NCBI GenBank assembly: GCA_947503105.1
Contig: CANNCM010000001.1
Coordinates: forward strand, 434,001 to 498,000
Origin: an uncultured Flavobacteriaceae bacterium
Lineage (GTDB): Bacteria > Bacteroidota > Bacteroidia > Flavobacteriales > Flavobacteriaceae
Length of the DNA: 64,000 nt
Reading direction: 5' to 3'
Under the pieces are notes generated by a model. It had not been told where the DNA came from and did not search any database. It saw only the letters and a list, made by a program, of their open reading frames with translations. Shown here piece after piece: positions 1 through 64,000 of this stretch. The position numbers and the translations under genes are program-made. Every line of letters begins with the position of its first letter. The stretch's first letter is position 1.

Positions 1-11
1 TGAATTGAATT

Positions 12-485
12 ATGGCTATAAATAAGCTTGTTTTGGACGATTTTGTGGATGTTGATTATTCCCTTTTTGCTATCCATTGCGACTTAGAAGATTATCGTCT
101 TGCTTTCTCTATAAATCAGGCCCTAAAAACAAAATTAAAGCGCACAAAAGAGGATGTTGATTTTAGCGATAATATAGCCACTTTTTCTTTGTTTGAATGG
201 GAAAACTCAAATTTAAAAACCACGTGGAACTTGATAAAAAACAGCTGCTTGGTAGAAGAAAATTCAATAGGTCAAGGATTGTTTTCTGAACAATCAGAAC
301 AAAACTGGACGACCCATTATTTACTTGACGAATATCCCTCAGTTGATTATTTTTTAAAAGTTAGCGACGGGAAGAGCAACACAGAAGAAATAATTTTAAA
401 ATTACTAAATATTCCTGCCATTAATATGACCTACACCATAAATGTTGAAAAACTAAAATCAAAAGATTACTTAATACTAAATTAA
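12..485 (+). CDS. IPExxxVDY family protein
   Basis: This small 157-residue protein belongs to a Bacteroidota family named after an IPExxxVDY motif. Here the motif appears near residues 104-112 as LDEYPSVDY, with the Glu and the VDY retained and the first two positions changed. No signal peptide or membrane segment is visible and no biochemical role is known to me. The stop codon shares a base with the start of the pyruvate kinase gene (TAATG), so the two are almost certainly co-transcribed and translationally coupled. That pairing is characteristic of flavobacteria and hints at, but does not prove, a link to pyruvate kinase. The family assignment is fairly secure; the function is unknown. Confidence 0.85.
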   Translation: MAINKLVLDDFVDVDYSLFAIHCDLEDYRLAFSINQALKTKLKRTKEDVDFSDNIATFSLFEWENSNLKTTWNLIKNSCLVEENSIGQGLFSEQSEQNWTTHYLLDEYPSVDYFLKVSDGKSNTEEIILKLLNIPAINMTYTINVEKLKSKDYLILN

Positions 486-1927
486 TGTCATACAAAAGAA
501 AAAAGACCAAAATTGTTGCCACATTGGGGCCAGCCATAGATTCAAAAGAACTATTATTGGAAATGGTTGCCACTGGCGTAAATGTCTTTAGAATCAATTT
601 TTCACATGCAGACTACAGCGAGGTGAAAAAAAGAATTCGTTTCATTCGGGAGATCAATGAAGAGCACGGCTATAATGCCGCGATTTTGGCCGATCTTCAA
701 GGGCCGAAGTTAAGGGTTGGTGTTATGAAAGATGATGTTGTGGTTGCTCCAGAAGATGAAATCGTCTTTGCAACTGGAACTCGATTTGAAGGCACAAAAG
801 AGCGTGTATATATGACCTATGATCGCTTCCCAATGGACACCAAGCCTGGTGAGCAAATTTTGCTAGATGATGGAAAACTGATTTTTGAGGTTGTTTCTAC
901 AAATAAAAAAGATGAAGTTGTGGCCAAAGTAATACAAGGTGGGCCATTAAAATCGAAGAAAGGTGTTAACCTACCCAACACCAATATTTCACAACCTGCA
1001 CTCACAGAAAAAGACAAAAAAGATGCGCTTTTTGCTATTGAGCAAGAAGTCGATTGGATTGCGCTTTCATTTGTTCGCAACCCGGAAGATTTAATGGAGC
1101 TAGAAGCAATTATTTCTGAACACAGCGACTATAAAATCCCGATTATTGCAAAAATAGAAAAACCCGAAGCTGTTGAAAATATTGATAAAATCGCAGCTTA
1201 TTGCGATGGATTGATGGTGGCTCGTGGCGATCTTGGTGTTGAAATTCCTGCGCATGAAGTTCCGCTTATTCAAAAACAATTGGTTCTTAAAGCAAAACGT
1301 GCTAGAATTCCTGTCATAATTGCAACCCAAATGATGGAATCAATGATTACGAGCCTAACTCCCACAAGGGCAGAGGTCAATGATGTTGCCAATTCTGTAA
1401 TGGACGGCGCAGATGCCGTAATGCTTTCTGGAGAAACTTCTGTTGGACAATATCCTGTTCAAGTCATTCAAAAGATGTCGGATATCATTAAATCTGTTGA
1501 AACTTCCGATTTAATTCATGTTCCACAAAAGCACCCGCACATCAAAACTAAACGATATATTACAAAATCTATTTGCTACCATGCCGCAAATATGGCCAAT
1601 CAAATTAACGCAAGAGGCATCACAACGCTTACAAATAGTGGCTATACTGCTTTTCAAATTTCGGCTTGGCGCCCAAAGGCACATATCCTTGTTTTTTCAT
1701 CGAACAAAAGAATTATTTCTCGTCTCAATTTGCTGTGGGGTGTACGTGCTTTTTATTATGATAAATTTGTATCTACGGATGAAACTGTTGAAGACGTCAA
1801 TAAAATCGCACTAAAAAAAGGATATTTAGAAGAAGGCGATATGGTCATTAGTTTGGCCGCAATGCCAATTCAAGACAAAGGAATGGTAAACACATTACGA
1901 GTCACAGAAATAAAAGCAGACAACTAA
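485..1927 (+). CDS. pyk: Pyruvate kinase
   Basis: Pyruvate kinase converts phosphoenolpyruvate and ADP to pyruvate and ATP in the last step of glycolysis, in the cytoplasm. The 480-residue length is normal for a bacterial enzyme without the extra C-terminal PEP-utiliser domain. Visible hallmarks are the N-terminal TKIVATLGPA segment, the substrate and metal loop with AKIEKPEAVENI, the MVARGDLGVEIP stretch and the MLSGETSVGQYP segment. The ATG overlaps the preceding stop codon by one base. The 3' end overlaps the convergent dinB gene by 4 bp, so no separate terminator can be placed between them. Confidence 0.97.
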   Translation: MSYKRKKTKIVATLGPAIDSKELLLEMVATGVNVFRINFSHADYSEVKKRIRFIREINEEHGYNAAILADLQGPKLRVGVMKDDVVVAPEDEIVFATGTRFEGTKERVYMTYDRFPMDTKPGEQILLDDGKLIFEVVSTNKKDEVVAKVIQGGPLKSKKGVNLPNTNISQPALTEKDKKDALFAIEQEVDWIALSFVRNPEDLMELEAIISEHSDYKIPIIAKIEKPEAVENIDKIAAYCDGLMVARGDLGVEIPAHEVPLIQKQLVLKAKRARIPVIIATQMMESMITSLTPTRAEVNDVANSVMDGADAVMLSGETSVGQYPVQVIQKMSDIIKSVETSDLIHVPQKHPHIKTKRYITKSICYHAANMANQINARGITTLTNSGYTAFQISAWRPKAHILVFSSNKRIISRLNLLWGVRAFYYDKFVSTDETVEDVNKIALKKGYLEEGDMVISLAAMPIQDKGMVNTLRVTEIKADN

Positions 1928-3021
1928 AACTCAAACTTTAGTTGTACTGATATGTCTTCTGACACAACTTGTTTCTTAATATCGCTATTTAAATTTGAAA
2001 TTGAGATGCCAACAAGACGTACAGAATTTTGCAGTTTTTCTTGAAAAAGCAATTCTTTGGTGTGCTCCAAAATCACGTCCTTTGAGCAAACAAAATACGT
2101 AAGAGTTTTACTTCTCGTTTGAAGCTTAAAGTCGCTGTATTTGAGTTTTAAAGTAATGGTTTTGCCCGCAATTTGAAGACGCTGCAAACGTTTTGAAACT
2201 TCTTGGGCAATTTGATCTAATTTTTCAACAATAAAAAGTTCACTTGATAAATTACTCGAAAACGTACGTTCTGCTGCAAGTGATTTTCGAATGCGATTTG
2301 GCTTTACAGAGCTGCTGTGAATGCCACGAACAACATTGTAATAATATCGCCCCGATTTTCCAAAATGACCCTCTAAAAAAGGGACTGATTTTTGTTTCAA
2401 ATCAAGCCCAGTAAAGATTCCAAGGTCATACATTTTCTTAGCGGTTACTTTCCCAATCCCATGAAACTTACGAATATCTAAAACTTCCAAAAACTGTATT
2501 ACTTCTTCTGGAGGAACCGTTTTTTGGCCATCTGGTTTGTTGTAATCACTAGCAACTTTGGCAATAAATTTATTGATAGAAATCCCTGCAGAGGCCGTAA
2601 GTCCAACCTCTTTTTTAATTTTTTCTCTAATTTCCTTAGCAATCAATGTCGCGCTTAAAATTCCTTTTTTGTTTTCAGTTACATCAATATAAGCTTCGTC
2701 TAAAGACAAAGGCTCCACAAGATCTGAATACTCAAAAAATATCTTTCGTATTTTAGCAGATATGTCTTTGTATCGGTCAAAACGTGGAGATACAAAAACG
2801 AGTTCTGGACACAGCTTGGCGGCCAAAGCACCCGACATGGCGCTGCGGACACCAAATTTTCGTGCCTCATAACTCGCTGCACTAACCACGCCTCGCTGTT
2901 GGCCTCCGCCAACAGCAAGAGGTAGGCCTTTTAACTCAGGACGATCCATCTGTTCTACAGAGGCATAAAATGCATCCATATCGACATGAATAATTTTTCG
3001 AATTGGTAAATCGCTCAACAT
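1924..3021 (-). CDS. dinB: DNA polymerase IV (Y-family translesion polymerase)
   Basis: This is a 365-residue Y-family polymerase that copies past damaged bases. The catalytic carboxylates are in the N-terminal DMDAFYASVEQ segment and in SLDEAYIDVT at about residues 103-112. The helix-hairpin-helix thumb region (KFHGIGKVTAKKM) and a C-terminal little-finger domain follow. The last residues do not carry an obvious canonical beta-clamp-binding pentapeptide, although the end (VQLKFEF) could serve a related role. The gene converges on pyk with a 4-bp overlap and diverges from the CYTH gene. I see no clear SOS box in the short divergent gap. Confidence 0.96.
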   Translation of the reverse strand: MLSDLPIRKIIHVDMDAFYASVEQMDRPELKGLPLAVGGGQQRGVVSAASYEARKFGVRSAMSGALAAKLCPELVFVSPRFDRYKDISAKIRKIFFEYSDLVEPLSLDEAYIDVTENKKGILSATLIAKEIREKIKKEVGLTASAGISINKFIAKVASDYNKPDGQKTVPPEEVIQFLEVLDIRKFHGIGKVTAKKMYDLGIFTGLDLKQKSVPFLEGHFGKSGRYYYNVVRGIHSSSVKPNRIRKSLAAERTFSSNLSSELFIVEKLDQIAQEVSKRLQRLQIAGKTITLKLKYSDFKLQTRSKTLTYFVCSKDVILEHTKELLFQEKLQNSVRLVGISISNLNSDIKKQVVSEDISVQLKFEF

Positions 3022-3061
3022 AATGTAAATTTAAGGCTTCTAATTGATACCTTATTTTTTT

Positions 3062-3532
3062 GTGATAGAAATCGAACGTAAATTTTTGGTCAAAAACAAG
3101 GCCTACAAATCTGAAGTCATCAAAAGACAGGTGTTGACACAGGGGTATTTGAACTCAGACCCAAAACGATCTGTTCGTATTCGAATTTGTGATCAAGACG
3201 CTTACATCACAATTAAAGGTGAAACTTCTGAAAGCGGTACCTCCAGATTTGAATGGGAAAAAGAAATAGACGTGGATGATGCTAAACAATTGATTTCACT
3301 TTGTCTTGATGGAGTCATCACAAAAGTAAGATATGTTGTTCCTTTTAAAAATCATACCTTTGAAATAGACGAATTTTTGAAAGAAAATAGCGGACTTGTC
3401 ATCGCAGAGGTTGAGCTTTCTCACGAAGATGAAGCTTTTGAACGCCCATCGTGGTTAGGAAAAGAAGTTACTGGAATAAAGAAATACTACAACAGTCAAC
3501 TATGCCTAAGGGCATATAAAAACTGGAAATAA
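3062..3532 (+). CDS. CYTH domain protein (triphosphate tunnel metalloenzyme family)
   Basis: The protein is about 156 residues and consists of a single CYTH domain. Its N-terminal EIERK is the ExExK signature of triphosphate tunnel enzymes, and alternating Lys, Arg and Glu residues along the beta strands (RSVRIRI, YITIKGE, FEWEKEI, VIAEVEL) fit the acidic and basic tunnel. Bacterial members hydrolyse inorganic triphosphate or related substrates, or act as class IV adenylate cyclases; the length favours a simple phosphatase. I choose the GTG at 3062 because it puts the signature right at the N terminus. An in-frame TTG at 3044 would add six residues (MIPYFF) not expected in the family. Confidence 0.88.
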   Translation: MIEIERKFLVKNKAYKSEVIKRQVLTQGYLNSDPKRSVRIRICDQDAYITIKGETSESGTSRFEWEKEIDVDDAKQLISLCLDGVITKVRYVVPFKNHTFEIDEFLKENSGLVIAEVELSHEDEAFERPSWLGKEVTGIKKYYNSQLCLRAYKNWK

Positions 3533-3553
3533 TAAATCCAAAACACTAAAAAT

Positions 3554-5098
3554 ATGTCACAAACGGTCAATATCAAAGATGCTCTGAAAGCCCTAAGTAT
3601 TGAGAAAAACAATCCTGGTACTTCAACTGGAAATACTTGGTTTTCATCTCACAACATAATTGCCTCATTTTCACCTGTTGATGGTGGTCAAATAGGGGCC
3701 GTGTCTGAAACAACGCCAGAACAGTATGAACATGTATTGAGTACTGCTACGGAAGCTTTTAAAACTTGGCGAATAATGCCTGCACCGCAACGCGGAGACA
3801 TTGTACGTCAGTTTGGTGACCGCCTACGAGATCTTAAAGAACCGTTAGGGAAATTGGTGTCTTATGAAATGGGAAAAAGTCTTCAAGAAGGATTGGGAGA
3901 GGTTCAAGAAATGATAGATATCTGTGATTTTGCAGTAGGGCTTTCTCGTCAACTTCATGGTCTAACAATGCATTCTGAACGCCCGGGCCACAGAATGTAC
4001 GAGCAATACCATCCGCTTGGTGTGGTAGGTATCATTTCTGCATTTAATTTTCCTGTTGCTGTATGGGCATGGAACACAGCACTTGCTTGGATTTGTGGTG
4101 ATGTATGCGTTTGGAAACCCTCAGAAAAAACGCCTTTGTGTGGGATTGCTTGCCAAAAAATTGCTGCAGAAGTGTTTGCAAAAAACAATTTGCCAGAAGG
4201 TATTTCTTGTTTGATTAATGGCGATTATAAAGTGGGAACACTATTAACCAAAGACACTCGAGTGCCTTTAATTTCTGCAACAGGATCGACAAGAATGGGA
4301 AAAATTGTAGCAAAAACCGTTGGCGAACGCCTAGGAAAATCACTCCTAGAACTAGGAGGTAACAATGCCATTATTGTAACACCAGATGCCGACATAAAAA
4401 TGACAGTTATAGGTGCTGTATTTGGTGCTGTAGGTACTGCTGGACAGCGCTGTACCTCAACGCGAAGATTGATTATTCATGAGTCAATTTATGACAAAGT
4501 AAAAACTGCTGTGGTAGAGGCCTACAAACAGTTGCGTATTGGGAATCCGCTAGATCAAAACAATCATGTGGGGCCTCTGATAGATACTGATGCTGTGAAA
4601 AATTATCAAAATGCACTTGAGGCAGTCGTTGCCGAGGGTGGAAATATCATAGTTGAAGGCGGTGTGCTTCAAGGCGAAGGTTATGAAAGTGGGTGTTATG
4701 TAAAGCCCGCCATTGCAGAGGCAAAAAATAATTTTAATATTGTTCAGCACGAAACTTTTGCACCTGTCCTTTATCTGTTAAAATATTCTGGAACAGTAGA
4801 AAATGCTATTGCTTCACAAAATAATGTAGCACAAGGCCTGTCTTCAGCCATTATGACAAATAATCTTCGAGAAGCCGAATTGTTTTTGTCTCACGCTGGT
4901 AGCGACTGTGGTATTGCAAATGTCAATATTGGAACTTCGGGAGCTGAAATTGGAGGTGCTTTTGGAGGCGAAAAAGAGACTGGTGGCGGTAGAGAATCTG
5001 GAAGTGATGCCTGGAAAATATACATGAGAAGACAAACCAATACGATCAACTACACAACAGACCTTCCCTTGGCTCAGGGAATTAAATTTGATTTATAA
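3554..5098 (+). CDS. Aldehyde dehydrogenase, ALDH7/aminoadipate-semialdehyde dehydrogenase type
   Basis: This 514-residue NAD(P)-dependent aldehyde dehydrogenase oxidises an aldehyde to the acid. The catalytic cysteine is Cys300 in GQRCTSTRR and the general base is Glu266 in LELGGNN; the 34-residue spacing is the family norm. The NFPVAVWAWN and WKPSEKTPL segments form the cofactor pocket, and SATGSTRMGK marks the Rossmann turn. The length and local sequence resemble antiquitin-like ALDH7 enzymes, which act on alpha-aminoadipate semialdehyde in lysine catabolism. Substrate cannot be fixed from sequence alone and no other lysine-degradation gene is adjacent. A strong hairpin terminator follows. 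Confidence 0.93.
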   Translation: MSQTVNIKDALKALSIEKNNPGTSTGNTWFSSHNIIASFSPVDGGQIGAVSETTPEQYEHVLSTATEAFKTWRIMPAPQRGDIVRQFGDRLRDLKEPLGKLVSYEMGKSLQEGLGEVQEMIDICDFAVGLSRQLHGLTMHSERPGHRMYEQYHPLGVVGIISAFNFPVAVWAWNTALAWICGDVCVWKPSEKTPLCGIACQKIAAEVFAKNNLPEGISCLINGDYKVGTLLTKDTRVPLISATGSTRMGKIVAKTVGERLGKSLLELGGNNAIIVTPDADIKMTVIGAVFGAVGTAGQRCTSTRRLIIHESIYDKVKTAVVEAYKQLRIGNPLDQNNHVGPLIDTDAVKNYQNALEAVVAEGGNIIVEGGVLQGEGYESGCYVKPAIAEAKNNFNIVQHETFAPVLYLLKYSGTVENAIASQNNVAQGLSSAIMTNNLREAELFLSHAGSDCGIANVNIGTSGAEIGGAFGGEKETGGGRESGSDAWKIYMRRQTNTINYTTDLPLAQGIKFDL

Positions 5099-5123
5099 TA
5101 CTTTAGTTGATAGATTAATTAAT

Positions 5124-5154
5124 AAAAAAGTCACATAAAAATGTGACTTTTTTT
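5124..5154 (+). terminator. Rho-independent terminator after the aldehyde dehydrogenase gene
   Basis: The inverted repeat GTCACAT / ATGTGAC encloses an AAAA loop. It is preceded by an A run and followed by a run of eight or more T residues. The A and T runs extend the stem, so the structure could also work in the reverse direction. It lies 26 bp after the dehydrogenase stop. Confidence 0.85.
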
Positions 5155-5223
5155 TGTTTTATGTGTCCAAACCCATAAGGCAGTACGTTATTGTGCTGCT
5201 AGATGAACTAATATCTAAGCTTT

Positions 5224-6129
5224 ATGAGTAAAAAAACAACCTACTTGTTAGGGATTTTGGCCACCCTAATCATCGGTTTTTTTCTGCACTGGTATTTTTG
5301 CTGCAATAAAAACTGTACAAAAACATCAATTGCAAAAGAGACCTCACAAGAAAAAGCCGCCACAATGTTTCCTTTTACATTTGATGACGGTGATATCGCC
5401 ATAAGCAGCAATGACAATTTTAATTTCATGTCATCGGACCATGCTATAGTGCAACCTTTATCTGAAGATTTGTTGTCTTGTATTAAGGAGATGATTACAC
5501 ATCTTAAAAATAATAAAGACAAAAAGCTAAACATCTCCGGCTATTTTAAAGAGGGTGAGAATAATCTATCTCATTTTGAAAACTTAGGGGTGGCTAGAGC
5601 AAAAGCCATTAAACAATTCTTAATAGAACATGGGTTATCTGCTGATCAAGTTTCAGCTTTTGGTAAAAAAGACAATTCTCTAACTCCAAATCAAAGTGGT
5701 ATTCTTAGAGGGCCTTATGCTTTTACTGTAGAGAGCTTTGAAGGGATTGGTGGTCGTTCTAAAAGAATAAGTGCAATGAAAAACGACCTTATGAAAGACC
5801 CGGTACTCGTCCGCTTTTTACCTGCAAAAGCAACTACTTTCTTATACAAAGAAGAGAAAAACAAACTAAAAGCGTTAGCCAATTATCTTAATGCCTCCGA
5901 TAATGTAAGTTGCACTATTGTAGGGCATACGGATAATGTTAAGTCTGAAGAAAGCAATTTGAGGCTTGGCAAAAAAAGAGCTGAATTTACAAAAAGAAAA
6001 TTGTTAGAATATAGCGTTGACGCAAACAAAATCAACACAACCTCTAAAGGCGAAACTGCGCCTATTGCTACAAACAAGACTGAAAGAGGGAAAGCCCTAA
6101 ATAGAAGAACAGAAGTAATAATTAATTAA
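5224..6129 (+). CDS. Membrane-anchored protein with two tandem OmpA-like domains
   Basis: The 301-residue protein starts with a short positive segment and a single hydrophobic helix (about residues 8-25) ending in a cysteine-containing stretch (CCNKNC). No beta-barrel follows. The C-terminal domain (about 195-301) is a clear OmpA peptidoglycan-binding fold with GHTDN, a downstream RLGKKRA helix and a final RRTEVII strand. The region from about residue 78 to 160 has the same helix-strand pattern (KLNISGYF, GVARAKAIKQFL, VSAFG) and looks like a degenerate first copy. The protein probably links the cell envelope to peptidoglycan. It is followed closely by a small membrane-anchored helix-hairpin-helix protein, probably in the same operon. 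Confidence 0.83.
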   Translation: MSKKTTYLLGILATLIIGFFLHWYFCCNKNCTKTSIAKETSQEKAATMFPFTFDDGDIAISSNDNFNFMSSDHAIVQPLSEDLLSCIKEMITHLKNNKDKKLNISGYFKEGENNLSHFENLGVARAKAIKQFLIEHGLSADQVSAFGKKDNSLTPNQSGILRGPYAFTVESFEGIGGRSKRISAMKNDLMKDPVLVRFLPAKATTFLYKEEKNKLKALANYLNASDNVSCTIVGHTDNVKSEESNLRLGKKRAEFTKRKLLEYSVDANKINTTSKGETAPIATNKTERGKALNRRTEVIIN

Positions 6130-6143
6130 AAAAACAAAACATT

Positions 6144-6662
6144 ATGAATACATGTATACTAATCCACTTTGGTGTTGGAATTTTATCTGCACTTTTCGGA
6201 TACCTCCTTGGGAGATTATTTGGAAAAGGGCGTTGTCAAAATTGTGATGACTGGAAAGAAAAAATGGTAACTCTTGAAAAAGAATTAAATGCGAATAAAA
6301 AGAAAACCTCCCCACAATACAAACGATCGCTTGCTTCAACTGTAGCATCTACATACAGTTTTAATGCGAATTTGGCAAAAGGCGTCTTTGGTAAAACCAT
6401 CAAAGAAAATGATCTTACTATTGTTGAAGGTATTGGGCCAAAAATTCAAGAGCTTTTCCATAAGAATAATATCAAAACCTGGAAATCATTATCAAATTGT
6501 AGTGTTCAAAAATGCCAATCAATCCTAAATAATGCGGGTGAGGCCTATAGAATTCATAATCCTGGAACCTGGCCAAAACAAGCCAGAATGGCCTATGAAG
6601 GAAAATGGGAGAAACTTCTCAAATGGCAAGATGAATTAGACGGTGGAATTGATAAGTTATAA
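6144..6662 (+). CDS. Membrane-anchored helix-hairpin-helix (HhH) domain protein
   Basis: The 172-residue product has an N-terminal transmembrane helix (about residues 5-26, ending with GRLFGKG), a short charged linker and a C-terminal region containing VEGIGPKIQELF, a typical helix-hairpin-helix element of the kind found in DNA-binding proteins and in small domains annotated as predicted 5' DNA nuclease or DUF4332-like. I see no nuclease active site. The ATG lies 14 bp after the OmpA-like gene. A domain that usually binds DNA or protein attached to a membrane anchor is odd; the topology is predicted to put it in the cytoplasm or periplasm depending on helix orientation, which I cannot determine. 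Function unknown. Confidence 0.75.
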   Translation: MNTCILIHFGVGILSALFGYLLGRLFGKGRCQNCDDWKEKMVTLEKELNANKKKTSPQYKRSLASTVASTYSFNANLAKGVFGKTIKENDLTIVEGIGPKIQELFHKNNIKTWKSLSNCSVQKCQSILNNAGEAYRIHNPGTWPKQARMAYEGKWEKLLKWQDELDGGIDKL

Positions 6663-6670
6663 TACGTTAA

Positions 6671-6692
6671 AAACCCTGCAAATGCAGGGTTT
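6671..6692. terminator. Hairpin terminator shared by two convergent genes
   Basis: The arms AAACCCTGCA and TGCAGGGTTT form a near-perfect stem with a very small loop. It sits between the HhH gene (+) and the AlbA_2 gene (-) and reaches the first two bases of the latter's stop codon. There are A and T runs on the flanks but no long T tract, so efficiency is uncertain. Confidence 0.65.
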
Positions 6693-7830
6693 AATTATAC
6701 TTCACCTTGCGTAAAATACGCATACTCTCTTTATATAAATTATAAATATCCTCACTATGTTTGGCTAATAAAGGCTTAGAGAGTTCAAGCTGTTTTAATG
6801 CTTGATCAAAACCATTGAAATGACAAATTAAATATGTTATTGGAAGATTTTTTAAATCTTCTTGCTCATATTTTTCTAACGCTTGTTGTGTCCTTAATTT
6901 TTCCAATAAAGCATTGTTGATATTAAAAATATGGTGAAGATTTTTTTTGTCATAAACTGGGGGCTGAAACAAAAGTTTTGTCTCAATATTGTACTGAGCA
7001 TTTTCAGAAAAAGTAATGCTTGTTTCTTCTAACTTTAAATATTTATTTTGACCATTTAATCCAAGATTAACATATTCAATAATTTTAAAACTATCTTTAT
7101 CATAACGTATTTCAACCTCATCTAATGTAGAATAAAAAAGGCGAACTTGTTCGTTAATAAGGGCAATATCGACCCTCGAATAAAAGGTTTGATTTTTAAC
7201 GACTTTCTTTTGGCCAGACCAGCAGATTACAAAATATTCTTTAAAAACACGATACGTTGGGCTGTAATCTTTTCTGTTTTTCATAAAATCAAAAACGCCG
7301 TCTAAAGTGTACTGTATGTTGTTTTGAGCATGCTGCTCAATGGCCTCAACGATTTTCGAATTGGTGTCGTTAAGCTTCAAATCGAATACTTTTGGCATGC
7401 TCATGCTGCCATCTCTAAAAAATACCGAACCGCCATAATACTTCCAAATATTCTTTCGTAACGCGGTAATGGTATTTGTTGTTTTTGATCTAATTGTCAC
7501 CAACCCCACTACCTTATCTTCTGAAAGGTGCGGAAAAGGAATGTTTTCATATTGAATAATAGGAGGATGTTCTAGGTAAGCATTAATTAAATTTTGAATT
7601 TTACTGTCATCAAAAAAATCTACTCCAACAATGTCATTTGAAGGGTCGTCAACTCCAATGATGATGTAAGAATTATTCTTTGGATTGCTGTTTGAAAGCG
7701 CACAGATATGTTTCAAAAACTTTGCTTTACCCTCTTTTTCTGAAATATTAATTTGACGCTTTTTGTCATAAAAACTGTTCTCGTCGTTATGAGCAAGTAG
7801 GTTTTTTATAAGTAAGCGTTTATTAATCAT
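6691..7830 (-). CDS. AlbA_2 (Schlafen-type) domain protein
   Basis: The 379-residue protein begins MINKRLLIKNLLAHNDE and carries an N-terminal AlbA_2 domain. This is seen in the segments KAKFLKHICALSNSNP and YIIIGVDDPSNDIVGVD, the usual pattern of a core strand-turn with a conserved Gly-Val-Asp. AlbA_2 domains occur in putative transcriptional regulators and in Schlafen-related nucleic acid-binding proteins. The C-terminal two thirds has no feature I recognise. An open frame continues upstream for 55 codons to 7995, but that part lies inside the neighbouring aldo/keto reductase gene and looks like a shadow, so I start at the CAT at 7828-7830. The gene follows the reductase by 11 bp and is probably co-transcribed. 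Confidence 0.75.
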   Translation of the reverse strand: MINKRLLIKNLLAHNDENSFYDKKRQINISEKEGKAKFLKHICALSNSNPKNNSYIIIGVDDPSNDIVGVDFFDDSKIQNLINAYLEHPPIIQYENIPFPHLSEDKVVGLVTIRSKTTNTITALRKNIWKYYGGSVFFRDGSMSMPKVFDLKLNDTNSKIVEAIEQHAQNNIQYTLDGVFDFMKNRKDYSPTYRVFKEYFVICWSGQKKVVKNQTFYSRVDIALINEQVRLFYSTLDEVEIRYDKDSFKIIEYVNLGLNGQNKYLKLEETSITFSENAQYNIETKLLFQPPVYDKKNLHHIFNINNALLEKLRTQQALEKYEQEDLKNLPITYLICHFNGFDQALKQLELSKPLLAKHSEDIYNLYKESMRILRKVKYN

Positions 7831-7841
7831 TATTCTAGAAA

Positions 7842-8717
7842 TTAAGGAACGTTGTGGCCTTGGCTCGCCACAAGGATTTTGAACCAGTCTTCTGTAGATA
7901 GTTCTATGGAAAGCGATTGAAGTGCAGATTGGATTCTCTCTTTTTGGGTAGTGCCAATGATCGGATGTATTTTCGAAGGGTGTTTCAAAATCCATGCCAA
8001 CAACAACTGATCTTCACTTGCACTATATTTTAATGAAAGTTCCGAAAACTCCTTTTTCATTCGCTGTTTTTTTGCCTGATCATCTAAACTAAAATAAGAC
8101 CGAACAGGCCCCCAGGCCATTGGCGTTATTTTATGTTGTAGTATGCTATCCAAAGTTCCATCAAACAAAGCAGAGTGTTGTACAGCAGAAAACTCAATTT
8201 GATTAATGTCCAAAACGCCTTCAGACAGCATTAAGTCCATATGAGAGGAAGAGAAATTAGACACCCCAAAATTTAAGATTTTCCCTTCTTTTTTTAAATC
8301 TTCTGCAGCTCTCATCACTTCCTCTGGATGCATTAGAGGACTAGGTCGGTGAATTAAAAGCGCGTCCAAATACTCGGTTTTGAGATGTTTCAACGAGGCT
8401 TCAGCCGAAGCAATTATGTATGCTTTTGAAGTATCATAGTGGATGATCTCATTAGAGCGATTATCACTTGTGTATTGAATACCACATTTTGAAACAAATT
8501 GGACTTGATCTCTTGGAATTGAACTTTGACTAAAGGCCTTTCCAAAAGCAGCCTCCATAGTGTACCCGCCATAAATATCGGCATGATCAAAAGTGTTAAT
8601 GGCATTTTCATAAAAAAAGGCCAACAAATCAGTCATTTGTTTTGTGCTCATTTGCTTACCCCATTGACCCCAAAACATTGTTCCTGCAACAAGTCTAGAA
8701 TTTAATATTTTTGGCAT
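7842..8717 (-). CDS. Aldo/keto reductase (YdhF-like)
   Basis: The 291-residue enzyme is an NADPH-dependent aldo/keto reductase. The catalytic tetrad is visible as Asp and Tyr in DHADIYGGY, Lys in FVSKCGI and His in LLIHRPSPLM. The cofactor-binding C-terminal part includes PIIGTTQKERI. The overall pattern is closest to the E. coli YdhF group of small-molecule oxidoreductases; the substrate is unknown. I start at 8717 (MPKILNSRLVAG), because the longer frame to 8765 adds a lysine- and phenylalanine-rich leader that does not fit the family. Confidence 0.9.
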   Translation of the reverse strand: MPKILNSRLVAGTMFWGQWGKQMSTKQMTDLLAFFYENAINTFDHADIYGGYTMEAAFGKAFSQSSIPRDQVQFVSKCGIQYTSDNRSNEIIHYDTSKAYIIASAEASLKHLKTEYLDALLIHRPSPLMHPEEVMRAAEDLKKEGKILNFGVSNFSSSHMDLMLSEGVLDINQIEFSAVQHSALFDGTLDSILQHKITPMAWGPVRSYFSLDDQAKKQRMKKEFSELSLKYSASEDQLLLAWILKHPSKIHPIIGTTQKERIQSALQSLSIELSTEDWFKILVASQGHNVP

Positions 8718-8858
8718 GATTTTTTTAATATTAAATTTAAAAAACATAAGCCTTTTTTCTCTCAAAAAAATATTTATTTTTAACCAATTATTAACAGAAA
8801 CAACAGAATAATTTTAACACCTTGCAAAAATCAATATTAATCTAATAGATCCCGAATA

Positions 8859-9863
8859 ATGGAAGAAAACGTGCAAACAATTGATATTAAATCTATAAAC
8901 GAAAAAATTGAAAAACAAAGTGCTTTTATTGACCTACTAACGTTAGAAATCAACAAAGTTATAGTGGGCCAAAAACATATGATAGAGCGGTTGCTTATTG
9001 GTCTTTTGGGTCAGGGGCACATATTGCTTGAAGGGGTGCCTGGATTGGCCAAGACACTAGCAATAAACACTTTATCGCAAGCCGTTTCTGGTAGCTTTAG
9101 TAGAATACAATTTACACCAGACTTACTTCCCGCTGATGTTGTTGGAACCCTTATATATAACATAAAAGCCAATGATTTCAATATCAAAAAAGGGCCTATT
9201 TTTGCTAATTTTGTTTTGGCAGATGAAATCAATCGAGCCCCTGCAAAAGTGCAATCGGCACTGCTTGAAGCAATGCAAGAAAAACAGGTAACTATTGGCG
9301 ATGAGACTTTTATTTTGGAAAAACCTTTCTTAGTCATGGCAACCCAAAACCCTGTAGAACAAGAAGGTACATACCCACTTCCCGAAGCACAAGTCGATCG
9401 TTTTATGTTGAAAACCGTAATCGATTATCCAAAATTAGAAGACGAACAGCAAATTGTCAGAGCCAACTTAAAGGGTGCTTTTGAGAGCGTTAAACCTGTT
9501 GTAAGTGTGAAACAAATTCTAGAGGCGCAAAAGGCTGTTCGTGAAGTCTATATGGACGAAAAAATTGAAAAATATATTCTTGATATTATCTTTGCCACTC
9601 GTTATCCAGAACGTTACAATCTGTCTGAAATAAAACCTCTAATTTCCTTTGGAGCATCGCCTCGAGGAAGCATCAATTTGGCTACTGCGGCAAAATGTTA
9701 TGCCTTTATAAAACGCCGTGGATATGTCATCCCAGAAGATGTACGGGCCGTTGTTTTGGATGTACTACGCCATCGTATAGGAATTACTTATGAAGCTGAG
9801 GCAGAAAATATTACCTCAGAAGATATTGTCCATAAAATTGTAAATGTTATTGAGGTTCCTTAA
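8859..9863 (+). CDS. MoxR-family AAA+ ATPase of the Bat operon
   Basis: This 334-residue MoxR ATPase has Walker A (GVPGLAKT, residues 59-66), Walker B (FVLADEIN, 118-125) and a sensor 1 segment in MATQNPVEQEGTYPLPEAQ. MoxR proteins act as chaperone-like ATPases that work with von Willebrand factor A (VWA) proteins. It is the first gene of a cluster that runs to about 17.85 kb and includes DUF58 and VWA partners. The organisation matches the Bat (Bacteroides aerotolerance) operon. The region upstream is AT-rich with no clear promoter box. Confidence 0.95.
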   Translation: MEENVQTIDIKSINEKIEKQSAFIDLLTLEINKVIVGQKHMIERLLIGLLGQGHILLEGVPGLAKTLAINTLSQAVSGSFSRIQFTPDLLPADVVGTLIYNIKANDFNIKKGPIFANFVLADEINRAPAKVQSALLEAMQEKQVTIGDETFILEKPFLVMATQNPVEQEGTYPLPEAQVDRFMLKTVIDYPKLEDEQQIVRANLKGAFESVKPVVSVKQILEAQKAVREVYMDEKIEKYILDIIFATRYPERYNLSEIKPLISFGASPRGSINLATAAKCYAFIKRRGYVIPEDVRAVVLDVLRHRIGITYEAEAENITSEDIVHKIVNVIEVP

Positions 9864-9916
9864 TGGAACTGAACTCAAATTTTTTCATTGCCTAAAAAAC
9901 CGCATTCAAAACACCA

Positions 9917-10783
9917 ATGGATACGAAAGAGCTCCTAAAAAAAGTACGTAAAATTGAAATCAAAACACGGCGTTTGTCCGATCATGTTTTTGGTGGAGAA
10001 TACCATTCAACTTTTAAAGGCCGAGGAATGACGTTTTCAGAAGTACGTCAATATCAATTTGGAGATGATGTTCGAAATATTGACTGGAATGTCACTGCTC
10101 GATACAACGAGCCCTACATTAAGGTTTTTGAAGAGGAGCGCGAGCTTACAATGATGCTTATGGTGGATGTCTCTGGCTCTGAAAATTTTGGAACTTATGG
10201 TCAGTTCAAAAGCGAATACATCACAGAAATCGCTGCAACACTAGCTTTTTCTGCAACACAAAACAATGATAAAATTGGCTTGATTTTGTTTTCGGGCGAG
10301 GTTGAACTTTATATTCCACCCAAAAAAGGACGCTCTCATGTGCTGCGTATTATTAGAGAACTCCTAGAGTTCAAGCCTCAAAACAAGCAAACACATATTG
10401 CAGAGGCGCTCAAATTTCTATCCAACGTTATGAAAAAGAAAGCCATTGTTTTTGTGCTTTCTGATTTCATCGACAAAGAGTATCAACACAACTTAAAAAT
10501 TGCCTCTGGAAAACATGACATTACTGGCATCAGAATTTATGACAAAAATGAAGTAGAACTACCAAATCTAGGAGTTGTTCAAATGGTAGATCAAGAAACA
10601 GGACTTTCGTCATTAATCAACACCAGTTCTAAAAAAATTAGAGATCATTATGCAACGAATTATCGCGCACAAGTAAATTACTTTAAGGACAGTTGCAAAA
10701 AAGCTGGAGCAGGATATATAGATTGCAGACTAGACGAAAGTTATGTAAAAAAATTATTGGGTTATTTCAAACAAAGAGCATAA
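9917..10783 (+). CDS. DUF58 domain protein (VWA-like) of the Bat operon
   Basis: The 288-residue protein carries a DUF58 region with the diagnostic GRGMTFSEVRQYQFGDDVRNIDWN stretch near residues 35-58, given here only by its ends. A VWA-like metal-ion site with DVSGS follows at residues 84-88. It lacks obvious transmembrane segments. DUF58 proteins are regularly encoded next to MoxR ATPases and are thought to be their partners. It is separated from moxR by 53 bp and from the next gene by 9 bp. Confidence 0.94.
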   Translation: MDTKELLKKVRKIEIKTRRLSDHVFGGEYHSTFKGRGMTFSEVRQYQFGDDVRNIDWNVTARYNEPYIKVFEEERELTMMLMVDVSGSENFGTYGQFKSEYITEIAATLAFSATQNNDKIGLILFSGEVELYIPPKKGRSHVLRIIRELLEFKPQNKQTHIAEALKFLSNVMKKKAIVFVLSDFIDKEYQHNLKIASGKHDITGIRIYDKNEVELPNLGVVQMVDQETGLSSLINTSSKKIRDHYATNYRAQVNYFKDSCKKAGAGYIDCRLDESYVKKLLGYFKQRA

Positions 10784-10792
10784 ATCTTTTCA

Positions 10793-12454
10793 ATGAAAAT
10801 AAACACACAACATATCAAATTATTTCTAAAAAGGTTTACTTTTTTAATTGGGGTTTTACTTTCATTTATTGGGCATACACAACTTAAAACTTCTGTTGAT
10901 TCCACCTCCATTAAAATTGGAGAAGAGGTGCTGTACACTATTGAAGCCGAAATTGATAGCACAGCAGTTGTGATTTTTCCTGAAGGACAAACATTTCAAC
11001 CCATGGAAGTCATTGAAAGTTACCCTGTTGACACGGTTTTATATGATATTCGTCGAAAACTTATAAAAACGTATGGCCTTACACAATTTGATTCTGGTGC
11101 TTTTACCATCCCCCGTCAAAAAGTTTTAGTTGGAGACAAAACATTGTATTCGGATTCTATTCAAATAAAGGTTCGACCAGTGATTGTCGATACTACAAAA
11201 CAAAAATTATTTGATATTAAACCTATAATCACTGTTGAAAAACAACCATCAGTTTGGGAAAAATTTTGGTGGTTATTTATCCTCATCATTGCGATAGTTT
11301 GTAGTGGGTTGTGGTGGTTCTTTTTTCGAAAAAAGCCCTTAACAGAGGAAGAGATTATTGCAGCTTTACCCCCTTACAAACAAGCAAAATTGGCCCTACG
11401 CAAACTTGATGAGAATAGTTATTTTGAAAACGAAAAAATTAAAGAATTCTATTCCGATCTTACATTTATTTTGCGAAAATACCTCAACGAAAAGGTGTAT
11501 GATCAGTCGCTTGAAAGCACAACAGAAGAGCTTGTAGCAAGGCTAAATATGCTTAAAGACTCTAAAGAAATTTCACTCCAAAAAGTAACCATTGAGAATA
11601 TTCAAGAAACTCTAAAGCGAGCTGATCTGGTGAAGTTTGCAAAGTCCACTCCTGATTTTGAAATTGCACGAATGGACAAGCAAATCATTGACAAAGAAAT
11701 TGATCATGTTAAAGAAGGTTTGCCAGAGCCCACAGAGGAGGAATTATTAAAAGATTTAGAATATCAAAAAGAATTTGAAAAAAAGGAAAAAAGAAAAAAA
11801 ATAAGACTGTTAGGGCTTTGTATAGTTGGTACTTTAATTGCTTTATATGTTGGTTTTGGCATACGTTCTGGGTTTACAACAGCCAAAGACACACTCTTGC
11901 GCCACCCAAGTAAGTTGCTTTTAGAACATAATGATTGGGTGACTAGCGAATACGGTGCTCCCGGAATTATTGTACAAACCCCCGAAGTTTTGGAGCGACA
12001 AATTCCCGCAAAAAAGGATACGATCAGTTCAAAATTCAAAACCAAAATTTTCAGTTTTAAGAACTCTAAAGTTCCGTTAGAAATTACAGTTAAAAGTTCT
12101 GTTTTGAGCTCAGATGATCCCGCGGCTCAGCCACCATCAGAACCCATAGATCTTGTTGGTATAGCCAATAGGGAGCTTACTTTACTTGAGAAAAAAGGAG
12201 CTGTCAACATTATTCCAAGAACGGAACAATTTATTACTCCCAATGGACAAGAGGGGTTAAAAACGTATGGCACAACAACACTAAATTTTGAGACTGGAGA
12301 ATTTGCAGAAGGCAACTTTATAATACTTGGTTTTTCTACACCAAAAGTACTTCAGCAATTAGTGTTAGTTTGGAAATCAGACGATATTTATGCCAAAGAC
12401 ATGGCAGATCGCATTATAAATTCTGTTGAATTGATAAAAGAAAATCAAGAGTGA
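10793..12454 (+). CDS. Bat-operon membrane protein, BatD-like N-terminal domain
   Basis: The 553-residue protein has a signal-like N terminus (about residues 13-29), an extracytoplasmic beta-rich domain, a transmembrane helix near 158-176 (WWLFILIIAIVCSGLWW), a cytoplasmic helical stretch, a second helix near 338-358 and a C-terminal domain of about 190 residues. It is placed between DUF58 and batA, where Bacteroidota Bat operons often carry an extra gene. The first part resembles BatD or DUF4381-like proteins in layout. The C-terminal domain is unassigned. The stop codon overlaps the start of batA (TGATG). Function probably envelope-related and linked to the Bat complex; this is inference from position. 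Confidence 0.72.
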   Translation: MKINTQHIKLFLKRFTFLIGVLLSFIGHTQLKTSVDSTSIKIGEEVLYTIEAEIDSTAVVIFPEGQTFQPMEVIESYPVDTVLYDIRRKLIKTYGLTQFDSGAFTIPRQKVLVGDKTLYSDSIQIKVRPVIVDTTKQKLFDIKPIITVEKQPSVWEKFWWLFILIIAIVCSGLWWFFFRKKPLTEEEIIAALPPYKQAKLALRKLDENSYFENEKIKEFYSDLTFILRKYLNEKVYDQSLESTTEELVARLNMLKDSKEISLQKVTIENIQETLKRADLVKFAKSTPDFEIARMDKQIIDKEIDHVKEGLPEPTEEELLKDLEYQKEFEKKEKRKKIRLLGLCIVGTLIALYVGFGIRSGFTTAKDTLLRHPSKLLLEHNDWVTSEYGAPGIIVQTPEVLERQIPAKKDTISSKFKTKIFSFKNSKVPLEITVKSSVLSSDDPAAQPPSEPIDLVGIANRELTLLEKKGAVNIIPRTEQFITPNGQEGLKTYGTTTLNFETGEFAEGNFIILGFSTPKVLQQLVLVWKSDDIYAKDMADRIINSVELIKENQE

Positions 12455-13455
12455 TGCTAGAAGGAATAGAATTTACACATAAAGAATTGCTTTGGTTGCT
12501 TTTGGTAATCCCCGCTCTTTTACTTTGGTACATTACAAAACACAAAAAGCAAACCGCTACTTTAGAAATTTCGAACAGCAACGGTCTCGTAAAAGGGAAT
12601 CAAATTTGGTCTATTTTAAAACACAGTTTGTTTGTGATGAGAGCATTGGCACTCGCGCTTATTGTTGTTGCGATGGCAAGACCTCAAACCGTAGATGTTT
12701 CTACAAAAACAAAAACAACGCGAGGGATTGATATTGTAATGGCCATTGACGTCTCGGCAAGTATGCTGGCCAAAGATTTGAAACCCAACAGATTAGAGGC
12801 ATTAAAAAAAGTGGCAAGTAAATTTATTACAAGACGTCCCAACGATAGAATTGGACTGGTTGAATATGCTGGAGAAAGTTATACGAGAACACCTGTTACA
12901 AGCGATAAAGGTATTATTCTAAAATCTTTAAGAGAAATAAAATACAATACCATTATTACTGGAGGAACTGCCATTGGTATGGGACTTGCTACAGCAGTGA
13001 ATCGTTTAAAAGAAAGCAAGGCCAAAAGTAAGATTATCATTTTACTCACCGATGGCGTCAATAACTCTGGGTTTATCGATCCTCAAACGGCCAGTGAACT
13101 TGCTGTAGAGTATGGCATAAAAACATACACCATTGGGCTGGGAACCAATGGAATGGCACTTTCGCCTGTGGCAATAAATAATGGAAAATTTCAATACTCT
13201 AGAATTCAAGTTGAAATTGATGAAAAGTTGTTAAAAGAAATAGCCACCGAGACTGGTGGAAAATATTTTCGAGCGACAAATAACAAAAAACTAGAAGACA
13301 TCTATGCTGAAATAGATCAGCTAGAAAAAACTGAAATAGAAGAGTTTAAATATTATAATTATGAAGAAAAATTCCGACCGCTGGTCCTTGTGGCATTAGG
13401 TTTGTTGGTTTTAGAATTTTTGCTTCGACACACACTTTTAAGGAGTTTTATATAA
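12454..13455 (+). CDS. batA: BatA, VWA-domain membrane protein
   Basis: BatA has two N-terminal membrane helices (about residues 11-28 and 58-76), a VWA domain with a complete metal-ion-dependent adhesion motif DVSAS (Asp99, Ser101, Ser103), and a C-terminal membrane helix near residues 310-330. BatA and BatB are thought to face the periplasm and work with MoxR. An in-frame GTG at 12451 is possible but I prefer ATG 12454, which overlaps the previous stop codon. batB begins two bases after the stop. Confidence 0.9.
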   Translation: MLEGIEFTHKELLWLLLVIPALLLWYITKHKKQTATLEISNSNGLVKGNQIWSILKHSLFVMRALALALIVVAMARPQTVDVSTKTKTTRGIDIVMAIDVSASMLAKDLKPNRLEALKKVASKFITRRPNDRIGLVEYAGESYTRTPVTSDKGIILKSLREIKYNTIITGGTAIGMGLATAVNRLKESKAKSKIIILLTDGVNNSGFIDPQTASELAVEYGIKTYTIGLGTNGMALSPVAINNGKFQYSRIQVEIDEKLLKEIATETGGKYFRATNNKKLEDIYAEIDQLEKTEIEEFKYYNYEEKFRPLVLVALGLLVLEFLLRHTLLRSFI

Positions 13456-13457
13456 TT

Positions 13458-14495
13458 ATGTTTCAATTAGAAGAAGATATATGGTTTTGGCTTTTACTCA
13501 TCCTTTTGGGAATGCTTCTTGTCTTCCTTTGGACACAGTTATGGAAAAAAAGAACAAAGCGTAAATTTTCGGATTTAACCCTCTTAGAGCGCCTTAGTCC
13601 AGACCAATCGGCGTTCAAATCTGTTTTAAAATTTATTACACTCTCGCTTAGTTTTATATGCTTGATAATCGCATTGGTCAATCCAAAAATTGGAACGTCT
13701 TTACAAACGGTAAAAAGAGAGGGTGTCGATATTGTTTTTGCGATAGATGTTTCAAAAAGTATGCTAGCCGAAGATATTGCTCCCAGTAGATTAGAAAAAG
13801 CAAAACAACTAACGACACAAATCATCAATAACCTTGTAAGTGACAGAGTTGGAATTATTGCATATGCCGCAAAAGCGGTTCCGCAACTTCCCATCACAAC
13901 GGATTATTCTTCTGCAAAAATGTTCTTACAGAACCTAAATACAGATATGCTTTCTTCTCAAGGAACTGCCATTGATGAAGCCATACAATTATCGAGAAGC
14001 TACTACAATGATGAAGAGCAGACAAATCGTGTGTTAGTCATAATTTCTGATGGAGAGGACCACAACGATTTGAGTCTAGAAGTGGCGGAAGCCGCCGCAG
14101 AAGAAGGGATAAAGATTTTTACCATAGGCGTAGGCACAGAAAAGGGAGGTCCCATTCCGCTTAAGAGAAATGGCATCGTTATGAGTTATAAAAAAGACCA
14201 AAATGGTGCCACTGTAATTACAAAATTAAACACAAATACTCTTTCTGAAATCGCAAAAGAGGCAAATGGTACGTATGTTGATGGTAAAAACACCAACGAT
14301 GTTATAGAAACTATTGGCGATATTTTAAATAAAATGGATAAAAAAGAATTTGAAGCGAAAGAGTTTGCAGAATTTGAAGATCAATTTCAGTGGTTTTTGG
14401 GATTAGGACTTTTCTTTTTAATTTTGGACATCCTATTTCTAGAACGTAAAACAGCTTGGCTAAAACGCCTAAACTTGTTTAATGAAAACCTATGA
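13458..14495 (+). CDS. batB: BatB, VWA-domain membrane protein
   Basis: The 345-residue protein has the same plan as BatA: membrane helices near residues 8-27 and 58-74, a VWA domain with DVSKS (Asp97, Ser99, Ser101), and a C-terminal helix near 310-328. The two proteins look like an ancient duplication. The end overlaps the start of batC by 4 bp. In Bacteroides fragilis the Bat proteins are associated with aerotolerance; in Leptospira they have been linked to oxidative stress. Neither has been shown here. Confidence 0.9.
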   Translation: MFQLEEDIWFWLLLILLGMLLVFLWTQLWKKRTKRKFSDLTLLERLSPDQSAFKSVLKFITLSLSFICLIIALVNPKIGTSLQTVKREGVDIVFAIDVSKSMLAEDIAPSRLEKAKQLTTQIINNLVSDRVGIIAYAAKAVPQLPITTDYSSAKMFLQNLNTDMLSSQGTAIDEAIQLSRSYYNDEEQTNRVLVIISDGEDHNDLSLEVAEAAAEEGIKIFTIGVGTEKGGPIPLKRNGIVMSYKKDQNGATVITKLNTNTLSEIAKEANGTYVDGKNTNDVIETIGDILNKMDKKEFEAKEFAEFEDQFQWFLGLGLFFLILDILFLERKTAWLKRLNLFNENL

Positions 14496-15340
14496 TGATA
14501 AGCACACAAAAAAATAAACATTACTATCCTATTGAGCCGTACACCATTGTGTTTTTACTGCTCTTATCGGTGTTTGGCAACTTGTTATTTGCACAAGAAA
14601 TCGATGAGCTTCAGACAGCATCTGATGCGCTTGTTTACGAAGGGAATATCGCTTCAAAAGATAATTTTATAGAAGCTGAAAAATATTACAGAAAAGCAAT
14701 TTCAAAAAAAGCAACAAACGCAAAAAGTGCCTACAATCTTGGTAACGCGTATTACAATTCTGAGCTCTATGACGAAGCGCTTTTTAAACTTGTTGAAGCT
14801 ACAAAAAATGCAACTAAAGAAGAAAAACACCGCGCATTTCATAATATCGGAAACACCTTAATGCAAACTAAAAAATGTAAAGAGGCCGTTGAGGCCTATA
14901 AAAATGCATTAAGAAATAAGCCTTCGGACGAAGAGAGTCGTTATAATTTGGCGCTAGCCAAAGAATGCGCCAAAGAACAAGGCGGTGGCGAGGGAGAAGA
15001 CGAGAAAAAAGACAAAGATAAGGACGAGAACAAAAAGGACGACCAAAAGGAAGATAGCGACAAGCAACAAGATAAAAACGAGCAAAATAAAGAGCAAAAC
15101 GGAGACGATAAAGAAGAAAAAGAAGGGTCCGATAAAAAGGATAATAATGGAAAGCCAAAAGACGAAAAAGGGGACCAAAAAAATCCACAGAAAAAAAATG
15201 AAAATCAACAAGGAAAGCTCTCTCCTCAGCAAGTCAAAAACCTGCTTGAAGCCATGAACAATGAAGAAAAGAAAGTTCAAGAAAAAATGAATGCTTCTAA
15301 AATTAAGGGGGTAAAAATAAAAACGGATAAAGATTGGTAG
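14492..15340 (+). CDS. batC: BatC, TPR protein with long acidic-basic low-complexity tail
   Basis: The 282-residue protein has an N-terminal membrane segment (about residues 17-34) and two to three tetratricopeptide repeats (about 49-155, e.g. AKSAYNLGNAYYNSELYDEAL). A low-complexity tract of Lys, Asp, Glu, Gln and Asn follows at about 160-245. The gene start overlaps the batB stop by 4 bp. The tract makes long spurious frames on both strands, which I ignore. Such a tail is usual for BatC. It probably scaffolds contacts among Bat proteins, but its role is not known. Confidence 0.88.
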   Translation: MMISTQKNKHYYPIEPYTIVFLLLLSVFGNLLFAQEIDELQTASDALVYEGNIASKDNFIEAEKYYRKAISKKATNAKSAYNLGNAYYNSELYDEALFKLVEATKNATKEEKHRAFHNIGNTLMQTKKCKEAVEAYKNALRNKPSDEESRYNLALAKECAKEQGGGEGEDEKKDKDKDENKKDDQKEDSDKQQDKNEQNKEQNGDDKEEKEGSDKKDNNGKPKDEKGDQKNPQKKNENQQGKLSPQQVKNLLEAMNNEEKKVQEKMNASKIKGVKIKTDKDW

Positions 15341-15343
15341 TGT

Positions 15344-17104
15344 ATGAAGTTAAAATCGCTTTTATTAATTATTTTTCTTTCAAGTTTTGCAGTTGCTCAA
15401 GTCAAGTTCGAGGCGAAAGCAAGTAAAACTCAACTTGGTGTGAATGAGCGGTTACGGATAGATTTCACTATGAACGAAGATGGTGATAATTTTACTCCAC
15501 CTAGTTTTGAGAACTTCAAAGTTGTTGGAGGACCTAGTCAATCCATTAACAACTCTTGGATTAATGGTGTCCGTTCTTTCTCAAAAAGCTATACCTATTT
15601 CTTATCTCCAACAAAAAGAGGGACGTTTAGTATTGGGCAATCAAGTATAGAAATTGATGGCGAGGTGTATAAAACATCTCCGATAAAAATTACCGTTACC
15701 GCTGCGGTTGATATCCCAAAAGATCCAAATGATCCCAATTATATCGCCTCAGAAAGTATCCACTTGGTTGCTGAAGTTTCAACAACAAACCCCTATTTAA
15801 ATGAGCCTGTTAGTGTTGTATATAAACTTTATGTTGCAGAAAATACTGGGGTAAGAAATTGGTCTGAGTTGGACAGCCCCCGTTACAACGATTTTTGGAG
15901 TCAAAACATTGACGTTAAAGGACAGCAAGTCAAAGAAGGAAAATATAAAGGAGAAAATTATCGTTATGTTGTTCTGAAAAAGACGGTGCTTTATCCACAA
16001 AAGACGGGAAAATTAAATATAGAACCTCTTTCGTTGGACGTGAGTGTTGAAGTCCCTTCAAAAAGAAGAGATGTCTTTGGACGATTGATGATGACCACTA
16101 CAAATCGTATTGTAACTGCTGGTAAAAGGACAATAAATGTAAAGCCACTTCCTAGCAGTGGAAGGCCAAATGATTTTTCTGGCGCTGTAGGAAATTTTGA
16201 GTTCAATATGATGTCAAACAAAAGTACTTTGAAAGCCACAGAAGCTTTCGAATTGAAACTTGAAGTCTCAGGAAAAGGTAACTTAAAGTTATTTAAACTC
16301 CCAAAACCCAACCTCCCTAGCGCTCTTGAGGTCTATGAGCCTGAGCATTCTGAAAAAGTTTCTACAACTCTTTCTGGAATGAGGGGCAGCATTTCCGACA
16401 CTTATACTGTTGTTCCAAATACACAAGGGCAGTATCCAATTCCAACAGTCACATTTTCTTATTTTGATTTAAACACAGAGACATACAAAACACTTTCCTC
16501 TAATGAGTTGGTCGTTTCGGTAACTGGTGGGCCTAAATCAAACTCCAATGAAAATTCGCCTTTTGAAGGTGTGCAAAAAACAAGTGTAACTGCATTATCC
16601 AATCAATTTTCATCATTTAAGTCTAATGGTCATTTGGAGCCAATAGCCAAAAATCCATTTTATAATACCTCGCTCTTTTGGTGGTTGTTTTTAGGGCCTT
16701 TGATCTTGATCCCTATGGTTATTCTTTTGACTAGAAAACTTAGTCAAAGAGCCATGGATATTGAAGGAAATAAAACGAGGAAATCAAATAAACTTGCTCG
16801 AAAATACTTGAGTGCTGCAAAAAAAACAATCGGCAAAAAAGACGCATTTTATGTGGCGTTAGAGAAAGCTTTACACAATTATCTTAAATCTAAATTAAAG
16901 ATAGAAACGAGTGATTTTAGGAAAGAAAAAATCAGTATTCTTTTATCTCAAAAAGAAGTTCAAAAAGAGCCCATTTCTCAATTTTTAGAAGTGCTAGAGT
17001 CTTGTGAACTCGCGCGATATACTCCGCTAGAGGTTGCAGACATGGAGCGTGATTATCAAAAAGCCGCTGAGGTTATTAATGCACTTGACAAACAATTAAA
17101 ATAA
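15344..17104 (+). CDS. batD: BatD, periplasmic beta-domain protein with C-terminal membrane helix
   Basis: BatD (586 residues) starts with a signal peptide (residues 1-18, cleaved after FAVAQ by appearance) followed by repeated immunoglobulin-like beta domains. A transmembrane helix lies at about 440-462 (WWLFLGPLILIPMVILL) and a cytoplasmic helical domain at the C terminus. BatD is the usual large member of Bat operons. The gene is 3 bp downstream of batC and 1 bp before batE, so all three are almost certainly one transcript. Confidence 0.9.
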   Translation: MKLKSLLLIIFLSSFAVAQVKFEAKASKTQLGVNERLRIDFTMNEDGDNFTPPSFENFKVVGGPSQSINNSWINGVRSFSKSYTYFLSPTKRGTFSIGQSSIEIDGEVYKTSPIKITVTAAVDIPKDPNDPNYIASESIHLVAEVSTTNPYLNEPVSVVYKLYVAENTGVRNWSELDSPRYNDFWSQNIDVKGQQVKEGKYKGENYRYVVLKKTVLYPQKTGKLNIEPLSLDVSVEVPSKRRDVFGRLMMTTTNRIVTAGKRTINVKPLPSSGRPNDFSGAVGNFEFNMMSNKSTLKATEAFELKLEVSGKGNLKLFKLPKPNLPSALEVYEPEHSEKVSTTLSGMRGSISDTYTVVPNTQGQYPIPTVTFSYFDLNTETYKTLSSNELVVSVTGGPKSNSNENSPFEGVQKTSVTALSNQFSSFKSNGHLEPIAKNPFYNTSLFWWLFLGPLILIPMVILLTRKLSQRAMDIEGNKTRKSNKLARKYLSAAKKTIGKKDAFYVALEKALHNYLKSKLKIETSDFRKEKISILLSQKEVQKEPISQFLEVLESCELARYTPLEVADMERDYQKAAEVINALDKQLK

Positions 17105-17105
17105 T

Positions 17106-17855
17106 ATGAAAAACGTAATTCTTCTTTTCTTTTGGTGGATTGCAACACTTGGTTATTCTCAAGGAAACTTACAATTTGATGAAGCCAACGCCTTGTACAA
17201 TAATGGAAAATATGAAGCTGCAATTACGATTTATGAAAAAATACTAGAAAGCAACCTACACTCAAGCGCATTGTATTTTAATATGGGCAATTGCTATTAT
17301 AAATTAAATAAGATTGCTCCTAGTATTTATCATTATGAAAAAGCGCTAAAATTGTCTCCAAATGATAAAGAGATTCAGAACAACTTGAATTTTGCACAGC
17401 AAATGACCATTGATCAATTTGATGCCATTCCAGAACTGGAAACCTCCAAATTTATCAACAAAACGGCAAATACATTTAGTGTGGATGGCTGGGCTATCTT
17501 GTGTGTTCTACTCATGTGTGTTTTTGTCGGCTTTTTTATTGCTTATTATCTTTCCAACAACACCAAAACAAAAAGAATCTTTTTTGTAATGTCTATTGTA
17601 TCTTTTTTAATTCTCATTTTTACTTTTGTTTTACTCAATAAAAAAATTGACTTAGACAATGAGCGTTTTGGCATTATTTATCAGCAAGAAATTAATATAA
17701 AAACTGAGCCCAACCTCAGAAGTGAAACCGCTTTTGTTTTGCATGAAGGCACAAAAGTTCAAATTATAGAATCATACAAAAACACCTGGTCAAAAATTAA
17801 ACTCATAGATGGGAATATCGGGTGGATTTCTAACAATGCTCTCAAAGAGTTCTAA
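17106..17855 (+). CDS. batE: BatE, TPR and SH3-like protein
   Basis: The 249-residue protein has a signal-like N terminus, two TPR units (about residues 22-95, ending LNFAQQM), two membrane helices (about 132-152 and 162-182) and a C-terminal bacterial SH3-like domain (EINIKTEPNLRSETAFVLHEGTK and onward, shown only by its start). SH3b domains bind peptidoglycan or peptides. It is the last gene of the Bat operon; no clear hairpin terminator follows it in the 66-bp gap. Confidence 0.85.
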   Translation: MKNVILLFFWWIATLGYSQGNLQFDEANALYNNGKYEAAITIYEKILESNLHSSALYFNMGNCYYKLNKIAPSIYHYEKALKLSPNDKEIQNNLNFAQQMTIDQFDAIPELETSKFINKTANTFSVDGWAILCVLLMCVFVGFFIAYYLSNNTKTKRIFFVMSIVSFLILIFTFVLLNKKIDLDNERFGIIYQQEINIKTEPNLRSETAFVLHEGTKVQIIESYKNTWSKIKLIDGNIGWISNNALKEF

Positions 17856-17921
17856 CTTTATTACCATAATATATGTAACATTTTTTAATTCCTTTTAATA
17901 TGCCCTAAACCTCTACAAATC

Positions 17922-19775
17922 ATGAAAATTACAAACAACCTATTCTCAAACATTAAGGGTGATGCTTTTGGTGGCATCACCGCAGGAATCGTAGCTCTAC
18001 CATTGGCACTAGCCTTTGGTGTTTCTTCTGGTCTTGGACCAAGTGCCGGACTTTATGGTGCAATTTTTATAAGTTTTTTTGCTGCCCTTTTTGGCGGAAC
18101 AAACACCCAAATTTCTGGTCCTACTGCACCAATGACTGCAGTAAGTATGGTAATTATTGCAGGAATTGTTGCCGCCAATGATGGCGATATTGATAAAGCT
18201 TTACCCTCAATTTTAATGGTGTTTTTTTTGGCTGGACTAATGCAAATTGGCCTTGGCTTTTTGGGTCTCGGAAAATACATAAAATACATCCCATACCCTG
18301 TTGTCTCTGGGTTCATGACTGCAATTGGTGTAATCATACTTTTAACTCAAATTTTACCCTCTTTAGGATACAATCCAAAAGAAGATTTAGACTATGTCAA
18401 TACATTTAAACCACAAGCGGAAGAAATCATCCTTGAAAATATTTTGAAAGACGAAGCCGGCGAAGGTATTCTGGTTTTAGAAGATTTTAAAGAAACCATA
18501 AAAAGAGCAAACAAAATTTCTGAAGAAGATATTCTTAGAGAATCCAAAACGCTTGCTGCTAAAGAAGCCTCAGGAACTATTGGTGCGCTCAAGGTTATGT
18601 CTAGAGCTCTTCGAAATATCAATTGGCTTGAATTTTTTTTAGCACTCGGAACAATAATAATCATATTTGGATTTAAACGCATTACTACAGCAGTACCGAG
18701 CACTCTTGTTGCGCTTGTTGTAATGTCTGGTGGAGCTATTGCTTTAGGGTTGGAGTATAAGCCTATTGAAAAAATTCCTGATGGCCTTCCTATCCCCCAA
18801 CTGGAACTATTTTCGAATTTTAAATTAGACAGTATAAGCCCCTATATTTTTACAGCGCTCACATTGTCTCTTCTCGGTGCAATTGACTCGTTGTTGACAA
18901 GTGTTGTCGCCGATAATATGACAAAAACCAAGCATAAACCAAACAAAGAACTTGTTGGACAAGGTATTGGAAATAGTATTGCTGCAGTATTTGGTGGAAT
19001 CCCCGGTGCCGGTGCAACAATTCGAACGGTTGTCAATATTAATTCTGGTGGAAAAACAAAACGCTCTGGAATGATCGCTGGAGTCTTGCTGCTTTTTATT
19101 TTATTGGCGTTGGGGCCTGTTGCTTCCAAAATTCCTGCAGCAGTACTTTCTGGAATTTTAATTACCGTTGGAATTGGCGTAATGGATTATAAAGGCCTAA
19201 AAGCTATTCCTGCATTACCAAAAGACATTGCTTGGGGGCCTGTAAAATTAAGTTCGGAAGTTTTAATCATGCTAACGGTGTTGATTTTATCAACTTTTTG
19301 GGATTTAATTTTCGCAGTCGGTATAGGATTAGTCATTTCTTGTCTCATGTTTATGAAGCTCATTGGCGACCTAACGGCAGAACGTTCCGAGGTTGATACA
19401 CTAAAGGAAGAAGCATGGCCAGATGAAATTAATTTCCCAAAAAAATTAAAAGGGGAGGTTTTTATAAAACACATTAAAGGGCCCCTTTTCTTCGGATCAA
19501 CAGCAGAATTTCAACAACTTTACAAGCAAATTCCAGAAGGTGCAAAAACAGTTGTGATTCGGCTTAGCAGAATGCAATACATGGATCAAACAGGATTGTA
19601 TGTTATGGAAGATACACTTCAAGATTTAAAAGCTAAAGGCGTAGATGTGGTGTTTGTAGGGCTCCTAAAACAACCTAGATATATGATGGAACGCATCGAC
19701 ATCATCCCCGATTTTATTCCTGAAGAACGAATATACAAGTCATTCAAAACATATTTAAGCAGTTTGTCTAAGTAG
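17922..19775 (+). CDS. SulP-family inorganic anion transporter with STAS domain
   Basis: The 617-residue protein has 10 or more hydrophobic segments and the SulP pattern: GGITAGIVALPLALAFGVSSGLGP near residue 16-40, NTQISGPTAPM near 61-71, and GGIPGAGATIRT near 356-367. A C-terminal STAS domain follows (about 500-617) with the conserved MDQTG loop near residue 552. A hydrophilic segment of about 80 residues (about 150-235) sits between two membrane segments, longer than in many bacterial SulP proteins. SulP carriers move sulfate, bicarbonate or other small anions; the substrate is not evident. Confidence 0.92.
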   Translation: MKITNNLFSNIKGDAFGGITAGIVALPLALAFGVSSGLGPSAGLYGAIFISFFAALFGGTNTQISGPTAPMTAVSMVIIAGIVAANDGDIDKALPSILMVFFLAGLMQIGLGFLGLGKYIKYIPYPVVSGFMTAIGVIILLTQILPSLGYNPKEDLDYVNTFKPQAEEIILENILKDEAGEGILVLEDFKETIKRANKISEEDILRESKTLAAKEASGTIGALKVMSRALRNINWLEFFLALGTIIIIFGFKRITTAVPSTLVALVVMSGGAIALGLEYKPIEKIPDGLPIPQLELFSNFKLDSISPYIFTALTLSLLGAIDSLLTSVVADNMTKTKHKPNKELVGQGIGNSIAAVFGGIPGAGATIRTVVNINSGGKTKRSGMIAGVLLLFILLALGPVASKIPAAVLSGILITVGIGVMDYKGLKAIPALPKDIAWGPVKLSSEVLIMLTVLILSTFWDLIFAVGIGLVISCLMFMKLIGDLTAERSEVDTLKEEAWPDEINFPKKLKGEVFIKHIKGPLFFGSTAEFQQLYKQIPEGAKTVVIRLSRMQYMDQTGLYVMEDTLQDLKAKGVDVVFVGLLKQPRYMMERIDIIPDFIPEERIYKSFKTYLSSLSK

Positions 19776-19780
19776 TAGGT

Positions 19781-20308
19781 TTATTGTTCTTCTGAATCTT
19801 CAAATTGTGGAAGCTCCAATATGGTTTTTTCATCGATAAAGCGAGGTAAAATCATTGGGGCTATTGCCCCCACGGGTTGGTAGAGAATAGAGTCTTCTAA
19901 CTCATCTTTTGATACCATTGAAAGTGTGGTGTTGAAGCGCTCAAAAACAAGCAACAGCACCGAAAGAATCAGAGTGATTTTGAGACCCCCAAAAAGGGCC
20001 CCCAATAATTTATTGATAAGACCAAGAGCCGCAAAATTGGCTAGTTTTGTTAAAGCCTTGCCGGCTAGGGAAACCGCCAGAACAATAACAATAAATGTAA
20101 TGGCAAAAGAAGATATATTCATTGTTTGTTCTGACCAATCGACATAACCCGATAAAAATTCTGCTGCATAATTGCTAAAATGAACCGCGCCATATACCCC
20201 AAGCATTAAAGCCAAAAGTGAAGCCACCTCTACAAACAAGCCCTTGAAAAAACCCTTAATAATTCCATACAGAATAAGCGCGCCAAGAATAATGTCGATA
20301 ACAGGCAT
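19781..20308 (-). CDS. CvpA family membrane protein
   Basis: This 175-residue protein contains about four transmembrane helices and the N-terminal pattern of CvpA proteins (IDIILGALILYGIIKGFFKGLF). In E. coli CvpA is needed for colicin V production and envelope homeostasis; a general role here is not known. The gene converges on the SulP gene with a 5-bp gap and diverges from the small gene at 20371. Confidence 0.9.
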   Translation of the reverse strand: MPVIDIILGALILYGIIKGFFKGLFVEVASLLALMLGVYGAVHFSNYAAEFLSGYVDWSEQTMNISSFAITFIVIVLAVSLAGKALTKLANFAALGLINKLLGALFGGLKITLILSVLLLVFERFNTTLSMVSKDELEDSILYQPVGAIAPMILPRFIDEKTILELPQFEDSEEQ

Positions 20309-20370
20309 AAAATAATTTGAATTAATATTTCTTTAATGAAAAATTAGAGTCTAAATTTACAAAATAAATT

Positions 20371-20727
20371 ATGGCAAGAGACGAAGAATTAAAAAAACGC
20401 TGGGAAACACTTGTAGACAAACTATCTCTACGCTTTGCAGATGGAGCGGCACTAGACCTGGATGGAATTATTTATCTCATTGGCGTTCAAGAGCTTGGAC
20501 AACTTCATCGTCGTTTCAAAAAAGATGAAAAACTCAATTTGATGCATATCGCCATTTGTCGCCTTTTGTCGCCCTATGGATATTACGAACTTGATTTTGT
20601 TGATGATGACGGTTGGCCTCACTACAAAATCAAGGCACAATTGCCCAATTTGAAAGCTGGTGAACAAAGCGTTCTAATGAAAGAAGCCATTGTAAACTAT
20701 TTTCTTGAACACGAGTTTATTAGATAA
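20371..20727 (+). CDS. Conserved hypothetical protein, Bacteroidota type
   Basis: The 118-residue product is soluble and acidic-basic, with no signal or membrane segment. It starts MARDEELKKRWETLVDKLSLRF and includes DGIIYLIGVQELG and YGYYELDFVDDDGWPHYK. It is a short protein of a kind widely seen in Bacteroidota genomes without known function. It lies just upstream of pheS, but its own stop is 32 bp before pheS and a promoter-like box lies between, so co-transcription is uncertain. Confidence 0.75.
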   Translation: MARDEELKKRWETLVDKLSLRFADGAALDLDGIIYLIGVQELGQLHRRFKKDEKLNLMHIAICRLLSPYGYYELDFVDDDGWPHYKIKAQLPNLKAGEQSVLMKEAIVNYFLEHEFIR

Positions 20728-20734
20728 GATTTCT

Positions 20735-20742
20735 TAAATTTG
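20735..20742 (+). promoter_or_regulatory. Putative -7 box upstream of pheS
   Basis: TAAATTTG fits the Bacteroidota -7 consensus TAnnTTTG and lies 18 bp before the pheS ATG. No good TTG is present at the expected -33 distance, so support is moderate. Confidence 0.45.
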
Positions 20743-20759
20743 GCTTTTATTTCAAGACC

Positions 20760-21779
20760 ATGATTGACCGCATTCAAAATTTAATTGACGAAGCCCAAAG
20801 TTTTACAACAGATTCTGCCTCCGAACTTGAAACATTTCGCATAAAATTTTTAGGAAAAAAAGGCCTTTTAAATGATTTGTTTGCTGATTTTAAGTCGGTG
20901 CCAAATGAACAAAAAAAGGCATATGGTCAGGCCATAAATACATTGAAAGCTACAACTCAAGAAAAGGTAAACACTCTAAAAGAACGTTTAGAAACACAAC
21001 CCTCAAACGCTTCATCTTTTGGTGATTTGACGCGCCCAGGCGAGCCCATACACATTGGAGGACGCCACCCTATATCATTGGTAAAAAATCAAATTATTGA
21101 TATCTTTTCTAGAATAGGATTTAATGTTAGTGAAGGTCCAGAAATTGAAGATGATTGGCACAACTTTACGGCACTAAATCTACCCGAGCATCACCCTGCC
21201 AGAGACATGCAAGACACTTTCTTTGTGCAAACAAATCCGGATATTTTGTTGCGTACTCATACAAGTTCTGTTCAGGTTCGCTATATGGAAAACAACACCC
21301 CTCCGATTCGAACTATTTCGCCGGGAAGAGTATATCGCAACGAAGCGATTTCTGCGCGTTCTCATTGCTTTTTTCATCAAGTAGAAGGCTTGTATATTGA
21401 TAAAAATGTGAGCTTTGCCGATTTGAAGCAAACCCTTCAATACTTTACAACTGAACTTTTTGGTAAATCAAAAATACGTCTTAGGCCATCCTATTTTCCG
21501 TTTACAGAGCCAAGCGCCGAAGTAGATGTGTACTGGGGGCTAGAAACAGAAACAGATTATAAAATGACCAAAGGCACAGGTTGGTTAGAAATTATGGGCT
21601 GCGGAATGGTCGATCCGAATGTTCTCGAAAATTGTGGGATTGATTCCAAAACATACTCTGGCTTTGCTTTTGGAATGGGGATAGATCGCATTGCTTTGTT
21701 GTTGCACCAAATTAATGATATTCGTTTGTTGAGTGAAAATGATATGCGCTTTCTAAAACAATTTAAAAGCAGTTTATAA
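20760..21779 (+). CDS. pheS: Phenylalanine-tRNA ligase alpha subunit
   Basis: PheS is the catalytic subunit of the alpha2beta2 phenylalanyl-tRNA synthetase. The 339-residue protein has an N-terminal coiled coil and the class II motifs: motif 1 around residues 108-130 (NQIIDIFSRIGFNV), motif 2 (RVYRNEAISARSHCFFHQVEGL) and motif 3 (SGFAFGMGIDRIALL). Residue 305 region with GFAFGMG is the Phe-binding pocket area. pheT is not next to it, which is common in this phylum. Confidence 0.97.
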   Translation: MIDRIQNLIDEAQSFTTDSASELETFRIKFLGKKGLLNDLFADFKSVPNEQKKAYGQAINTLKATTQEKVNTLKERLETQPSNASSFGDLTRPGEPIHIGGRHPISLVKNQIIDIFSRIGFNVSEGPEIEDDWHNFTALNLPEHHPARDMQDTFFVQTNPDILLRTHTSSVQVRYMENNTPPIRTISPGRVYRNEAISARSHCFFHQVEGLYIDKNVSFADLKQTLQYFTTELFGKSKIRLRPSYFPFTEPSAEVDVYWGLETETDYKMTKGTGWLEIMGCGMVDPNVLENCGIDSKTYSGFAFGMGIDRIALLLHQINDIRLLSENDMRFLKQFKSSL

Positions 21780-21795
21780 TACCTTCAAAAAACAA

Positions 21796-22797
21796 TTAGT
21801 CTAGTTTTTCTGTTAATTTCTTAAGTGCTTGCTTTGGGTTTTTGTTGTTGTACAGCACCTCATAAACCATTTCAATTATTGGGGTTTTTGCAGATTTTTC
21901 ATGATTTTGATTGATTTCGTATGCACTTTTGGTAGCATAGTATCCCTCTGCAATCATATTCATTTCCATTTGTGCCGATTTTACAGTATATCCCTTACCA
22001 ATCATATTGCCAAACATTCTATTTCGAGAAAATGTTGAATAGCCTGTAACTAATAAATCCCCCAAATAAACCGTTTCATTAATTTTTCGTTTCATTTTGT
22101 ACACTTTTTTGATGAAACGCTTCATTTCTCGGATAGCATTACTCATTAAAACACTTTGAAAATTGTCGCCATATCCCAATCCATGAGCAATACCAGCCGC
22201 AATAGCGTAAATATTTTTCAGCATTGCTGCATACTCTGCTCCCACAACATCGTCATGAGTTTTTGTTTTGATATAATGACTAGAAATTTGATGGGCTATC
22301 GTTTTGGCTGTTTTTGTGTTTGTACAAGCAACGGTCAAATACGAAAGGCGCTCTAGTGCAACTTCTTCGGCATGGCATGGCCCTACCAAAACCGCAACCT
22401 GATCAAAAGGGACATTTCTGTGTTGATGAAAATGCTCTCCAACCAAAAGCCCTGTCTCTGGAACTATCCCTTTGACGGCAGATAAAATAATCTTATTTGA
22501 AATATCAACAGATAACATCTTGAGCTGCTCGTAAATAAATGCTGATGGTATCGCAAACACTAACACATCCGCAGAGCTCGCCACTTTGTTTATGTCATCG
22601 CTCAATATTAGCCGATTGACATCAAACTCAACAGAACTTAAATACGAAGGATTGTGTTGCTCTTCCTTTATATAATCTATGGTTTGAGATTTACGTACAT
22701 ACCAACCAACAGATGTGGTTTTTTCACTCAACATTTTTACAATTGCTGTTGCCCAGCTGCCATTCCCAAAAACTGCATATTTTAATTCTGATGCCAT
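21796..22797 (-). CDS. gpsA: NAD(P)-dependent glycerol-3-phosphate dehydrogenase
   Basis: The 333-residue enzyme reduces dihydroxyacetone phosphate to sn-glycerol-3-phosphate for phospholipid synthesis. The Rossmann motif is at the N terminus (GNGSWATAI, residues 11-19). The catalytic lysine region AAMLKNIYAIAAG and the GDLLVTGYSTFSRNRMFG segment are both typical. The gene converges on pheS with a 16-bp gap and has a promoter-like box 20 bp upstream. Confidence 0.96.
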   Translation of the reverse strand: MASELKYAVFGNGSWATAIVKMLSEKTTSVGWYVRKSQTIDYIKEEQHNPSYLSSVEFDVNRLILSDDINKVASSADVLVFAIPSAFIYEQLKMLSVDISNKIILSAVKGIVPETGLLVGEHFHQHRNVPFDQVAVLVGPCHAEEVALERLSYLTVACTNTKTAKTIAHQISSHYIKTKTHDDVVGAEYAAMLKNIYAIAAGIAHGLGYGDNFQSVLMSNAIREMKRFIKKVYKMKRKINETVYLGDLLVTGYSTFSRNRMFGNMIGKGYTVKSAQMEMNMIAEGYYATKSAYEINQNHEKSAKTPIIEMVYEVLYNNKNPKQALKKLTEKLD

Positions 22798-22816
22798 TTA
22801 CTGAAATTTATCCAGA

Positions 22817-22824
22817 CAAAAGTA
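22817..22824 (-). promoter_or_regulatory. Putative -7 box upstream of gpsA
   Basis: On the minus strand the sequence reads TACTTTTG, a match to TAnnTTTG, 20 bp before the gpsA start codon. No matching TTG is present at the expected -33 distance. Confidence 0.4.
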
Positions 22825-22916
22825 CTAAAAAATTAATGCTTGTAATCTATTGATTTTTAGTGATATAATCTTTTGGCACGCAATTTGAAAATACTTTAAT
22901 AATTTAAAACTGATAC

Positions 22917-23891
22917 ATGATGAAATATATGAAAACTCTAAAATTCTCTCTTCTAACTTTTCATTTGCTGTTTCTTTTTGGATCATGTGAAACTGATGAG
23001 GTTTATGCCCCTCATAACAATAACAATATTTCGTTAGAGCAACTCTTGAGAACATATGAGCTTTGGTCTGTTGACATTAATAGTACTCGAGGAAATGGCC
23101 AAACAGCATTTGTGGAAATGGCGTTTACCCTTTCTTTTATCAATGGAAATTTATATGCAAATAACAATTTGGTTGGGTTTGGTGATCGAGGTAATGGATA
23201 TGGAATCGTGGTTGGGGCGTACGATACTGGAGGTATTGTTTTGGATGTTTATCACGATATCGATGGACACCAACGGTTTGAAGTGTATCAAGAAACTGCA
23301 ACCTCAATAGAATTATACAATCCATCCAATGACACCTCTTATTTCTTAGACGGATATCAGCGTAGCGAATTTGACTACGATGACGTATTTTTTGAAAACG
23401 TTGATTTTTTTCTTCAGGAATATAAAACTTGGGAGAAAACTCTCACTAGCACTCAGGGCAATGACACCAATTTTGACAGTGAAAATTACCTCTATTTTTT
23501 CAATGAGAATAATACTAATTTATTCAAAAGCTCAGAAGATGAAGCTATTGGTAATGTAGATAACATATTTTGGGACTATACAGGAACCTATAATGTAAGT
23601 GCAATTTCAGCGAGTAGCGACACAAAAAAACTCTCCTTAAATTATGATTTTTATGACAATGATCATTTTGAATTATCAGTCATAAATGATGAGCTCATAA
23701 GACTATTTCATCCTGATTCTGGAAAAACCTACGAATTTCGTGGGGTGAATAATGTTGTATTTATGAAAATACAAGGAGATGGCAAAACCACATTAAATTC
23801 GGGCATAATTCGTTCTCAAAAAACAAAAAGAAAAGAAAATATACGAGCAAAAAAGCGCTCCAATCTAGTCACTTATTTTTCTAAGCCGTAA
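22917..23891 (+). CDS. Lipoprotein with an internally duplicated domain
   Basis: The 324-residue protein has a lipoprotein signal peptide with the lipobox FGSC and the acylated residue Cys24. The mature part contains two related units, about residues 47-148 and 168-278. Y47-W50 and Y169-W172 align, both are followed by a TxGN element nine residues later, and IELYNPSNDTSYFLDG aligns with IRLFHPDSGKTYEFRG. The tail is very basic (KTKRKENIRAKKRS). The last 11 bp overlap the convergent gene. I do not recognise the family; the pattern is reminiscent of lipocalin-like lipoproteins of this phylum. An ATG at 22929 is another possible start. Confidence 0.72.
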   Translation: MMKYMKTLKFSLLTFHLLFLFGSCETDEVYAPHNNNNISLEQLLRTYELWSVDINSTRGNGQTAFVEMAFTLSFINGNLYANNNLVGFGDRGNGYGIVVGAYDTGGIVLDVYHDIDGHQRFEVYQETATSIELYNPSNDTSYFLDGYQRSEFDYDDVFFENVDFFLQEYKTWEKTLTSTQGNDTNFDSENYLYFFNENNTNLFKSSEDEAIGNVDNIFWDYTGTYNVSAISASSDTKKLSLNYDFYDNDHFELSVINDELIRLFHPDSGKTYEFRGVNNVVFMKIQGDGKTTLNSGIIRSQKTKRKENIRAKKRSNLVTYFSKP

Positions 23892-24657
23892 ACTTTTGTG
23901 AAATGGTGTCTAAAAATCGGGCCTCATAATCCTCTTTGCCTTCCCAATTGTTATAATCGGGTTTGATAATGTTTTCTATAAAATCTGAGATTTCCTCAAA
24001 AGAATCCATTGTTGTGAGTTGAGACATCACACGGTCGTAATCTTCGTTATTGTTTTCAAACAAATGATTCACAAAAGCTAAACGATCATTAAGTCCTATT
24101 TGAAAACCTGTGCCTTTTAACGCATCATTTAAGGACGCTTTTGGCGTTGTGGGAGAAGTGGCCTCTGGTTCATTTTGTTCAACAACTTCGTCTTCTATAG
24201 GGGCAAAAATTGGAAGCTGGTTATAACTTGGTGTTAAGGCCGAAAGATCCTCTTCTATTGGCTCTGCTTGAACTTCATTTATTTCATCAACCAAATCATC
24301 TACAGCACTTGTTTCTTGAGGCATCTGCGCAACAATGTCCTTAATTTTTTCTATCGCTGGTTCCATAATCGCTTCTTCTTCCTCGCTATCAATATTGACA
24401 TAAACTTTTTGGTCAACCTCAATAGAATCTGTAACTTTATTGTTGAAAGCGCCGTCAAGCGCGTCAAAAAATGAGGCGCTTGTATCTATCTCTTCTGGAA
24501 GATCACCATCAAACTGCTCTTCTAAAAATTTAAGAATAGCTATTTTCTGATACAACTGTGCAATTTCTTCATGCATTTTAGACAAGTCTTCCTTGCCCGT
24601 TAATTTTAATACCCTGTGCGCTATACTTATAAGTTCAGACTCCAGTTTCTTTTTCAT
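23881..24657 (-). CDS. Acidic conserved hypothetical protein
   Basis: The 258-residue protein has an N-terminal helical region with a likely coiled coil (SKMHEEIAQLYQKIAILKFLEEQF), a long acidic and probably disordered middle rich in Glu, Asp and Pro (about residues 85-180), and a compact C-terminal domain (about 185-258) with GLNDRLAFVNHLFENN. The C-terminal part is of a type recurrent in Bacteroidota. No catalytic motif is visible. The gene diverges from tdk and its 3' end overlaps the preceding lipoprotein by 11 bp. Confidence 0.72.
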   Translation of the reverse strand: MKKKLESELISIAHRVLKLTGKEDLSKMHEEIAQLYQKIAILKFLEEQFDGDLPEEIDTSASFFDALDGAFNNKVTDSIEVDQKVYVNIDSEEEEAIMEPAIEKIKDIVAQMPQETSAVDDLVDEINEVQAEPIEEDLSALTPSYNQLPIFAPIEDEVVEQNEPEATSPTTPKASLNDALKGTGFQIGLNDRLAFVNHLFENNNEDYDRVMSQLTTMDSFEEISDFIENIIKPDYNNWEGKEDYEARFLDTISQKFTA

Positions 24658-24774
24658 TACAAAACAAAATTAATACGTTGAAATAAGTTTTAGTGTTATG
24701 CTTTTATTTTTAGTAAATTTACATCACCTTTATAATAAGCAATAAAAATAATTTGCTTGCGCTAAAATTACAAA

Positions 24775-25416
24775 ATGTTTCTTGAAAATACAGTAAACGC
24801 TAAAGAACAATTTGGATGGATCGAAGTGATCTGCGGATCGATGTTTTCTGGAAAAACTGAAGAGTTAATCCGACGTTTGAAACGCGCTCAATTTGCCAAA
24901 CAAAAAGTAGAAATATTCAAGCCCGCCATAGACGTGCGTTATGATGAAGATCGTGTGGTGTCTCACGATGCCAATGAAATTCGTTCTACACCAGTTCCTG
25001 CGGCGTCCAACATTCCTCTTCTAGCAGATGGCTGCGATGTTGTGGGTATTGATGAGGCACAATTTTTTGACGATGAAATTGTAAGTGTTTGTAATGCGCT
25101 AGCCAACAAAGGTGTACGTGTCATTGTTGCTGGTTTGGATATGGATTTTAAAGGCAACCCTTTTGGTCCAATGCCAAATCTTATGGCGACCGCAGAGTAT
25201 GTAACAAAAGTTCATGCTGTATGTACAAGAACAGGAAATTTAGCACAATACAGTTTTCGCAAATCAAATGACGATAAATTAGTTCTTTTGGGTGAAGTTA
25301 AAGAATACGAACCCCTTAGTCGAAGTGCGTTTTACAAAGCCATGACCAAAGAAAAAATCAAAAATATGAAGGTTGTCGAGCCAATAAGTATTGACCATCA
25401 AAAGAAAAAAAACTAA
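24775..25416 (+). CDS. tdk: Thymidine kinase, type II, without the zinc ribbon cysteines
   Basis: Thymidine kinase phosphorylates thymidine in the salvage pathway. The 213-residue protein has the P-loop GSMFSGKT (21-28), the catalytic Glu94 in GIDEAQFF and the lasso region near 150-185. In most type II enzymes four cysteines bind structural zinc (CxxC twice). Here the first pair is Cys150 and Thr153 (VCTRTG) and the second is Ser182 and Ala185 (LSRSAF), so only one Cys remains. The enzyme is otherwise complete, so I expect activity without zinc. It precedes alr by 5 bp. Confidence 0.94.
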
Positions 25417-25421
25417 CTCTT

Positions 25422-26525
25422 GTGGTGGGCGAAACAATTTTAGAAATAGATCTTTCTGCGTTAAAAAACAACTTTAATATTCTACGCACCAAAATAAATG
25501 AAAACACCATGTTGCTCGCTGTGGTGAAAGCTTTTGCCTATGGAAGTGATGCCGTAAGAATTGCACAATATCTCGAAAAATTGGGGGTCGATTATTTTGC
25601 AGTAGCTTATATCCGTGAAGGGGTTTTGCTTAGAAAAGCTGGTATAAAAACACCCATTCTTGTACTTCACCCTCAAGCTGTTAATTTTGATCTTCTTTTA
25701 AAATTTCAGCTCGAACCGAGCTTATACAGTTTCAAAACTTTAAACGCTTTTATAGCTGTTGCAAATACAAATTCCACAGACCGTTTTCCAGTACATCTCA
25801 AATTTAATACAGGGCTCAATCGTCTTGGATTCTCGCAACATCAAATGGAAGACGTTGCAGAAATCATCAATTCTAATAATAGTATTCATGTGGCGTCCGT
25901 TCTTTCACATTTGGCTGCTAGCGAAGATGAAAAAGAACGTGAATTTTCTCTTCATCAAATAAATCGCTTTAAAGACATTACCGAAAAGTTTGAGTCTTTG
26001 TGCGGATATTCATTTATTCGACACCTTTGCAATACCTCGGGTGTCGTTAATTTTCCAGAGGCACACTTTGATATGGTGCGTTGTGGTATTGGAATGTATG
26101 GCTTTGATAATATGGAAAAAACTGTATTCGAGTTTCGACCAATCGCCTCTTTAAAAACAATTATTTCTCAAATTCATAATATTGATTCGGGACAAAGTGT
26201 AGGGTACAATAGGGCTTTTATTTCAGACTGTCCAAAGAAAATTGCAACTCTTCCAATAGGGCATGCCGATGGTATTGGTCGTCAATATGGCAATGGCGCA
26301 GGCGCAGTTTATATTCTTGGACAAAAAGCTTCAATTGTAGGAAATGTTTGTATGGATATGATTATGGTAGACGTTACTGAAATTGAGTGTAAAGAAGGAG
26401 ATGAGGTTGTTCTCTTCGACAAAAACACCACCGCAGAAGATTTCGCAAAAAACGGAAACACTATTTCCTATGAACTTCTCACTGGAATTTCTCAACGTAT
26501 AAAACGTATTTTCATCTCAGAATAA
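25422..26525 (+). CDS. alr: Alanine racemase
   Basis: Alr converts L-alanine to D-alanine for peptidoglycan, using pyridoxal phosphate. The PLP lysine is in VVKAFAYGSD near residue 31-37, and the catalytic tyrosine is probably in the VGYNRAF segment near residue 265. The 367 residues match the family. It starts with GTG at 25422 (an adjacent GTG follows). Against the common VKANAYGHG, the Asn is Phe and the following His is Ser, which occurs in related genomes. Close spacing to tdk suggests one operon. Confidence 0.95.
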   Translation: MVGETILEIDLSALKNNFNILRTKINENTMLLAVVKAFAYGSDAVRIAQYLEKLGVDYFAVAYIREGVLLRKAGIKTPILVLHPQAVNFDLLLKFQLEPSLYSFKTLNAFIAVANTNSTDRFPVHLKFNTGLNRLGFSQHQMEDVAEIINSNNSIHVASVLSHLAASEDEKEREFSLHQINRFKDITEKFESLCGYSFIRHLCNTSGVVNFPEAHFDMVRCGIGMYGFDNMEKTVFEFRPIASLKTIISQIHNIDSGQSVGYNRAFISDCPKKIATLPIGHADGIGRQYGNGAGAVYILGQKASIVGNVCMDMIMVDVTEIECKEGDEVVLFDKNTTAEDFAKNGNTISYELLTGISQRIKRIFISE

Positions 26526-26585
26526 TTTGTTTTATTTCTGCGTTTTGAATATGTTCGTGTCAGTATTAACCCAAATCTAAAATTT

Positions 26586-26978
26586 ATGCTTAAAGAATTC
26601 AAAGAATTTGCAATAAAAGGCAACCTCGTCGATATCGCGGTTGCTTTTGTAATGGGAGCCGCCTTCAAAGATGTTGTAACCAGCTTCACAGGAGGAATCG
26701 TATCTCCTTTGATTGGCCTTATTTTCAAGGCAGACTTCAAAAATTTAAAATATATATTACAAGAAGGCGTTGTTAATGGAGACGGCGTTTTAGAAGGAGA
26801 ATCTGCAATAATGTGGGGGCAATTTCTTGTACACACCATCGACTTTATAATTGTGGCCTTTGTAATGTTCTTAATCATCAAAGGTATAAACGCCTTAAAA
26901 AGAAAAGAAGACGAAGCAGCATCCGGTCCATCAGACAACGCTCTTTTGTCTGAAATTAGAGATTTACTAAAAAAATAA
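26586..26978 (+). CDS. mscL: Large-conductance mechanosensitive channel
   Basis: MscL opens on membrane tension during osmotic downshock. The 130-residue sequence has the usual N-terminal amphipathic helix (LKEFKEFAIKGNLVDIAVAFVMGAAF), two transmembrane helices (about 14-40 and 75-100) and a charged C-terminal tail. It is separated from alr by 60 bp and followed by a strong hairpin terminator. Confidence 0.96.
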   Translation: MLKEFKEFAIKGNLVDIAVAFVMGAAFKDVVTSFTGGIVSPLIGLIFKADFKNLKYILQEGVVNGDGVLEGESAIMWGQFLVHTIDFIIVAFVMFLIIKGINALKRKEDEAASGPSDNALLSEIRDLLKK

Positions 26979-26989
26979 TCGTTTTTTTA

Positions 26990-27017
26990 AAAAAAGGGGA
27001 GCCATCTGCCCTTTTTT
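26990..27017 (+). terminator. Terminator after mscL
   Basis: The arms AAAAAAGGG and CCCTTTTTT enclose a 10-base loop (GAGCCATCTG). The hairpin ends in T residues and sits 12 bp after the mscL stop codon. The A run and T run also allow function in the reverse direction. Confidence 0.75.
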
Positions 27018-27054
27018 ATATTTAAAATTTAAATAAAAGTAACACCTTATTTAG

Positions 27055-27062
27055 TAATTTTG
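27055..27062 (+). promoter_or_regulatory. Putative -7 box upstream of asd
   Basis: TAATTTTG matches TAnnTTTG and lies 25 bp before the asd start. It follows the mscL terminator, so asd is likely to start its own transcript. No clear -33 element. Confidence 0.45.
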
Positions 27063-27087
27063 TTGTTTAATTTTAAGTCGATATAAA

Positions 27088-28086
27088 ATGAAAATAGCAG
27101 TTGTCGGTGCAACAGGAATGGTGGGCACTATAATGATGAAGTTGTTGGAAGAGCGAAATTTCCCTGTTTCCGAACTAATTCCAGTAGCCTCCGAACGCAG
27201 TGTTGGAAAAATAATCACCTTTAAAGATAAAGACTGTAAAATTGTTGGTCTTGAAAAAGCGGTTGCTCTTAAACCAGAAATTGCATTGTTTTCTGCAGGT
27301 GGTGACACATCCTTAGCATGGGCACCAAAATTTGCAGAAGCGGGTTGTGTTGTTATCGACAACTCCTCGGCATGGCGTATGGATCCTACAAAAAAACTTG
27401 TAGTTCCAGAAATTAACGCCAATGTTATCACTTCAGATGATAAAATTATTGCCAACCCAAATTGCTCTACAATTCAGCTCGTAATGGCTTTGGCGCCCCT
27501 ACACAAGCGTTATACAATGAAGCGAGTCGTTGTGTCCACTTATCAATCCGTTTCTGGAACAGGTGTAAAAGCAGTTCGCCAAATGGAAAATGAAATTCAT
27601 GGCAAAAGCGAAGAAATGGCCTATCCCTATCAAATCTTCAAAAATGCATTACCACATTGCGACGTCTTTTTAGAAAATGGATACACCAAAGAAGAAATGA
27701 AACTAGCCAAAGAACCACAGAAAATACTCGGTGACAGTTCTTTCGCAGTAACTGCAACCGCTGTAAGAATCCCAACAGCAGGCGGGCACTCAGAATCTGT
27801 AAATGTTCAATTTGAAGAAGACTTTGAATTGACTGAAATTAGAAGAATTTTAAGTCAAATGCCAGGAGTAACGGTCCAAGATAACCCTGACACCAACACA
27901 TATCCAATGCCAATTTTTGCACATGAAAAAGATGATGTTTTTGTGGGTAGAATACGTCGCGATGAAAGCATGCCTAATACTTTAAACATGTGGATTGTTG
28001 CTGATAATCTTAGAAAAGGAGCGGCCACCAACGCTATTCAAATTGCCGAATACATGGTAGAACATGTATTTACCGCTACCACATAA
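27088..28086 (+). CDS. asd: Aspartate-semialdehyde dehydrogenase
   Basis: Asd reduces aspartyl phosphate to aspartate semialdehyde, the branch point to lysine, methionine, threonine and diaminopimelate. The 332-residue enzyme has the N-terminal GATGMVG Rossmann motif (residues 7-13) and the catalytic Cys126 in ANPNCSTIQLV. Near residues 228-235 the RIPTAGGHSE segment carries the active-site His. Its stop overlaps the start of the ABC gene by one base. Confidence 0.97.
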   Translation: MKIAVVGATGMVGTIMMKLLEERNFPVSELIPVASERSVGKIITFKDKDCKIVGLEKAVALKPEIALFSAGGDTSLAWAPKFAEAGCVVIDNSSAWRMDPTKKLVVPEINANVITSDDKIIANPNCSTIQLVMALAPLHKRYTMKRVVVSTYQSVSGTGVKAVRQMENEIHGKSEEMAYPYQIFKNALPHCDVFLENGYTKEEMKLAKEPQKILGDSSFAVTATAVRIPTAGGHSESVNVQFEEDFELTEIRRILSQMPGVTVQDNPDTNTYPMPIFAHEKDDVFVGRIRRDESMPNTLNMWIVADNLRKGAATNAIQIAEYMVEHVFTATT

Positions 28087-29003
28087 TGCTTTGTGTTGAA
28101 AACATTTGTTTTGGCTATGCGAATAACAGAACGCTTAGTGCTATTTCCCTTGAGGTAAAACGTGGTGAATATCTGGCTGTTGTTGGAGAAAGCGGCTCGG
28201 GAAAAAGTACTTTATTAAAACTTATTTACGGCGAATACGATGTCGATAGCGGCTCAATTACTTGGGATCAAAACGCTATTTTAGGACCAAAAGACAAGTT
28301 GGTTGTTGGGCACGATTTTATGAAATATGTTGCTCAAGAATTTGACTTGATGCCTTATACAAGCGTTGCTGAAAATATCGGAACACACCTTTCTAATTTC
28401 TATCCAAAAGAAAAAGAAAAGCGCATTCAAGAGCTTCTTGCTGTTGTTGAACTTGAAGATTATCATTCTACAAAAGTAAAGCATCTTAGTGGCGGTCAAA
28501 AACAACGGGTTGCTCTTGCAAAAGCCCTCGCAAAACAACCAGAAATTCTCTTGCTTGACGAGCCTTTTAGTCATATTGATAATTTTAAAAAACAAGCGTT
28601 AAGAAAAAACCTGTTTCACTTTCTGAAGTCCAAACATATCGCTTGTATTGTCGCCACACATGACAAAAATGATGTTTTGTCGTTTGCAGATCAAATGCTT
28701 GTGATCCACAACGGTAAAACGTTGTTGGAGGGCTCAACAAAAGACCTTTATAAAAACCCAAAATTTCCTTTGGTTGCCGCATTTTTTTCTGAATACTCTT
28801 TAATAGAGGGTGATATTTATTATGCTCATCAAATAAAAATATCTGAAAAAGGGACGATAAAAGCGCAAGTTAAGCATTGCTATTTCAAGGGTACACATTT
28901 CATGATAGAAGCAGAGTTTGGTGCTGAAAAAATCTTCTTTATTCATCCGTCGTCCATTAAAATAAATGAAGAAGTCCTTTTGTGGGCTAAAAAAGATGTC
29001 TAA
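28086..29003 (+). CDS. Orphan ABC transporter ATP-binding protein
   Basis: The 305-residue protein has Walker A GESGSGKST (34-42), the signature LSGGQKQRVALAKAL (near 136-150) and Walker B ILLLDEPF, all intact. A C-terminal extension of about 70 residues (from about 235) may be a TOBE-like regulatory domain. Its arrangement resembles import ATPases for metals or polyamines. No permease or binding protein is adjacent. It is coupled to asd through TAATG. Confidence 0.88.
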   Translation: MLCVENICFGYANNRTLSAISLEVKRGEYLAVVGESGSGKSTLLKLIYGEYDVDSGSITWDQNAILGPKDKLVVGHDFMKYVAQEFDLMPYTSVAENIGTHLSNFYPKEKEKRIQELLAVVELEDYHSTKVKHLSGGQKQRVALAKALAKQPEILLLDEPFSHIDNFKKQALRKNLFHFLKSKHIACIVATHDKNDVLSFADQMLVIHNGKTLLEGSTKDLYKNPKFPLVAAFFSEYSLIEGDIYYAHQIKISEKGTIKAQVKHCYFKGTHFMIEAEFGAEKIFFIHPSSIKINEEVLLWAKKDV

Positions 29004-29081
29004 AAATTTAGTAAATTAGCAGAGACCCAATCATCTTTTTTTAAATCAAAACACTGTGTTTTGCGTTAAATTCAATTGGCT

Positions 29082-30842
29082 ATGGAACCTATTGCTATAC
29101 ACACTACAGAAATTGTCGAAAGACTTCCGAGGCATTTAAAGCAATTTATTGCCCCGCAAAATTATGAACAATACACCCCAATCAATCAAGCTGTTTGGAG
29201 ATATGTGATGCGTAAAAATGTTGTTCACCTAAAGAATATAGCACACGAATCGTATCTTGAAGGATTAAAAAAAGCAGGAATTGATATTGATTCTATCCCT
29301 AGTATTTATGGAATGAATCGCATTCTGAAAGACATTGGTTGGGCTGCAGTTGCAGTAGATGGGTTTATTCCTCCAAACGCGTTTATGGAATTTCAAGCCC
29401 ATAAAGTTCTCGTAATTGCCTCGGACATTAGGCAGCTAGAACATATTGAATACACTCCTGCTCCCGATATTATTCATGAAGCCTCTGGTCATGCACCTAT
29501 CATAGCAAGCCCAGATTATGCAGAGTTTTTAAGACGCCTTGGAGAAATTGGTTCAAAAGCTATACTTTCAAAATACGATATCGATTTGTACGAAGCTGTG
29601 CGAAAACTTTCTATTTTAAAAGAAGCGCCTGGGGTTAAAGAAAGTGAGGTTTTGGCGGCAGAAAGAGAGGTTGATCTCCTTCAGGGGCAGCAGCACGAAT
29701 TCTCTGAAATGGCACAAATAAGAAATATGCAATGGTGGAGTGTAGAATACGGATTGGTGGGCAGTATGGAGAACCCAAAAATTTATGGTGCTGGGCTCTT
29801 GTCATCTATTGGCGAAAGTGAATGGTGTATGAGTGATGACGTTGAAAAAATTCCATATTCTATAGATGTTGCTCATATGGGTTTCGACATTACAAAGCCT
29901 CAACCTCAACTTTATGTCACACCAGATTTTGCATATTTAATGGAGGTTTTAGAAGAATTTGCCAACACCCTAAGTATTCGAAAAGGAGGTTACAAGGGTC
30001 TACAAAAACTTATTGACTCCAAAACTGTTGGAACAATAGAACTAAGCACTGGACTTCAAATTTCTGGTGTATTCACAAAACTCATCTTAAATGATGACCG
30101 AAAAGTGATTTATTTTAAAACCGAGGGGACTACCGCATTGGCCTATCGTGATAAAGAACTTGTGGGACACGGTATAGAAACACATAAACACGGATATAGC
30201 TCACCATTGGGAATGCTTAAAAGTGTCAATCTTCCTATAGAAAACATGACTCCTGTGGATTTGAAGGCGTATAATTTATATGACGGTCAGCGGCTTTCTT
30301 TTGAGTTTGAAAGCGGTATCAAAGTAGAAGGTCTAAACATCACTGGCATACGAAACGTGAAAGGGAAAATTATGGTTATTCAGCTGGAGGATTGTATCGT
30401 TACCTATGGCGAGGAAATTCTATTTAAACCAGAATATGGCGTCTTTGATATGGCTATAGGCAACGAAATAACCTCTGCTTTTGCCGGTGCTGCAGATAGC
30501 AATTCTTTTCCTGACCTTTACTGCGTTTCCGAGACCAAAACAATCAAAGTTGAGAAAACTAAAAAAGAAATCGCTTTAGAAAATTTATATCAAAATGTTA
30601 GAGATTTCCGAGTTTCAGGACAATTTTCTAACCCTGATTTAGAGATTATTTTTATTGCTTTAAAAGAAAAACACCCTAACGATTGGTTGCTAAATATTGA
30701 GCTTTTGGAGCTTGTAAATGATGCTTCGTTTGCATTAAAAATTAAAACGCATTTAGTCGATTTAGGACAAAGAAGACCTGAAATCAGACCTCTCATTAAG
30801 TCTGGACTAGAACTAATCGAAAAGACAGCCGATTATTTGTAG
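29082..30842 (+). CDS. Biopterin-dependent aromatic amino acid hydroxylase with large C-terminal extension
   Basis: This 586-residue protein has an aromatic amino acid hydroxylase core, the non-haem iron site being His132 and His137 in IIHEASGHAPI and Glu222 in WSVEYGLVG. The core matches phenylalanine 4-hydroxylase of bacteria. The core ends near residue 310, and about 275 more residues of beta-rich sequence follow. I start at ATG 29082 rather than the in-frame TTG at 29076, which adds two residues. The substrate is probably phenylalanine, but tryptophan or tyrosine cannot be excluded. Confidence 0.9.
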   Translation: MEPIAIHTTEIVERLPRHLKQFIAPQNYEQYTPINQAVWRYVMRKNVVHLKNIAHESYLEGLKKAGIDIDSIPSIYGMNRILKDIGWAAVAVDGFIPPNAFMEFQAHKVLVIASDIRQLEHIEYTPAPDIIHEASGHAPIIASPDYAEFLRRLGEIGSKAILSKYDIDLYEAVRKLSILKEAPGVKESEVLAAEREVDLLQGQQHEFSEMAQIRNMQWWSVEYGLVGSMENPKIYGAGLLSSIGESEWCMSDDVEKIPYSIDVAHMGFDITKPQPQLYVTPDFAYLMEVLEEFANTLSIRKGGYKGLQKLIDSKTVGTIELSTGLQISGVFTKLILNDDRKVIYFKTEGTTALAYRDKELVGHGIETHKHGYSSPLGMLKSVNLPIENMTPVDLKAYNLYDGQRLSFEFESGIKVEGLNITGIRNVKGKIMVIQLEDCIVTYGEEILFKPEYGVFDMAIGNEITSAFAGAADSNSFPDLYCVSETKTIKVEKTKKEIALENLYQNVRDFRVSGQFSNPDLEIIFIALKEKHPNDWLLNIELLELVNDASFALKIKTHLVDLGQRRPEIRPLIKSGLELIEKTADYL

Positions 30843-30900
30843 TTCAATTAATGTCATTTTTGCTATCTTTATATCGAATCATATATAAAACCAAATTCCT

Positions 30901-31818
30901 ATGTCACTTTTTATGTACCCTTTTCTTGTATTTGGAGCGCTTATTGTTTTTGCAGCGTTCTTTGTCGTTAAGCAACAAACAGCCGCTATAATTGAGCGTT
31001 TTGGAAAATTCCAAAGCATTCGTCATTCTGGACTTCAGCTCAAAATTCCTTTGGTTGATAGAACCGCTGGGCGATTGAGTCTAAAGATTCAACAACTCGA
31101 TGTTATTGTTGAAACAAAAACCCTAGATGATGTTTTTGTTCGTCTAAAAGTATCTGTTCAATACAAGGTGGTTAGAGAGAAAGTTTATGAAGCCTTTTAT
31201 AAATTAGATTATCCACACGATCAAATTACGTCTTATGTCTTTGATGTTGTTCGTGCAGAGGTGCCAAAAATGAAACTCGATGATGTTTTTGTAAAAAAAG
31301 ATGATATTGCAATTGCTGTAAAAACCGAGCTAAACGAAGCGATGATGGATTACGGTTATGACATCATCAAAACACTTGTAACAGATATTGATCCAGATGC
31401 CCAAGTGAAAGAAGCAATGAACAGGATTAATGCTTCTGAGCGCGAGAAAATTGCCGCTCAGTTTGAAGGGGATGCTGCCCGAATTTTAATCGTTGAAAAA
31501 GCAAAGGCCGAAGCCGAAAGTAAACGTCTGCAAGGGCAAGGAATTGCGGATCAGAGGCGAGAAATTGCTCGTGGACTAGAAGAGTCTGTAGAAGTCCTTA
31601 ACAAAGTAGGAATCAATTCTCAAGAGGCCTCTGCGCTAATTGTTGTCACACAACATTACGATACACTTCAATCTATTGGCGGGGAGTCAAATAGTAACTT
31701 AATTTTATTACCAAATTCTCCACAGGCAGGAAGCACTATGCTGAATGACATGGTGGCTAGTTTTACAGCGAGCAACCAAATAGGAGAAGCCATGAAAAAG
31801 AAAAAGAAAGAAGAATAG
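30901..31818 (+). CDS. SPFH/Band 7 domain membrane protein
   Basis: The 305-residue protein has one N-terminal transmembrane helix (residues 5-24) and an SPFH (stomatin, prohibitin, flotillin, HflK/C) domain of about 180 residues, seen in AAIIERFGKFQSIRHSGLQLKIP and later VRAEVPKMKLDDVF. A coiled coil follows (about 190-235, rich in Ala, Glu, Arg and Lys). The sequence resembles the subfamily related to plant hypersensitive-induced reaction proteins. It probably forms large membrane-bound oligomers that organise membrane domains or regulate proteases. The last residues are very lysine-rich. Confidence 0.92.
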   Translation: MSLFMYPFLVFGALIVFAAFFVVKQQTAAIIERFGKFQSIRHSGLQLKIPLVDRTAGRLSLKIQQLDVIVETKTLDDVFVRLKVSVQYKVVREKVYEAFYKLDYPHDQITSYVFDVVRAEVPKMKLDDVFVKKDDIAIAVKTELNEAMMDYGYDIIKTLVTDIDPDAQVKEAMNRINASEREKIAAQFEGDAARILIVEKAKAEAESKRLQGQGIADQRREIARGLEESVEVLNKVGINSQEASALIVVTQHYDTLQSIGGESNSNLILLPNSPQAGSTMLNDMVASFTASNQIGEAMKKKKKEE

Positions 31819-31837
31819 TTTTTTTAAACCGTACAAT

Positions 31838-33865
31838 CTATAAAACAGAAGCCTCTTCAGCTAGTAATTTATTGCTGTCTGCGGAGGCTTTTTCTATAAA
31901 TTCATCTATCTGTTGGTTTCGTTCTTGTCCTTTAGAAAGAAGTTCTTTAAGAACGATAAGCGCTGCAATCCGGGTTCCTACTTTTTTGGCTGCTGTGCCA
32001 AAAAGAGGTTCCAGTTCTTTATAAGGAACCCCTGCGGAGAGTTGCTGGATTTCGGCCTTAACTTTTAACTGTTTTTGCTCTGGTAAATTGGTGTATTTTT
32101 TTCCCAATTGTTTTATGATATCAATCGGTTTTCGCTCGTGTTTGGTCGGAGTTTGTTTTTGTGAAACACTTTCTTTTGGTTTCTTTTTTACCCAATTGTC
32201 TCTAAGTCCAACTGTTTTATTGAACACTACTTTTGCGGCTGTACTATCTTGATCTACACAAAAATACCCTAAGCGCTGAAATTGAAAATGATCGTTGGGT
32301 TGAACATTTGAAATATTTGGTTCTACAAAAGCAGTTGTTTTGTGTAAAGAAGAAGGGTTTAAAAATGTCATAAAATCTTCTTCTTGACTATCTGGTGCCT
32401 CATGAGAAAATAGACGATCGTATATCCTAACCTCCGCTTGTATCGCGTGTGCGGCAGACACCCAATGCAGGGTTCCTTTTACCTTTCTAAGGCTCTCCTC
32501 TGTACCGCTGCCACTCAAGCTTTTTGGATCATATGTACAATGAATTTCTTGTATGTCGCCTTCTTCATTTTTTATAACCGATTCTGCCTTGATGATGTAA
32601 GCGTTTTTCAATCGCACTTCTTTTCCAAGAGCTAAACGAAAATATTTGCTGTTGGCTTCTTCTTTGAAATCATCTCTTTCGATATAAAGTGTCTTAGAAA
32701 AAGGCAGGGTTCTGCTTCCCGATTGCGGGTCTTCAGGGTTGTTTTCTGCGTCTAAAAATTCGGTGTTATGCTGTTGATAATTTGTGATGATCAGCTTCAC
32801 TGGATCTAAAACAGCCATAATTCTTGGTGCTGTTTTATTTAAATCTTCACGGACACAAAATTCCAGCAAAGACACATCAATACTATTGTCGCGTTTTGCA
32901 ACACCAACCGTGTTGATGAATTTTTTTATCGCTTTTGGTGTATATCCTCTTCTTCGTAAACCAGAAATTGTTGGCATTCTTGGATCGTCCCACCCAGCGA
33001 CAACGCCCTCTTCTACAAGTCTGAGCAATTTTCTTTTGCTCATAATGGTGTAGTTTAAGTTTAATCGAGCGAATTCTCTTTGTTTTGGTAGTTTGGGGTA
33101 TTTCTGATAACTGTAATTATATACACAATTTTTGAACCAGTTGTATAATTCGCGGTGGGGCTTAAATTCTAAAGAACATAACGAATGAGAAATTTGCTCA
33201 ATATAATCGCTTTCACCATGTGTCCAATCATACATAGGATAGATACACCAAGTCGATCCTGTACGGTGGTGAGAAGCGTGAAGAATTCTATACATGATGG
33301 GGTCGCGCATCAACATATTGGTGTGTTTCATATCAATTTTGGCGCGCAACACATGAGTGCCTTCTTCAAAATCTCCGTTTCGCATTTGAAGAAATAGTTC
33401 TAGGTTTTCTTCTGGTGTTCTGTTTCGATATGGTCCATCAACGCCGGGCTGTGTAGGGGTTCCTTTTTGCTTGGCCATATCCGCGCTCGATTGCGAATCG
33501 ACATAGGCTTTTCCATCTTTAATCATTAAAACAGCCCAATCAAAAAGTTGATCAAAATAATCTGAAGAATAACATTCTTGATCCCACGTATAACCCAACC
33601 AAGAAATGTCTTCTTTTATGGCATCGACATAGGCCTGTTCTTCTTTAGTTGGGTTTGTATCATCAAACCTTAGATTGACCGCTGCGTTGTATTTTTCTCC
33701 CAGACCAAAACTAATCCCAATCGCTTTTGTATGACCAATATGAAGATAACCATTGGGTTCTGGAGGGAATCGAAAACGCAGCTCCTTTTTACTCAAACCG
33801 TTGTTCAAATCGTCTTCTACAATTTGTTCTATAAAGTTTAAAGGTTTATTGCTTTCTGTCGCCAT
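31838..33865 (-). CDS. glnS: Glutamine-tRNA ligase fused to a YqeY domain
   Basis: GlnRS charges tRNA-Gln with glutamine. The class I signature HIGH occurs in PPEPNGYLHIGHTKAIG (near residues 31-47) and the KMSKS-type loop reads MSKRKL (near 277). The normal anticodon-binding beta-barrels follow to about residue 560. The C-terminal 100 residues resemble the YqeY or GatB tail (seen in KKYTNLPEQKQLKVKAEIQQLSAG onward). This fusion is typical of Bacteroidota; the tail probably binds tRNA. Confidence 0.95.
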   Translation of the reverse strand: MATESNKPLNFIEQIVEDDLNNGLSKKELRFRFPPEPNGYLHIGHTKAIGISFGLGEKYNAAVNLRFDDTNPTKEEQAYVDAIKEDISWLGYTWDQECYSSDYFDQLFDWAVLMIKDGKAYVDSQSSADMAKQKGTPTQPGVDGPYRNRTPEENLELFLQMRNGDFEEGTHVLRAKIDMKHTNMLMRDPIMYRILHASHHRTGSTWCIYPMYDWTHGESDYIEQISHSLCSLEFKPHRELYNWFKNCVYNYSYQKYPKLPKQREFARLNLNYTIMSKRKLLRLVEEGVVAGWDDPRMPTISGLRRRGYTPKAIKKFINTVGVAKRDNSIDVSLLEFCVREDLNKTAPRIMAVLDPVKLIITNYQQHNTEFLDAENNPEDPQSGSRTLPFSKTLYIERDDFKEEANSKYFRLALGKEVRLKNAYIIKAESVIKNEEGDIQEIHCTYDPKSLSGSGTEESLRKVKGTLHWVSAAHAIQAEVRIYDRLFSHEAPDSQEEDFMTFLNPSSLHKTTAFVEPNISNVQPNDHFQFQRLGYFCVDQDSTAAKVVFNKTVGLRDNWVKKKPKESVSQKQTPTKHERKPIDIIKQLGKKYTNLPEQKQLKVKAEIQQLSAGVPYKELEPLFGTAAKKVGTRIAALIVLKELLSKGQERNQQIDEFIEKASADSNKLLAEEASVL

Positions 33866-33896
33866 AAATAATTGTATTCTGAGTAAAATTGAATAA

Positions 33897-33904
33897 CAAA
33901 ATTA
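33897..33904 (-). promoter_or_regulatory. Putative -7 box upstream of glnS
   Basis: The minus strand reads TAATTTTG, a TAnnTTTG match, 32 bp before the glnS start. A -33 element at the usual spacing is not apparent. Confidence 0.4.
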
Positions 33905-33945
33905 ATCAATTAAAAAGATTGATGATATATCTTTATTAGAAATGT

Positions 33946-33953
33946 TACTTTTG
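33946..33953 (+). promoter_or_regulatory. Putative -7 box upstream of folB
   Basis: TACTTTTG matches TAnnTTTG 19 bp before the folB ATG. It faces away from the glnS box in the same 107-bp divergent region. The nearest upstream TTG is about 24 bp away rather than 19. Confidence 0.45.
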
Positions 33954-33972
33954 TGCAACTAAAATTATAGAA

Positions 33973-34332
33973 ATGGGAATTATAAAGGTCGAGAATATAA
34001 GAGTTTATGCTCATCATGGGTGTTTGACAGAAGAAACTATTATTGGCAGCAACTATAGAGTAGATGTATCGGTAAGGGCATGTCTTGAGAAGTCCTCAAA
34101 AACAGATGGGCTTTCAGATACTGTTGATTATGTAACTCTCAATGCCATTGTTGTAAAAGAGATGAATATCGCATCAAAGCTTTTAGAAACCGTTGTACAG
34201 CGCATTATAAGCCGTATTTTTGATGAATATCCCGACGTTGAATGGGCAAGCGTTTCGGTCTCAAAACTAAACCCGCCAATCGGAGGAGATGTAGAAAAAG
34301 TTACTGTTGTTTTAGAACAAAACAGGAGTTAA
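33973..34332 (+). CDS. folB: Dihydroneopterin aldolase
   Basis: FolB cleaves dihydroneopterin to 6-hydroxymethyl-dihydropterin in folate synthesis. The 119-residue sequence has the family pattern: VYAHHGCLTEE near the N terminus, the DTVDYVTL segment and a central LLETVVQRI helix; KLNPPIGG near the end is typical. The gene is alone on this strand and its stop overlaps the convergent kinase gene by 4 bp. Confidence 0.94.
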   Translation: MGIIKVENIRVYAHHGCLTEETIIGSNYRVDVSVRACLEKSSKTDGLSDTVDYVTLNAIVVKEMNIASKLLETVVQRIISRIFDEYPDVEWASVSVSKLNPPIGGDVEKVTVVLEQNRS

Positions 34333-35228
34333 ATTTTTGGAACTAAAACATTTAAGGCCGCTGGTTTTATAGAAATTGTTAAGGTTTTTGATGTTATAAT
34401 CAGAGACTCTCCGTCTATCTGGGTTAAGAATTCTTCCTGTTTTTTGTGTGTGACCTTTATTTGATTTGTAAGAACATAGGTTGCTTTGCTATACCTTTTA
34501 TTCTTATCAAAGATAAACTGTGTGGCGAACGTTAGTTTATCAAAAAAAGACAACTTTTCCGTAAACACAACATCTAGTTTTCCGTCTTGCAAAGAGGCCT
34601 TTGGTGTAAGGGATATGTTATACCCCATTTCGTTAGAGTTTGACACAAATAAAACGGAAGGATCGAGAGTTTTTTTAAAATCATCAAATTCTAAATCTAT
34701 CATTTGTGGGGTGGTTTTGTGCAACAACGCCTTTAAAGCGGCCCAAAAGTATGCGATGATTTGGCGCTTTTTAAACCCTGTATAATAGTTTATTATCCGG
34801 GCGCCAATCCCTAAACTCATGTTACTAAAAAAATAGTGTTCATTTACTGTTCCAACATCAATTTTTATACTGTAATTCTCTTTAATCGTTTCGAGAGCTT
34901 TTTTCACTGAATTTGATATACAAAGGTGTGAAGCAAGCCCATTACCAGAACCCAGTCTTATAATCCCCAACATTACTGGAGTACCAACAAGCAGAGTAGC
35001 AACCTCATTGATCGTGCCGTCTCCTCCGCATGCAATTATTGCATTTGCCCCTTCCTCAATAGAGGCCTTTGTTAGAGAAGCGGCGTTGTTGGCGTGTTTG
35101 GTGGTTTTTATAATAATCTTAAACTCTTCTCTATTTAATACTGATGCAATGGTGTGAAAATCCAATTTGTTTTTTCCTTTGCCAGAAATGGGATTTACAA
35201 TAAAATGTATGCTTTTTTTTGTGTGCAA
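34329..35228 (-). CDS. Diacylglycerol/lipid kinase family protein (YegS-like)
   Basis: The 299-residue protein belongs to the DAGK catalytic-domain family. It has NPISGKGKN at residues 12-20, the nucleotide motif CGGDGTINEVA near 66-76 and RLGSGNGLA near 91-99. Enzymes of this family phosphorylate diacylglycerol, sphingosine or related lipids at the inner membrane. The actual lipid here is unknown. There is no transmembrane helix. Confidence 0.91.
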   Translation of the reverse strand: MHTKKSIHFIVNPISGKGKNKLDFHTIASVLNREEFKIIIKTTKHANNAASLTKASIEEGANAIIACGGDGTINEVATLLVGTPVMLGIIRLGSGNGLASHLCISNSVKKALETIKENYSIKIDVGTVNEHYFFSNMSLGIGARIINYYTGFKKRQIIAYFWAALKALLHKTTPQMIDLEFDDFKKTLDPSVLFVSNSNEMGYNISLTPKASLQDGKLDVVFTEKLSFFDKLTFATQFIFDKNKRYSKATYVLTNQIKVTHKKQEEFLTQIDGESLIITSKTLTISIKPAALNVLVPKI

Positions 35229-35274
35229 TTGAATGTTTTGTTTTGTGTGCTTTAAGCAATAATGTTTAATTCTC

Positions 35275-35304
35275 TTGTGTGTCCTTTTTTTTTGCGTAAA
35301 TTTG
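35275..35304 (+). promoter_or_regulatory. Promoter of the tRNA-Cys gene
   Basis: A TTG at 35275-35277 is followed after exactly 19 bp by TAAATTTG at 35297-35304. This is the Bacteroidota -33 and -7 arrangement and places the start of transcription just before the tRNA at 35315. It is the best promoter match I found in the window. Confidence 0.75.
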
Positions 35305-35314
35305 CAGTCCTTTT

Positions 35315-35385
35315 GGCGTCTTGGCCGAGTGGCTAGGCAGAGGTCTGCAAAACCTTTTACAGCGGTTCGAATCCGCTAGACGCCT
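35315..35385 (+). tRNA. tRNA-Cys (anticodon GCA)
   Basis: The acceptor arms GGCGTCT and AGACGCC pair, with a U at the discriminator position that is usual for tRNA-Cys. The anticodon stem and loop read AGGT CTGCAAA ACCT, giving the anticodon GCA. The T arm AGCGG TTCGAAT CCGCT is complete. No CCA is encoded (CAA follows the discriminator). The tRNA has its own promoter and terminator. Confidence 0.97.
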
Positions 35386-35392
35386 CAACAAC

Positions 35393-35421
35393 AAAACCTC
35401 AACATCTGTTGGGGTTTTTTT
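35393..35421. terminator. Terminator after tRNA-Cys, shared with the convergent LysE gene
   Basis: The arms AAAACCTCAACA and TGTTGGGGTTTT make a 12-bp stem with one G-U pair and a two-base apex, followed by T residues. It starts eight bases after the tRNA and touches the stop codon of the LysE-family gene, so it can stop transcription in both directions. Confidence 0.85.
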
Positions 35422-36088
35422 ATCGAATTTCTTCTATCATTTGTTTTGGGTTCAATTTATCCTTTGGTAAAAACCCTTTTGTAATTAGTACTATACCACA
35501 TATTGATAATACAATACCTAATATTTTTTTTATATAAATTATTATTTCTGGAGTTAAGTAGCCTTTCAGTCGTTTTGCTAATAAAATTTTTATAAGGTCT
35601 GTAACAAAATAAGAAATGATTAATGCTCCAAAAAAAACAAAGAAACGATTTACATTTCCTTCTAAGTTTGGCCCTACCACAATTATTATTCCCAACCAAA
35701 AAACTAAAACTCCTATATTGATAAAGTTAAGTAAAAACCCTTTTAGAAATAATTGTATATAGTTGTTTTTTAAAGGCGTTTTTGAATTTGTCTCTAACTC
35801 CTTTTTGTTCGGTTTTTTTGAAAACGTAATCACCCCATAGACCGCCAAAAGGGTGCCTCCAAAAATATAAAGACCGGGCTGATTGCTTAAATTTTCTAAG
35901 AGTTGATAACTGCTAAAATAAGCAAGTAAAATAAATATGATATCAGCAATAATAACCCCTAAATCGAAAGCAAGAGCCGCCCTAAACCCTTTGACAATAC
36001 TAGTTTCTAAGAGGACAAAAAAAACGGGGCCTATCATAAAAGCTAGGAAGAAACCTAATGGTATGGCCGCTTGAATGTCTTCTATCAC
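35420..36088 (-). CDS. LysE-family transporter
   Basis: The 222-residue protein has about six hydrophobic helices and begins with IPLGFFLAFMIGPVFFVLLETSI, the LysE or RhtB pattern. Members export amino acids or similar solutes; the substrate is not known. It is the last gene of a leftward cluster (rnr, GIN protein, LysE) with a 5-bp gap to its neighbour. Confidence 0.88.
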   Translation of the reverse strand: MIEDIQAAIPLGFFLAFMIGPVFFVLLETSIVKGFRAALAFDLGVIIADIIFILLAYFSSYQLLENLSNQPGLYIFGGTLLAVYGVITFSKKPNKKELETNSKTPLKNNYIQLFLKGFLLNFINIGVLVFWLGIIIVVGPNLEGNVNRFFVFFGALIISYFVTDLIKILLAKRLKGYLTPEIIIYIKKILGIVLSICGIVLITKGFLPKDKLNPKQMIEEIR

Positions 36089-36093
36089 TGTTA

Positions 36094-36765
36094 TTAATCT
36101 TTAAAAATAAGTCGTCCTCCAAACAATTTGTTTTGTTTGAGTTGTTTTGGTGTTCCATAGACAAAAACATCTCCACCAGAAAATATCTTAACTTCTAGTA
36201 CATTTGTTGTTTTTACATAAGCTTCTCCACCCGCTTTTATAAACAAAGAAGAGTTTTGTGCCGTTATATTACTGCCTTCATAAACACCGCCTGTACGAAC
36301 GGTAATATTTTGTTTTGTTGTTTCTCCTGTTGTTGTAACAACACCTCCTGTAATACTTTTTACTGTTAATTGTTTGGTGTCCACAGCTGCAGTTATTCGT
36401 GCGCCTTCTTGCGCTTTTAATATAATTTCGTATTGTTTAATTTTGCTTTTTACTGAAACTTCTGCCCCTTCATTTGCATCTATTTCGTCTACAGATGTAT
36501 AGTAAAGTTTGATTTTGGTGTTTTTGCCATTAAACATTTTCTTTAATTTCATTCGGATTTTTAATGTGTTATTTTTTTGAATCACACTAACATCACTTCT
36601 ATTTTCTCCGGAAATAATAATCTTATTCTCATCAGATTTGATAAGCTCTATATTTATTAAATCGAAAACTTTTAGTTTAGAAAACTCCCCAAGTGTTTTT
36701 GTAACGGGGTCCTGTGAAAAAACCTGCATGCTAATAAATAGCACAATAAAATATAAGTGTCTCAT
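36094..36765 (-). CDS. GIN-domain (DUF2807) exported protein
   Basis: The 223-residue protein has a signal peptide (1-17, cleaved near MQVFS) and a repetitive right-handed beta structure typical of the head GIN domain, with turns rich in Gly, Thr and Asn (TGGVVTTTGETTKQ, TGGVYEGSN, SGGDVFVYGTPKQ). This fold appears in putative autotransporter adhesins of Bacteroidota. It lies 9 bp downstream of rnr and 5 bp upstream of the LysE gene. Its role is unknown. Confidence 0.88.
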   Translation of the reverse strand: MRHLYFIVLFISMQVFSQDPVTKTLGEFSKLKVFDLINIELIKSDENKIIISGENRSDVSVIQKNNTLKIRMKLKKMFNGKNTKIKLYYTSVDEIDANEGAEVSVKSKIKQYEIILKAQEGARITAAVDTKQLTVKSITGGVVTTTGETTKQNITVRTGGVYEGSNITAQNSSLFIKAGGEAYVKTTNVLEVKIFSGGDVFVYGTPKQLKQNKLFGGRLIFKD

Positions 36766-36774
36766 TTTTATATA

Positions 36775-38937
36775 TTATACTAAATTAAAATCTAAATGTC
36801 TTTTTATTAAATCGGCGTTTTTTACATGCACTTGCACTTGATCACCAAGTTGATACTTTTGTTTTGTTCGCTCTCCAACAAGGGCATAATTATCTTTATC
36901 AAAGGTAAAATAATCTCCTTTTATATCCCTAATTCTTATCATTCCTTCACATTTGTTTTCTATAATTTCTACATACATACCCCATTCTGTCACCCCTGAA
37001 ATAACCCCTATAAAAGTAGTATCTTTTTTATTTTGCATATACTTAATCTGCATATATTTTATAGAATCGCGCTCTGCTTTTGTTGCTAAATTTTCCATCG
37101 CAGAAGAATGCTTACATTTTTCTTCAAAGCTTGACGCCGATGCCGTTTTATTTCCATCTAAATAATGTTGTAACAAACGGTGTGCCATTACATCGGGATA
37201 GCGCCGTATTGGCGAAGTAAAATGACTGTAATGATCAAATGATAGACCATAATGTCCAATGTTTTGTGTTGAATATTCGGCCTTACTCATACAACGAATT
37301 GTTAGTGTATCAACCAAATTTTGCTCTTTTTTTCCAACAACACTGCCAAGTAATTTATTTAAAGATGTACTTATTTGATTGGGGTCTTTTATATTTATTT
37401 GATGACCAAATTGTGAAACAACTCGTTGTAAACTTTCAAGTTTTTGTTGGTCCGGAACATCATGAATTCTATAAATAAATGTTTTTTTTGGTGATTGCTT
37501 TCCTATAAATTCTGCCACCTTTTTATTTGCAAGCAACATAAACTCTTCTATAAGTTTATTGGCATCTTTTGACGTTTTAAAGTAGACACCTGCTGGTTCA
37601 TTTAGAGCGGTTAGATTAAACTTAACTTCGACCTTATCAAAAGATATTGCTCCATTTGTCATTCGTTCTACTCTTAATATTTTTGCTAATTGATCAAGAG
37701 TAGTGATAGCATCTTTTATAGAATGTGAAGTTTTATAGCCATCGTTATTTAAAGCAATGTGTTTTGGAATATCTACAGTATTATTTTCGATAATATATTG
37801 AGCTTCTTCATAACTAAAACGCGCATCGCTATAGGTTACTGTTCTGCCAAACCATTGGTTTATTAGGTTCGCTTTGGAATCGAGTTCAAAGACTGCAGAA
37901 AATGTATATTTTTCTTCTAGTGGGCGTAATGAACAAGCATTATTAGATAATACTTCTGGTAACATTGGAACCACTCTATCGACGAGATAAACAGAGGTTG
38001 CACGTTCGTATGCTTCGTCGTCTAGAATAGTACCTTCTTTTAAATAATGAGAAACATCGGCGATATGAATACCTACCTCATAATTTCCATTTTCTAAAAC
38101 CTGAAAAGAAAGGGCATCATCAAAATCTTTGGCATCTTTTGGATCTATTGTGAACGTTAAAATAGCTCGCATATCTCTACGCTTCTGTATTTCTTCCTCT
38201 GTAATAGAAGTGTCTAAAGCATTTGCAAAATCTTCTATTTTTTTTTCAAATTTATAAGGTAAACCATAAGCAGCTAAAATGGCATGTATTTCTGTTTGAT
38301 GGTCTCCTGCATCGCCTAAAATTTCCACAACTTTTCCTGTTGGGCATTCCGCTTTTGACTGCCACTCTACAACTTTTACTACAACTTTCTGGCCTTCTTT
38401 TGCGTTCTTTGTTTTCTTTAAAGGCACATAAATATCCACGGGCATTTTCCTATCATCTGGAACAACAAAAGCAAAGTTTTTATTGATTTGTATAATTCCG
38501 ACAAACTCCGTTTTAGAACGTTTTATAATTTGTGTGATTTCGCCTTCCGATCGGCCTTTCTTTTTTCTGTTATGAACATAGAACTCAACCTCATCTCCAG
38601 AAAGCGCTCCTAGTGTTTTATTGGATGGAATATAAATATCTTGCTCAAAGTCTTCTGAAATAACATAACCTGATCCTTTAGAACTTAGATCAAAAATACC
38701 TTTATGATATTTGCTGTTGCTTTTAACAGAATATACACCTCGTTTAACTTCTTCTATTTGATTTGATAGCATTAAAAAATGTAAACATTCTATAACCTCT
38801 GCTCTTTCAGTAGGGTTATGAATCCCAAGTTTCATAGAGATTTGCTTATAATTTAAAGCTGATGACGTTTGAAGTATGGATATAATTCGTGAAGTGTGCT
38901 TTTTAAAAGCTTTATTTTTTTTTGATTTATTAGGCAT
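36775..38937 (-). CDS. rnr: Ribonuclease R
   Basis: RNase R degrades structured RNA from the 3' end. The 720-residue protein has an N-terminal winged-helix region (10-72), two cold-shock-type RNA-binding domains (80-215), and the RNB catalytic domain, whose acidic metal ligands sit in DPKDAKDFDDA (266-276). A C-terminal S1 domain follows (about 640-720). A -7 box is found 20 bp upstream on the minus strand. It heads a likely three-gene operon. Confidence 0.96.
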   Translation of the reverse strand: MPNKSKKNKAFKKHTSRIISILQTSSALNYKQISMKLGIHNPTERAEVIECLHFLMLSNQIEEVKRGVYSVKSNSKYHKGIFDLSSKGSGYVISEDFEQDIYIPSNKTLGALSGDEVEFYVHNRKKKGRSEGEITQIIKRSKTEFVGIIQINKNFAFVVPDDRKMPVDIYVPLKKTKNAKEGQKVVVKVVEWQSKAECPTGKVVEILGDAGDHQTEIHAILAAYGLPYKFEKKIEDFANALDTSITEEEIQKRRDMRAILTFTIDPKDAKDFDDALSFQVLENGNYEVGIHIADVSHYLKEGTILDDEAYERATSVYLVDRVVPMLPEVLSNNACSLRPLEEKYTFSAVFELDSKANLINQWFGRTVTYSDARFSYEEAQYIIENNTVDIPKHIALNNDGYKTSHSIKDAITTLDQLAKILRVERMTNGAISFDKVEVKFNLTALNEPAGVYFKTSKDANKLIEEFMLLANKKVAEFIGKQSPKKTFIYRIHDVPDQQKLESLQRVVSQFGHQINIKDPNQISTSLNKLLGSVVGKKEQNLVDTLTIRCMSKAEYSTQNIGHYGLSFDHYSHFTSPIRRYPDVMAHRLLQHYLDGNKTASASSFEEKCKHSSAMENLATKAERDSIKYMQIKYMQNKKDTTFIGVISGVTEWGMYVEIIENKCEGMIRIRDIKGDYFTFDKDNYALVGERTKQKYQLGDQVQVHVKNADLIKRHLDFNLV

Positions 38938-39357
38938 TTCAGCTTTTTGATTGCTACAAATTTACAACTTTAAATTCAGCCATTTTTTATTGAAATTAAC
39001 TTTATCAACATTATACATAATAATAATTTTATTTTTTCTTTAATTTAAAATCTATTGATGATTATAATTGCTTGTTAATTTCTACAATAACTTTTTAATT
39101 TTTATTGATTCAACCTGTTAATTGATATATTGTTCTATTTTTAATTGTTTATAACTCCCCTAATTTTTGAAATAAAATATGAATTAAAAATAATAAGTAA
39201 ACTTTCTAAAATCATAATTTTTATTAATGAGGAATTTTTAAATAGAAATAAAATTTATTTTTCATTAACTATGTTTATTTATCAACAGGATATAAATAAA
39301 AATACAAACACTTTAATTTTTTTGTAAGTTTACAGTACTTCAATTAATTATATATAT
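38938..39357. other. 420-bp very AT-rich intergenic region
   Basis: This divergent gap between rnr and rpiB holds no gene I can support. By hand count about 68 of 420 bases are G or C, near 16%. Long A or T runs and bent-DNA-like tracts are common. The only regulatory match I see is the rnr -7 box at 38957-38964 and a weaker TAAGTTTA at 39325-39332 before rpiB. Confidence 0.7.
38957..38964 (-). promoter_or_regulatory. Putative -7 box upstream of rnr
   Basis: The minus strand reads TAAATTTG, matching TAnnTTTG, 20 bp before the rnr start codon. A -33 element is not evident. Confidence 0.45.
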
Positions 39358-39792
39358 ATGAAAATTTCTATAGGAAATGACCACGCTGGAACAGATTATA
39401 AATTTAAAATTTTAGAGCATTTAGAATCTAAAAATATAATGGTAAATAACTACGGAACCAACTCCAATGAAAGTGTTGATTATCCAGATTTTGTCCATCC
39501 TGTAGCACAAGATGTAGAAAACAACAATGCGGATTTGGGCATTCTTTTGTGTGGAAGTGCAAATGGTGTTGCTATGACAGCGAATAAATATCAAGGGATA
39601 CGTGCGGGTTTATGTTGGACTAATGAAATTGTAGAACTCATTCGTCAACACAACAATGCTAATATTTTATGTATTCCTGCACGTTATACATCGGAAGACG
39701 ATATTATTGAAATGGTAGATACTTTCATCACTACAGAATTTGAAGGCGGAAGACACCAAAGAAGAGTCGACAAAATACCAAGCTGTAATTAA
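39358..39792 (+). CDS. rpiB: Ribose-5-phosphate isomerase B
   Basis: RpiB interconverts ribose 5-phosphate and ribulose 5-phosphate. The 144-residue protein shows the RpiB/LacA pattern: IGNDHAG at residues 4-10, DYPDFVHPVA near 41-50, and the active-site LLCGSANGVAMTANK, with the catalytic Cys in that loop. It is separated from the GNAT gene by 9 bp, so the two probably form one transcript. Confidence 0.93.
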   Translation: MKISIGNDHAGTDYKFKILEHLESKNIMVNNYGTNSNESVDYPDFVHPVAQDVENNNADLGILLCGSANGVAMTANKYQGIRAGLCWTNEIVELIRQHNNANILCIPARYTSEDDIIEMVDTFITTEFEGGRHQRRVDKIPSCN

Positions 39793-39801
39793 ATATATAA
39801 A

Positions 39802-40245
39802 ATGATTTCGATTTTAGTAAAATCATTTGATGACCTTTCTAAGATAGAATTATATAAAATTCTTCGACTTCGAGCCGAGGTTTTTATTGTAGAACAAGAC
39901 TGTATTTATCAAGATATTGATGATAAAGATCAAAAAGCGTTGCATGTTATTCTAAAAAAAGAATCAGAAATCATAGGTTACACACGAATCTTTTGGCCTG
40001 GTGATTATTTTGATGAGGCAAGTATTGGGCGTGTTGTGATTTCTAAAAAAGAACGTCATAACTGCTATGGAACAGATCTTATGAAAGCGTCTGTAAATGC
40101 TATTTATGAGACCATTAAAACCAAAAAAATAAAAATATCTGCTCAAACCTATCTTAAAGAATTTTATAATAATTTAGGTTTTTATGAAAAAGGAAAAGAA
40201 TATCTTGAAGATGGAATTCCTCATATTTCCATGATAAAGGAGTGA
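39802..40245 (+). CDS. GNAT family N-acetyltransferase (ElaA-like)
   Basis: The 147-residue product matches the ElaA branch of acetyltransferases: LRAEVFIVEQDCIYQDIDDKD in the N-terminal half and IGRVVISKKERHNCYGTDLM for acetyl-CoA binding. The substrate of ElaA-type enzymes is not well defined. The gene converges on the next one with a 4-bp gap. Confidence 0.9.
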   Translation: MISILVKSFDDLSKIELYKILRLRAEVFIVEQDCIYQDIDDKDQKALHVILKKESEIIGYTRIFWPGDYFDEASIGRVVISKKERHNCYGTDLMKASVNAIYETIKTKKIKISAQTYLKEFYNNLGFYEKGKEYLEDGIPHISMIKE

Positions 40246-40249
40246 GAAT

Positions 40250-41098
40250 CTATTCTTTTATATACGTTATTTCTATTTCCACCCGACGATCAAATTTTGG
40301 ATCGCCTCCTAACGGGTATTTATGTTTTAATCCAACATATTTCATCCTTTTTCTAGCAACCCCACTTTTCATTAAGTATTCATAAATATATCGCGCTCTA
40401 GCCAAAGATAAATTTCTCCTTCCTGTTCCTCTATCAATAGCATCTCGGCCATTGGCGGTACAACACACATGTCCTTGAATTGTAAAATAAACATTATTTT
40501 TTTCTCTTAATATTCGCGATATTTTTTCTAAAACTGGAATAGATTCCTTCAAAACATAACTATATCCTGTTCTAAATAGAATTTTATCTAAAACAATTTT
40601 ATCACCTACCAATAGCGTACTTTCTAGCGTTATTGGTTTTTTTCTATCGTCTTTTTGCTCTTCTTTCTTTACTATTGGTGTTTCTTCTTTTTCGGTATTT
40701 TTATAATCGACATTAATTTCCACTTTTCTATTTAAACCCCTTATAATATTCAAATCTTCTGCAGCAACAATTTTCAATAAAACTTCTCCTTTTCCATCGA
40801 CATTACTTATAAGTTCCTCTTTTATTCCACCTAAAGAAAACACGCTTTTTATGGCATCAGCTCTATTTTGAGATAACACTAAATTATAATTATCTGAACC
40901 TCTATCATCACAAAATCCATAAATCGATATTTTTGTTACTTTTTCTATTTCAAGGTTTTGAATGAACAATAAAAGTCTATTTTTTTCGGTTTCTGGAACG
41001 ATATACTTATCGGTTTCAAAGTACACCACATGCTGCCTGCTTGATTGGGCTATCATAACATTAACACTAAAAATAAATAAGAAGATTAATTTTGGCAT
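40250..41098 (-). CDS. OmpA-family protein with two tandem OmpA-like domains
   Basis: The 282-residue protein starts with a signal peptide (residues 1-17) and no barrel. The N-terminal domain (about 23-132) has an OmpA pattern in YFETDKYIVPETEK, IYGFCDDRGSDNYN and LNRKVEINVDY. The C-terminal domain (about 165-282) repeats this in LFRTGYSYVLKES, IQGHVCCTANG and FDRRVEIEI. The gap carries a charged linker (TEKEETPIVKKEEQKDDRKK). It is the last of seven closely packed minus-strand genes. It probably binds peptidoglycan in the periplasm. Confidence 0.86.
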   Translation of the reverse strand: MPKLIFLFIFSVNVMIAQSSRQHVVYFETDKYIVPETEKNRLLLFIQNLEIEKVTKISIYGFCDDRGSDNYNLVLSQNRADAIKSVFSLGGIKEELISNVDGKGEVLLKIVAAEDLNIIRGLNRKVEINVDYKNTEKEETPIVKKEEQKDDRKKPITLESTLLVGDKIVLDKILFRTGYSYVLKESIPVLEKISRILREKNNVYFTIQGHVCCTANGRDAIDRGTGRRNLSLARARYIYEYLMKSGVARKRMKYVGLKHKYPLGGDPKFDRRVEIEITYIKE

Positions 41099-41115
41099 GC
41101 TTCAATATATTCAAA

Positions 41116-42729
41116 TTATTTCAAAAGCGAATAATAGCGATTAGAATCTTTTAAGATTGATTTTGCTTCCAAAACAGCTTTGTTTTTCAAAAGAGAAAAG
41201 TTGTACATCCCTTCTCTGTAGTACTCTCTTTTTATAATTTCTTCCGATAACTTCCACATTATCATGTCTTTTGATTGTTCTAAAGCGAGTTCTTTTTCTT
41301 TTTGCAAAGATTTTTTCACTTGCAAAAGAGACGACTGCAACTCCTTTGTGTGCTCTTCATTACTATAATCAAAAGCCCTTTCTATAGCTTTTTCTGTGTA
41401 AGTCCCTAAAGAGAAATTTTTAGATAAACAGAATGCTTTAAAACTTCTAAAAACATTTGGGTTTAAATTAAAATCAGTCCAATCTTTTGTCTTGTTTTTT
41501 GAGTAATAATCATTGACAAAATTAAAAATTATATCCTCCTTTTCTAAAGTAGATACCAATTTGTAAGGGTCTAATTTACCGACAGTTATATCTGGATTGA
41601 TACCTCCACCGTCATAAACTATTCTCCCATTTTTAGTTTTAAACGCTTTTTTGTTTTTGATTTTCTTGGCTTTTCCCGTAACCGATCGTTCTCCATAATT
41701 TAACGCTTGTATGCATCTTCCAGACGGAATAAAATAACGAGAGATCGTAACTTTGACTTGCGCACCATATGGTAATGGTTTTGGTTGTTGTACAAGGCCT
41801 TTTCCAAAACTTCTCTTTCCGACAACCACAGCACGGTCTAAATCCTGAAGACTACCAGCAACGATCTCACTCGCAGACGCGCTGTTTTCGTTAATAAGAA
41901 CAACAAGAGGAATGTCCTCGCTCACGGGCTGTTTTTGCGTAAAAAATTGGTTGTTATATTGTTCTATATTTGATCGCGTTGAGACTACAAGTTGATTTTT
42001 TTTAACAAATAGATTTACAATCTTAACGGCCTCTTGAAGCAGTCCACCGGGATTGTTTCTTAAGTCAAGAATTAAACCCTTCGCCTCATCTATAAGTAAA
42101 AATTTTAGAGCCGATTCGACTTCCTGCGACGCTGTTCTCGAAAACCGATCTAAGGCGATATACCCAACGTCGTTATCTAGCATTTTATACAAAGGAACTG
42201 CTTTTGGCTTCTTTTCGCCACGAACTAATTCTACCTTTTTTTCTTTCTCGCCGCGTTTGTAAACGACACTAACTTTTGTATTTTTCTTTCCTTTTAATAA
42301 CAGTTCGGCTTGTTCAAAAGAATCAGATAAAGCAGTACCATTTATCTCAATAATTTCATCCCCAGCCTTTAGGCCAGCTTTATCAGCAGACAACCCTTTA
42401 AAGGGTTCTTCAATTACGAGTTTTTTATCAATGATTTTCATTTTGGCACCAATACCAACATAAAGACCAGAGCGGTAAATTTTTGCATTTTCAACGTCTT
42501 GTTCACTGCTATATACAGTATAGGGATCAAGCTCAGAAAGCATGTGTTTTACGCCGTTTTCCATAAGTTCTGCAGGGTTTGTCTTATCTACATAACTCAT
42601 ATTGATTTCCTTGAAAAGCGTATTATAAATTTCGATTTGTTTTGCGATTTCAAAAAAATCGAAGCGAAACCCTACCAACGTCAATGCAATTGCAATAGAA
42701 AGCAATGAAAACCCTATCTTCTTTTTCAT
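41116..42729 (-). CDS. S41-family C-terminal processing peptidase
   Basis: The 537-residue CtpA/Prc-type protease has an N-terminal membrane anchor (about residues 4-22), a PDZ domain (about 85-165) and the catalytic pair Ser285 in NSASASEIVAG and Lys310 in RSFGKG. It probably cuts C-terminal tails of envelope proteins in the periplasm. The start codon overlaps the rnpA stop codon by 4 bp (ATGA). About 190 C-terminal residues follow the core, with a charged helical segment. Confidence 0.93.
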   Translation of the reverse strand: MKKKIGFSLLSIAIALTLVGFRFDFFEIAKQIEIYNTLFKEINMSYVDKTNPAELMENGVKHMLSELDPYTVYSSEQDVENAKIYRSGLYVGIGAKMKIIDKKLVIEEPFKGLSADKAGLKAGDEIIEINGTALSDSFEQAELLLKGKKNTKVSVVYKRGEKEKKVELVRGEKKPKAVPLYKMLDNDVGYIALDRFSRTASQEVESALKFLLIDEAKGLILDLRNNPGGLLQEAVKIVNLFVKKNQLVVSTRSNIEQYNNQFFTQKQPVSEDIPLVVLINENSASASEIVAGSLQDLDRAVVVGKRSFGKGLVQQPKPLPYGAQVKVTISRYFIPSGRCIQALNYGERSVTGKAKKIKNKKAFKTKNGRIVYDGGGINPDITVGKLDPYKLVSTLEKEDIIFNFVNDYYSKNKTKDWTDFNLNPNVFRSFKAFCLSKNFSLGTYTEKAIERAFDYSNEEHTKELQSSLLQVKKSLQKEKELALEQSKDMIMWKLSEEIIKREYYREGMYNFSLLKNKAVLEAKSILKDSNRYYSLLK

Positions 42730-43061
42730 AAATTTTTTTGTTTAAATTTTTCTGCTGCCTCTTTGATTTTTTCATCCATTTGCTTCCATTCTGGTTTTTC
42801 TTTTCCAGTGTAAATAAGCATCAGTTTATATGCCTTAGAAGAGTTTTTTAGTACCGGCCAAAAGTGTGTTCTGGCGCCTTCTCTTATTTGTCGCTTTATT
42901 TTGTTTCGTTCTACAGCTAACTTAAAGTTTCTTTTCCCTACAGAAACACCAACCGCATTTTCCTTACTTTCTATAAAAATAACCCTAAAAGGAAACACAT
43001 TGATAGAAATACCTTCTTCAAATAAGATTTCAATGTGTTTTTTTCCTTTTAAAGATTTCAC
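42726..43061 (-). CDS. rnpA: Ribonuclease P protein component
   Basis: RnpA is the protein part of RNase P, which trims the 5' end of tRNAs. The 111-residue protein has the signature RNKIKRQIREG (near residues 54-64) and a central beta sheet (FPFRVIFIES, AVGVSVGKRNF). It is not next to rpmH and dnaA, its usual partners in many bacteria. Instead it lies between an M1 peptidase gene and an S41 peptidase gene, overlapping each by 4 bp. Confidence 0.94.
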   Translation of the reverse strand: MKSLKGKKHIEILFEEGISINVFPFRVIFIESKENAVGVSVGKRNFKLAVERNKIKRQIREGARTHFWPVLKNSSKAYKLMLIYTGKEKPEWKQMDEKIKEAAEKFKQKNL

Positions 43062-44890
43062 TTTTTCTCTAAAACAATACGATTATTATTTGAATTTATA
43101 TCAGCAACTTTTTTATCGGGGTCTAGGCTTACACTTGTAACATCTTTATCATTGTTCAATAAAAAAGAATAGGTTGGGTATGCCCACGCCCAGTCTTTGA
43201 GTATAATTGTCTTTGCTGCTGTTGGTTTTTCTCCTCGCATCATTTGTAATGGAATATAATACCTCTCAAGATCACCGTTAGAATATTCTATTTCAATTTC
43301 TGTAGGCATTGGCATCAACCCTATTCTTTCAAGAGTAACTTCTGTTCCTTTGTCTGTTTTTTCAATGGTCCTAACACCATAATCTATAACATTATCTGTT
43401 TTAGTCCAGTCTGTCAAGTACCAATCTAGCTCAAGATCTGACGCCTTTTCGGCACAACGAATAAAATCATTTGGTGTTGGGTGTTTAAAAGACCAAGCAT
43501 TATAGTAGTCGTGGAGTGTTTTTTTAAAGGCCTTATCGCCAATTATATAGTTTAATTGTCTTAGAAAAACAGCACCTTTTACATAAGAAGATGTGCTATA
43601 TGCGCCGTTGTATTCATAGCGGTCCGCATGTGTACTTTGTGGTTGTTCAAATCCGCTTTTTGCATAATTAACATAACGCTTATAAGCTCTATCAAAATAC
43701 GTTTCTTCACTAATATTCATGACATCGACCTCTGCCATTGTACAAATATATTCCGTAAAGCCCTCGTCCATCCAAGGGTGATTGCCTTCATTTGTCGCCA
43801 TCAAAAACTGAAACCAAGTATGTGCTAATTCGTGAGAGGTTACGCCCACCAAACTTTCAAAACTTCGCTCTCCAGTGATAAGCGTACACATAGCATATTC
43901 CATACCCCCATCACCTCCTTGAATTACAGAATATTGCTTGTAGGGATAAACTCCAATATTTTCATTGAAAAATGCCATAAGTTTAGCGGTAATTGGTTGT
44001 AAATTTTTCCAATGCTTTTTGTACTCTTCTTCTAAAGTGTTCTTGTAGTAAAAATGAAGCATTGGCCCATTTTCAATCTGTAATTTATCATGAATATAAT
44101 CGGGGTCTGCGGCCCAAGTAAAGTCATGAACATTGGGCGCTACAAAGTGCCAAGTATTTGTTTTGTTCTTTCTTTTCTTTTTGGTTTTAGAAACGATTTT
44201 GATGTCTTCCTCGTTCTGTAGGTAGCCCGTTCCACCAACAATATAGCTGTTATCGATTGTGAGCTTTAAATCAAAATTTCCCCAAACCCCATGAAACTCT
44301 CTTCCAATATATGGATCTGCATGCCATCCTTCAAAATCATATTCTGCCAATTTTGGATACCATTGTGCCATAGATAAAGCGACGCCCTCAGAACTGTTTT
44401 TACCAGAACGCCTAACGTTGAGTGGCACTTGCCCTTCAAAACTCATATTAAAGGTTGATTTTTCACCAGGCGAGATTGGACGCTTTAGTTCAACTTCTAA
44501 AATTGTTCCAGCAAGAGTTGTGTTGAGTTTTTCGCCATCTTGAGTTAAATTCATAACATTCAAAAACCCTTGATCTTCTGGTGTTAGGTTCTGAATTCTA
44601 TTCATTACTCTGCTATCGGGGTCTGCAATTGTCCTTGAGCGTACATCCATTTCACTCCCTGGCTGAAAGGCGTTGAAATATAGATGGAAGAACACTTTTT
44701 CTAAGGTGTCTGGAGCGTTGTTGGTATAAATTAATTGCTGAGTTCCAACATATTTAAAAGTTTCAACATCCATTTCAACGTCCATTGTATAATCTACTTG
44801 TTGTTGCCAATAAGCATTTGCGTTTCTCTGCCCAAACAATGAGGCTGTACAGCACAAGATAAGTGCAGTTAATATGTTTTTCATTTTCAT
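43058..44890 (-). CDS. M1-family zinc metallopeptidase
   Basis: The 610-residue aminopeptidase-like enzyme has a signal peptide (1-20), an N-terminal beta domain and the HExxH motif in TSHELAHTWF (His353, Glu354, His357). The third zinc ligand is Glu376 in MDEGFTEYI. The exopeptidase loop is seen as GGDGGMEYAMCT (328-336 region), in place of the common GAMEN. It is probably exported to the periplasm and degrades peptides. The stop codon overlaps rnpA by 4 bp. Confidence 0.92.
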   Translation of the reverse strand: MKMKNILTALILCCTASLFGQRNANAYWQQQVDYTMDVEMDVETFKYVGTQQLIYTNNAPDTLEKVFFHLYFNAFQPGSEMDVRSRTIADPDSRVMNRIQNLTPEDQGFLNVMNLTQDGEKLNTTLAGTILEVELKRPISPGEKSTFNMSFEGQVPLNVRRSGKNSSEGVALSMAQWYPKLAEYDFEGWHADPYIGREFHGVWGNFDLKLTIDNSYIVGGTGYLQNEEDIKIVSKTKKKRKNKTNTWHFVAPNVHDFTWAADPDYIHDKLQIENGPMLHFYYKNTLEEEYKKHWKNLQPITAKLMAFFNENIGVYPYKQYSVIQGGDGGMEYAMCTLITGERSFESLVGVTSHELAHTWFQFLMATNEGNHPWMDEGFTEYICTMAEVDVMNISEETYFDRAYKRYVNYAKSGFEQPQSTHADRYEYNGAYSTSSYVKGAVFLRQLNYIIGDKAFKKTLHDYYNAWSFKHPTPNDFIRCAEKASDLELDWYLTDWTKTDNVIDYGVRTIEKTDKGTEVTLERIGLMPMPTEIEIEYSNGDLERYYIPLQMMRGEKPTAAKTIILKDWAWAYPTYSFLLNNDKDVTSVSLDPDKKVADINSNNNRIVLEKK

Positions 44891-44894
44891 CGTT

Positions 44895-46508
44895 TTATTT
44901 TGATATTCTTGAGGCCATTATCAAGGCATTGTAAGCATTTACTAATTTTCCAGATTTAGAAAGCGCACTAAACATTACTGTAGATCCATTTCCTAGACTC
45001 ACTTTTTTCTGTATTGCTAGTCCAGATTCCATTAGTATTGTTTTTACTTGTGCAGCACTCAGTTTTGGGTATTGAGAAAAAATGAGCGCGGCGACTCCCG
45101 CAACAAGAGGAGACGCCATTGAAGTCCCTTGAGCAAACTCATATTTATTATTTGGGTAGCTGGAGTATATTTCAGTTCCAGGCGCAAAGACATCAACGCT
45201 ACTTTTTCCGTAGTTGGAGAAACCTGCTACCAAACTAGAGCTATAGTCGTTTGTTGTTGCACCAACCCTCAAAAACGTATCGGATATTTCTGCCCCTGTA
45301 CCAATTTGATCGTTGGGATAGTTTTCGACCTCGTCTGTGTTGTTTCCATCGTTTCCGGCGGCAGCAACAATTAGGACATCTTTTTTTGCAGCATAAGCAA
45401 TCGCATCTCTTACCCAATCACTATGATTAGAAAAGCCTTTTCCAAAACTCATGTTTATTACTTTTGCCCCATTATCAACAGCATAATAGACACCTAAAGC
45501 CACGTCTTTGTCGTATTCATCACCATTTGGGGTGTTTCTTATTGCCATAATTTTTACATTATTGGCGGCACCATCAATCCCAATACCGTTATTTCTTGTC
45601 GCTGCAATAATCCCAGAAACATGTGTTCCGTGGCTTCGCCCTTCTTTTGGCATGACATTGTTGTTTCCGTAGTCTCTATCATTCAAATCGTTGGGGTCGT
45701 CATTAACAATAGAACGGCCATCAAAATCAATATTTAGGTTATAATCCAAGCGCTCATTAAATGAGTCTAAATCTCTATTTAAATCCTTTTTTAAATCCTC
45801 AATAGAATCGTATCCGAAACCATAAGATTGTTTGATGATGCTTAGTTGGCGGCCTAGGGTTTCGTCTTTTGTTTCGATTGCATAGACGTCTTCTTTAGTA
45901 AAAGACGCCTTTTTAAGGTGCGCAAGAACGGCTTTTTCTGCAGCGTTAATTTGTTCTAAGATAGCGGTGTACTGTTGTTTTAGACCAGAGAACTTTTTAC
46001 GCTCTTTGTCGTAAGTTTCTTGTGCTTCATTGTATCTTGGGTGAGCGGTATTTTTACTTGCCAGAAGACGTACAAATTCTAATTGTTCATTGTTGGCTTC
46101 GCCAAGAAAATTCCAACCATTTACATCGTCAATGTAACCGTTTTTGTCATCATCTATTCCGTTATTTGGAACTTCGTCTTCGTTAATCCAGATGTTGTTT
46201 CTTAGATCTTCGTGTGTGATATCAATCCCAGAGTCTATTACTGCAACAACAACAGTTTTACCATTGGGCCTTACAAGTTTTTCGTAAGCGAGGTTTAGAC
46301 TAACACCAGGGACATTGTCTTTTTTTAAATCAAAATGACTCCACCCTTTTTTTTCAACTTCTGTTAGTTCAGAAAATTTTACTGGGGTTTGATCAATGTT
46401 TTCTATAGGAGTAGAAAGAATAGGCGCTGTGGAACCACAGCTGTTTAGTAAAAATATTCCTGCAAAAGCAAGGTATTTCAGATTGGAAAATAGAGTTAGG
46501 TTTTTCAT
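44895..46508 (-). CDS. S8 subtilisin-like lipoprotein protease with long Asp-His insertion
   Basis: The 537-residue subtilase has a lipoprotein signal with Cys24 (LLNSCGS). The catalytic residues are Asp92 (VVAVIDSGID), His293 (RSHGTHVSG) and Ser463 (GTSMASPLVAG), with Asn386 (AAAGNDG) for the oxyanion. In ordinary subtilisins Asp and His are about 32 residues apart; here they are 201 apart because of an inserted helical, charged region (about 130-280). It is anchored to a membrane by its lipid. It is followed by the M1 gene with a 4-bp gap. Confidence 0.93.
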   Translation of the reverse strand: MKNLTLFSNLKYLAFAGIFLLNSCGSTAPILSTPIENIDQTPVKFSELTEVEKKGWSHFDLKKDNVPGVSLNLAYEKLVRPNGKTVVVAVIDSGIDITHEDLRNNIWINEDEVPNNGIDDDKNGYIDDVNGWNFLGEANNEQLEFVRLLASKNTAHPRYNEAQETYDKERKKFSGLKQQYTAILEQINAAEKAVLAHLKKASFTKEDVYAIETKDETLGRQLSIIKQSYGFGYDSIEDLKKDLNRDLDSFNERLDYNLNIDFDGRSIVNDDPNDLNDRDYGNNNVMPKEGRSHGTHVSGIIAATRNNGIGIDGAANNVKIMAIRNTPNGDEYDKDVALGVYYAVDNGAKVINMSFGKGFSNHSDWVRDAIAYAAKKDVLIVAAAGNDGNNTDEVENYPNDQIGTGAEISDTFLRVGATTNDYSSSLVAGFSNYGKSSVDVFAPGTEIYSSYPNNKYEFAQGTSMASPLVAGVAALIFSQYPKLSAAQVKTILMESGLAIQKKVSLGNGSTVMFSALSKSGKLVNAYNALIMASRISK

Positions 46509-46513
46509 AGTGT

Positions 46514-47371
46514 TTAGAATATAGAGTTTAAAGAATGGGTTTTGTTTAGTCTTACACCTTTTTCTGTGTGTTTGACCGTTATGATTTCATTTGTGGCATC
46601 ATGTTCCAAAAATAAATAATAATTTTGACTTGCAGCGAGGTTTAGAAAAACCTCTTTTTCTTCTAGGGTAAGTAAAGGTCGTGTGTCATAACCCATAATA
46701 AAAGGCAATGACACATGGCCAGCAGTTGGCAATAGATCGGCCATAAAACAAAGGGTTTTCCCTTTGTATTTGAGCATTGGAATCATTTGTTTTTCGGTGT
46801 GACCATTTGCAAAAAAAACATCAAATCCAAGCGGAGAATTTTTTAATATATTTTCTTTTGGGCACTGTATATATTTAAGGTTTCCTGAGAGTTCAATGGG
46901 CTCAATATTTTCCGATAGAAAAGATGCTTTTTCGCGTTTATTTGGAGTTTTTGCCCACGACCAATGCTTTTTATTGCTCCAATAGGTTGCATTTTTGAAC
47001 GTGAGTTCATATCCTGTTTTCTTCAAATTCCACTCGACGCCACCGCCACAATGATCGAAATGTAAATGTGTAAGGAAAACATCGGTGATATCGTCTTTAT
47101 GAAACCCATGTTTGGCTAAAGCTTGCTCTACACCCTGTTCTCCCCAACGATAGTAATAATTAAAAAACTTCTCCGACTGTTTGTTTCCCATTCCTGTATC
47201 AATCAATATCAATCGATTACCGTCTTCTATCAGCAGACATCGTGCTGCGATATCAATCATGTTATTTTGATCTGCAGGGTTTGTTTTGGTCCATATTGAT
47301 TTTGGAACAACCCCAAACATGGCCCCACCGTCAAGCTTGAAATGACCTGTATTTAATACATACAGCGTCAT
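46514..47371 (-). CDS. Metallo-beta-lactamase-fold hydrolase
   Basis: The 285-residue enzyme has the zinc-binding motif THLHFDHCGG with His102, His104, Asp106 and His107, and a downstream HTEK region that supplies the next ligand (near residue 192). It looks like a lactonase or related quorum-quenching type hydrolase of the MBL fold, but the substrate is not known. No signal peptide is visible. The ATG overlaps the stop codon of the SulP gene by 4 bp. Confidence 0.9.
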   Translation of the reverse strand: MTLYVLNTGHFKLDGGAMFGVVPKSIWTKTNPADQNNMIDIAARCLLIEDGNRLILIDTGMGNKQSEKFFNYYYRWGEQGVEQALAKHGFHKDDITDVFLTHLHFDHCGGGVEWNLKKTGYELTFKNATYWSNKKHWSWAKTPNKREKASFLSENIEPIELSGNLKYIQCPKENILKNSPLGFDVFFANGHTEKQMIPMLKYKGKTLCFMADLLPTAGHVSLPFIMGYDTRPLLTLEEKEVFLNLAASQNYYLFLEHDATNEIITVKHTEKGVRLNKTHSLNSIF

Positions 47372-49599
47372 GGTTTTTTAGAATCAAAAAGCCTAGTTAG
47401 TTCTTTACCAAAATCTATAAATGCAATAGTCTCATCGGTTCGTGCAAGTTTAATTTTATTAAAAATAAAGAGCGCTTCGCCATTGCTTTCTATATTGAAA
47501 AGAGGGTTGTTTTCGAAAAAACGAATAATTTCTTCTGTAAAAAATGCACGAATTTCTGTTTCGTCATTTCCATGAAGCAGGAATTTTTTAGAAAAATCTG
47601 GATACATTTTAAAGTCAATATTTTTGTAACCCTTGAATGACATCACTTTATCAAATATTATGCCTAGAACACCTTCTTTTTCCATCGAAAATATTGGAAT
47701 CTTGTTGTTTAATTTTAACACCATTACTGTTGTGTTAAATGTTTCAGCTGTAAAGGCCTGACCCTCGTTGAACGTGACGTCAGAAATTTCCCATGATGCA
47801 TTAAAATCGTCAAACGTACTTTTAAGACAGTTGTATTTACGCTCAATTGGTCTAATTTCAAAAAACTTAAAAGTTTTGAGATAAGTCGTGTCCCATACAA
47901 CTTGACTATTGTATCGGTAATCGTTCTCAGCAGCTAAATTTTTTAACCTTATTTGTCTTTGCGATAGCTTAGCTGCCGAACTGTTTAAACTAATTTTTAA
48001 TGCCCTATTATACGTAGAGTAAGAAACATGTGAGTCCAGCCCTGTTATAAAAGCCTTGCCCCCTCCAGCCCTGTGGGATTTTAGAAATTCAACAAGATAA
48101 TCCATGTAGGTGATTCCTACTAGTCTTGTTTCCGACAAATCAATGTTCACGCTTGCCCCCAAAGGAATTTGGGAAACGAGTTTATCTATTCTTAAGATTC
48201 CGAGAAAATTTGCAACGCCTTTAATTTTTAAATCGAATGCTTGTTCTGATATTTTTTTTAATTTATGATCAGAGAAATACACCATTTTAAAAAATTGAGT
48301 AATGGATAAATTAGCTAATAGCATATGGTTAATTAATACCAACAATAAGCCTCCCACTAGACCAACCAACAAATTAGTGTAAAGCGTCAAAACCATTGTT
48401 CCAATAAAAAACACCAGTTGCTCAGGCCCTTGACTATAGGCTTGCTTGAAGACCGCAGGAGAAGCAAGTTTAAATCCTGTGTACACCAAAAGAATTGCAA
48501 AAGCACAGAGAGGAACCTGTCTCAATACAGGCCCTAATATGACAATAAAAACCAACAACAACAACCCTTGATACATGTTTGACCATTTTGTCTTAGCGCC
48601 ATTGTGAATGTTAACAGTACTCCTAATAATTACGGCAATAATTGGGAGACCACCAATGAACCCAGCCACCATTGTGCTTAAACCAATGCCGGTAAGGTCT
48701 TTATTTAAATCTGTTTTTCTTTTGTATGGATCGATTTTATCTACTGCTTTTGCAATTGCAAGCGATTCAATACTCGTAATTATTAATAGAGAAAAAACCG
48801 TAGTCCAGAATTCGATGGTGTTAATTTTACTAAAATTAGGGTGCATAATGGAATCCATAATGGAATCTGGAATATCCAATAATAAATGCGGTCCAACTTC
48901 GTAAGCGTTACCAAACAGAGAAAGATTTTGAACCTCAAAGAAATTAAATAAATATACAAATGGAATTGAAAGAGCTATAACCCATATTGGGCCAGGCAAA
49001 AGGCCGAAAACTTTATTGCTTGTTTTAGAATGAAATAATAATAATAATAAACCCGCCAAGGAAATGACCAGCACAAACGGATTGGCTTGTGGCAGTAATA
49101 TGAAAGCATCGACAAGGTTCTGTACAATACTTGAATCATCAGAGTGCGTTCCCATTGCAACATGGATCTGTTTTGCAAAAATAATGATACCAATTGCCGC
49201 TAGAATACCATGTATCACCGTACTGTGAAAGATATCTGCCAATCTGCCCAACTTTAAGACTCCTAACAAGGCTTGAATAGCACCTGAGACAACTACAGCA
49301 GCCAGAACATAATTAAACGCCTGACCTGATCCATCATCCATAAGTGCAATACCTAGAAGAATGACGCCAATAACCCCTTTGGCGGGTCCGTTAACAGAAA
49401 TATGTCCGCCTCTGTAAAAGGTTGTCACTACACCGCCAACAATTGCCGAGAAAATACCCGCCATAGCAGGCGCACCAGCTGCTAAAGCAATGCCTAACGA
49501 TAAAGGTAAAGCAATAAGTGCCACACTCAAAGCAGCGACCAAATCGCCTTGCCAGTTTTCAATTAGCCCCTGAAGACCTTTTTTTGGTTTGTTTTCCAT
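47368..49599 (-). CDS. SulP-family anion transporter with STAS and an unassigned C-terminal domain
   Basis: The 743-residue protein has a SulP membrane core (about residues 15-440, beginning GDLVAALSVALIALPLSLGIALAAG) and the GGLPIIAVIIRSTVNI segment that corresponds to the anion-binding helix turn. A divergent STAS region follows (about 452-550, with LSETRLVGITYMDYL). About 170 further residues with no known domain make up the end. Such SulP proteins in other bacteria can carry carbonic anhydrase at the C terminus, but I see no zinc motif of that kind here. It is the first gene of a seven-gene minus-strand cluster. Confidence 0.88.
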   Translation of the reverse strand: MENKPKKGLQGLIENWQGDLVAALSVALIALPLSLGIALAAGAPAMAGIFSAIVGGVVTTFYRGGHISVNGPAKGVIGVILLGIALMDDGSGQAFNYVLAAVVVSGAIQALLGVLKLGRLADIFHSTVIHGILAAIGIIIFAKQIHVAMGTHSDDSSIVQNLVDAFILLPQANPFVLVISLAGLLLLLFHSKTSNKVFGLLPGPIWVIALSIPFVYLFNFFEVQNLSLFGNAYEVGPHLLLDIPDSIMDSIMHPNFSKINTIEFWTTVFSLLIITSIESLAIAKAVDKIDPYKRKTDLNKDLTGIGLSTMVAGFIGGLPIIAVIIRSTVNIHNGAKTKWSNMYQGLLLLVFIVILGPVLRQVPLCAFAILLVYTGFKLASPAVFKQAYSQGPEQLVFFIGTMVLTLYTNLLVGLVGGLLLVLINHMLLANLSITQFFKMVYFSDHKLKKISEQAFDLKIKGVANFLGILRIDKLVSQIPLGASVNIDLSETRLVGITYMDYLVEFLKSHRAGGGKAFITGLDSHVSYSTYNRALKISLNSSAAKLSQRQIRLKNLAAENDYRYNSQVVWDTTYLKTFKFFEIRPIERKYNCLKSTFDDFNASWEISDVTFNEGQAFTAETFNTTVMVLKLNNKIPIFSMEKEGVLGIIFDKVMSFKGYKNIDFKMYPDFSKKFLLHGNDETEIRAFFTEEIIRFFENNPLFNIESNGEALFIFNKIKLARTDETIAFIDFGKELTRLFDSKKP

Positions 49600-49794
49600 T
49601 TTTTAAAGCGTTGAATGTAAGACACATTACCTCGCTAAGCTAAAATACTAAATATCTGTAATTATTTATAAAGATAGGAGTCCTTATTTAGCCAAACTTA
49701 GAAAATAGTACTGTCCCGACTATTGGGGGGTTCTAAACTAGAGCACGTCAATACGATCAAAAGTGTTGATAAGGTTGATTCTGTTTAGAGCTCT
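49600..49794. other. 195-bp intergenic region between lepA and the SulP gene
   Basis: No gene is supported here. On the minus strand it follows the lepA stop and leads to the SulP start. It contains nested inverted repeats TCTAAAC (49732-49738) with GTTTAGA (49783-49789) and ATCAA (49756-49760) with TTGAT (49766-49770). A C3 to G6 tract is at 49714-49730. No strong terminator is apparent. Confidence 0.4.
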
Positions 49795-51591
49795 TTAGTC
49801 GTTTAGCTTAAGAACAGCCATAAACGCTTCTTGCGGGATCTCTACACTACCCACTTGACGCATTCTTTTTTTACCTTTCTTTTGGTTTTCTAACAGCTTT
49901 CGTTTTCTGGAAATATCACCACCATAACATTTGGCGGTTACGTCTTTACGAACGGCTTTTACAGTTTCACGCGATATGATTTTTGCACCAATAGCTGCTT
50001 GAATAGGAATGTCAAATTGTTGCCTAGGAATCAACTCTCTAAGCTTACTACACATTTTCCGTCCAATTTTTTGTGCATTATCTAAATGTATTAGAGCGGA
50101 TAATGCATCAACAGACTGACCGTTTAGAAGCACATCAACCCGAACGAGCTTAGATACGCGCATACCTATAGGGCTGTAATCAAAAGAGGCGTAGCCTTTA
50201 GAAACGGTTTTTAATCGATCATAAAAATCGAAAACAATTTCTGCTAATGGCATGTCAAATGACAACTCTACACGTTGGGTGGTGAGATACGTTTGGTTTG
50301 TGATTTGCCCTCTTTTTTCTATACACAATGACATCACATTACCGACAAAATCTGATTTGGTGATAATCGTTGCTTTAATGTAGGGCTCCTCTATTCTGTC
50401 TAGAGTTGAAGGATCTGGGAGGTCGGATGGGTTGTTTAATAAAATAACCTCATCGGGGTTTTTTCTTGTAAAAGCATGATATGATACATTGGGAACGGTG
50501 GTAATGACTGTCATATTAAATTCCCGTTCCAGTCGTTCTTGAATAATTTCTAAGTGAAGCATTCCAAGAAAACCACAGCGAAAACCAAATCCTAAAGCAG
50601 CAGAGCTTTCTGCCTGAAAAACAAGTGAAGCATCGTTCAATTGAAGTTTTTCCATTGAAGCCCTAAGCTCTTCATATTCTTCTGTATCGACAGGGTATAT
50701 CCCTGCAAAAACCATTGGTTTTACGTCTTCAAAGCCATCAACGGCTTCTGGAATTGGGTTTTTTGCATCTGTGATGGTGTCTCCAACTTTCACCTCGCGA
50801 GCGTCTTTTATTCCAGTGATGAGATAGCCAACATCTCCTGTTTTAATTTCTTGTTTTGGGGTTTGTGTTAAGTTTAATGTTCCCACTTCGTCTGCGCCAT
50901 ATGTTTTGCCTGTTGCAATAAATTTCACAGATTGGTTTTTCTTAATACTACCATTGACCACTTTAAAATAAGTCTCAACGCCTCTAAAAGAATTATATAC
51001 TGAATCAAAAACAAGGGCTTGAAGAGGAGCGTTAGGATCGCCTTTTGGAGCAGGGATAAAATTTATAATTGCTTCTAAAATAGATTCAATTCCTAATCCT
51101 GTTTTTGCACTTGCAGGAATGACCTCATCAGCATCGCACCCCAACAAATCAACAATATCGTCTGTAACTTCCTCTGGGTTAGCACTTGGTAAGTCAACCT
51201 TGTTTAAAACAGGGATAATTTCTAGGTCATTTTCTAGGGCAAGATATAAATTTGAAATGGTCTGTGCTTGAATACTTTGAGCGGCATCAACAACAAGAAG
51301 CGCGCCTTCACAGGCAGCAATAGATCGCGATACTTCATAACTAAAATCAACATGACCCGGTGTGTCAATAAGATTCAGTATGTAATGCTCACCTTTGTAT
51401 TCATACTCCATTTGAATGGCATGAGATTTAATCGTAATCCCACGCTCTCGCTCTAGATCCATATTGTCTAGGAGTTGGTTTTGTTTTTCGCGCTCTGTAA
51501 CGGCTCCTGTAAAGTCCAAAAGACGATCGGCCAAGGTGCTTTTACCATGATCGATATGCGCTATGATACAAAAGTTTCTTATGTTTTTCAT
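49795..51591 (-). CDS. lepA: Elongation factor 4 (LepA)
   Basis: LepA is a ribosome-associated GTPase that back-translocates or remodels stalled ribosomes. The 598-residue protein has the P-loop [15 protein letters not shown] (residues 10-24), the DTPGHVDF G3 motif (near 77-84) and NKVD as G4 (near 131-134). The C-terminal LepA-specific domain is at the end ([22 protein letters not shown]). Its length is standard. Confidence 0.97.
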
Positions 51592-51618
51592 GAGGTGTAT
51601 TGCCTGCTATTAAGAGAA

Positions 51619-51626
51619 CAAAAGTA
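51619..51626 (-). promoter_or_regulatory. Putative -7 box upstream of lepA
   Basis: The minus strand reads TACTTTTG, a match to TAnnTTTG, 28 bp before the lepA start. A clear -33 box is not found. Confidence 0.4.
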
Positions 51627-51643
51627 AGTAAATTTATCTGACA

Positions 51644-53170
51644 TTAGACCCCTGTAGTTTGGCAATGCGCAATAAGTCTTTGGATTCGGCGAATGGACTC
51701 TTCTTTTCCGATATGAAAAATAATATCAAAGACATCAACACCCTCTAAAGCACCGACAAGTGCGACTCTTAACGGCATCATTACTTTTCCAAAACCAATT
51801 TCTTTTTCTTTTATCCAATTGGATATATCAGTTTTTAAACTATGTGCAGTTTCGTCGTTGGCTTCTTTGAGTTTAAGAGCCGCTTCAGATAAAAGTTCTG
51901 CAGAGTTTTCTTTCCATGCTTTTTTTAGCGCTTTTTCATCGAATTCGTTTGGAGCTTCAAAAAAATAATTACTAAGATGTAAAAGATCAGGGACAAGTTG
52001 GGCTCTTTCTTTTATCAAGCCAACGATGAGTTCAATATAATTTGGATCAAACGCTTTGAATTTATGATCCGCTTCTATGAGTTGCTTTGAAAGTTCTGCA
52101 TTGGAAGTTTCTTGAATATAGGCGTGATTATACCATTTGATTTTATCAGGATCAAAACGTGCTCCTGATTTATTAACTTGATTTAAATCAAATGCTTGTA
52201 TAAGGTCATCTAAGTTGAAAAGTTCTTGTTCTGTCCCTGGATTCCACCCCAGGAAAGCTAGAAAATTAACTACCGCTTCGGAAAGATAACCGCTTTCTTT
52301 ATAGCCCTTAGCATGTGAATTTTTGTCAGACCACTCTAAAGGAAAAACAGGGAATCCAAGTTTATCACCATCACGCTTGCTTAGTTTTCCTTTTCCTGTT
52401 GGTTTTAGAATTAGAGGCAGGTGTGCAAATTGGGGCGCCTCCCATTCAAAAGCATCATAAAGTTGCATGTGAAGTGCAAGAGAAGGTAGCCATTCTTCTC
52501 CTCTTATAACATGAGAAATTTGCATCAAGTGATCATCTACTATATTAGCCAAATGATAGGTAGGCATGCCGTCCGATTTGAAGAGTATTTTGTCATCTAA
52601 TGTCTTGCTTTCAACACTAATTTGCCCTCTCACAATATCATTCATTTCAATAGTCTTGTCTTGTGGCATAAGAAAACGCACCACATAAGGTGCACCGCTT
52701 TCTAGTCTTTCTTTTGTTTTTTCTTCACTTAAAACCAACGAATTGACCAATCTTCCTTTTGTTCGGTTGTGCCAATTGTAAATAAAGGTTTTACCTTTTT
52801 CTTCATGGTTTTTTCTTTCACGCGCTAGATCTTCTGCAGTATCAAAAGCATAGTATGCCTTCCCTTTTTTTATGAGGATATCAATATATTCTTTATAGAT
52901 TTCTTTTCTTTCGCTTTGTCTGTATGGTCCAAAATCCCCTTCTTTTCCAGGGCCTTCGTCAAAAGGAATTTGACACCAATTAAGAGCGTCAATAATATAG
53001 TGTTCAGCACCTTTAACATAGCGATTTTGGTCGGTGTCTTCTATGCGCAAAACAAAAGAACCTTTATGTTTTTTTGCAAACAGATAATTAAAAAGAGCGG
53101 TACGCACTCCACCAATATGAAGTGGTCCAGTTGGGCTTGGCGCAAAACGAACACGAACAGGTTTTTTCAT
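51644..53170 (-). CDS. gltX: Glutamate-tRNA ligase
   Basis: GltX charges tRNA-Glu. The class I signature is seen in RFAPSPTGPLHIGG at the N terminus, and KLSKRDGDKLGFP near residue 262 is the KMSKS loop. The normal start is ATG at 53170, giving 508 residues; the open frame extends upstream to 53269 but that part includes the promoter and does not fit the family. The glnS gene at 31.8 kb encodes the separate GlnRS, so the cell does not need the indirect Gln route. Confidence 0.96.
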   Translation of the reverse strand: MKKPVRVRFAPSPTGPLHIGGVRTALFNYLFAKKHKGSFVLRIEDTDQNRYVKGAEHYIIDALNWCQIPFDEGPGKEGDFGPYRQSERKEIYKEYIDILIKKGKAYYAFDTAEDLARERKNHEEKGKTFIYNWHNRTKGRLVNSLVLSEEKTKERLESGAPYVVRFLMPQDKTIEMNDIVRGQISVESKTLDDKILFKSDGMPTYHLANIVDDHLMQISHVIRGEEWLPSLALHMQLYDAFEWEAPQFAHLPLILKPTGKGKLSKRDGDKLGFPVFPLEWSDKNSHAKGYKESGYLSEAVVNFLAFLGWNPGTEQELFNLDDLIQAFDLNQVNKSGARFDPDKIKWYNHAYIQETSNAELSKQLIEADHKFKAFDPNYIELIVGLIKERAQLVPDLLHLSNYFFEAPNEFDEKALKKAWKENSAELLSEAALKLKEANDETAHSLKTDISNWIKEKEIGFGKVMMPLRVALVGALEGVDVFDIIFHIGKEESIRRIQRLIAHCQTTGV

Positions 53171-53187
53171 TGTATATAATATTGTTG

Positions 53188-53218
53188 CAAAGATATATGC
53201 ACCAAAGCGAACACCCAA
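53188..53218 (-). promoter_or_regulatory. Promoter of gltX
   Basis: On the minus strand, TTG at 53216-53218 is followed after 20 bp by TATCTTTG at 53188-53195, about 18 bp before the gltX start. It is a good fit to the Bacteroidota -33 and -7 pattern and supports the start at 53170. Confidence 0.65.
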
Positions 53219-53305
53219 ACAAAAAATGGTTTGCTTTTTGTTGTAATAAATATCCACAAAACATCTCAATTATTGTTGTAGATTTATAGTCCATAAAAAG
53301 AACAA

Positions 53306-56300
53306 TTGAATCCTTTTCTAGACATAAAAATTAAATTAGAGCAATTCGTTAAGCGGTACTATGTGAGTGCTCTTTTGAAAGGCGCTCTTCTTTTCTTTGG
53401 GATTGGATTATTATATGTTCTTTTTTGGATTTCAGTTGAATATTTTTTTTGGATTTCGTCGCTGGGGAGAACGATTATCTTTTGGTCTTTAGTTTTTTTC
53501 GAAACACTGTTGTTCTATAAACTATTGTGCGTTCCATTTTTACAATACTTAAAAATTAGATCTGGAATAGACGACCAGCAAGCAGCGAAAATAATTGGTG
53601 ATTTTTTTCCAGAAGTTAAGGACAAATTATTAAATGTTATTCAGTTAAATAATCAGCCTGCTACAGATTTTGTTATTGCAAGTATTCAACAAAAAACTAA
53701 GGAATTTGGAGGTCTTTCTTTTAAAAAAGCGGTTCAGTTTAAGGATAATCTAAAGTATTTGAAATATGCTATTTTACCTTTGATGATTATTGGTGCAGTT
53801 TATGTTTCTGGAGGACAGTCGAGCTTTAAGCAAAGCTTGAATCGTGTTGTCGATTACAAAACAGTATACAGCCCCCCCGCTCCTTTTGAGTTTGTTTTGG
53901 CTCATAATGTTTTGGAAACAATTGAAAATCAACCTTATGTTTTGGATGTCAAAATTCAGGGTGATATAGTGCCAGATCAAGTTGAAATCAATTTTGAAAA
54001 TCAAACCTATTTTTTAAAGAAAGTAAATAACCGACAGTTTCAATACACGTTTAAAAATCCAAAAGAGAATATTGAGTTTCAACTTTCGTCTGCTAAAGTG
54101 GTTTCTAGTTTGTATCAATTGAAAGTTCTGACTGCACCAAAAATTATTAATTCATCCCTAAAGTTAAACTATCCTTCTTACACGAAAATTAAAAACAAAA
54201 CGATTTCAAATTTTGGAAATATTGTCCTACCCGAAGGCACCAAGATGAGCTGGACTTTTTTAACAACATCTACTGATAGCGTTACTTTTATTTCTGGAAA
54301 TTCAGTTTCTAATTTTAATAAAAATGGTGATGAATTTACACTATCAAAACGGGTTTTTTCTGATTTGATTTATGACATAAACACGAATAATACACAATTA
54401 AAAAATTATGAAATCCTATCCTATGAAGCTCGAGTGGTAAAGGACCGCCCCCCTGTAATTGATGTTCAGCAAAGCAGCAGTAAAACCAGTGTTGAACAAT
54501 TGTATTTTTATGGACAAATTAATGACGATTACGGAATTTCATCATTGCAGATTCAGTATTACCCCACAGGCAACGTCAACCTAAAAAAGACAGAAAAGAT
54601 TGATTATGACAACAACTTAGATTTTACGTATCAATTTCCTGGACCCCTAGCGCTCTTACCAGATACTTCATATGAACTCTTTTTTGAGGTTTTCGACAAC
54701 GATCCTTTTCCGAGCCCAAATAAAACAAAATCTCAACTGTTTACCTATCTATCCAAAAGCAATACTTCCTTAAAAGAGGAGCAGCTAGACAATCAAAAAG
54801 AATTAGTTAACGCCTTGGAAAACACTTTTAATAAATATGAAAAGCAGCAAAATTTAGTTGATGATTTTACAAAGGAGCAGCTTCAAAAAGAGGGTCTTAA
54901 TTTTAATGATCAGGAAAAAATCCAAGACATTTTAAAACGACAAAAAAATCAGGACGAAATGATTCAACGATTTAATGAGCAAATGCAAAAAACACTAAAT
55001 CAGTTTCCTGAGGATACACCAGACACTTTCAAAGAAGACTTGACAGAACGACTGAAAGAACAAAACAAGCGTTTGGAGCAAGACGAAAAAATGCTAAAGG
55101 AATTAGAGGATTTAGCCAAAAAGCTGAATCAAGAAGAGCTTTTGGAGAAGTTGCAGCAACTAGGGCAACAAAAGAAAAACAAAGAAAAAAGTTTAGAGCA
55201 AATGCTTGAATTAACGAAACGTTATTATGTTTCAAAAAAAGTGGATCAGTTGAAAAACAAACTTGAAAATCTCAGCGAAGAACAAAACCAACAATCCCAA
55301 AAAACAGACACAAACACCAGCAAAGATCAAGACAAATTGAACAAGAAATTTAATGATATTTCAAAGGAATTAAAGGCGCTTAGAAAGCAAAACAACACCC
55401 TAAGTAAGCCTCTTTCAATCCCCGAAACAGAACAAGAAGAAATGTCAATACAAAACGATCAAAACGAAGCTAAAAACAATTTAACCAAAACAGAATCGAA
55501 TACTTCAGAAAAGTCGTCCAGCGCATTACAAAAAGCAAGTAAAGCCCAGCAGAAAGCAGCTCAAAAAATGAAACAGCTTGCACAACAAATGTCTCAAAGC
55601 ATGGCCGGCGGATCCTCGCAACAACTCACGGAAGATATAGAAATGCTGCGTCAAATATTGGACAACCTTCTTGTTTTTTCTTTTGAACAAGAAGACCTTA
55701 TGAATCAATCCGTTTCTATTAAAAATATAAAAAAACAAATGAGTTTGAAGACTCATTTTGAGCATATTGATGACAGTTTGTTTGTTGTCTCTTTGCGCCA
55801 ACCAATGATCTCAGAGACCATTAACGATGAAATAGCACAAGTATATTACAACACCAATAAAACATTGAGCTCTCTAGCCGAGGGTAGAGATTATGAAGCC
55901 AAGGCGGCCCAGCAATATACTATTACATCATCCAATAATCTTGCGAATATGCTTAGCGATATTCTAAATAATCTCGAAATGCAAATGCAACCAAACCCTG
56001 GTCAGGGCCAAGGCGACATGCAGTTGCCTGATATTATTATGAGTCAAGACGATTTGCAAAAGCAAGCGGAGCAAATGATGAAGGGTCAAAAAGAAGGCTC
56101 GAAAAAGGAGGGCGAAAAGGGTCAAAAAAAGGAGTCGAGTTCTGGGGAAAGTAATGAAAAAACCCCTGGTAATTCCCCATCATCTGGTGGCACATCAGAA
56201 ACCGATCAATATGGTGATCCTGAGGAGTCTAGCGAAGCGTTATTTCAGTTGTATAAAAAACAACAAGAATTAAGGCAAAATTTAGAAAATTTACTAAAAC

Positions 56301-56638
56301 AACAAGGATTTTTAGGCAAAGGAAAATCAACCTTAGATTCTCTTGAGAAATTAGAGCAACTAATTGTAAGTCAAGGGGTTACACAGAAAACGCTTTCTAA
56401 AATGAAGGCCTTGAAATATGAATTTCTTAAGCTCGAAGACGCATTGTTAAAAAAAGGAATGTCACCAAAAAGACAGTCAAAAACGAATAGAGACCAGTTC
56501 AAGACTTCAAATGTCTTAACGGAAGAAGAAATAAAGCGTCTTTTTGGAAGAGAAGAAATATTAAACAGAAAGCCCTTACCTTTGCGTCAAAATGTGAAGA
56601 AAAAGGTTCAGCGCTATTTCGATCTAAAGAATGATTAA
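53306..56638 (+). CDS. DUF4175-family large membrane protein
   Basis: The 1110-residue protein has three N-terminal membrane helices (about residues 22-42, 48-68, 150-168), a long beta-rich extracytoplasmic part (about 180-490) and a charged helical C-terminal half rich in Gln, Lys and Glu with predicted coiled coils (about 490-1090). The start is a TTG at 53306; a stop codon occurs four codons upstream and no ATG is near, so this non-ATG start is needed to keep the first helices. It overlaps ybeY by 8 bp. The function is unknown. Confidence 0.82.
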   Translation: MNPFLDIKIKLEQFVKRYYVSALLKGALLFFGIGLLYVLFWISVEYFFWISSLGRTIIFWSLVFFETLLFYKLLCVPFLQYLKIRSGIDDQQAAKIIGDFFPEVKDKLLNVIQLNNQPATDFVIASIQQKTKEFGGLSFKKAVQFKDNLKYLKYAILPLMIIGAVYVSGGQSSFKQSLNRVVDYKTVYSPPAPFEFVLAHNVLETIENQPYVLDVKIQGDIVPDQVEINFENQTYFLKKVNNRQFQYTFKNPKENIEFQLSSAKVVSSLYQLKVLTAPKIINSSLKLNYPSYTKIKNKTISNFGNIVLPEGTKMSWTFLTTSTDSVTFISGNSVSNFNKNGDEFTLSKRVFSDLIYDINTNNTQLKNYEILSYEARVVKDRPPVIDVQQSSSKTSVEQLYFYGQINDDYGISSLQIQYYPTGNVNLKKTEKIDYDNNLDFTYQFPGPLALLPDTSYELFFEVFDNDPFPSPNKTKSQLFTYLSKSNTSLKEEQLDNQKELVNALENTFNKYEKQQNLVDDFTKEQLQKEGLNFNDQEKIQDILKRQKNQDEMIQRFNEQMQKTLNQFPEDTPDTFKEDLTERLKEQNKRLEQDEKMLKELEDLAKKLNQEELLEKLQQLGQQKKNKEKSLEQMLELTKRYYVSKKVDQLKNKLENLSEEQNQQSQKTDTNTSKDQDKLNKKFNDISKELKALRKQNNTLSKPLSIPETEQEEMSIQNDQNEAKNNLTKTESNTSEKSSSALQKASKAQQKAAQKMKQLAQQMSQSMAGGSSQQLTEDIEMLRQILDNLLVFSFEQEDLMNQSVSIKNIKKQMSLKTHFEHIDDSLFVVSLRQPMISETINDEIAQVYYNTNKTLSSLAEGRDYEAKAAQQYTITSSNNLANMLSDILNNLEMQMQPNPGQGQGDMQLPDIIMSQDDLQKQAEQMMKGQKEGSKKEGEKGQKKESSSGESNEKTPGNSPSSGGTSETDQYGDPEESSEALFQLYKKQQELRQNLENLLKQQGFLGKGKSTLDSLEKLEQLIVSQGVTQKTLSKMKALKYEFLKLEDALLKKGMSPKRQSKTNRDQFKTSNVLTEEEIKRLFGREEILNRKPLPLRQNVKKKVQRYFDLKND

Positions 56639-57050
56639 TTTTAATAACACCACCACCTTTATTCTAGCACCTGAGCCTCAGCTTTTAGAGTGGTTAGAAG
56701 CCATCATTGTTCAAGAGAATTTTGAAGAAGGAGAAATCAATTTTTTGTTCTGTGATGATGACCACCTGCATCAGCTCAATGTAGAGTTTTTAAACCACGA
56801 CACCTTGACGGATATTCTCACCTTTGATTATAACGTAGGCCGACAAGTCTTTGCAGATATTTGTATTTCCATAGACCGTATTCAAGACAATGCATCTATT
56901 CATAATGTGTCTTCCACAAATGAGCTTTGCCGCGTTATGGCTCATGGCATATTGCATCTTTGTGGTTATAAAGATAGCACTGACGACCAAAAAAAAGAGA
57001 TGCGGCAAAAAGAGGACTACTATCTTTCGCAGTTGAATTTAAACATATGA
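56631..57050 (+). CDS. ybeY: Endoribonuclease YbeY
   Basis: YbeY is a metal-dependent endoribonuclease needed for 16S rRNA 3' maturation and ribosome quality control. The 139-residue protein has the zinc motif in MAHGILHLCGYKD (HGxLHLxGYDH-type, with Lys at the usual Asp position), near residues 103-115. It starts inside the end of the DUF4175 gene by 8 bp. The mnmG promoter lies at its stop codon. Confidence 0.93.
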   Translation: MINFNNTTTFILAPEPQLLEWLEAIIVQENFEEGEINFLFCDDDHLHQLNVEFLNHDTLTDILTFDYNVGRQVFADICISIDRIQDNASIHNVSSTNELCRVMAHGILHLCGYKDSTDDQKKEMRQKEDYYLSQLNLNI

Positions 57051-57060
57051 TGTATATTTG
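57033..57060 (+). promoter_or_regulatory. Putative promoter of mnmG
   Basis: TATATTTG (57053-57060) matches TAnnTTTG and a TTG lies at 57033-57035, 17 bp upstream, a little closer than the ideal 19. A transcript from here would carry the parS-type palindrome in its 5' leader before the mnmG ATG at 57097. Confidence 0.45.
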
Positions 57061-57068
57061 CACAAAAT

Positions 57069-57084
57069 TGTTCCACGTGGAACA
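57069..57084. promoter_or_regulatory. parS-type ParB-binding site 1
   Basis: TGTTCCACGTGGAACA is a perfect 16-bp palindrome. It differs from the widespread ParB site TGTTTCACGTGAAACA only by one symmetric pair. It lies between ybeY and mnmG. An identical copy lies after mnmG. No other copy is seen in the window. It is also the source of spurious FHVE-type reading frames. Confidence 0.85.
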
Positions 57085-57096
57085 TAATTGACTTTT

Positions 57097-58968
57097 ATGT
57101 TTGAGGGTATTTATGATGTTATAGTTGTTGGCGGAGGTCATGCTGGTAGCGAGGCCGCTGCTGCTGCTGCCAATATGGGAAGCAGAACACTGCTCGTTAC
57201 TATGAATTTACAGAATATTGCTCAAATGTCCTGCAACCCTGCCATGGGAGGCATTGCCAAGGGGCAAATTGTTCGAGAAATAGATGCGCTTGGCGGCTAT
57301 AGCGGAATTGTTAGTGACACATCGGCAATTCAGTTTAAAATGTTGAACAAATCCAAAGGCCCTGCCATGTGGAGCCCGCGAGTCCAAAGCGACAGAATGC
57401 GTTTTGCAGAAGATTGGAGGATGTTATTAGAGCAAACGAAGAATTTAGACTTTTATCAAGAGATGGTTGTAGGTCTTTTGCTACAAGGAGAAAAAATTGT
57501 CGGCGTAAAAACGTCTCTCGGATTAGAAATTAAAGCAAAGACAGTTGTGTTGACTAATGGAACTTTTCTTAATGGACTTATACATATTGGGGATAAGAAT
57601 TTTGGTGGAGGAAGAGCTGGAGAAAAAGCAGCTACAGGAATTACGGAGCAGCTCGTTAGTTTAGGTTTTGAGTCGGGACGAATGAAAACAGGAACTCCCC
57701 CAAGGGTTGACGGTCGCTCCTTAGATTTTTCTAAAATGATAGAACAACCTGGTGATTTCAATCCACAAAAATTTTCATACTTAAATACCACTACCCCATT
57801 ACAATCTCAACGGTCTTGTCATATGACACATACAAGTCTCGAAGTTCATGATTTATTGAGAGATGGTTTTGATCGGTCTCCAATGTTTAACGGAAGAATA
57901 CAAAGTATTGGTCCGAGATATTGCCCGTCAATTGAAGATAAGATCAATCGCTTTTCTGAAAAGGAACGCCATCAAATTTTTGTTGAGCCTGAAGGCTGGA
58001 ACACGGTAGAATATTATATCAATGGATTTTCAACCTCTCTTCCAGAAGACGTTCAATATAAGGCGCTAAGAGCTGTAAAAGGTTTTGAAAATGTCCGATT
58101 CTTCCGACCTGGTTATGCCATAGAATACGATTATTTCCCCCCAACTCAACTTACACATTCCCTTGAAACCAAACCTATTAGTGGCTTATTTTTTGCTGGT
58201 CAGATTAATGGCACAACTGGATATGAGGAGGCGGCTTCGCAAGGTCTTATGGCTGGAATTAATGCCAGTTTAAAAGTACAAAACAAGGCCCCTTTTATTC
58301 TTCGTAGAGACGAAGCATACATTGGTGTTCTTATTGACGACTTGATTACCAAAGGCACAGAAGAACCCTATAGAATGTTTACATCTCGTGCGGAATACCG
58401 AACACTTCTGAGACAAGATAATGCAGATTTAAGACTCACGCCAAAAGGGCATGCCCTCGGAATTGCTAGCGATAACCGCTTGAGGCGTATGGAGTTAAAG
58501 TTAAAAAAATCGAATGATTTTGTAGAATTTTTTAAAACACAAAGTGTTAAGCCCGCGGAAGCTAATCCTGTATTAGTTTCTAAAGACTCCTCGCCTATCA
58601 AACAGTCAGATAAGATGTTTAAGATATTTTCAAGACCAAACATAACTATTAATGATGTTCGAAAATTTGAAGCTGTAGAGGCCTACATTCAACAAGAGGA
58701 TTTAGATGATGAAGTTATAGAGCAGGCAGAAATTCAAATCAAATACTCCGGATATATACAAAAGGAAAAAAATAATGCCGACAAATTAACGCGTTTAGAA
58801 TATGTAAAAATCCCAAAAAACTTTGACTATTCTCAGGTCAAGTCAATGAGCTATGAAGCGCGAGAAAAACTAAATGCGGTCCAGCCAGCAACGGTAGCGC
58901 AAGCCTCAAGAATTAGTGGTGTTTCCCCAAACGATATTTCTGTTTTACTAGTTTTTATAGGACGTTAA
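57097..58968 (+). CDS. mnmG: tRNA uridine-5-carboxymethylaminomethyl modification enzyme MnmG
   Basis: MnmG (GidA) binds FAD and with MnmE modifies the wobble uridine of certain tRNAs. I start at ATG 57097, giving 623 residues. The dinucleotide motif GGGHAGSEAA lies at residues 12-21. Other family blocks are MSCNPAMGGIAKG (near 46-58), MKTGTPPRVDGR (near 198-209) and the C-terminal helical domain (YEAREKLNAVQPATVAQASR). The two parS-type sites flank it. Confidence 0.97.
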   Translation: MFEGIYDVIVVGGGHAGSEAAAAAANMGSRTLLVTMNLQNIAQMSCNPAMGGIAKGQIVREIDALGGYSGIVSDTSAIQFKMLNKSKGPAMWSPRVQSDRMRFAEDWRMLLEQTKNLDFYQEMVVGLLLQGEKIVGVKTSLGLEIKAKTVVLTNGTFLNGLIHIGDKNFGGGRAGEKAATGITEQLVSLGFESGRMKTGTPPRVDGRSLDFSKMIEQPGDFNPQKFSYLNTTTPLQSQRSCHMTHTSLEVHDLLRDGFDRSPMFNGRIQSIGPRYCPSIEDKINRFSEKERHQIFVEPEGWNTVEYYINGFSTSLPEDVQYKALRAVKGFENVRFFRPGYAIEYDYFPPTQLTHSLETKPISGLFFAGQINGTTGYEEAASQGLMAGINASLKVQNKAPFILRRDEAYIGVLIDDLITKGTEEPYRMFTSRAEYRTLLRQDNADLRLTPKGHALGIASDNRLRRMELKLKKSNDFVEFFKTQSVKPAEANPVLVSKDSSPIKQSDKMFKIFSRPNITINDVRKFEAVEAYIQQEDLDDEVIEQAEIQIKYSGYIQKEKNNADKLTRLEYVKIPKNFDYSQVKSMSYEAREKLNAVQPATVAQASRISGVSPNDISVLLVFIGR

Positions 58969-58987
58969 TCGGTATATTTTATATTTT

Positions 58988-59003
58988 TGTTCCACGTGGA
59001 ACA
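58988..59003. promoter_or_regulatory. parS-type ParB-binding site 2
   Basis: This is a second exact copy of TGTTCCACGTGGAACA, 1919 bp downstream of the first, and just before the ATG at 59005 of the methyltransferase gene. If translated from an upstream TTG it would give MFHVEQ; I regard this as an artefact. The two copies strongly suggest a functional pair. Confidence 0.85.
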
Positions 59004-59004
59004 A

Positions 59005-59865
59005 ATGAAAAAGAGCGAAAAATTATATCTAAAAACAAAAGATTTTTCTATTACTGGAGAGCCTTTTGCTTTGTGTTTCAATAAAGAGTTGGACATGCTT
59101 GTGACAACACCACAACCTAAAGCAGAACACCTTTCTAATTATTACAATAGTGAGCTCTATATTTCTCACCTAACCAAAAAACGAAGCCCTCTAGACTGGG
59201 TGTATTTTCTTGTTAGAAACTATACGTTACGATCCAAAATCAAATTAATATCGAAGTTTTCTGTCCATAAAAAGACACTTCTAGATTTTGGTGCGGGGTC
59301 AGGATTTTTTGTACGAGCCACAACAAAAGCCGGCTGGAAAAGTATAGGCATAGAAACATCAAAAGATGCGCGAGAAGCTGCAAATATTGTTTCGCCCAAT
59401 TCAATTTTTAGTAATTCTCATATTGATAAATTGGAGTTAAATACCATTTCAGTAATAACATTATGGCATGTTTTGGAGCACCTTTCACATCCTGATTTAC
59501 ATATTAAAAAATTTAAACAATTGCTAACAAAAGACGGACGGCTGGTTGTTGCCGTTCCAAATTATAAAAGTTACGACGCAGCGTATTTTAAAGAGTTCTG
59601 GGCAGCATATGACGTTCCAAGACATTTGTGGCATTTTTCACAGCAATCAATATCTCGCCTATTTTCTCAGCACGATTTTGAAATTGAAACCATACACCCC
59701 ATGCGGTTTGATGCGTACTATGTCAGTCTGTTATCTACAAAGTATAAATACGGAAAAATGAAAATTTTCAAGGCACTATGGCTCGGTTTTGTGTCCAACG
59801 TTAGAGCACAACGAACCGGAGAGTATTCTTCATTAATTTATGTTCTTAAACACAACGATAATTAA
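59005..59865 (+). CDS. Class I SAM-dependent methyltransferase
   Basis: The 286-residue protein has the SAM-binding motif LLDFGAGSGFF (residues 92-102) and a downstream acidic and WHVLEHL motif. It resembles methyltransferases that act on sugars or glycans, where a related domain is often fused to nucleotide-sugar genes, but the substrate is not known. I start at 59005; a longer frame includes the parS site. Its gene follows mnmG by 36 bp, possibly in one operon. Confidence 0.82.
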   Translation: MKKSEKLYLKTKDFSITGEPFALCFNKELDMLVTTPQPKAEHLSNYYNSELYISHLTKKRSPLDWVYFLVRNYTLRSKIKLISKFSVHKKTLLDFGAGSGFFVRATTKAGWKSIGIETSKDAREAANIVSPNSIFSNSHIDKLELNTISVITLWHVLEHLSHPDLHIKKFKQLLTKDGRLVVAVPNYKSYDAAYFKEFWAAYDVPRHLWHFSQQSISRLFSQHDFEIETIHPMRFDAYYVSLLSTKYKYGKMKIFKALWLGFVSNVRAQRTGEYSSLIYVLKHNDN

Positions 59866-60026
59866 TATAAGCTCTTTTATTCGTTTTTCCGATCTCTATT
59901 AAAAGCAATCCTATACTTTAAAAATAAAGGTCTTTAAAAGCGCTTAAATAAGCCGAAAACTAATAACTAAAAGGTATAGTTTAGTAAAAAACAATAGATT
60001 TTAATTATGGTTTTTAAAAATGTATT

Positions 60027-61148
60027 CTATGGTTTTTGATGAAGAAGCCTTGTCAGTTTAATAGACAAATCGGTGAGCACAATCTTTCCATTTGCATTTC
60101 GCTCAATGTGGTAAATGGCACTTTCTATTTCAGAACTTATTTTCTCAATATTTTGTGCATCAATAAAATTAGAAAATTTTTCTAAAGAGAAACTCTTGTC
60201 AGAGATTTTCAAATGAACCAGTTCTTTCGCCCCATAGTTCAACATTAGAGCTTGCCGAAAGACATCTAAACTATAAGAAAGAAATTGTTTTTCCATTTCT
60301 CGCCCTAGCTTTGCCACTGTTTCACTCCATGCCATGAGCTTGTTTATAGACTTTTTATTTGTTTTTGCTTGAAATGCAGTTCGCACCCAATCGATAAAAA
60401 AAGCTTCAAATTCAAGCGTATTTTCTTCCTGTTCAATCAATTTAAATGCGCTGTTTATATTGCCTTCGGCACGCTGGGCAATTCTTTTAGCGGCGACCTC
60501 ATCCATGCCCTTATATTTAATCAGAGTATTTGTAAGTTGTGATTCCGTAAAGGGATGCATGTGGATTGCTTGACACCTAGATTGTATGGTTTTCAAAAGC
60601 GCGTCTTCTTGCTCGGTAATCAAAATAATACTTGTTTTTTGATTCGGTTCCTCAAACCATTTTAAAAGCTTATTGGCACATGCCGTTGTCATTTTTTCGG
60701 CATGCCATATGATTAATATTTTGTTGCCGCCTCCAAAAGATTTCATAGCAAGCGTTTTGATTATGGCTTGTGCTTCATCAACAGTAATTACGCCTTGCTT
60801 GTTTCCTGCCCCAATACTGTTGTACCAGTCACTCAGGCTTCCATAAGGGTGTTCTTTTATAAACGCCCTCCACTCTTTAAGATAGTCTTTTGAAATGACT
60901 GTTGAGCTCGACTTCTCTTTTTTAACTACAGGGAAAAAGAAATGAATATCAGGATTTTGTAACGCATTAATTTTTTGTTCGGGGTTTTCATTTTGAATCA
61001 AAAAAGAAGCATAGGCCATGGCCATGGCCAATGCACCTAACCCATCTTTTCCAACAAAAAGTTGTGCATGTGGAATTCGTCCAGAACGAATGTTGTTCTG
61101 TAAAAAAGATTTTAGGTGATCTTGACCAACAATATCTTCAAATGTCAT
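60027..61148 (-). CDS. DNA polymerase III delta'-like clamp-loader subunit
   Basis: The 373-residue protein has the AAA+ fold of the delta' subunit. The P-loop reads VGKDGLGALAMA (about 33-44), without the usual lysine, so it should not bind ATP in a catalytic way. The SRC motif is in IQSRCQAIHM (near 190-194), as in clamp-loader delta'. The zinc cysteines of the gamma-type subunits are absent. It is probably part of the clamp loader. A 161-bp gap separates it from the convergent methyltransferase. Confidence 0.85.
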   Translation of the reverse strand: MTFEDIVGQDHLKSFLQNNIRSGRIPHAQLFVGKDGLGALAMAMAYASFLIQNENPEQKINALQNPDIHFFFPVVKKEKSSSTVISKDYLKEWRAFIKEHPYGSLSDWYNSIGAGNKQGVITVDEAQAIIKTLAMKSFGGGNKILIIWHAEKMTTACANKLLKWFEEPNQKTSIILITEQEDALLKTIQSRCQAIHMHPFTESQLTNTLIKYKGMDEVAAKRIAQRAEGNINSAFKLIEQEENTLEFEAFFIDWVRTAFQAKTNKKSINKLMAWSETVAKLGREMEKQFLSYSLDVFRQALMLNYGAKELVHLKISDKSFSLEKFSNFIDAQNIEKISSEIESAIYHIERNANGKIVLTDLSIKLTRLLHQKP

Positions 61149-61262
61149 CTAACAAATATAATTTAATTAATTCAAATGAAGTCATTGAAACCCCATTCAT
61201 CAATACGTAGAATTATATATTTTTTTATGAAAATCTCATTTTATTCGCTCTTTTGAAATATG

Positions 61263-61270
61263 TATCTTTG
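61263..61270 (+). promoter_or_regulatory. Putative -7 box upstream of pgk
   Basis: TATCTTTG matches TAnnTTTG 40 bp before the pgk start. The expected -33 position holds no clear TTG; a TTTTG is closer, at 61251-61255. Confidence 0.45.
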
Positions 61271-61310
61271 GCCATAAAAAATTTAAACGACCAATCATAA
61301 TTTACTTCCC

Positions 61311-62498
61311 ATGAGTACACTAAATGACTTTAATTTTAAAGAAAAAAAAGCGCTTATTCGCGTTGATTTTAATGTTCCGCTAGACGAACATTTGAACGTA
61401 ACGGATGACACAAGGATTCAATCTGCAAAAAACACAATTCTCAAAGTTTTAGAAGACGGAGGGAGTTGTATTTTAATGTCACATTTGGGACGTCCAAAAG
61501 CCAATGAGCCAGAATTCTCATTGAAAAACATCATAACAACAGTTGAAGATATTTTGGGCGTAAGTGTCTTATTTTCAGAGGATTGTGTTGGAGAGAATGC
61601 AATTCAAATGGCAAATGACCTCAAACCAGGACAAGTTTTGTTGCTTGAAAATCTTAGATACCATAACGAAGAAAAACAAGGGGATGTTGCTTTTGCTGAA
61701 GCATTATCCAAACTAGGGGATATTTATGTAAATGATGCCTTTGGAACAGCGCACAGGGCCCATGCATCAACAAGTATAATTGCTCAATTTTTTCCAGAAC
61801 GCAAGTGTTTTGGATATTTATTAGAACAGGAAATTATTAGTATAGATAAGGTAATGACATCTGGAGAAAAGCCCGTATTAGCTATTTTGGGCGGCGCCAA
61901 AGTCTCGTCAAAAATTACAATTATTGAGAATATTCTTGAAAAGGTTGATCATCTAATTATTGGCGGAGGAATGTCGTTTACTTTCATAAAAGCTCAAGGG
62001 GGGTCTATTGGGGATTCTATTTGTGAGGACGATAAAATGGAATTGGCATTAGAAATTTTGCGCTTAGCAAAAGAAAAAAATGTCCAGGTTCACCTTCCTG
62101 TAGATGTTTTAGCCGCAGATGATTTCAACAACTCAGCAAACACGCAAGTTGTTAATATCACTTCTATTCCATCCAATTGGCAAGGCCTAGATTGTGGCCC
62201 CAAAAGTAAAGCGATTTTCCATGACGTTGTACAACAGAGCAAAACCATTTTGTGGAATGGCCCGCTTGGTGTTTTTGAATTAGACACGTTTTCTTCCGGA
62301 ACAAAAGCCCTTGGTGATTCCATTGCAGAAGCAACAAAAAATGGCGCTTTTTCGCTTGTTGGCGGCGGTGATTCTGTGGCTGCAGTAAAGCAATTTGGCT
62401 TTCAAAATAAGGTAAGTTATGTAAGCACAGGTGGTGGTGCCATGCTCGAAAGTTTAGAAGGAAAGACACTACCAGGAATTGCGGCCATAAACAACTAA
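61311..62498 (+). CDS. pgk: Phosphoglycerate kinase
   Basis: Pgk makes ATP from 1,3-bisphosphoglycerate in glycolysis. The 395-residue sequence has RVDFNVPLD near residues 17-25, MSHLGRPK near 57-64, and the nucleotide-binding GGAKVSSKI near 197-205. The C-terminal GGGDSVAAV (near 350-358) is the usual P-loop-like region. Confidence 0.97.
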   Translation: MSTLNDFNFKEKKALIRVDFNVPLDEHLNVTDDTRIQSAKNTILKVLEDGGSCILMSHLGRPKANEPEFSLKNIITTVEDILGVSVLFSEDCVGENAIQMANDLKPGQVLLLENLRYHNEEKQGDVAFAEALSKLGDIYVNDAFGTAHRAHASTSIIAQFFPERKCFGYLLEQEIISIDKVMTSGEKPVLAILGGAKVSSKITIIENILEKVDHLIIGGGMSFTFIKAQGGSIGDSICEDDKMELALEILRLAKEKNVQVHLPVDVLAADDFNNSANTQVVNITSIPSNWQGLDCGPKSKAIFHDVVQQSKTILWNGPLGVFELDTFSSGTKALGDSIAEATKNGAFSLVGGGDSVAAVKQFGFQNKVSYVSTGGGAMLESLEGKTLPGIAAINN

Positions 62499-62505
62499 CG
62501 CCCTT

Positions 62506-63804
62506 ATGACGAACAAAAGGATATTGACATTTATTTTTGTTTTATTGTTGAATTTGTCTTTTTCACAAACACAAATTTCTAAACAATTTGATCCAAAAAT
62601 TGTCATTGACACAACAGCGATTGAGCTTCAAGATTACAATAATGCACTGCTTTATGATGCCCAATGGCGAGCAGAATTTTTTGACGATTCACTTTATGAT
62701 TCTATCTCAAAAGCCGTAAATGAAAACACTTCTGAAGCGGTCAATTTTGCAGCGTTATCTTTAGACACCTTGCAGTCTCGACTACAACAGTTGGATGCCA
62801 AAACGCCATTTCATATACACTACAATCCCGCTCTGGAAACCCTCATAAAAAAATATCTCAAACAGCGAAAAGTGCTCTATGAGCGGCTCATGAAATTGAG
62901 TCAGTATTATTTTCCATTGTTTGAAGACATTTTTGACAGAGAAGGGATCCCTCTTGAAATCAAATACCTAGCCATTGTGGAGTCTGCGTTAAGGCCAAAC
63001 GCAAAATCTAGAGTTGGCGCAACTGGACTTTGGCAATTTATGTTTTCTACAGGCAAATATTACGACTTAGAAGTCAGTAGTTATGTGGATGAGCGTTGTG
63101 ACCCCGTTCGATCTACAATTGCAGCAGCAAAGTATTTAAAATCTTTATACAAGGTTTTTAATGATTGGGATTTGGCTCTTGCCGCCTATAATTCGGGCCC
63201 GGGAAATGTTACAAAAGCGATTCGTCGCTCGGGGGGGCATCAAAACTATTGGAACATTCGTCCTTTTTTGCCTAGGGAAACGGCTGGGTATCTACCAGCG
63301 TTTTTGGCAACGATGTATCTTTTTGAGTATGCTCCACAGCATGGTTTTAATGTGTCAAAACATCAAATGCCAATAATCAAAACAGATACAATACAAATCA
63401 AAAGAATGATTAGTCTAAAACAAGTGAGCGCTGTTATTGATATTGATTTGGAAACGCTAGAATTTTTAAACCCTTCATATAAACTTGGTATAATTCCTTA
63501 TATAAAAAACAAAAATTATGCTTTAAGATTGCCACTTGAAATGGTTGGAACATTTGTAAGTAATGAAGATCAAATTTATGCATATGCCAAAGCGGAATTT
63601 GATCGTCGCGAAAAACCACTGCCAAAGTTTTTTAAACTCGACACAAAAATAAGATACAAGGTGCAGCCAGGCGATTATTTAGGAAAAATCGCCAAAAAAT
63701 TTAGAGTAAGAATTAGTCAAATAAAGCAATGGAATGGATTGCGTTCCGATCAACTTAAAGCAGGAAGCCGCCTAACGATTTTTACAAGAAACCCACAGCA
63801 GTAA
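62506..63804 (+). CDS. Lytic transglycosylase with LysM domain, MltD-type
   Basis: The 432-residue enzyme cleaves peptidoglycan glycan strands. It has a signal peptide (1-20), the SLT core with the catalytic Glu in LAIVESALRPNAKSRVGATG (near 150-170), and a LysM domain at the C terminus (KYRVQPGDYLGKIAKKF-like, about 385-430, with IRYKVQPGDYLG at its start). The region between has one further low-similarity LysM-like segment. It follows pgk by 7 bp but probably has its own function. Confidence 0.92.
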   Translation: MTNKRILTFIFVLLLNLSFSQTQISKQFDPKIVIDTTAIELQDYNNALLYDAQWRAEFFDDSLYDSISKAVNENTSEAVNFAALSLDTLQSRLQQLDAKTPFHIHYNPALETLIKKYLKQRKVLYERLMKLSQYYFPLFEDIFDREGIPLEIKYLAIVESALRPNAKSRVGATGLWQFMFSTGKYYDLEVSSYVDERCDPVRSTIAAAKYLKSLYKVFNDWDLALAAYNSGPGNVTKAIRRSGGHQNYWNIRPFLPRETAGYLPAFLATMYLFEYAPQHGFNVSKHQMPIIKTDTIQIKRMISLKQVSAVIDIDLETLEFLNPSYKLGIIPYIKNKNYALRLPLEMVGTFVSNEDQIYAYAKAEFDRREKPLPKFFKLDTKIRYKVQPGDYLGKIAKKFRVRISQIKQWNGLRSDQLKAGSRLTIFTRNPQQ

Positions 63805-63912
63805 TTATAAGAAAAAGAAGTAATAAAAGAGAAAATTTAAAAAATGGAACGATATTGGCAGATATAAAAACCTTGGTCAAGAACATTAATCGTTTAATAA
63901 ATAAAAAATAAC

Positions 63913-64000
63913 ATGAAATTTTTCATAAACATAATATTGATTTCTCTGGTGCTAATTTCATGTAAAGAAAACGCATCAAAGAAAGTCTATAAGTCTCAAT
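63913..64000 (+). CDS. Start of a lipoprotein gene, truncated by the window edge
   Basis: Only 29 codons are visible. They begin MKFFINIILISLVLISCKEN, a typical lipoprotein signal with the lipobox LISC and Cys17. The rest is outside the window. In related genomes a DUF4837 lipoprotein often follows the lytic transglycosylase, which would fit this position, but I cannot confirm it. Confidence 0.6.
   Translation, partial: MKFFINIILISLVLISCKENASKKVYKSQ

Follow-up and report, generated by a model that had tools for sequence, protein, structure and literature searches.

A conserved OmpA-like and helix-hairpin-helix gene pair of Flavobacteriaceae that may form a cysteine-coupled inner-membrane unit with a removable peptidoglycan anchor

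The window (the whole 64,000-nucleotide stretch that was analyzed, from an uncultured Flavobacteriaceae bacterium) contains a gene for an OmpA-like protein followed closely by one for a small membrane-anchored helix-hairpin-helix (HhH) protein, and the question raised by the locus is what these two proteins do together at the membrane. The first-pass annotation supposed that the HhH domain is there for DNA contact. The reading favored here, to which we give about an even chance (roughly 0.5), is that the two genes would encode one cysteine-coupled inner-membrane unit from which the peptidoglycan anchor can be removed and whose tail serves for docking. The locus is laid out as follows.

5124-5153, plus strand: terminator-like hairpin between the aldehyde dehydrogenase gene and the pair, with a 13-pair stem followed by a T run
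5224-6129, plus strand: OmpA-like partner gene, an open reading frame of 301 aa at these coordinates
5230-5304, plus strand: predicted partner membrane helix, residues 3-27, the segment retained by partners of 30-96 aa
5374-5736, plus strand: OmpA domain 1, diverged, with invariant Arg125 and invariant Glu112 and Asn114
5743-6123, plus strand: OmpA domain 2, canonical, with Asp237 and Arg252 15 residues apart
6144-6662, plus strand: membrane-anchored HhH gene, an open reading frame of 172 aa at these coordinates
6153-6224, plus strand: predicted membrane helix of the HhH protein, residues 4-27, beginning at Cys4
6393-6647, plus strand: C-terminal HhH domain, residues 84-168, with GIGPK and a second half H-P-W-P-Q-W-W
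6671-6692, plus strand: terminator-like hairpin 3' of the HhH gene

The HhH gene starts 14 nt after the partner stop codon. Because the hairpins at either end flank both genes, the pair looks like one transcription unit. Between positions 4900 and 7000, 8 terminator-like sites were found against 1.2 expected from shuffled sequence; the 9 promoter-like sites around the pair (6.7 expected) were not above chance. The aldehyde dehydrogenase gene upstream (3554-5098), which serves as a locus marker across relatives, scored 824.7 against the NCBIfam model for L-piperidine-6-carboxylate dehydrogenase and so passes its cut-off of 730. Downstream, on the minus strand, lies a gene with Schlafen AlbA_2 and DUF5929 domains (6691-7995); genes resembling it by eye are found near the OmpA gene in two other loci (L121 and L122).

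The OmpA-like partner matched PF00691 over two stretches with 82.6 bits, above the curated cut-off, and when the protein was cut in two the halves scored 29.0 and 58.5 bits against the Pfam OmpA cut-off of 27.2. In its predicted model, a low-confidence linker separates a single N-terminal helix (residues 3-27) from two alpha/beta domains, and there is no beta barrel of the OmpA porin type. The earlier description, two OmpA domains without a barrel, therefore holds. OmpA-type domains bind diaminopimelate through an Asp and an Arg 15 residues apart. In domain 2, Asp237 and Arg252 are invariant in 23/23 aligned sequences and the strict Asp/Arg pattern was found in 41/43; domain 1 keeps Arg125 and lacks the usual Asp spacing, with Glu112, Asn114, and Arg125 shared by all 23 aligned sequences. 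The same 23 sequences all have Cys at the position of partner Cys26. No lipobox was found at this conserved cysteine, where the preceding residue is Leu in 10 sequences, Phe in 8, Tyr in 4, and Cys in 1, and a Pal-type lipoprotein identity for the partner was rejected on this ground. A lipobox-like string was present at another, unconserved cysteine within the helix in 2 of 45 full partners (L035 and L066).

In the model of the HhH protein, a helix (residues 4-27) and a helical domain are joined by a weakly predicted linker; the helical domain is confident, with means of 10-residue blocks of 90-98 across residues 71-160. The reading frames and this model agree with the first-pass description of a small protein, 14 bp downstream, with one membrane helix and an HhH domain. 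Cys4, Gly12, Gly19, and Gly23 of the helix and the GIGPK motif of the HhH domain are each invariant in 24/24 aligned sequences, and the H-P-W-P-Q-W-W second half is conserved. The window protein matched no Pfam family at E ≤ 1; 19 of the 24 aligned members, the window protein not among them, matched HHH_5 (PF14520) at E ≤ 0.1, and HHH_3, which we take to be the model for ComEA, was not among the matches listed. Foldseek searches with the model gave no match at E ≤ 0.001. A second look at fold matches gave HhH domains as the best, with Z up to 8.1: Pol theta (Z 8.1 over 66 residues, rmsd 2.6), RadA (Z 6.8), and the NusA C-terminal domain (Z 5.9), where by the tool's own warning a Z below 8 possibly reflects a common arrangement. 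Two of the HhH proteins collected (L047 and L073) have two tandem HhH domains, and at one locus (L069) two HhH genes follow in a row behind one OmpA gene.

A full-length HhH gene was found in 99 of the 299 family genomes searched (profile E ≤ 1.1e-36) and not, at that threshold, in the other 200; shorter membrane forms that fall short of it (e.g., L049, L056, L058, and L059), likewise with an OmpA gene upstream, were left out of the count. Among the 99 genomes, an OmpA-bearing partner adjoined the HhH gene in 74, in each case upstream and on the same strand, a helix-only partner did so in 15, and none was found in 10. The 74 are made up of 68 identified by coordinates, 5 recognized on fetching the sequence (L116-L120), and one (L019, the same as G020) whose partner has one OmpA domain. 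The OmpA profile count alone (68/99 adjoining, from at most seven candidates scored per genome) is thus an undercount, and it includes damaged or incomplete partners, e.g., one with an internal stop (G072) and one consisting of domain 2 only (G086). Thirty of the remaining 31 loci were fetched and held an OmpA ORF in 5, a helix-only partner in 15, and neither in 10. Among the HhH loci fetched first, which were the best-scoring and so biased, an OmpA-like ORF lay upstream on the same strand in 38/38 (37 distinct places, as L003 and L033 are one place; L002 was dropped as a weak, chance-like hit). L061, which repeats L001, was dropped as well. Five OmpA hits lacked an adjacent full HhH hit; a diverged HhH gene was present in three (L123-L125) and none was found in two (L121 and L122). 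The OmpA partner of L121 (2081-3007, minus strand), beside which no HhH gene was found, has a changed Asp motif in domain 2 and is perhaps decaying. Conservation of the pair in other genomes, which the first-pass annotation had proposed as a check, is borne out by the 74 of 99, and across the genomes searched the counts show that the OmpA-like and HhH genes are a conserved pair and that the pairing is real. Of 58 loci (some of the stretches being short), 51 have an aldehyde dehydrogenase gene upstream in the same orientation, and the loci with and without OmpA are therefore the same locus. At class level the HhH domain was detected in 26/295 genomes (E ≤ 1e-5) and at phylum level in 33/296 (E ≤ 1e-8), family members included in both; it is rarer outside the family. 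No published description of an OmpA-HhH pair was found in the literature searched, which consisted of open PMC papers only.

In the 15 genomes with a helix-only partner, the upstream gene encodes 30-96 aa (the length varies with the choice of start codon), made up of the partner membrane helix and a CxxC motif (present in all 15), followed by at most a short tail. The 26 codons up to and including CxxC appear to be protein-coding and under protein-level constraint. Mean identity at codon positions 1, 2, and 3 was 0.69, 0.75, and 0.36, amino acid identity was 0.55 in frame compared to 0.27 and 0.26 in the other frames, and pN/pS was 0.34, with pS near saturation (0.81); in the 78 nt past CxxC, ungapped nucleotide identity was 0.27. 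The profile that detected these partners was derived from full-length ones, and more diverged examples could escape it; a hit at E 0.75 (L103) was left uncounted, and at L110 an ORF begins similarly and has no CxxC after the helix. Two more helix-only partners (L161 and L163) sit in another genus group, and for this reason the OmpA partner probably shrank more than once. Across these alignments, the partner helix and its cysteines are shown to persist in the absence of the OmpA domains. The OmpA domains look optional, because 15 of the 99 genomes keep just the helix and CxxC.

The comparison also showed that the HhH cysteine tracks whether a partner is present. Cysteine at the start of the HhH helix was found in 45/45 sequences with a full partner, 15/15 with a helix-only partner, and 1/11 with none found; the exception (L092) retains the cysteine with no partner detected. 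The cysteine was present in all of ten additional full-partner genomes (L141-L150). Ten later genomes conformed as well (seven with a full and two with a helix-only partner, all with the cysteine, and one with neither partner nor cysteine), although L159 is not independent of L115, being of the same genus group; of L151-L166, four repeats (L152, L153, L162, and L164) and two non-membrane forms (L165 and L166) were dropped. Well-supported branches force four independent changes of partner state on the HhH tree and three on the aldehyde dehydrogenase tree, and either best tree has nine. The cysteine follows the partner state in 3-4 of the 4 and in 2 of the 3, respectively, and never goes the opposite way; these events are too few for significance, and the trees, which are poorly resolved (17/68 and 5/48 inner branches starred for HhH and aldehyde dehydrogenase), cannot separate gain from loss.

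More distant members follow a related pattern. In 23 distant pairs compared by eye, a partner with CC or CxxC was accompanied by an HhH cysteine ahead of the helix in 12/12, and the other partners (C-x5-C in ten, a single Cys in one) by an HhH protein with none ahead of the helix in 11/11. L080 and L123, in which the cysteine lies within the helix, were scored as not ahead, and L083 (start uncertain), L084 (an apparent fusion), and L057 (at a contig end) were left out of the comparison. The distribution would fit a bond between the two proteins in the CC/CxxC lineage and a bond inside the partner in the C-x5-C lineage. It means, too, that a cysteine link between the proteins cannot be general, as other lineages pair the partner with HhH proteins that lack this cysteine.

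How the two helices would be oriented was judged from charge. Lys and Arg are commoner after than before the HhH helix in 69/71, and therefore the HhH tail should be cytoplasmic and the HhH cysteine periplasmic. The corresponding counts around the partner helix (more before it in 22, equal in 10, and fewer in 12, the window among these; n = 44) are not decisive for the partner topology. OmpA domains work in the periplasm, and the partner cysteines should therefore share a face with the HhH cysteine. In L084, the two membrane helices appear, by eye, to be fused into one chain with a coiled coil and the tail; this would support an antiparallel arrangement. In the proposed unit, the partner helix would run in-to-out and place the OmpA domains in the periplasm, the HhH helix would run out-to-in and place the tail in the cytoplasm, and the two antiparallel helices would make up one inner-membrane unit, with glycines in both that would permit close packing. 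Cys26 of the partner and Cys4 of the HhH protein would meet on the periplasmic face, disulfide-linked or otherwise paired. The OmpA domains would clamp the unit to peptidoglycan as an optional, dispensable add-on, and the HhH tail would be a protein-docking module tethering a cytoplasmic or membrane client to it. We infer the topology, the cysteine bond, the peptidoglycan grip, and the docking, the last by analogy with the attachment of the tail to other large assemblies. A further-reaching form, in which the unit has a general docking tail and the OmpA protein was reduced, on more than one occasion, to a membrane microprotein of ~30-90 residues that still does the essential job, is put forward tentatively, at somewhat less than even odds.

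One count goes against a simple bond: the two cysteines of CxxC and the one of the HhH protein leave one thiol over. In an alternative reading, CxxC and the HhH cysteine would not form a structural bond but act as a periplasmic redox or metal switch whose signal goes to the cytoplasmic tail. The spare thiol left by CxxC in all 15 helix-only partners would agree with such a sensor, as would the missing HhH cysteine in 10 of the 11 sequences without a partner found. The number and spacing of the cysteines differ between lineages, however, and a thiol sensor is considered rather unlikely.

The HhH domain was also found as a C-terminal tail on bL21, uS2, bL27, bL17, and a CBM48-like protein. In L088, ActD and an adjoining NrfD-type protein, read here as ActC, each carry such a tail. 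The L088 locus looks like alternative complex III; a neighboring cytochrome protein there carries an OmpA domain, and the HhH and OmpA domain types meet again. The net charge (K+R minus D+E) of the membrane-form tails averaged -1.1 and ranged from -7 to +5 (70 copies), with +2 in the window. The tails of ribosomal proteins are mostly negative (the exception, L089, has +1), the CBM48-like copy (L045) has +8, and the ActD copy has +6. On the basis of these fusions and the near-neutral charge, a protein-docking tail fits better than a DNA clamp, and the initial view that the HhH domain is there for DNA contact is disfavored.

The same evidence bears on a nucleoid tether, in which the cytoplasmic HhH domain would bind DNA and the OmpA protein would anchor it to the wall. 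The modeled HhH fold, with the DNA-handling Pol theta and RadA among its matches, and the GIGPK motif, invariant in all 24 aligned sequences, would suit that role. Against this, a tail of identical type sits on ribosomal and respiratory proteins, its net charge is about -1 on average and +2 in the window, and the NusA C-terminal domain is matched too, in the range of Z where a common arrangement may suffice. The HhH protein also stays where the OmpA domains are missing (15/99) and where the partner is missing as well (10 more). These observations make a nucleoid tether improbable. In a third alternative, docking would be like-with-like, the membrane HhH protein holding ribosomes that carry the same tail on bL21 or uS2. 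Many relatives show additional matches alongside the membrane form, and 12 of the 20 further or weaker matches fetched were uS2 (5) or bL21 (7) fusions. The window genome, however, gave one profile match at E ≤ 10 (ten candidates scored), a second hit in a single-sequence search was chance-like (E 0.04), its bL21 has no tail, and 14 of the 99 genomes have one match only at E ≤ 1e-10 (at most eleven candidates scored in each). The single match and the tail-less bL21 make docking to ribosomal copies unlikely in the window genome, and homotypic ribosome docking was set aside there, as the HhH domain appears to be single-copy; as a general account it is very improbable. The bL21 of the window genome (L060, 1282-1803, minus strand), without the HhH tail seen in relatives, ends in a different short segment that by eye resembles a Rho_N/SAP motif. 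Finally, a ComEA-like DNA uptake protein with a periplasmic HhH domain would share the membrane anchor and recalls the HhH protein required for transformation in Riemerella (PMC8459023), which need not be related to the window protein, but the charge pattern that points to a cytoplasmic tail (69/71) and the family match to HHH_5, with HHH_3 not among the matches listed, leave it highly improbable.

The pair is of interest in three respects. It opens to experiment a type of domain whose function has been called obscure, as the tail is here anchored in the membrane and its partner can be named. It points to a natural loss of a peptidoglycan anchor down to a membrane microprotein of a kind that ordinary gene calling may miss. 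And it points to a cysteine that is retained or lost together with its partner.

Three known systems share parts of this arrangement. The MotB type is an OmpA-like peptidoglycan-binding protein with one membrane helix, and MotB domains were among the fold matches of the partner. Like that type, the partner has a single N-terminal helix and an OmpA domain with the Asp/Arg pair; unlike it, the partner has two OmpA domains, the first diverged, its gene neighbor encodes an HhH protein, and the OmpA part is missing in some relatives. The HHH_5-tailed bL21, uS2, bL27, and bL17 of Bacteroidota have the same C-terminal domain as the window HhH protein, but they are soluble carriers without a membrane anchor. 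The third is protein-O of the Dinoroseobacter shibae RC-LH1 complex, a photosynthetic core complex, which has, besides a flexible linker and a related tail, two membrane helices joined by a disulfide; its authors call the function of such C-terminal domains obscure (PMC12079452). The A1 profile of the HhH tail matched the C-terminal domain of protein-O (8yy9_O) at E 0.0016, as a remote relative; 8yy9_O was not among the fold matches listed for the HhH model, which is uninformative since its tail is untraced in the map. The diverged HhH proteins beside an OmpA gene in L123, L124, and L125 have a tail that by eye resembles the protein-O type and not that of the window. Both systems combine a membrane helix, a linker (long and flexible in protein-O), and a C-terminal HhH-related tail. 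They differ in that the helices are placed on two genes here and on one chain in protein-O, which is alphaproteobacterial and without an OmpA domain. The protein-O disulfide, moreover, is described on the cytoplasmic side (PMC12079452), whereas the one proposed for the window pair would be periplasmic.
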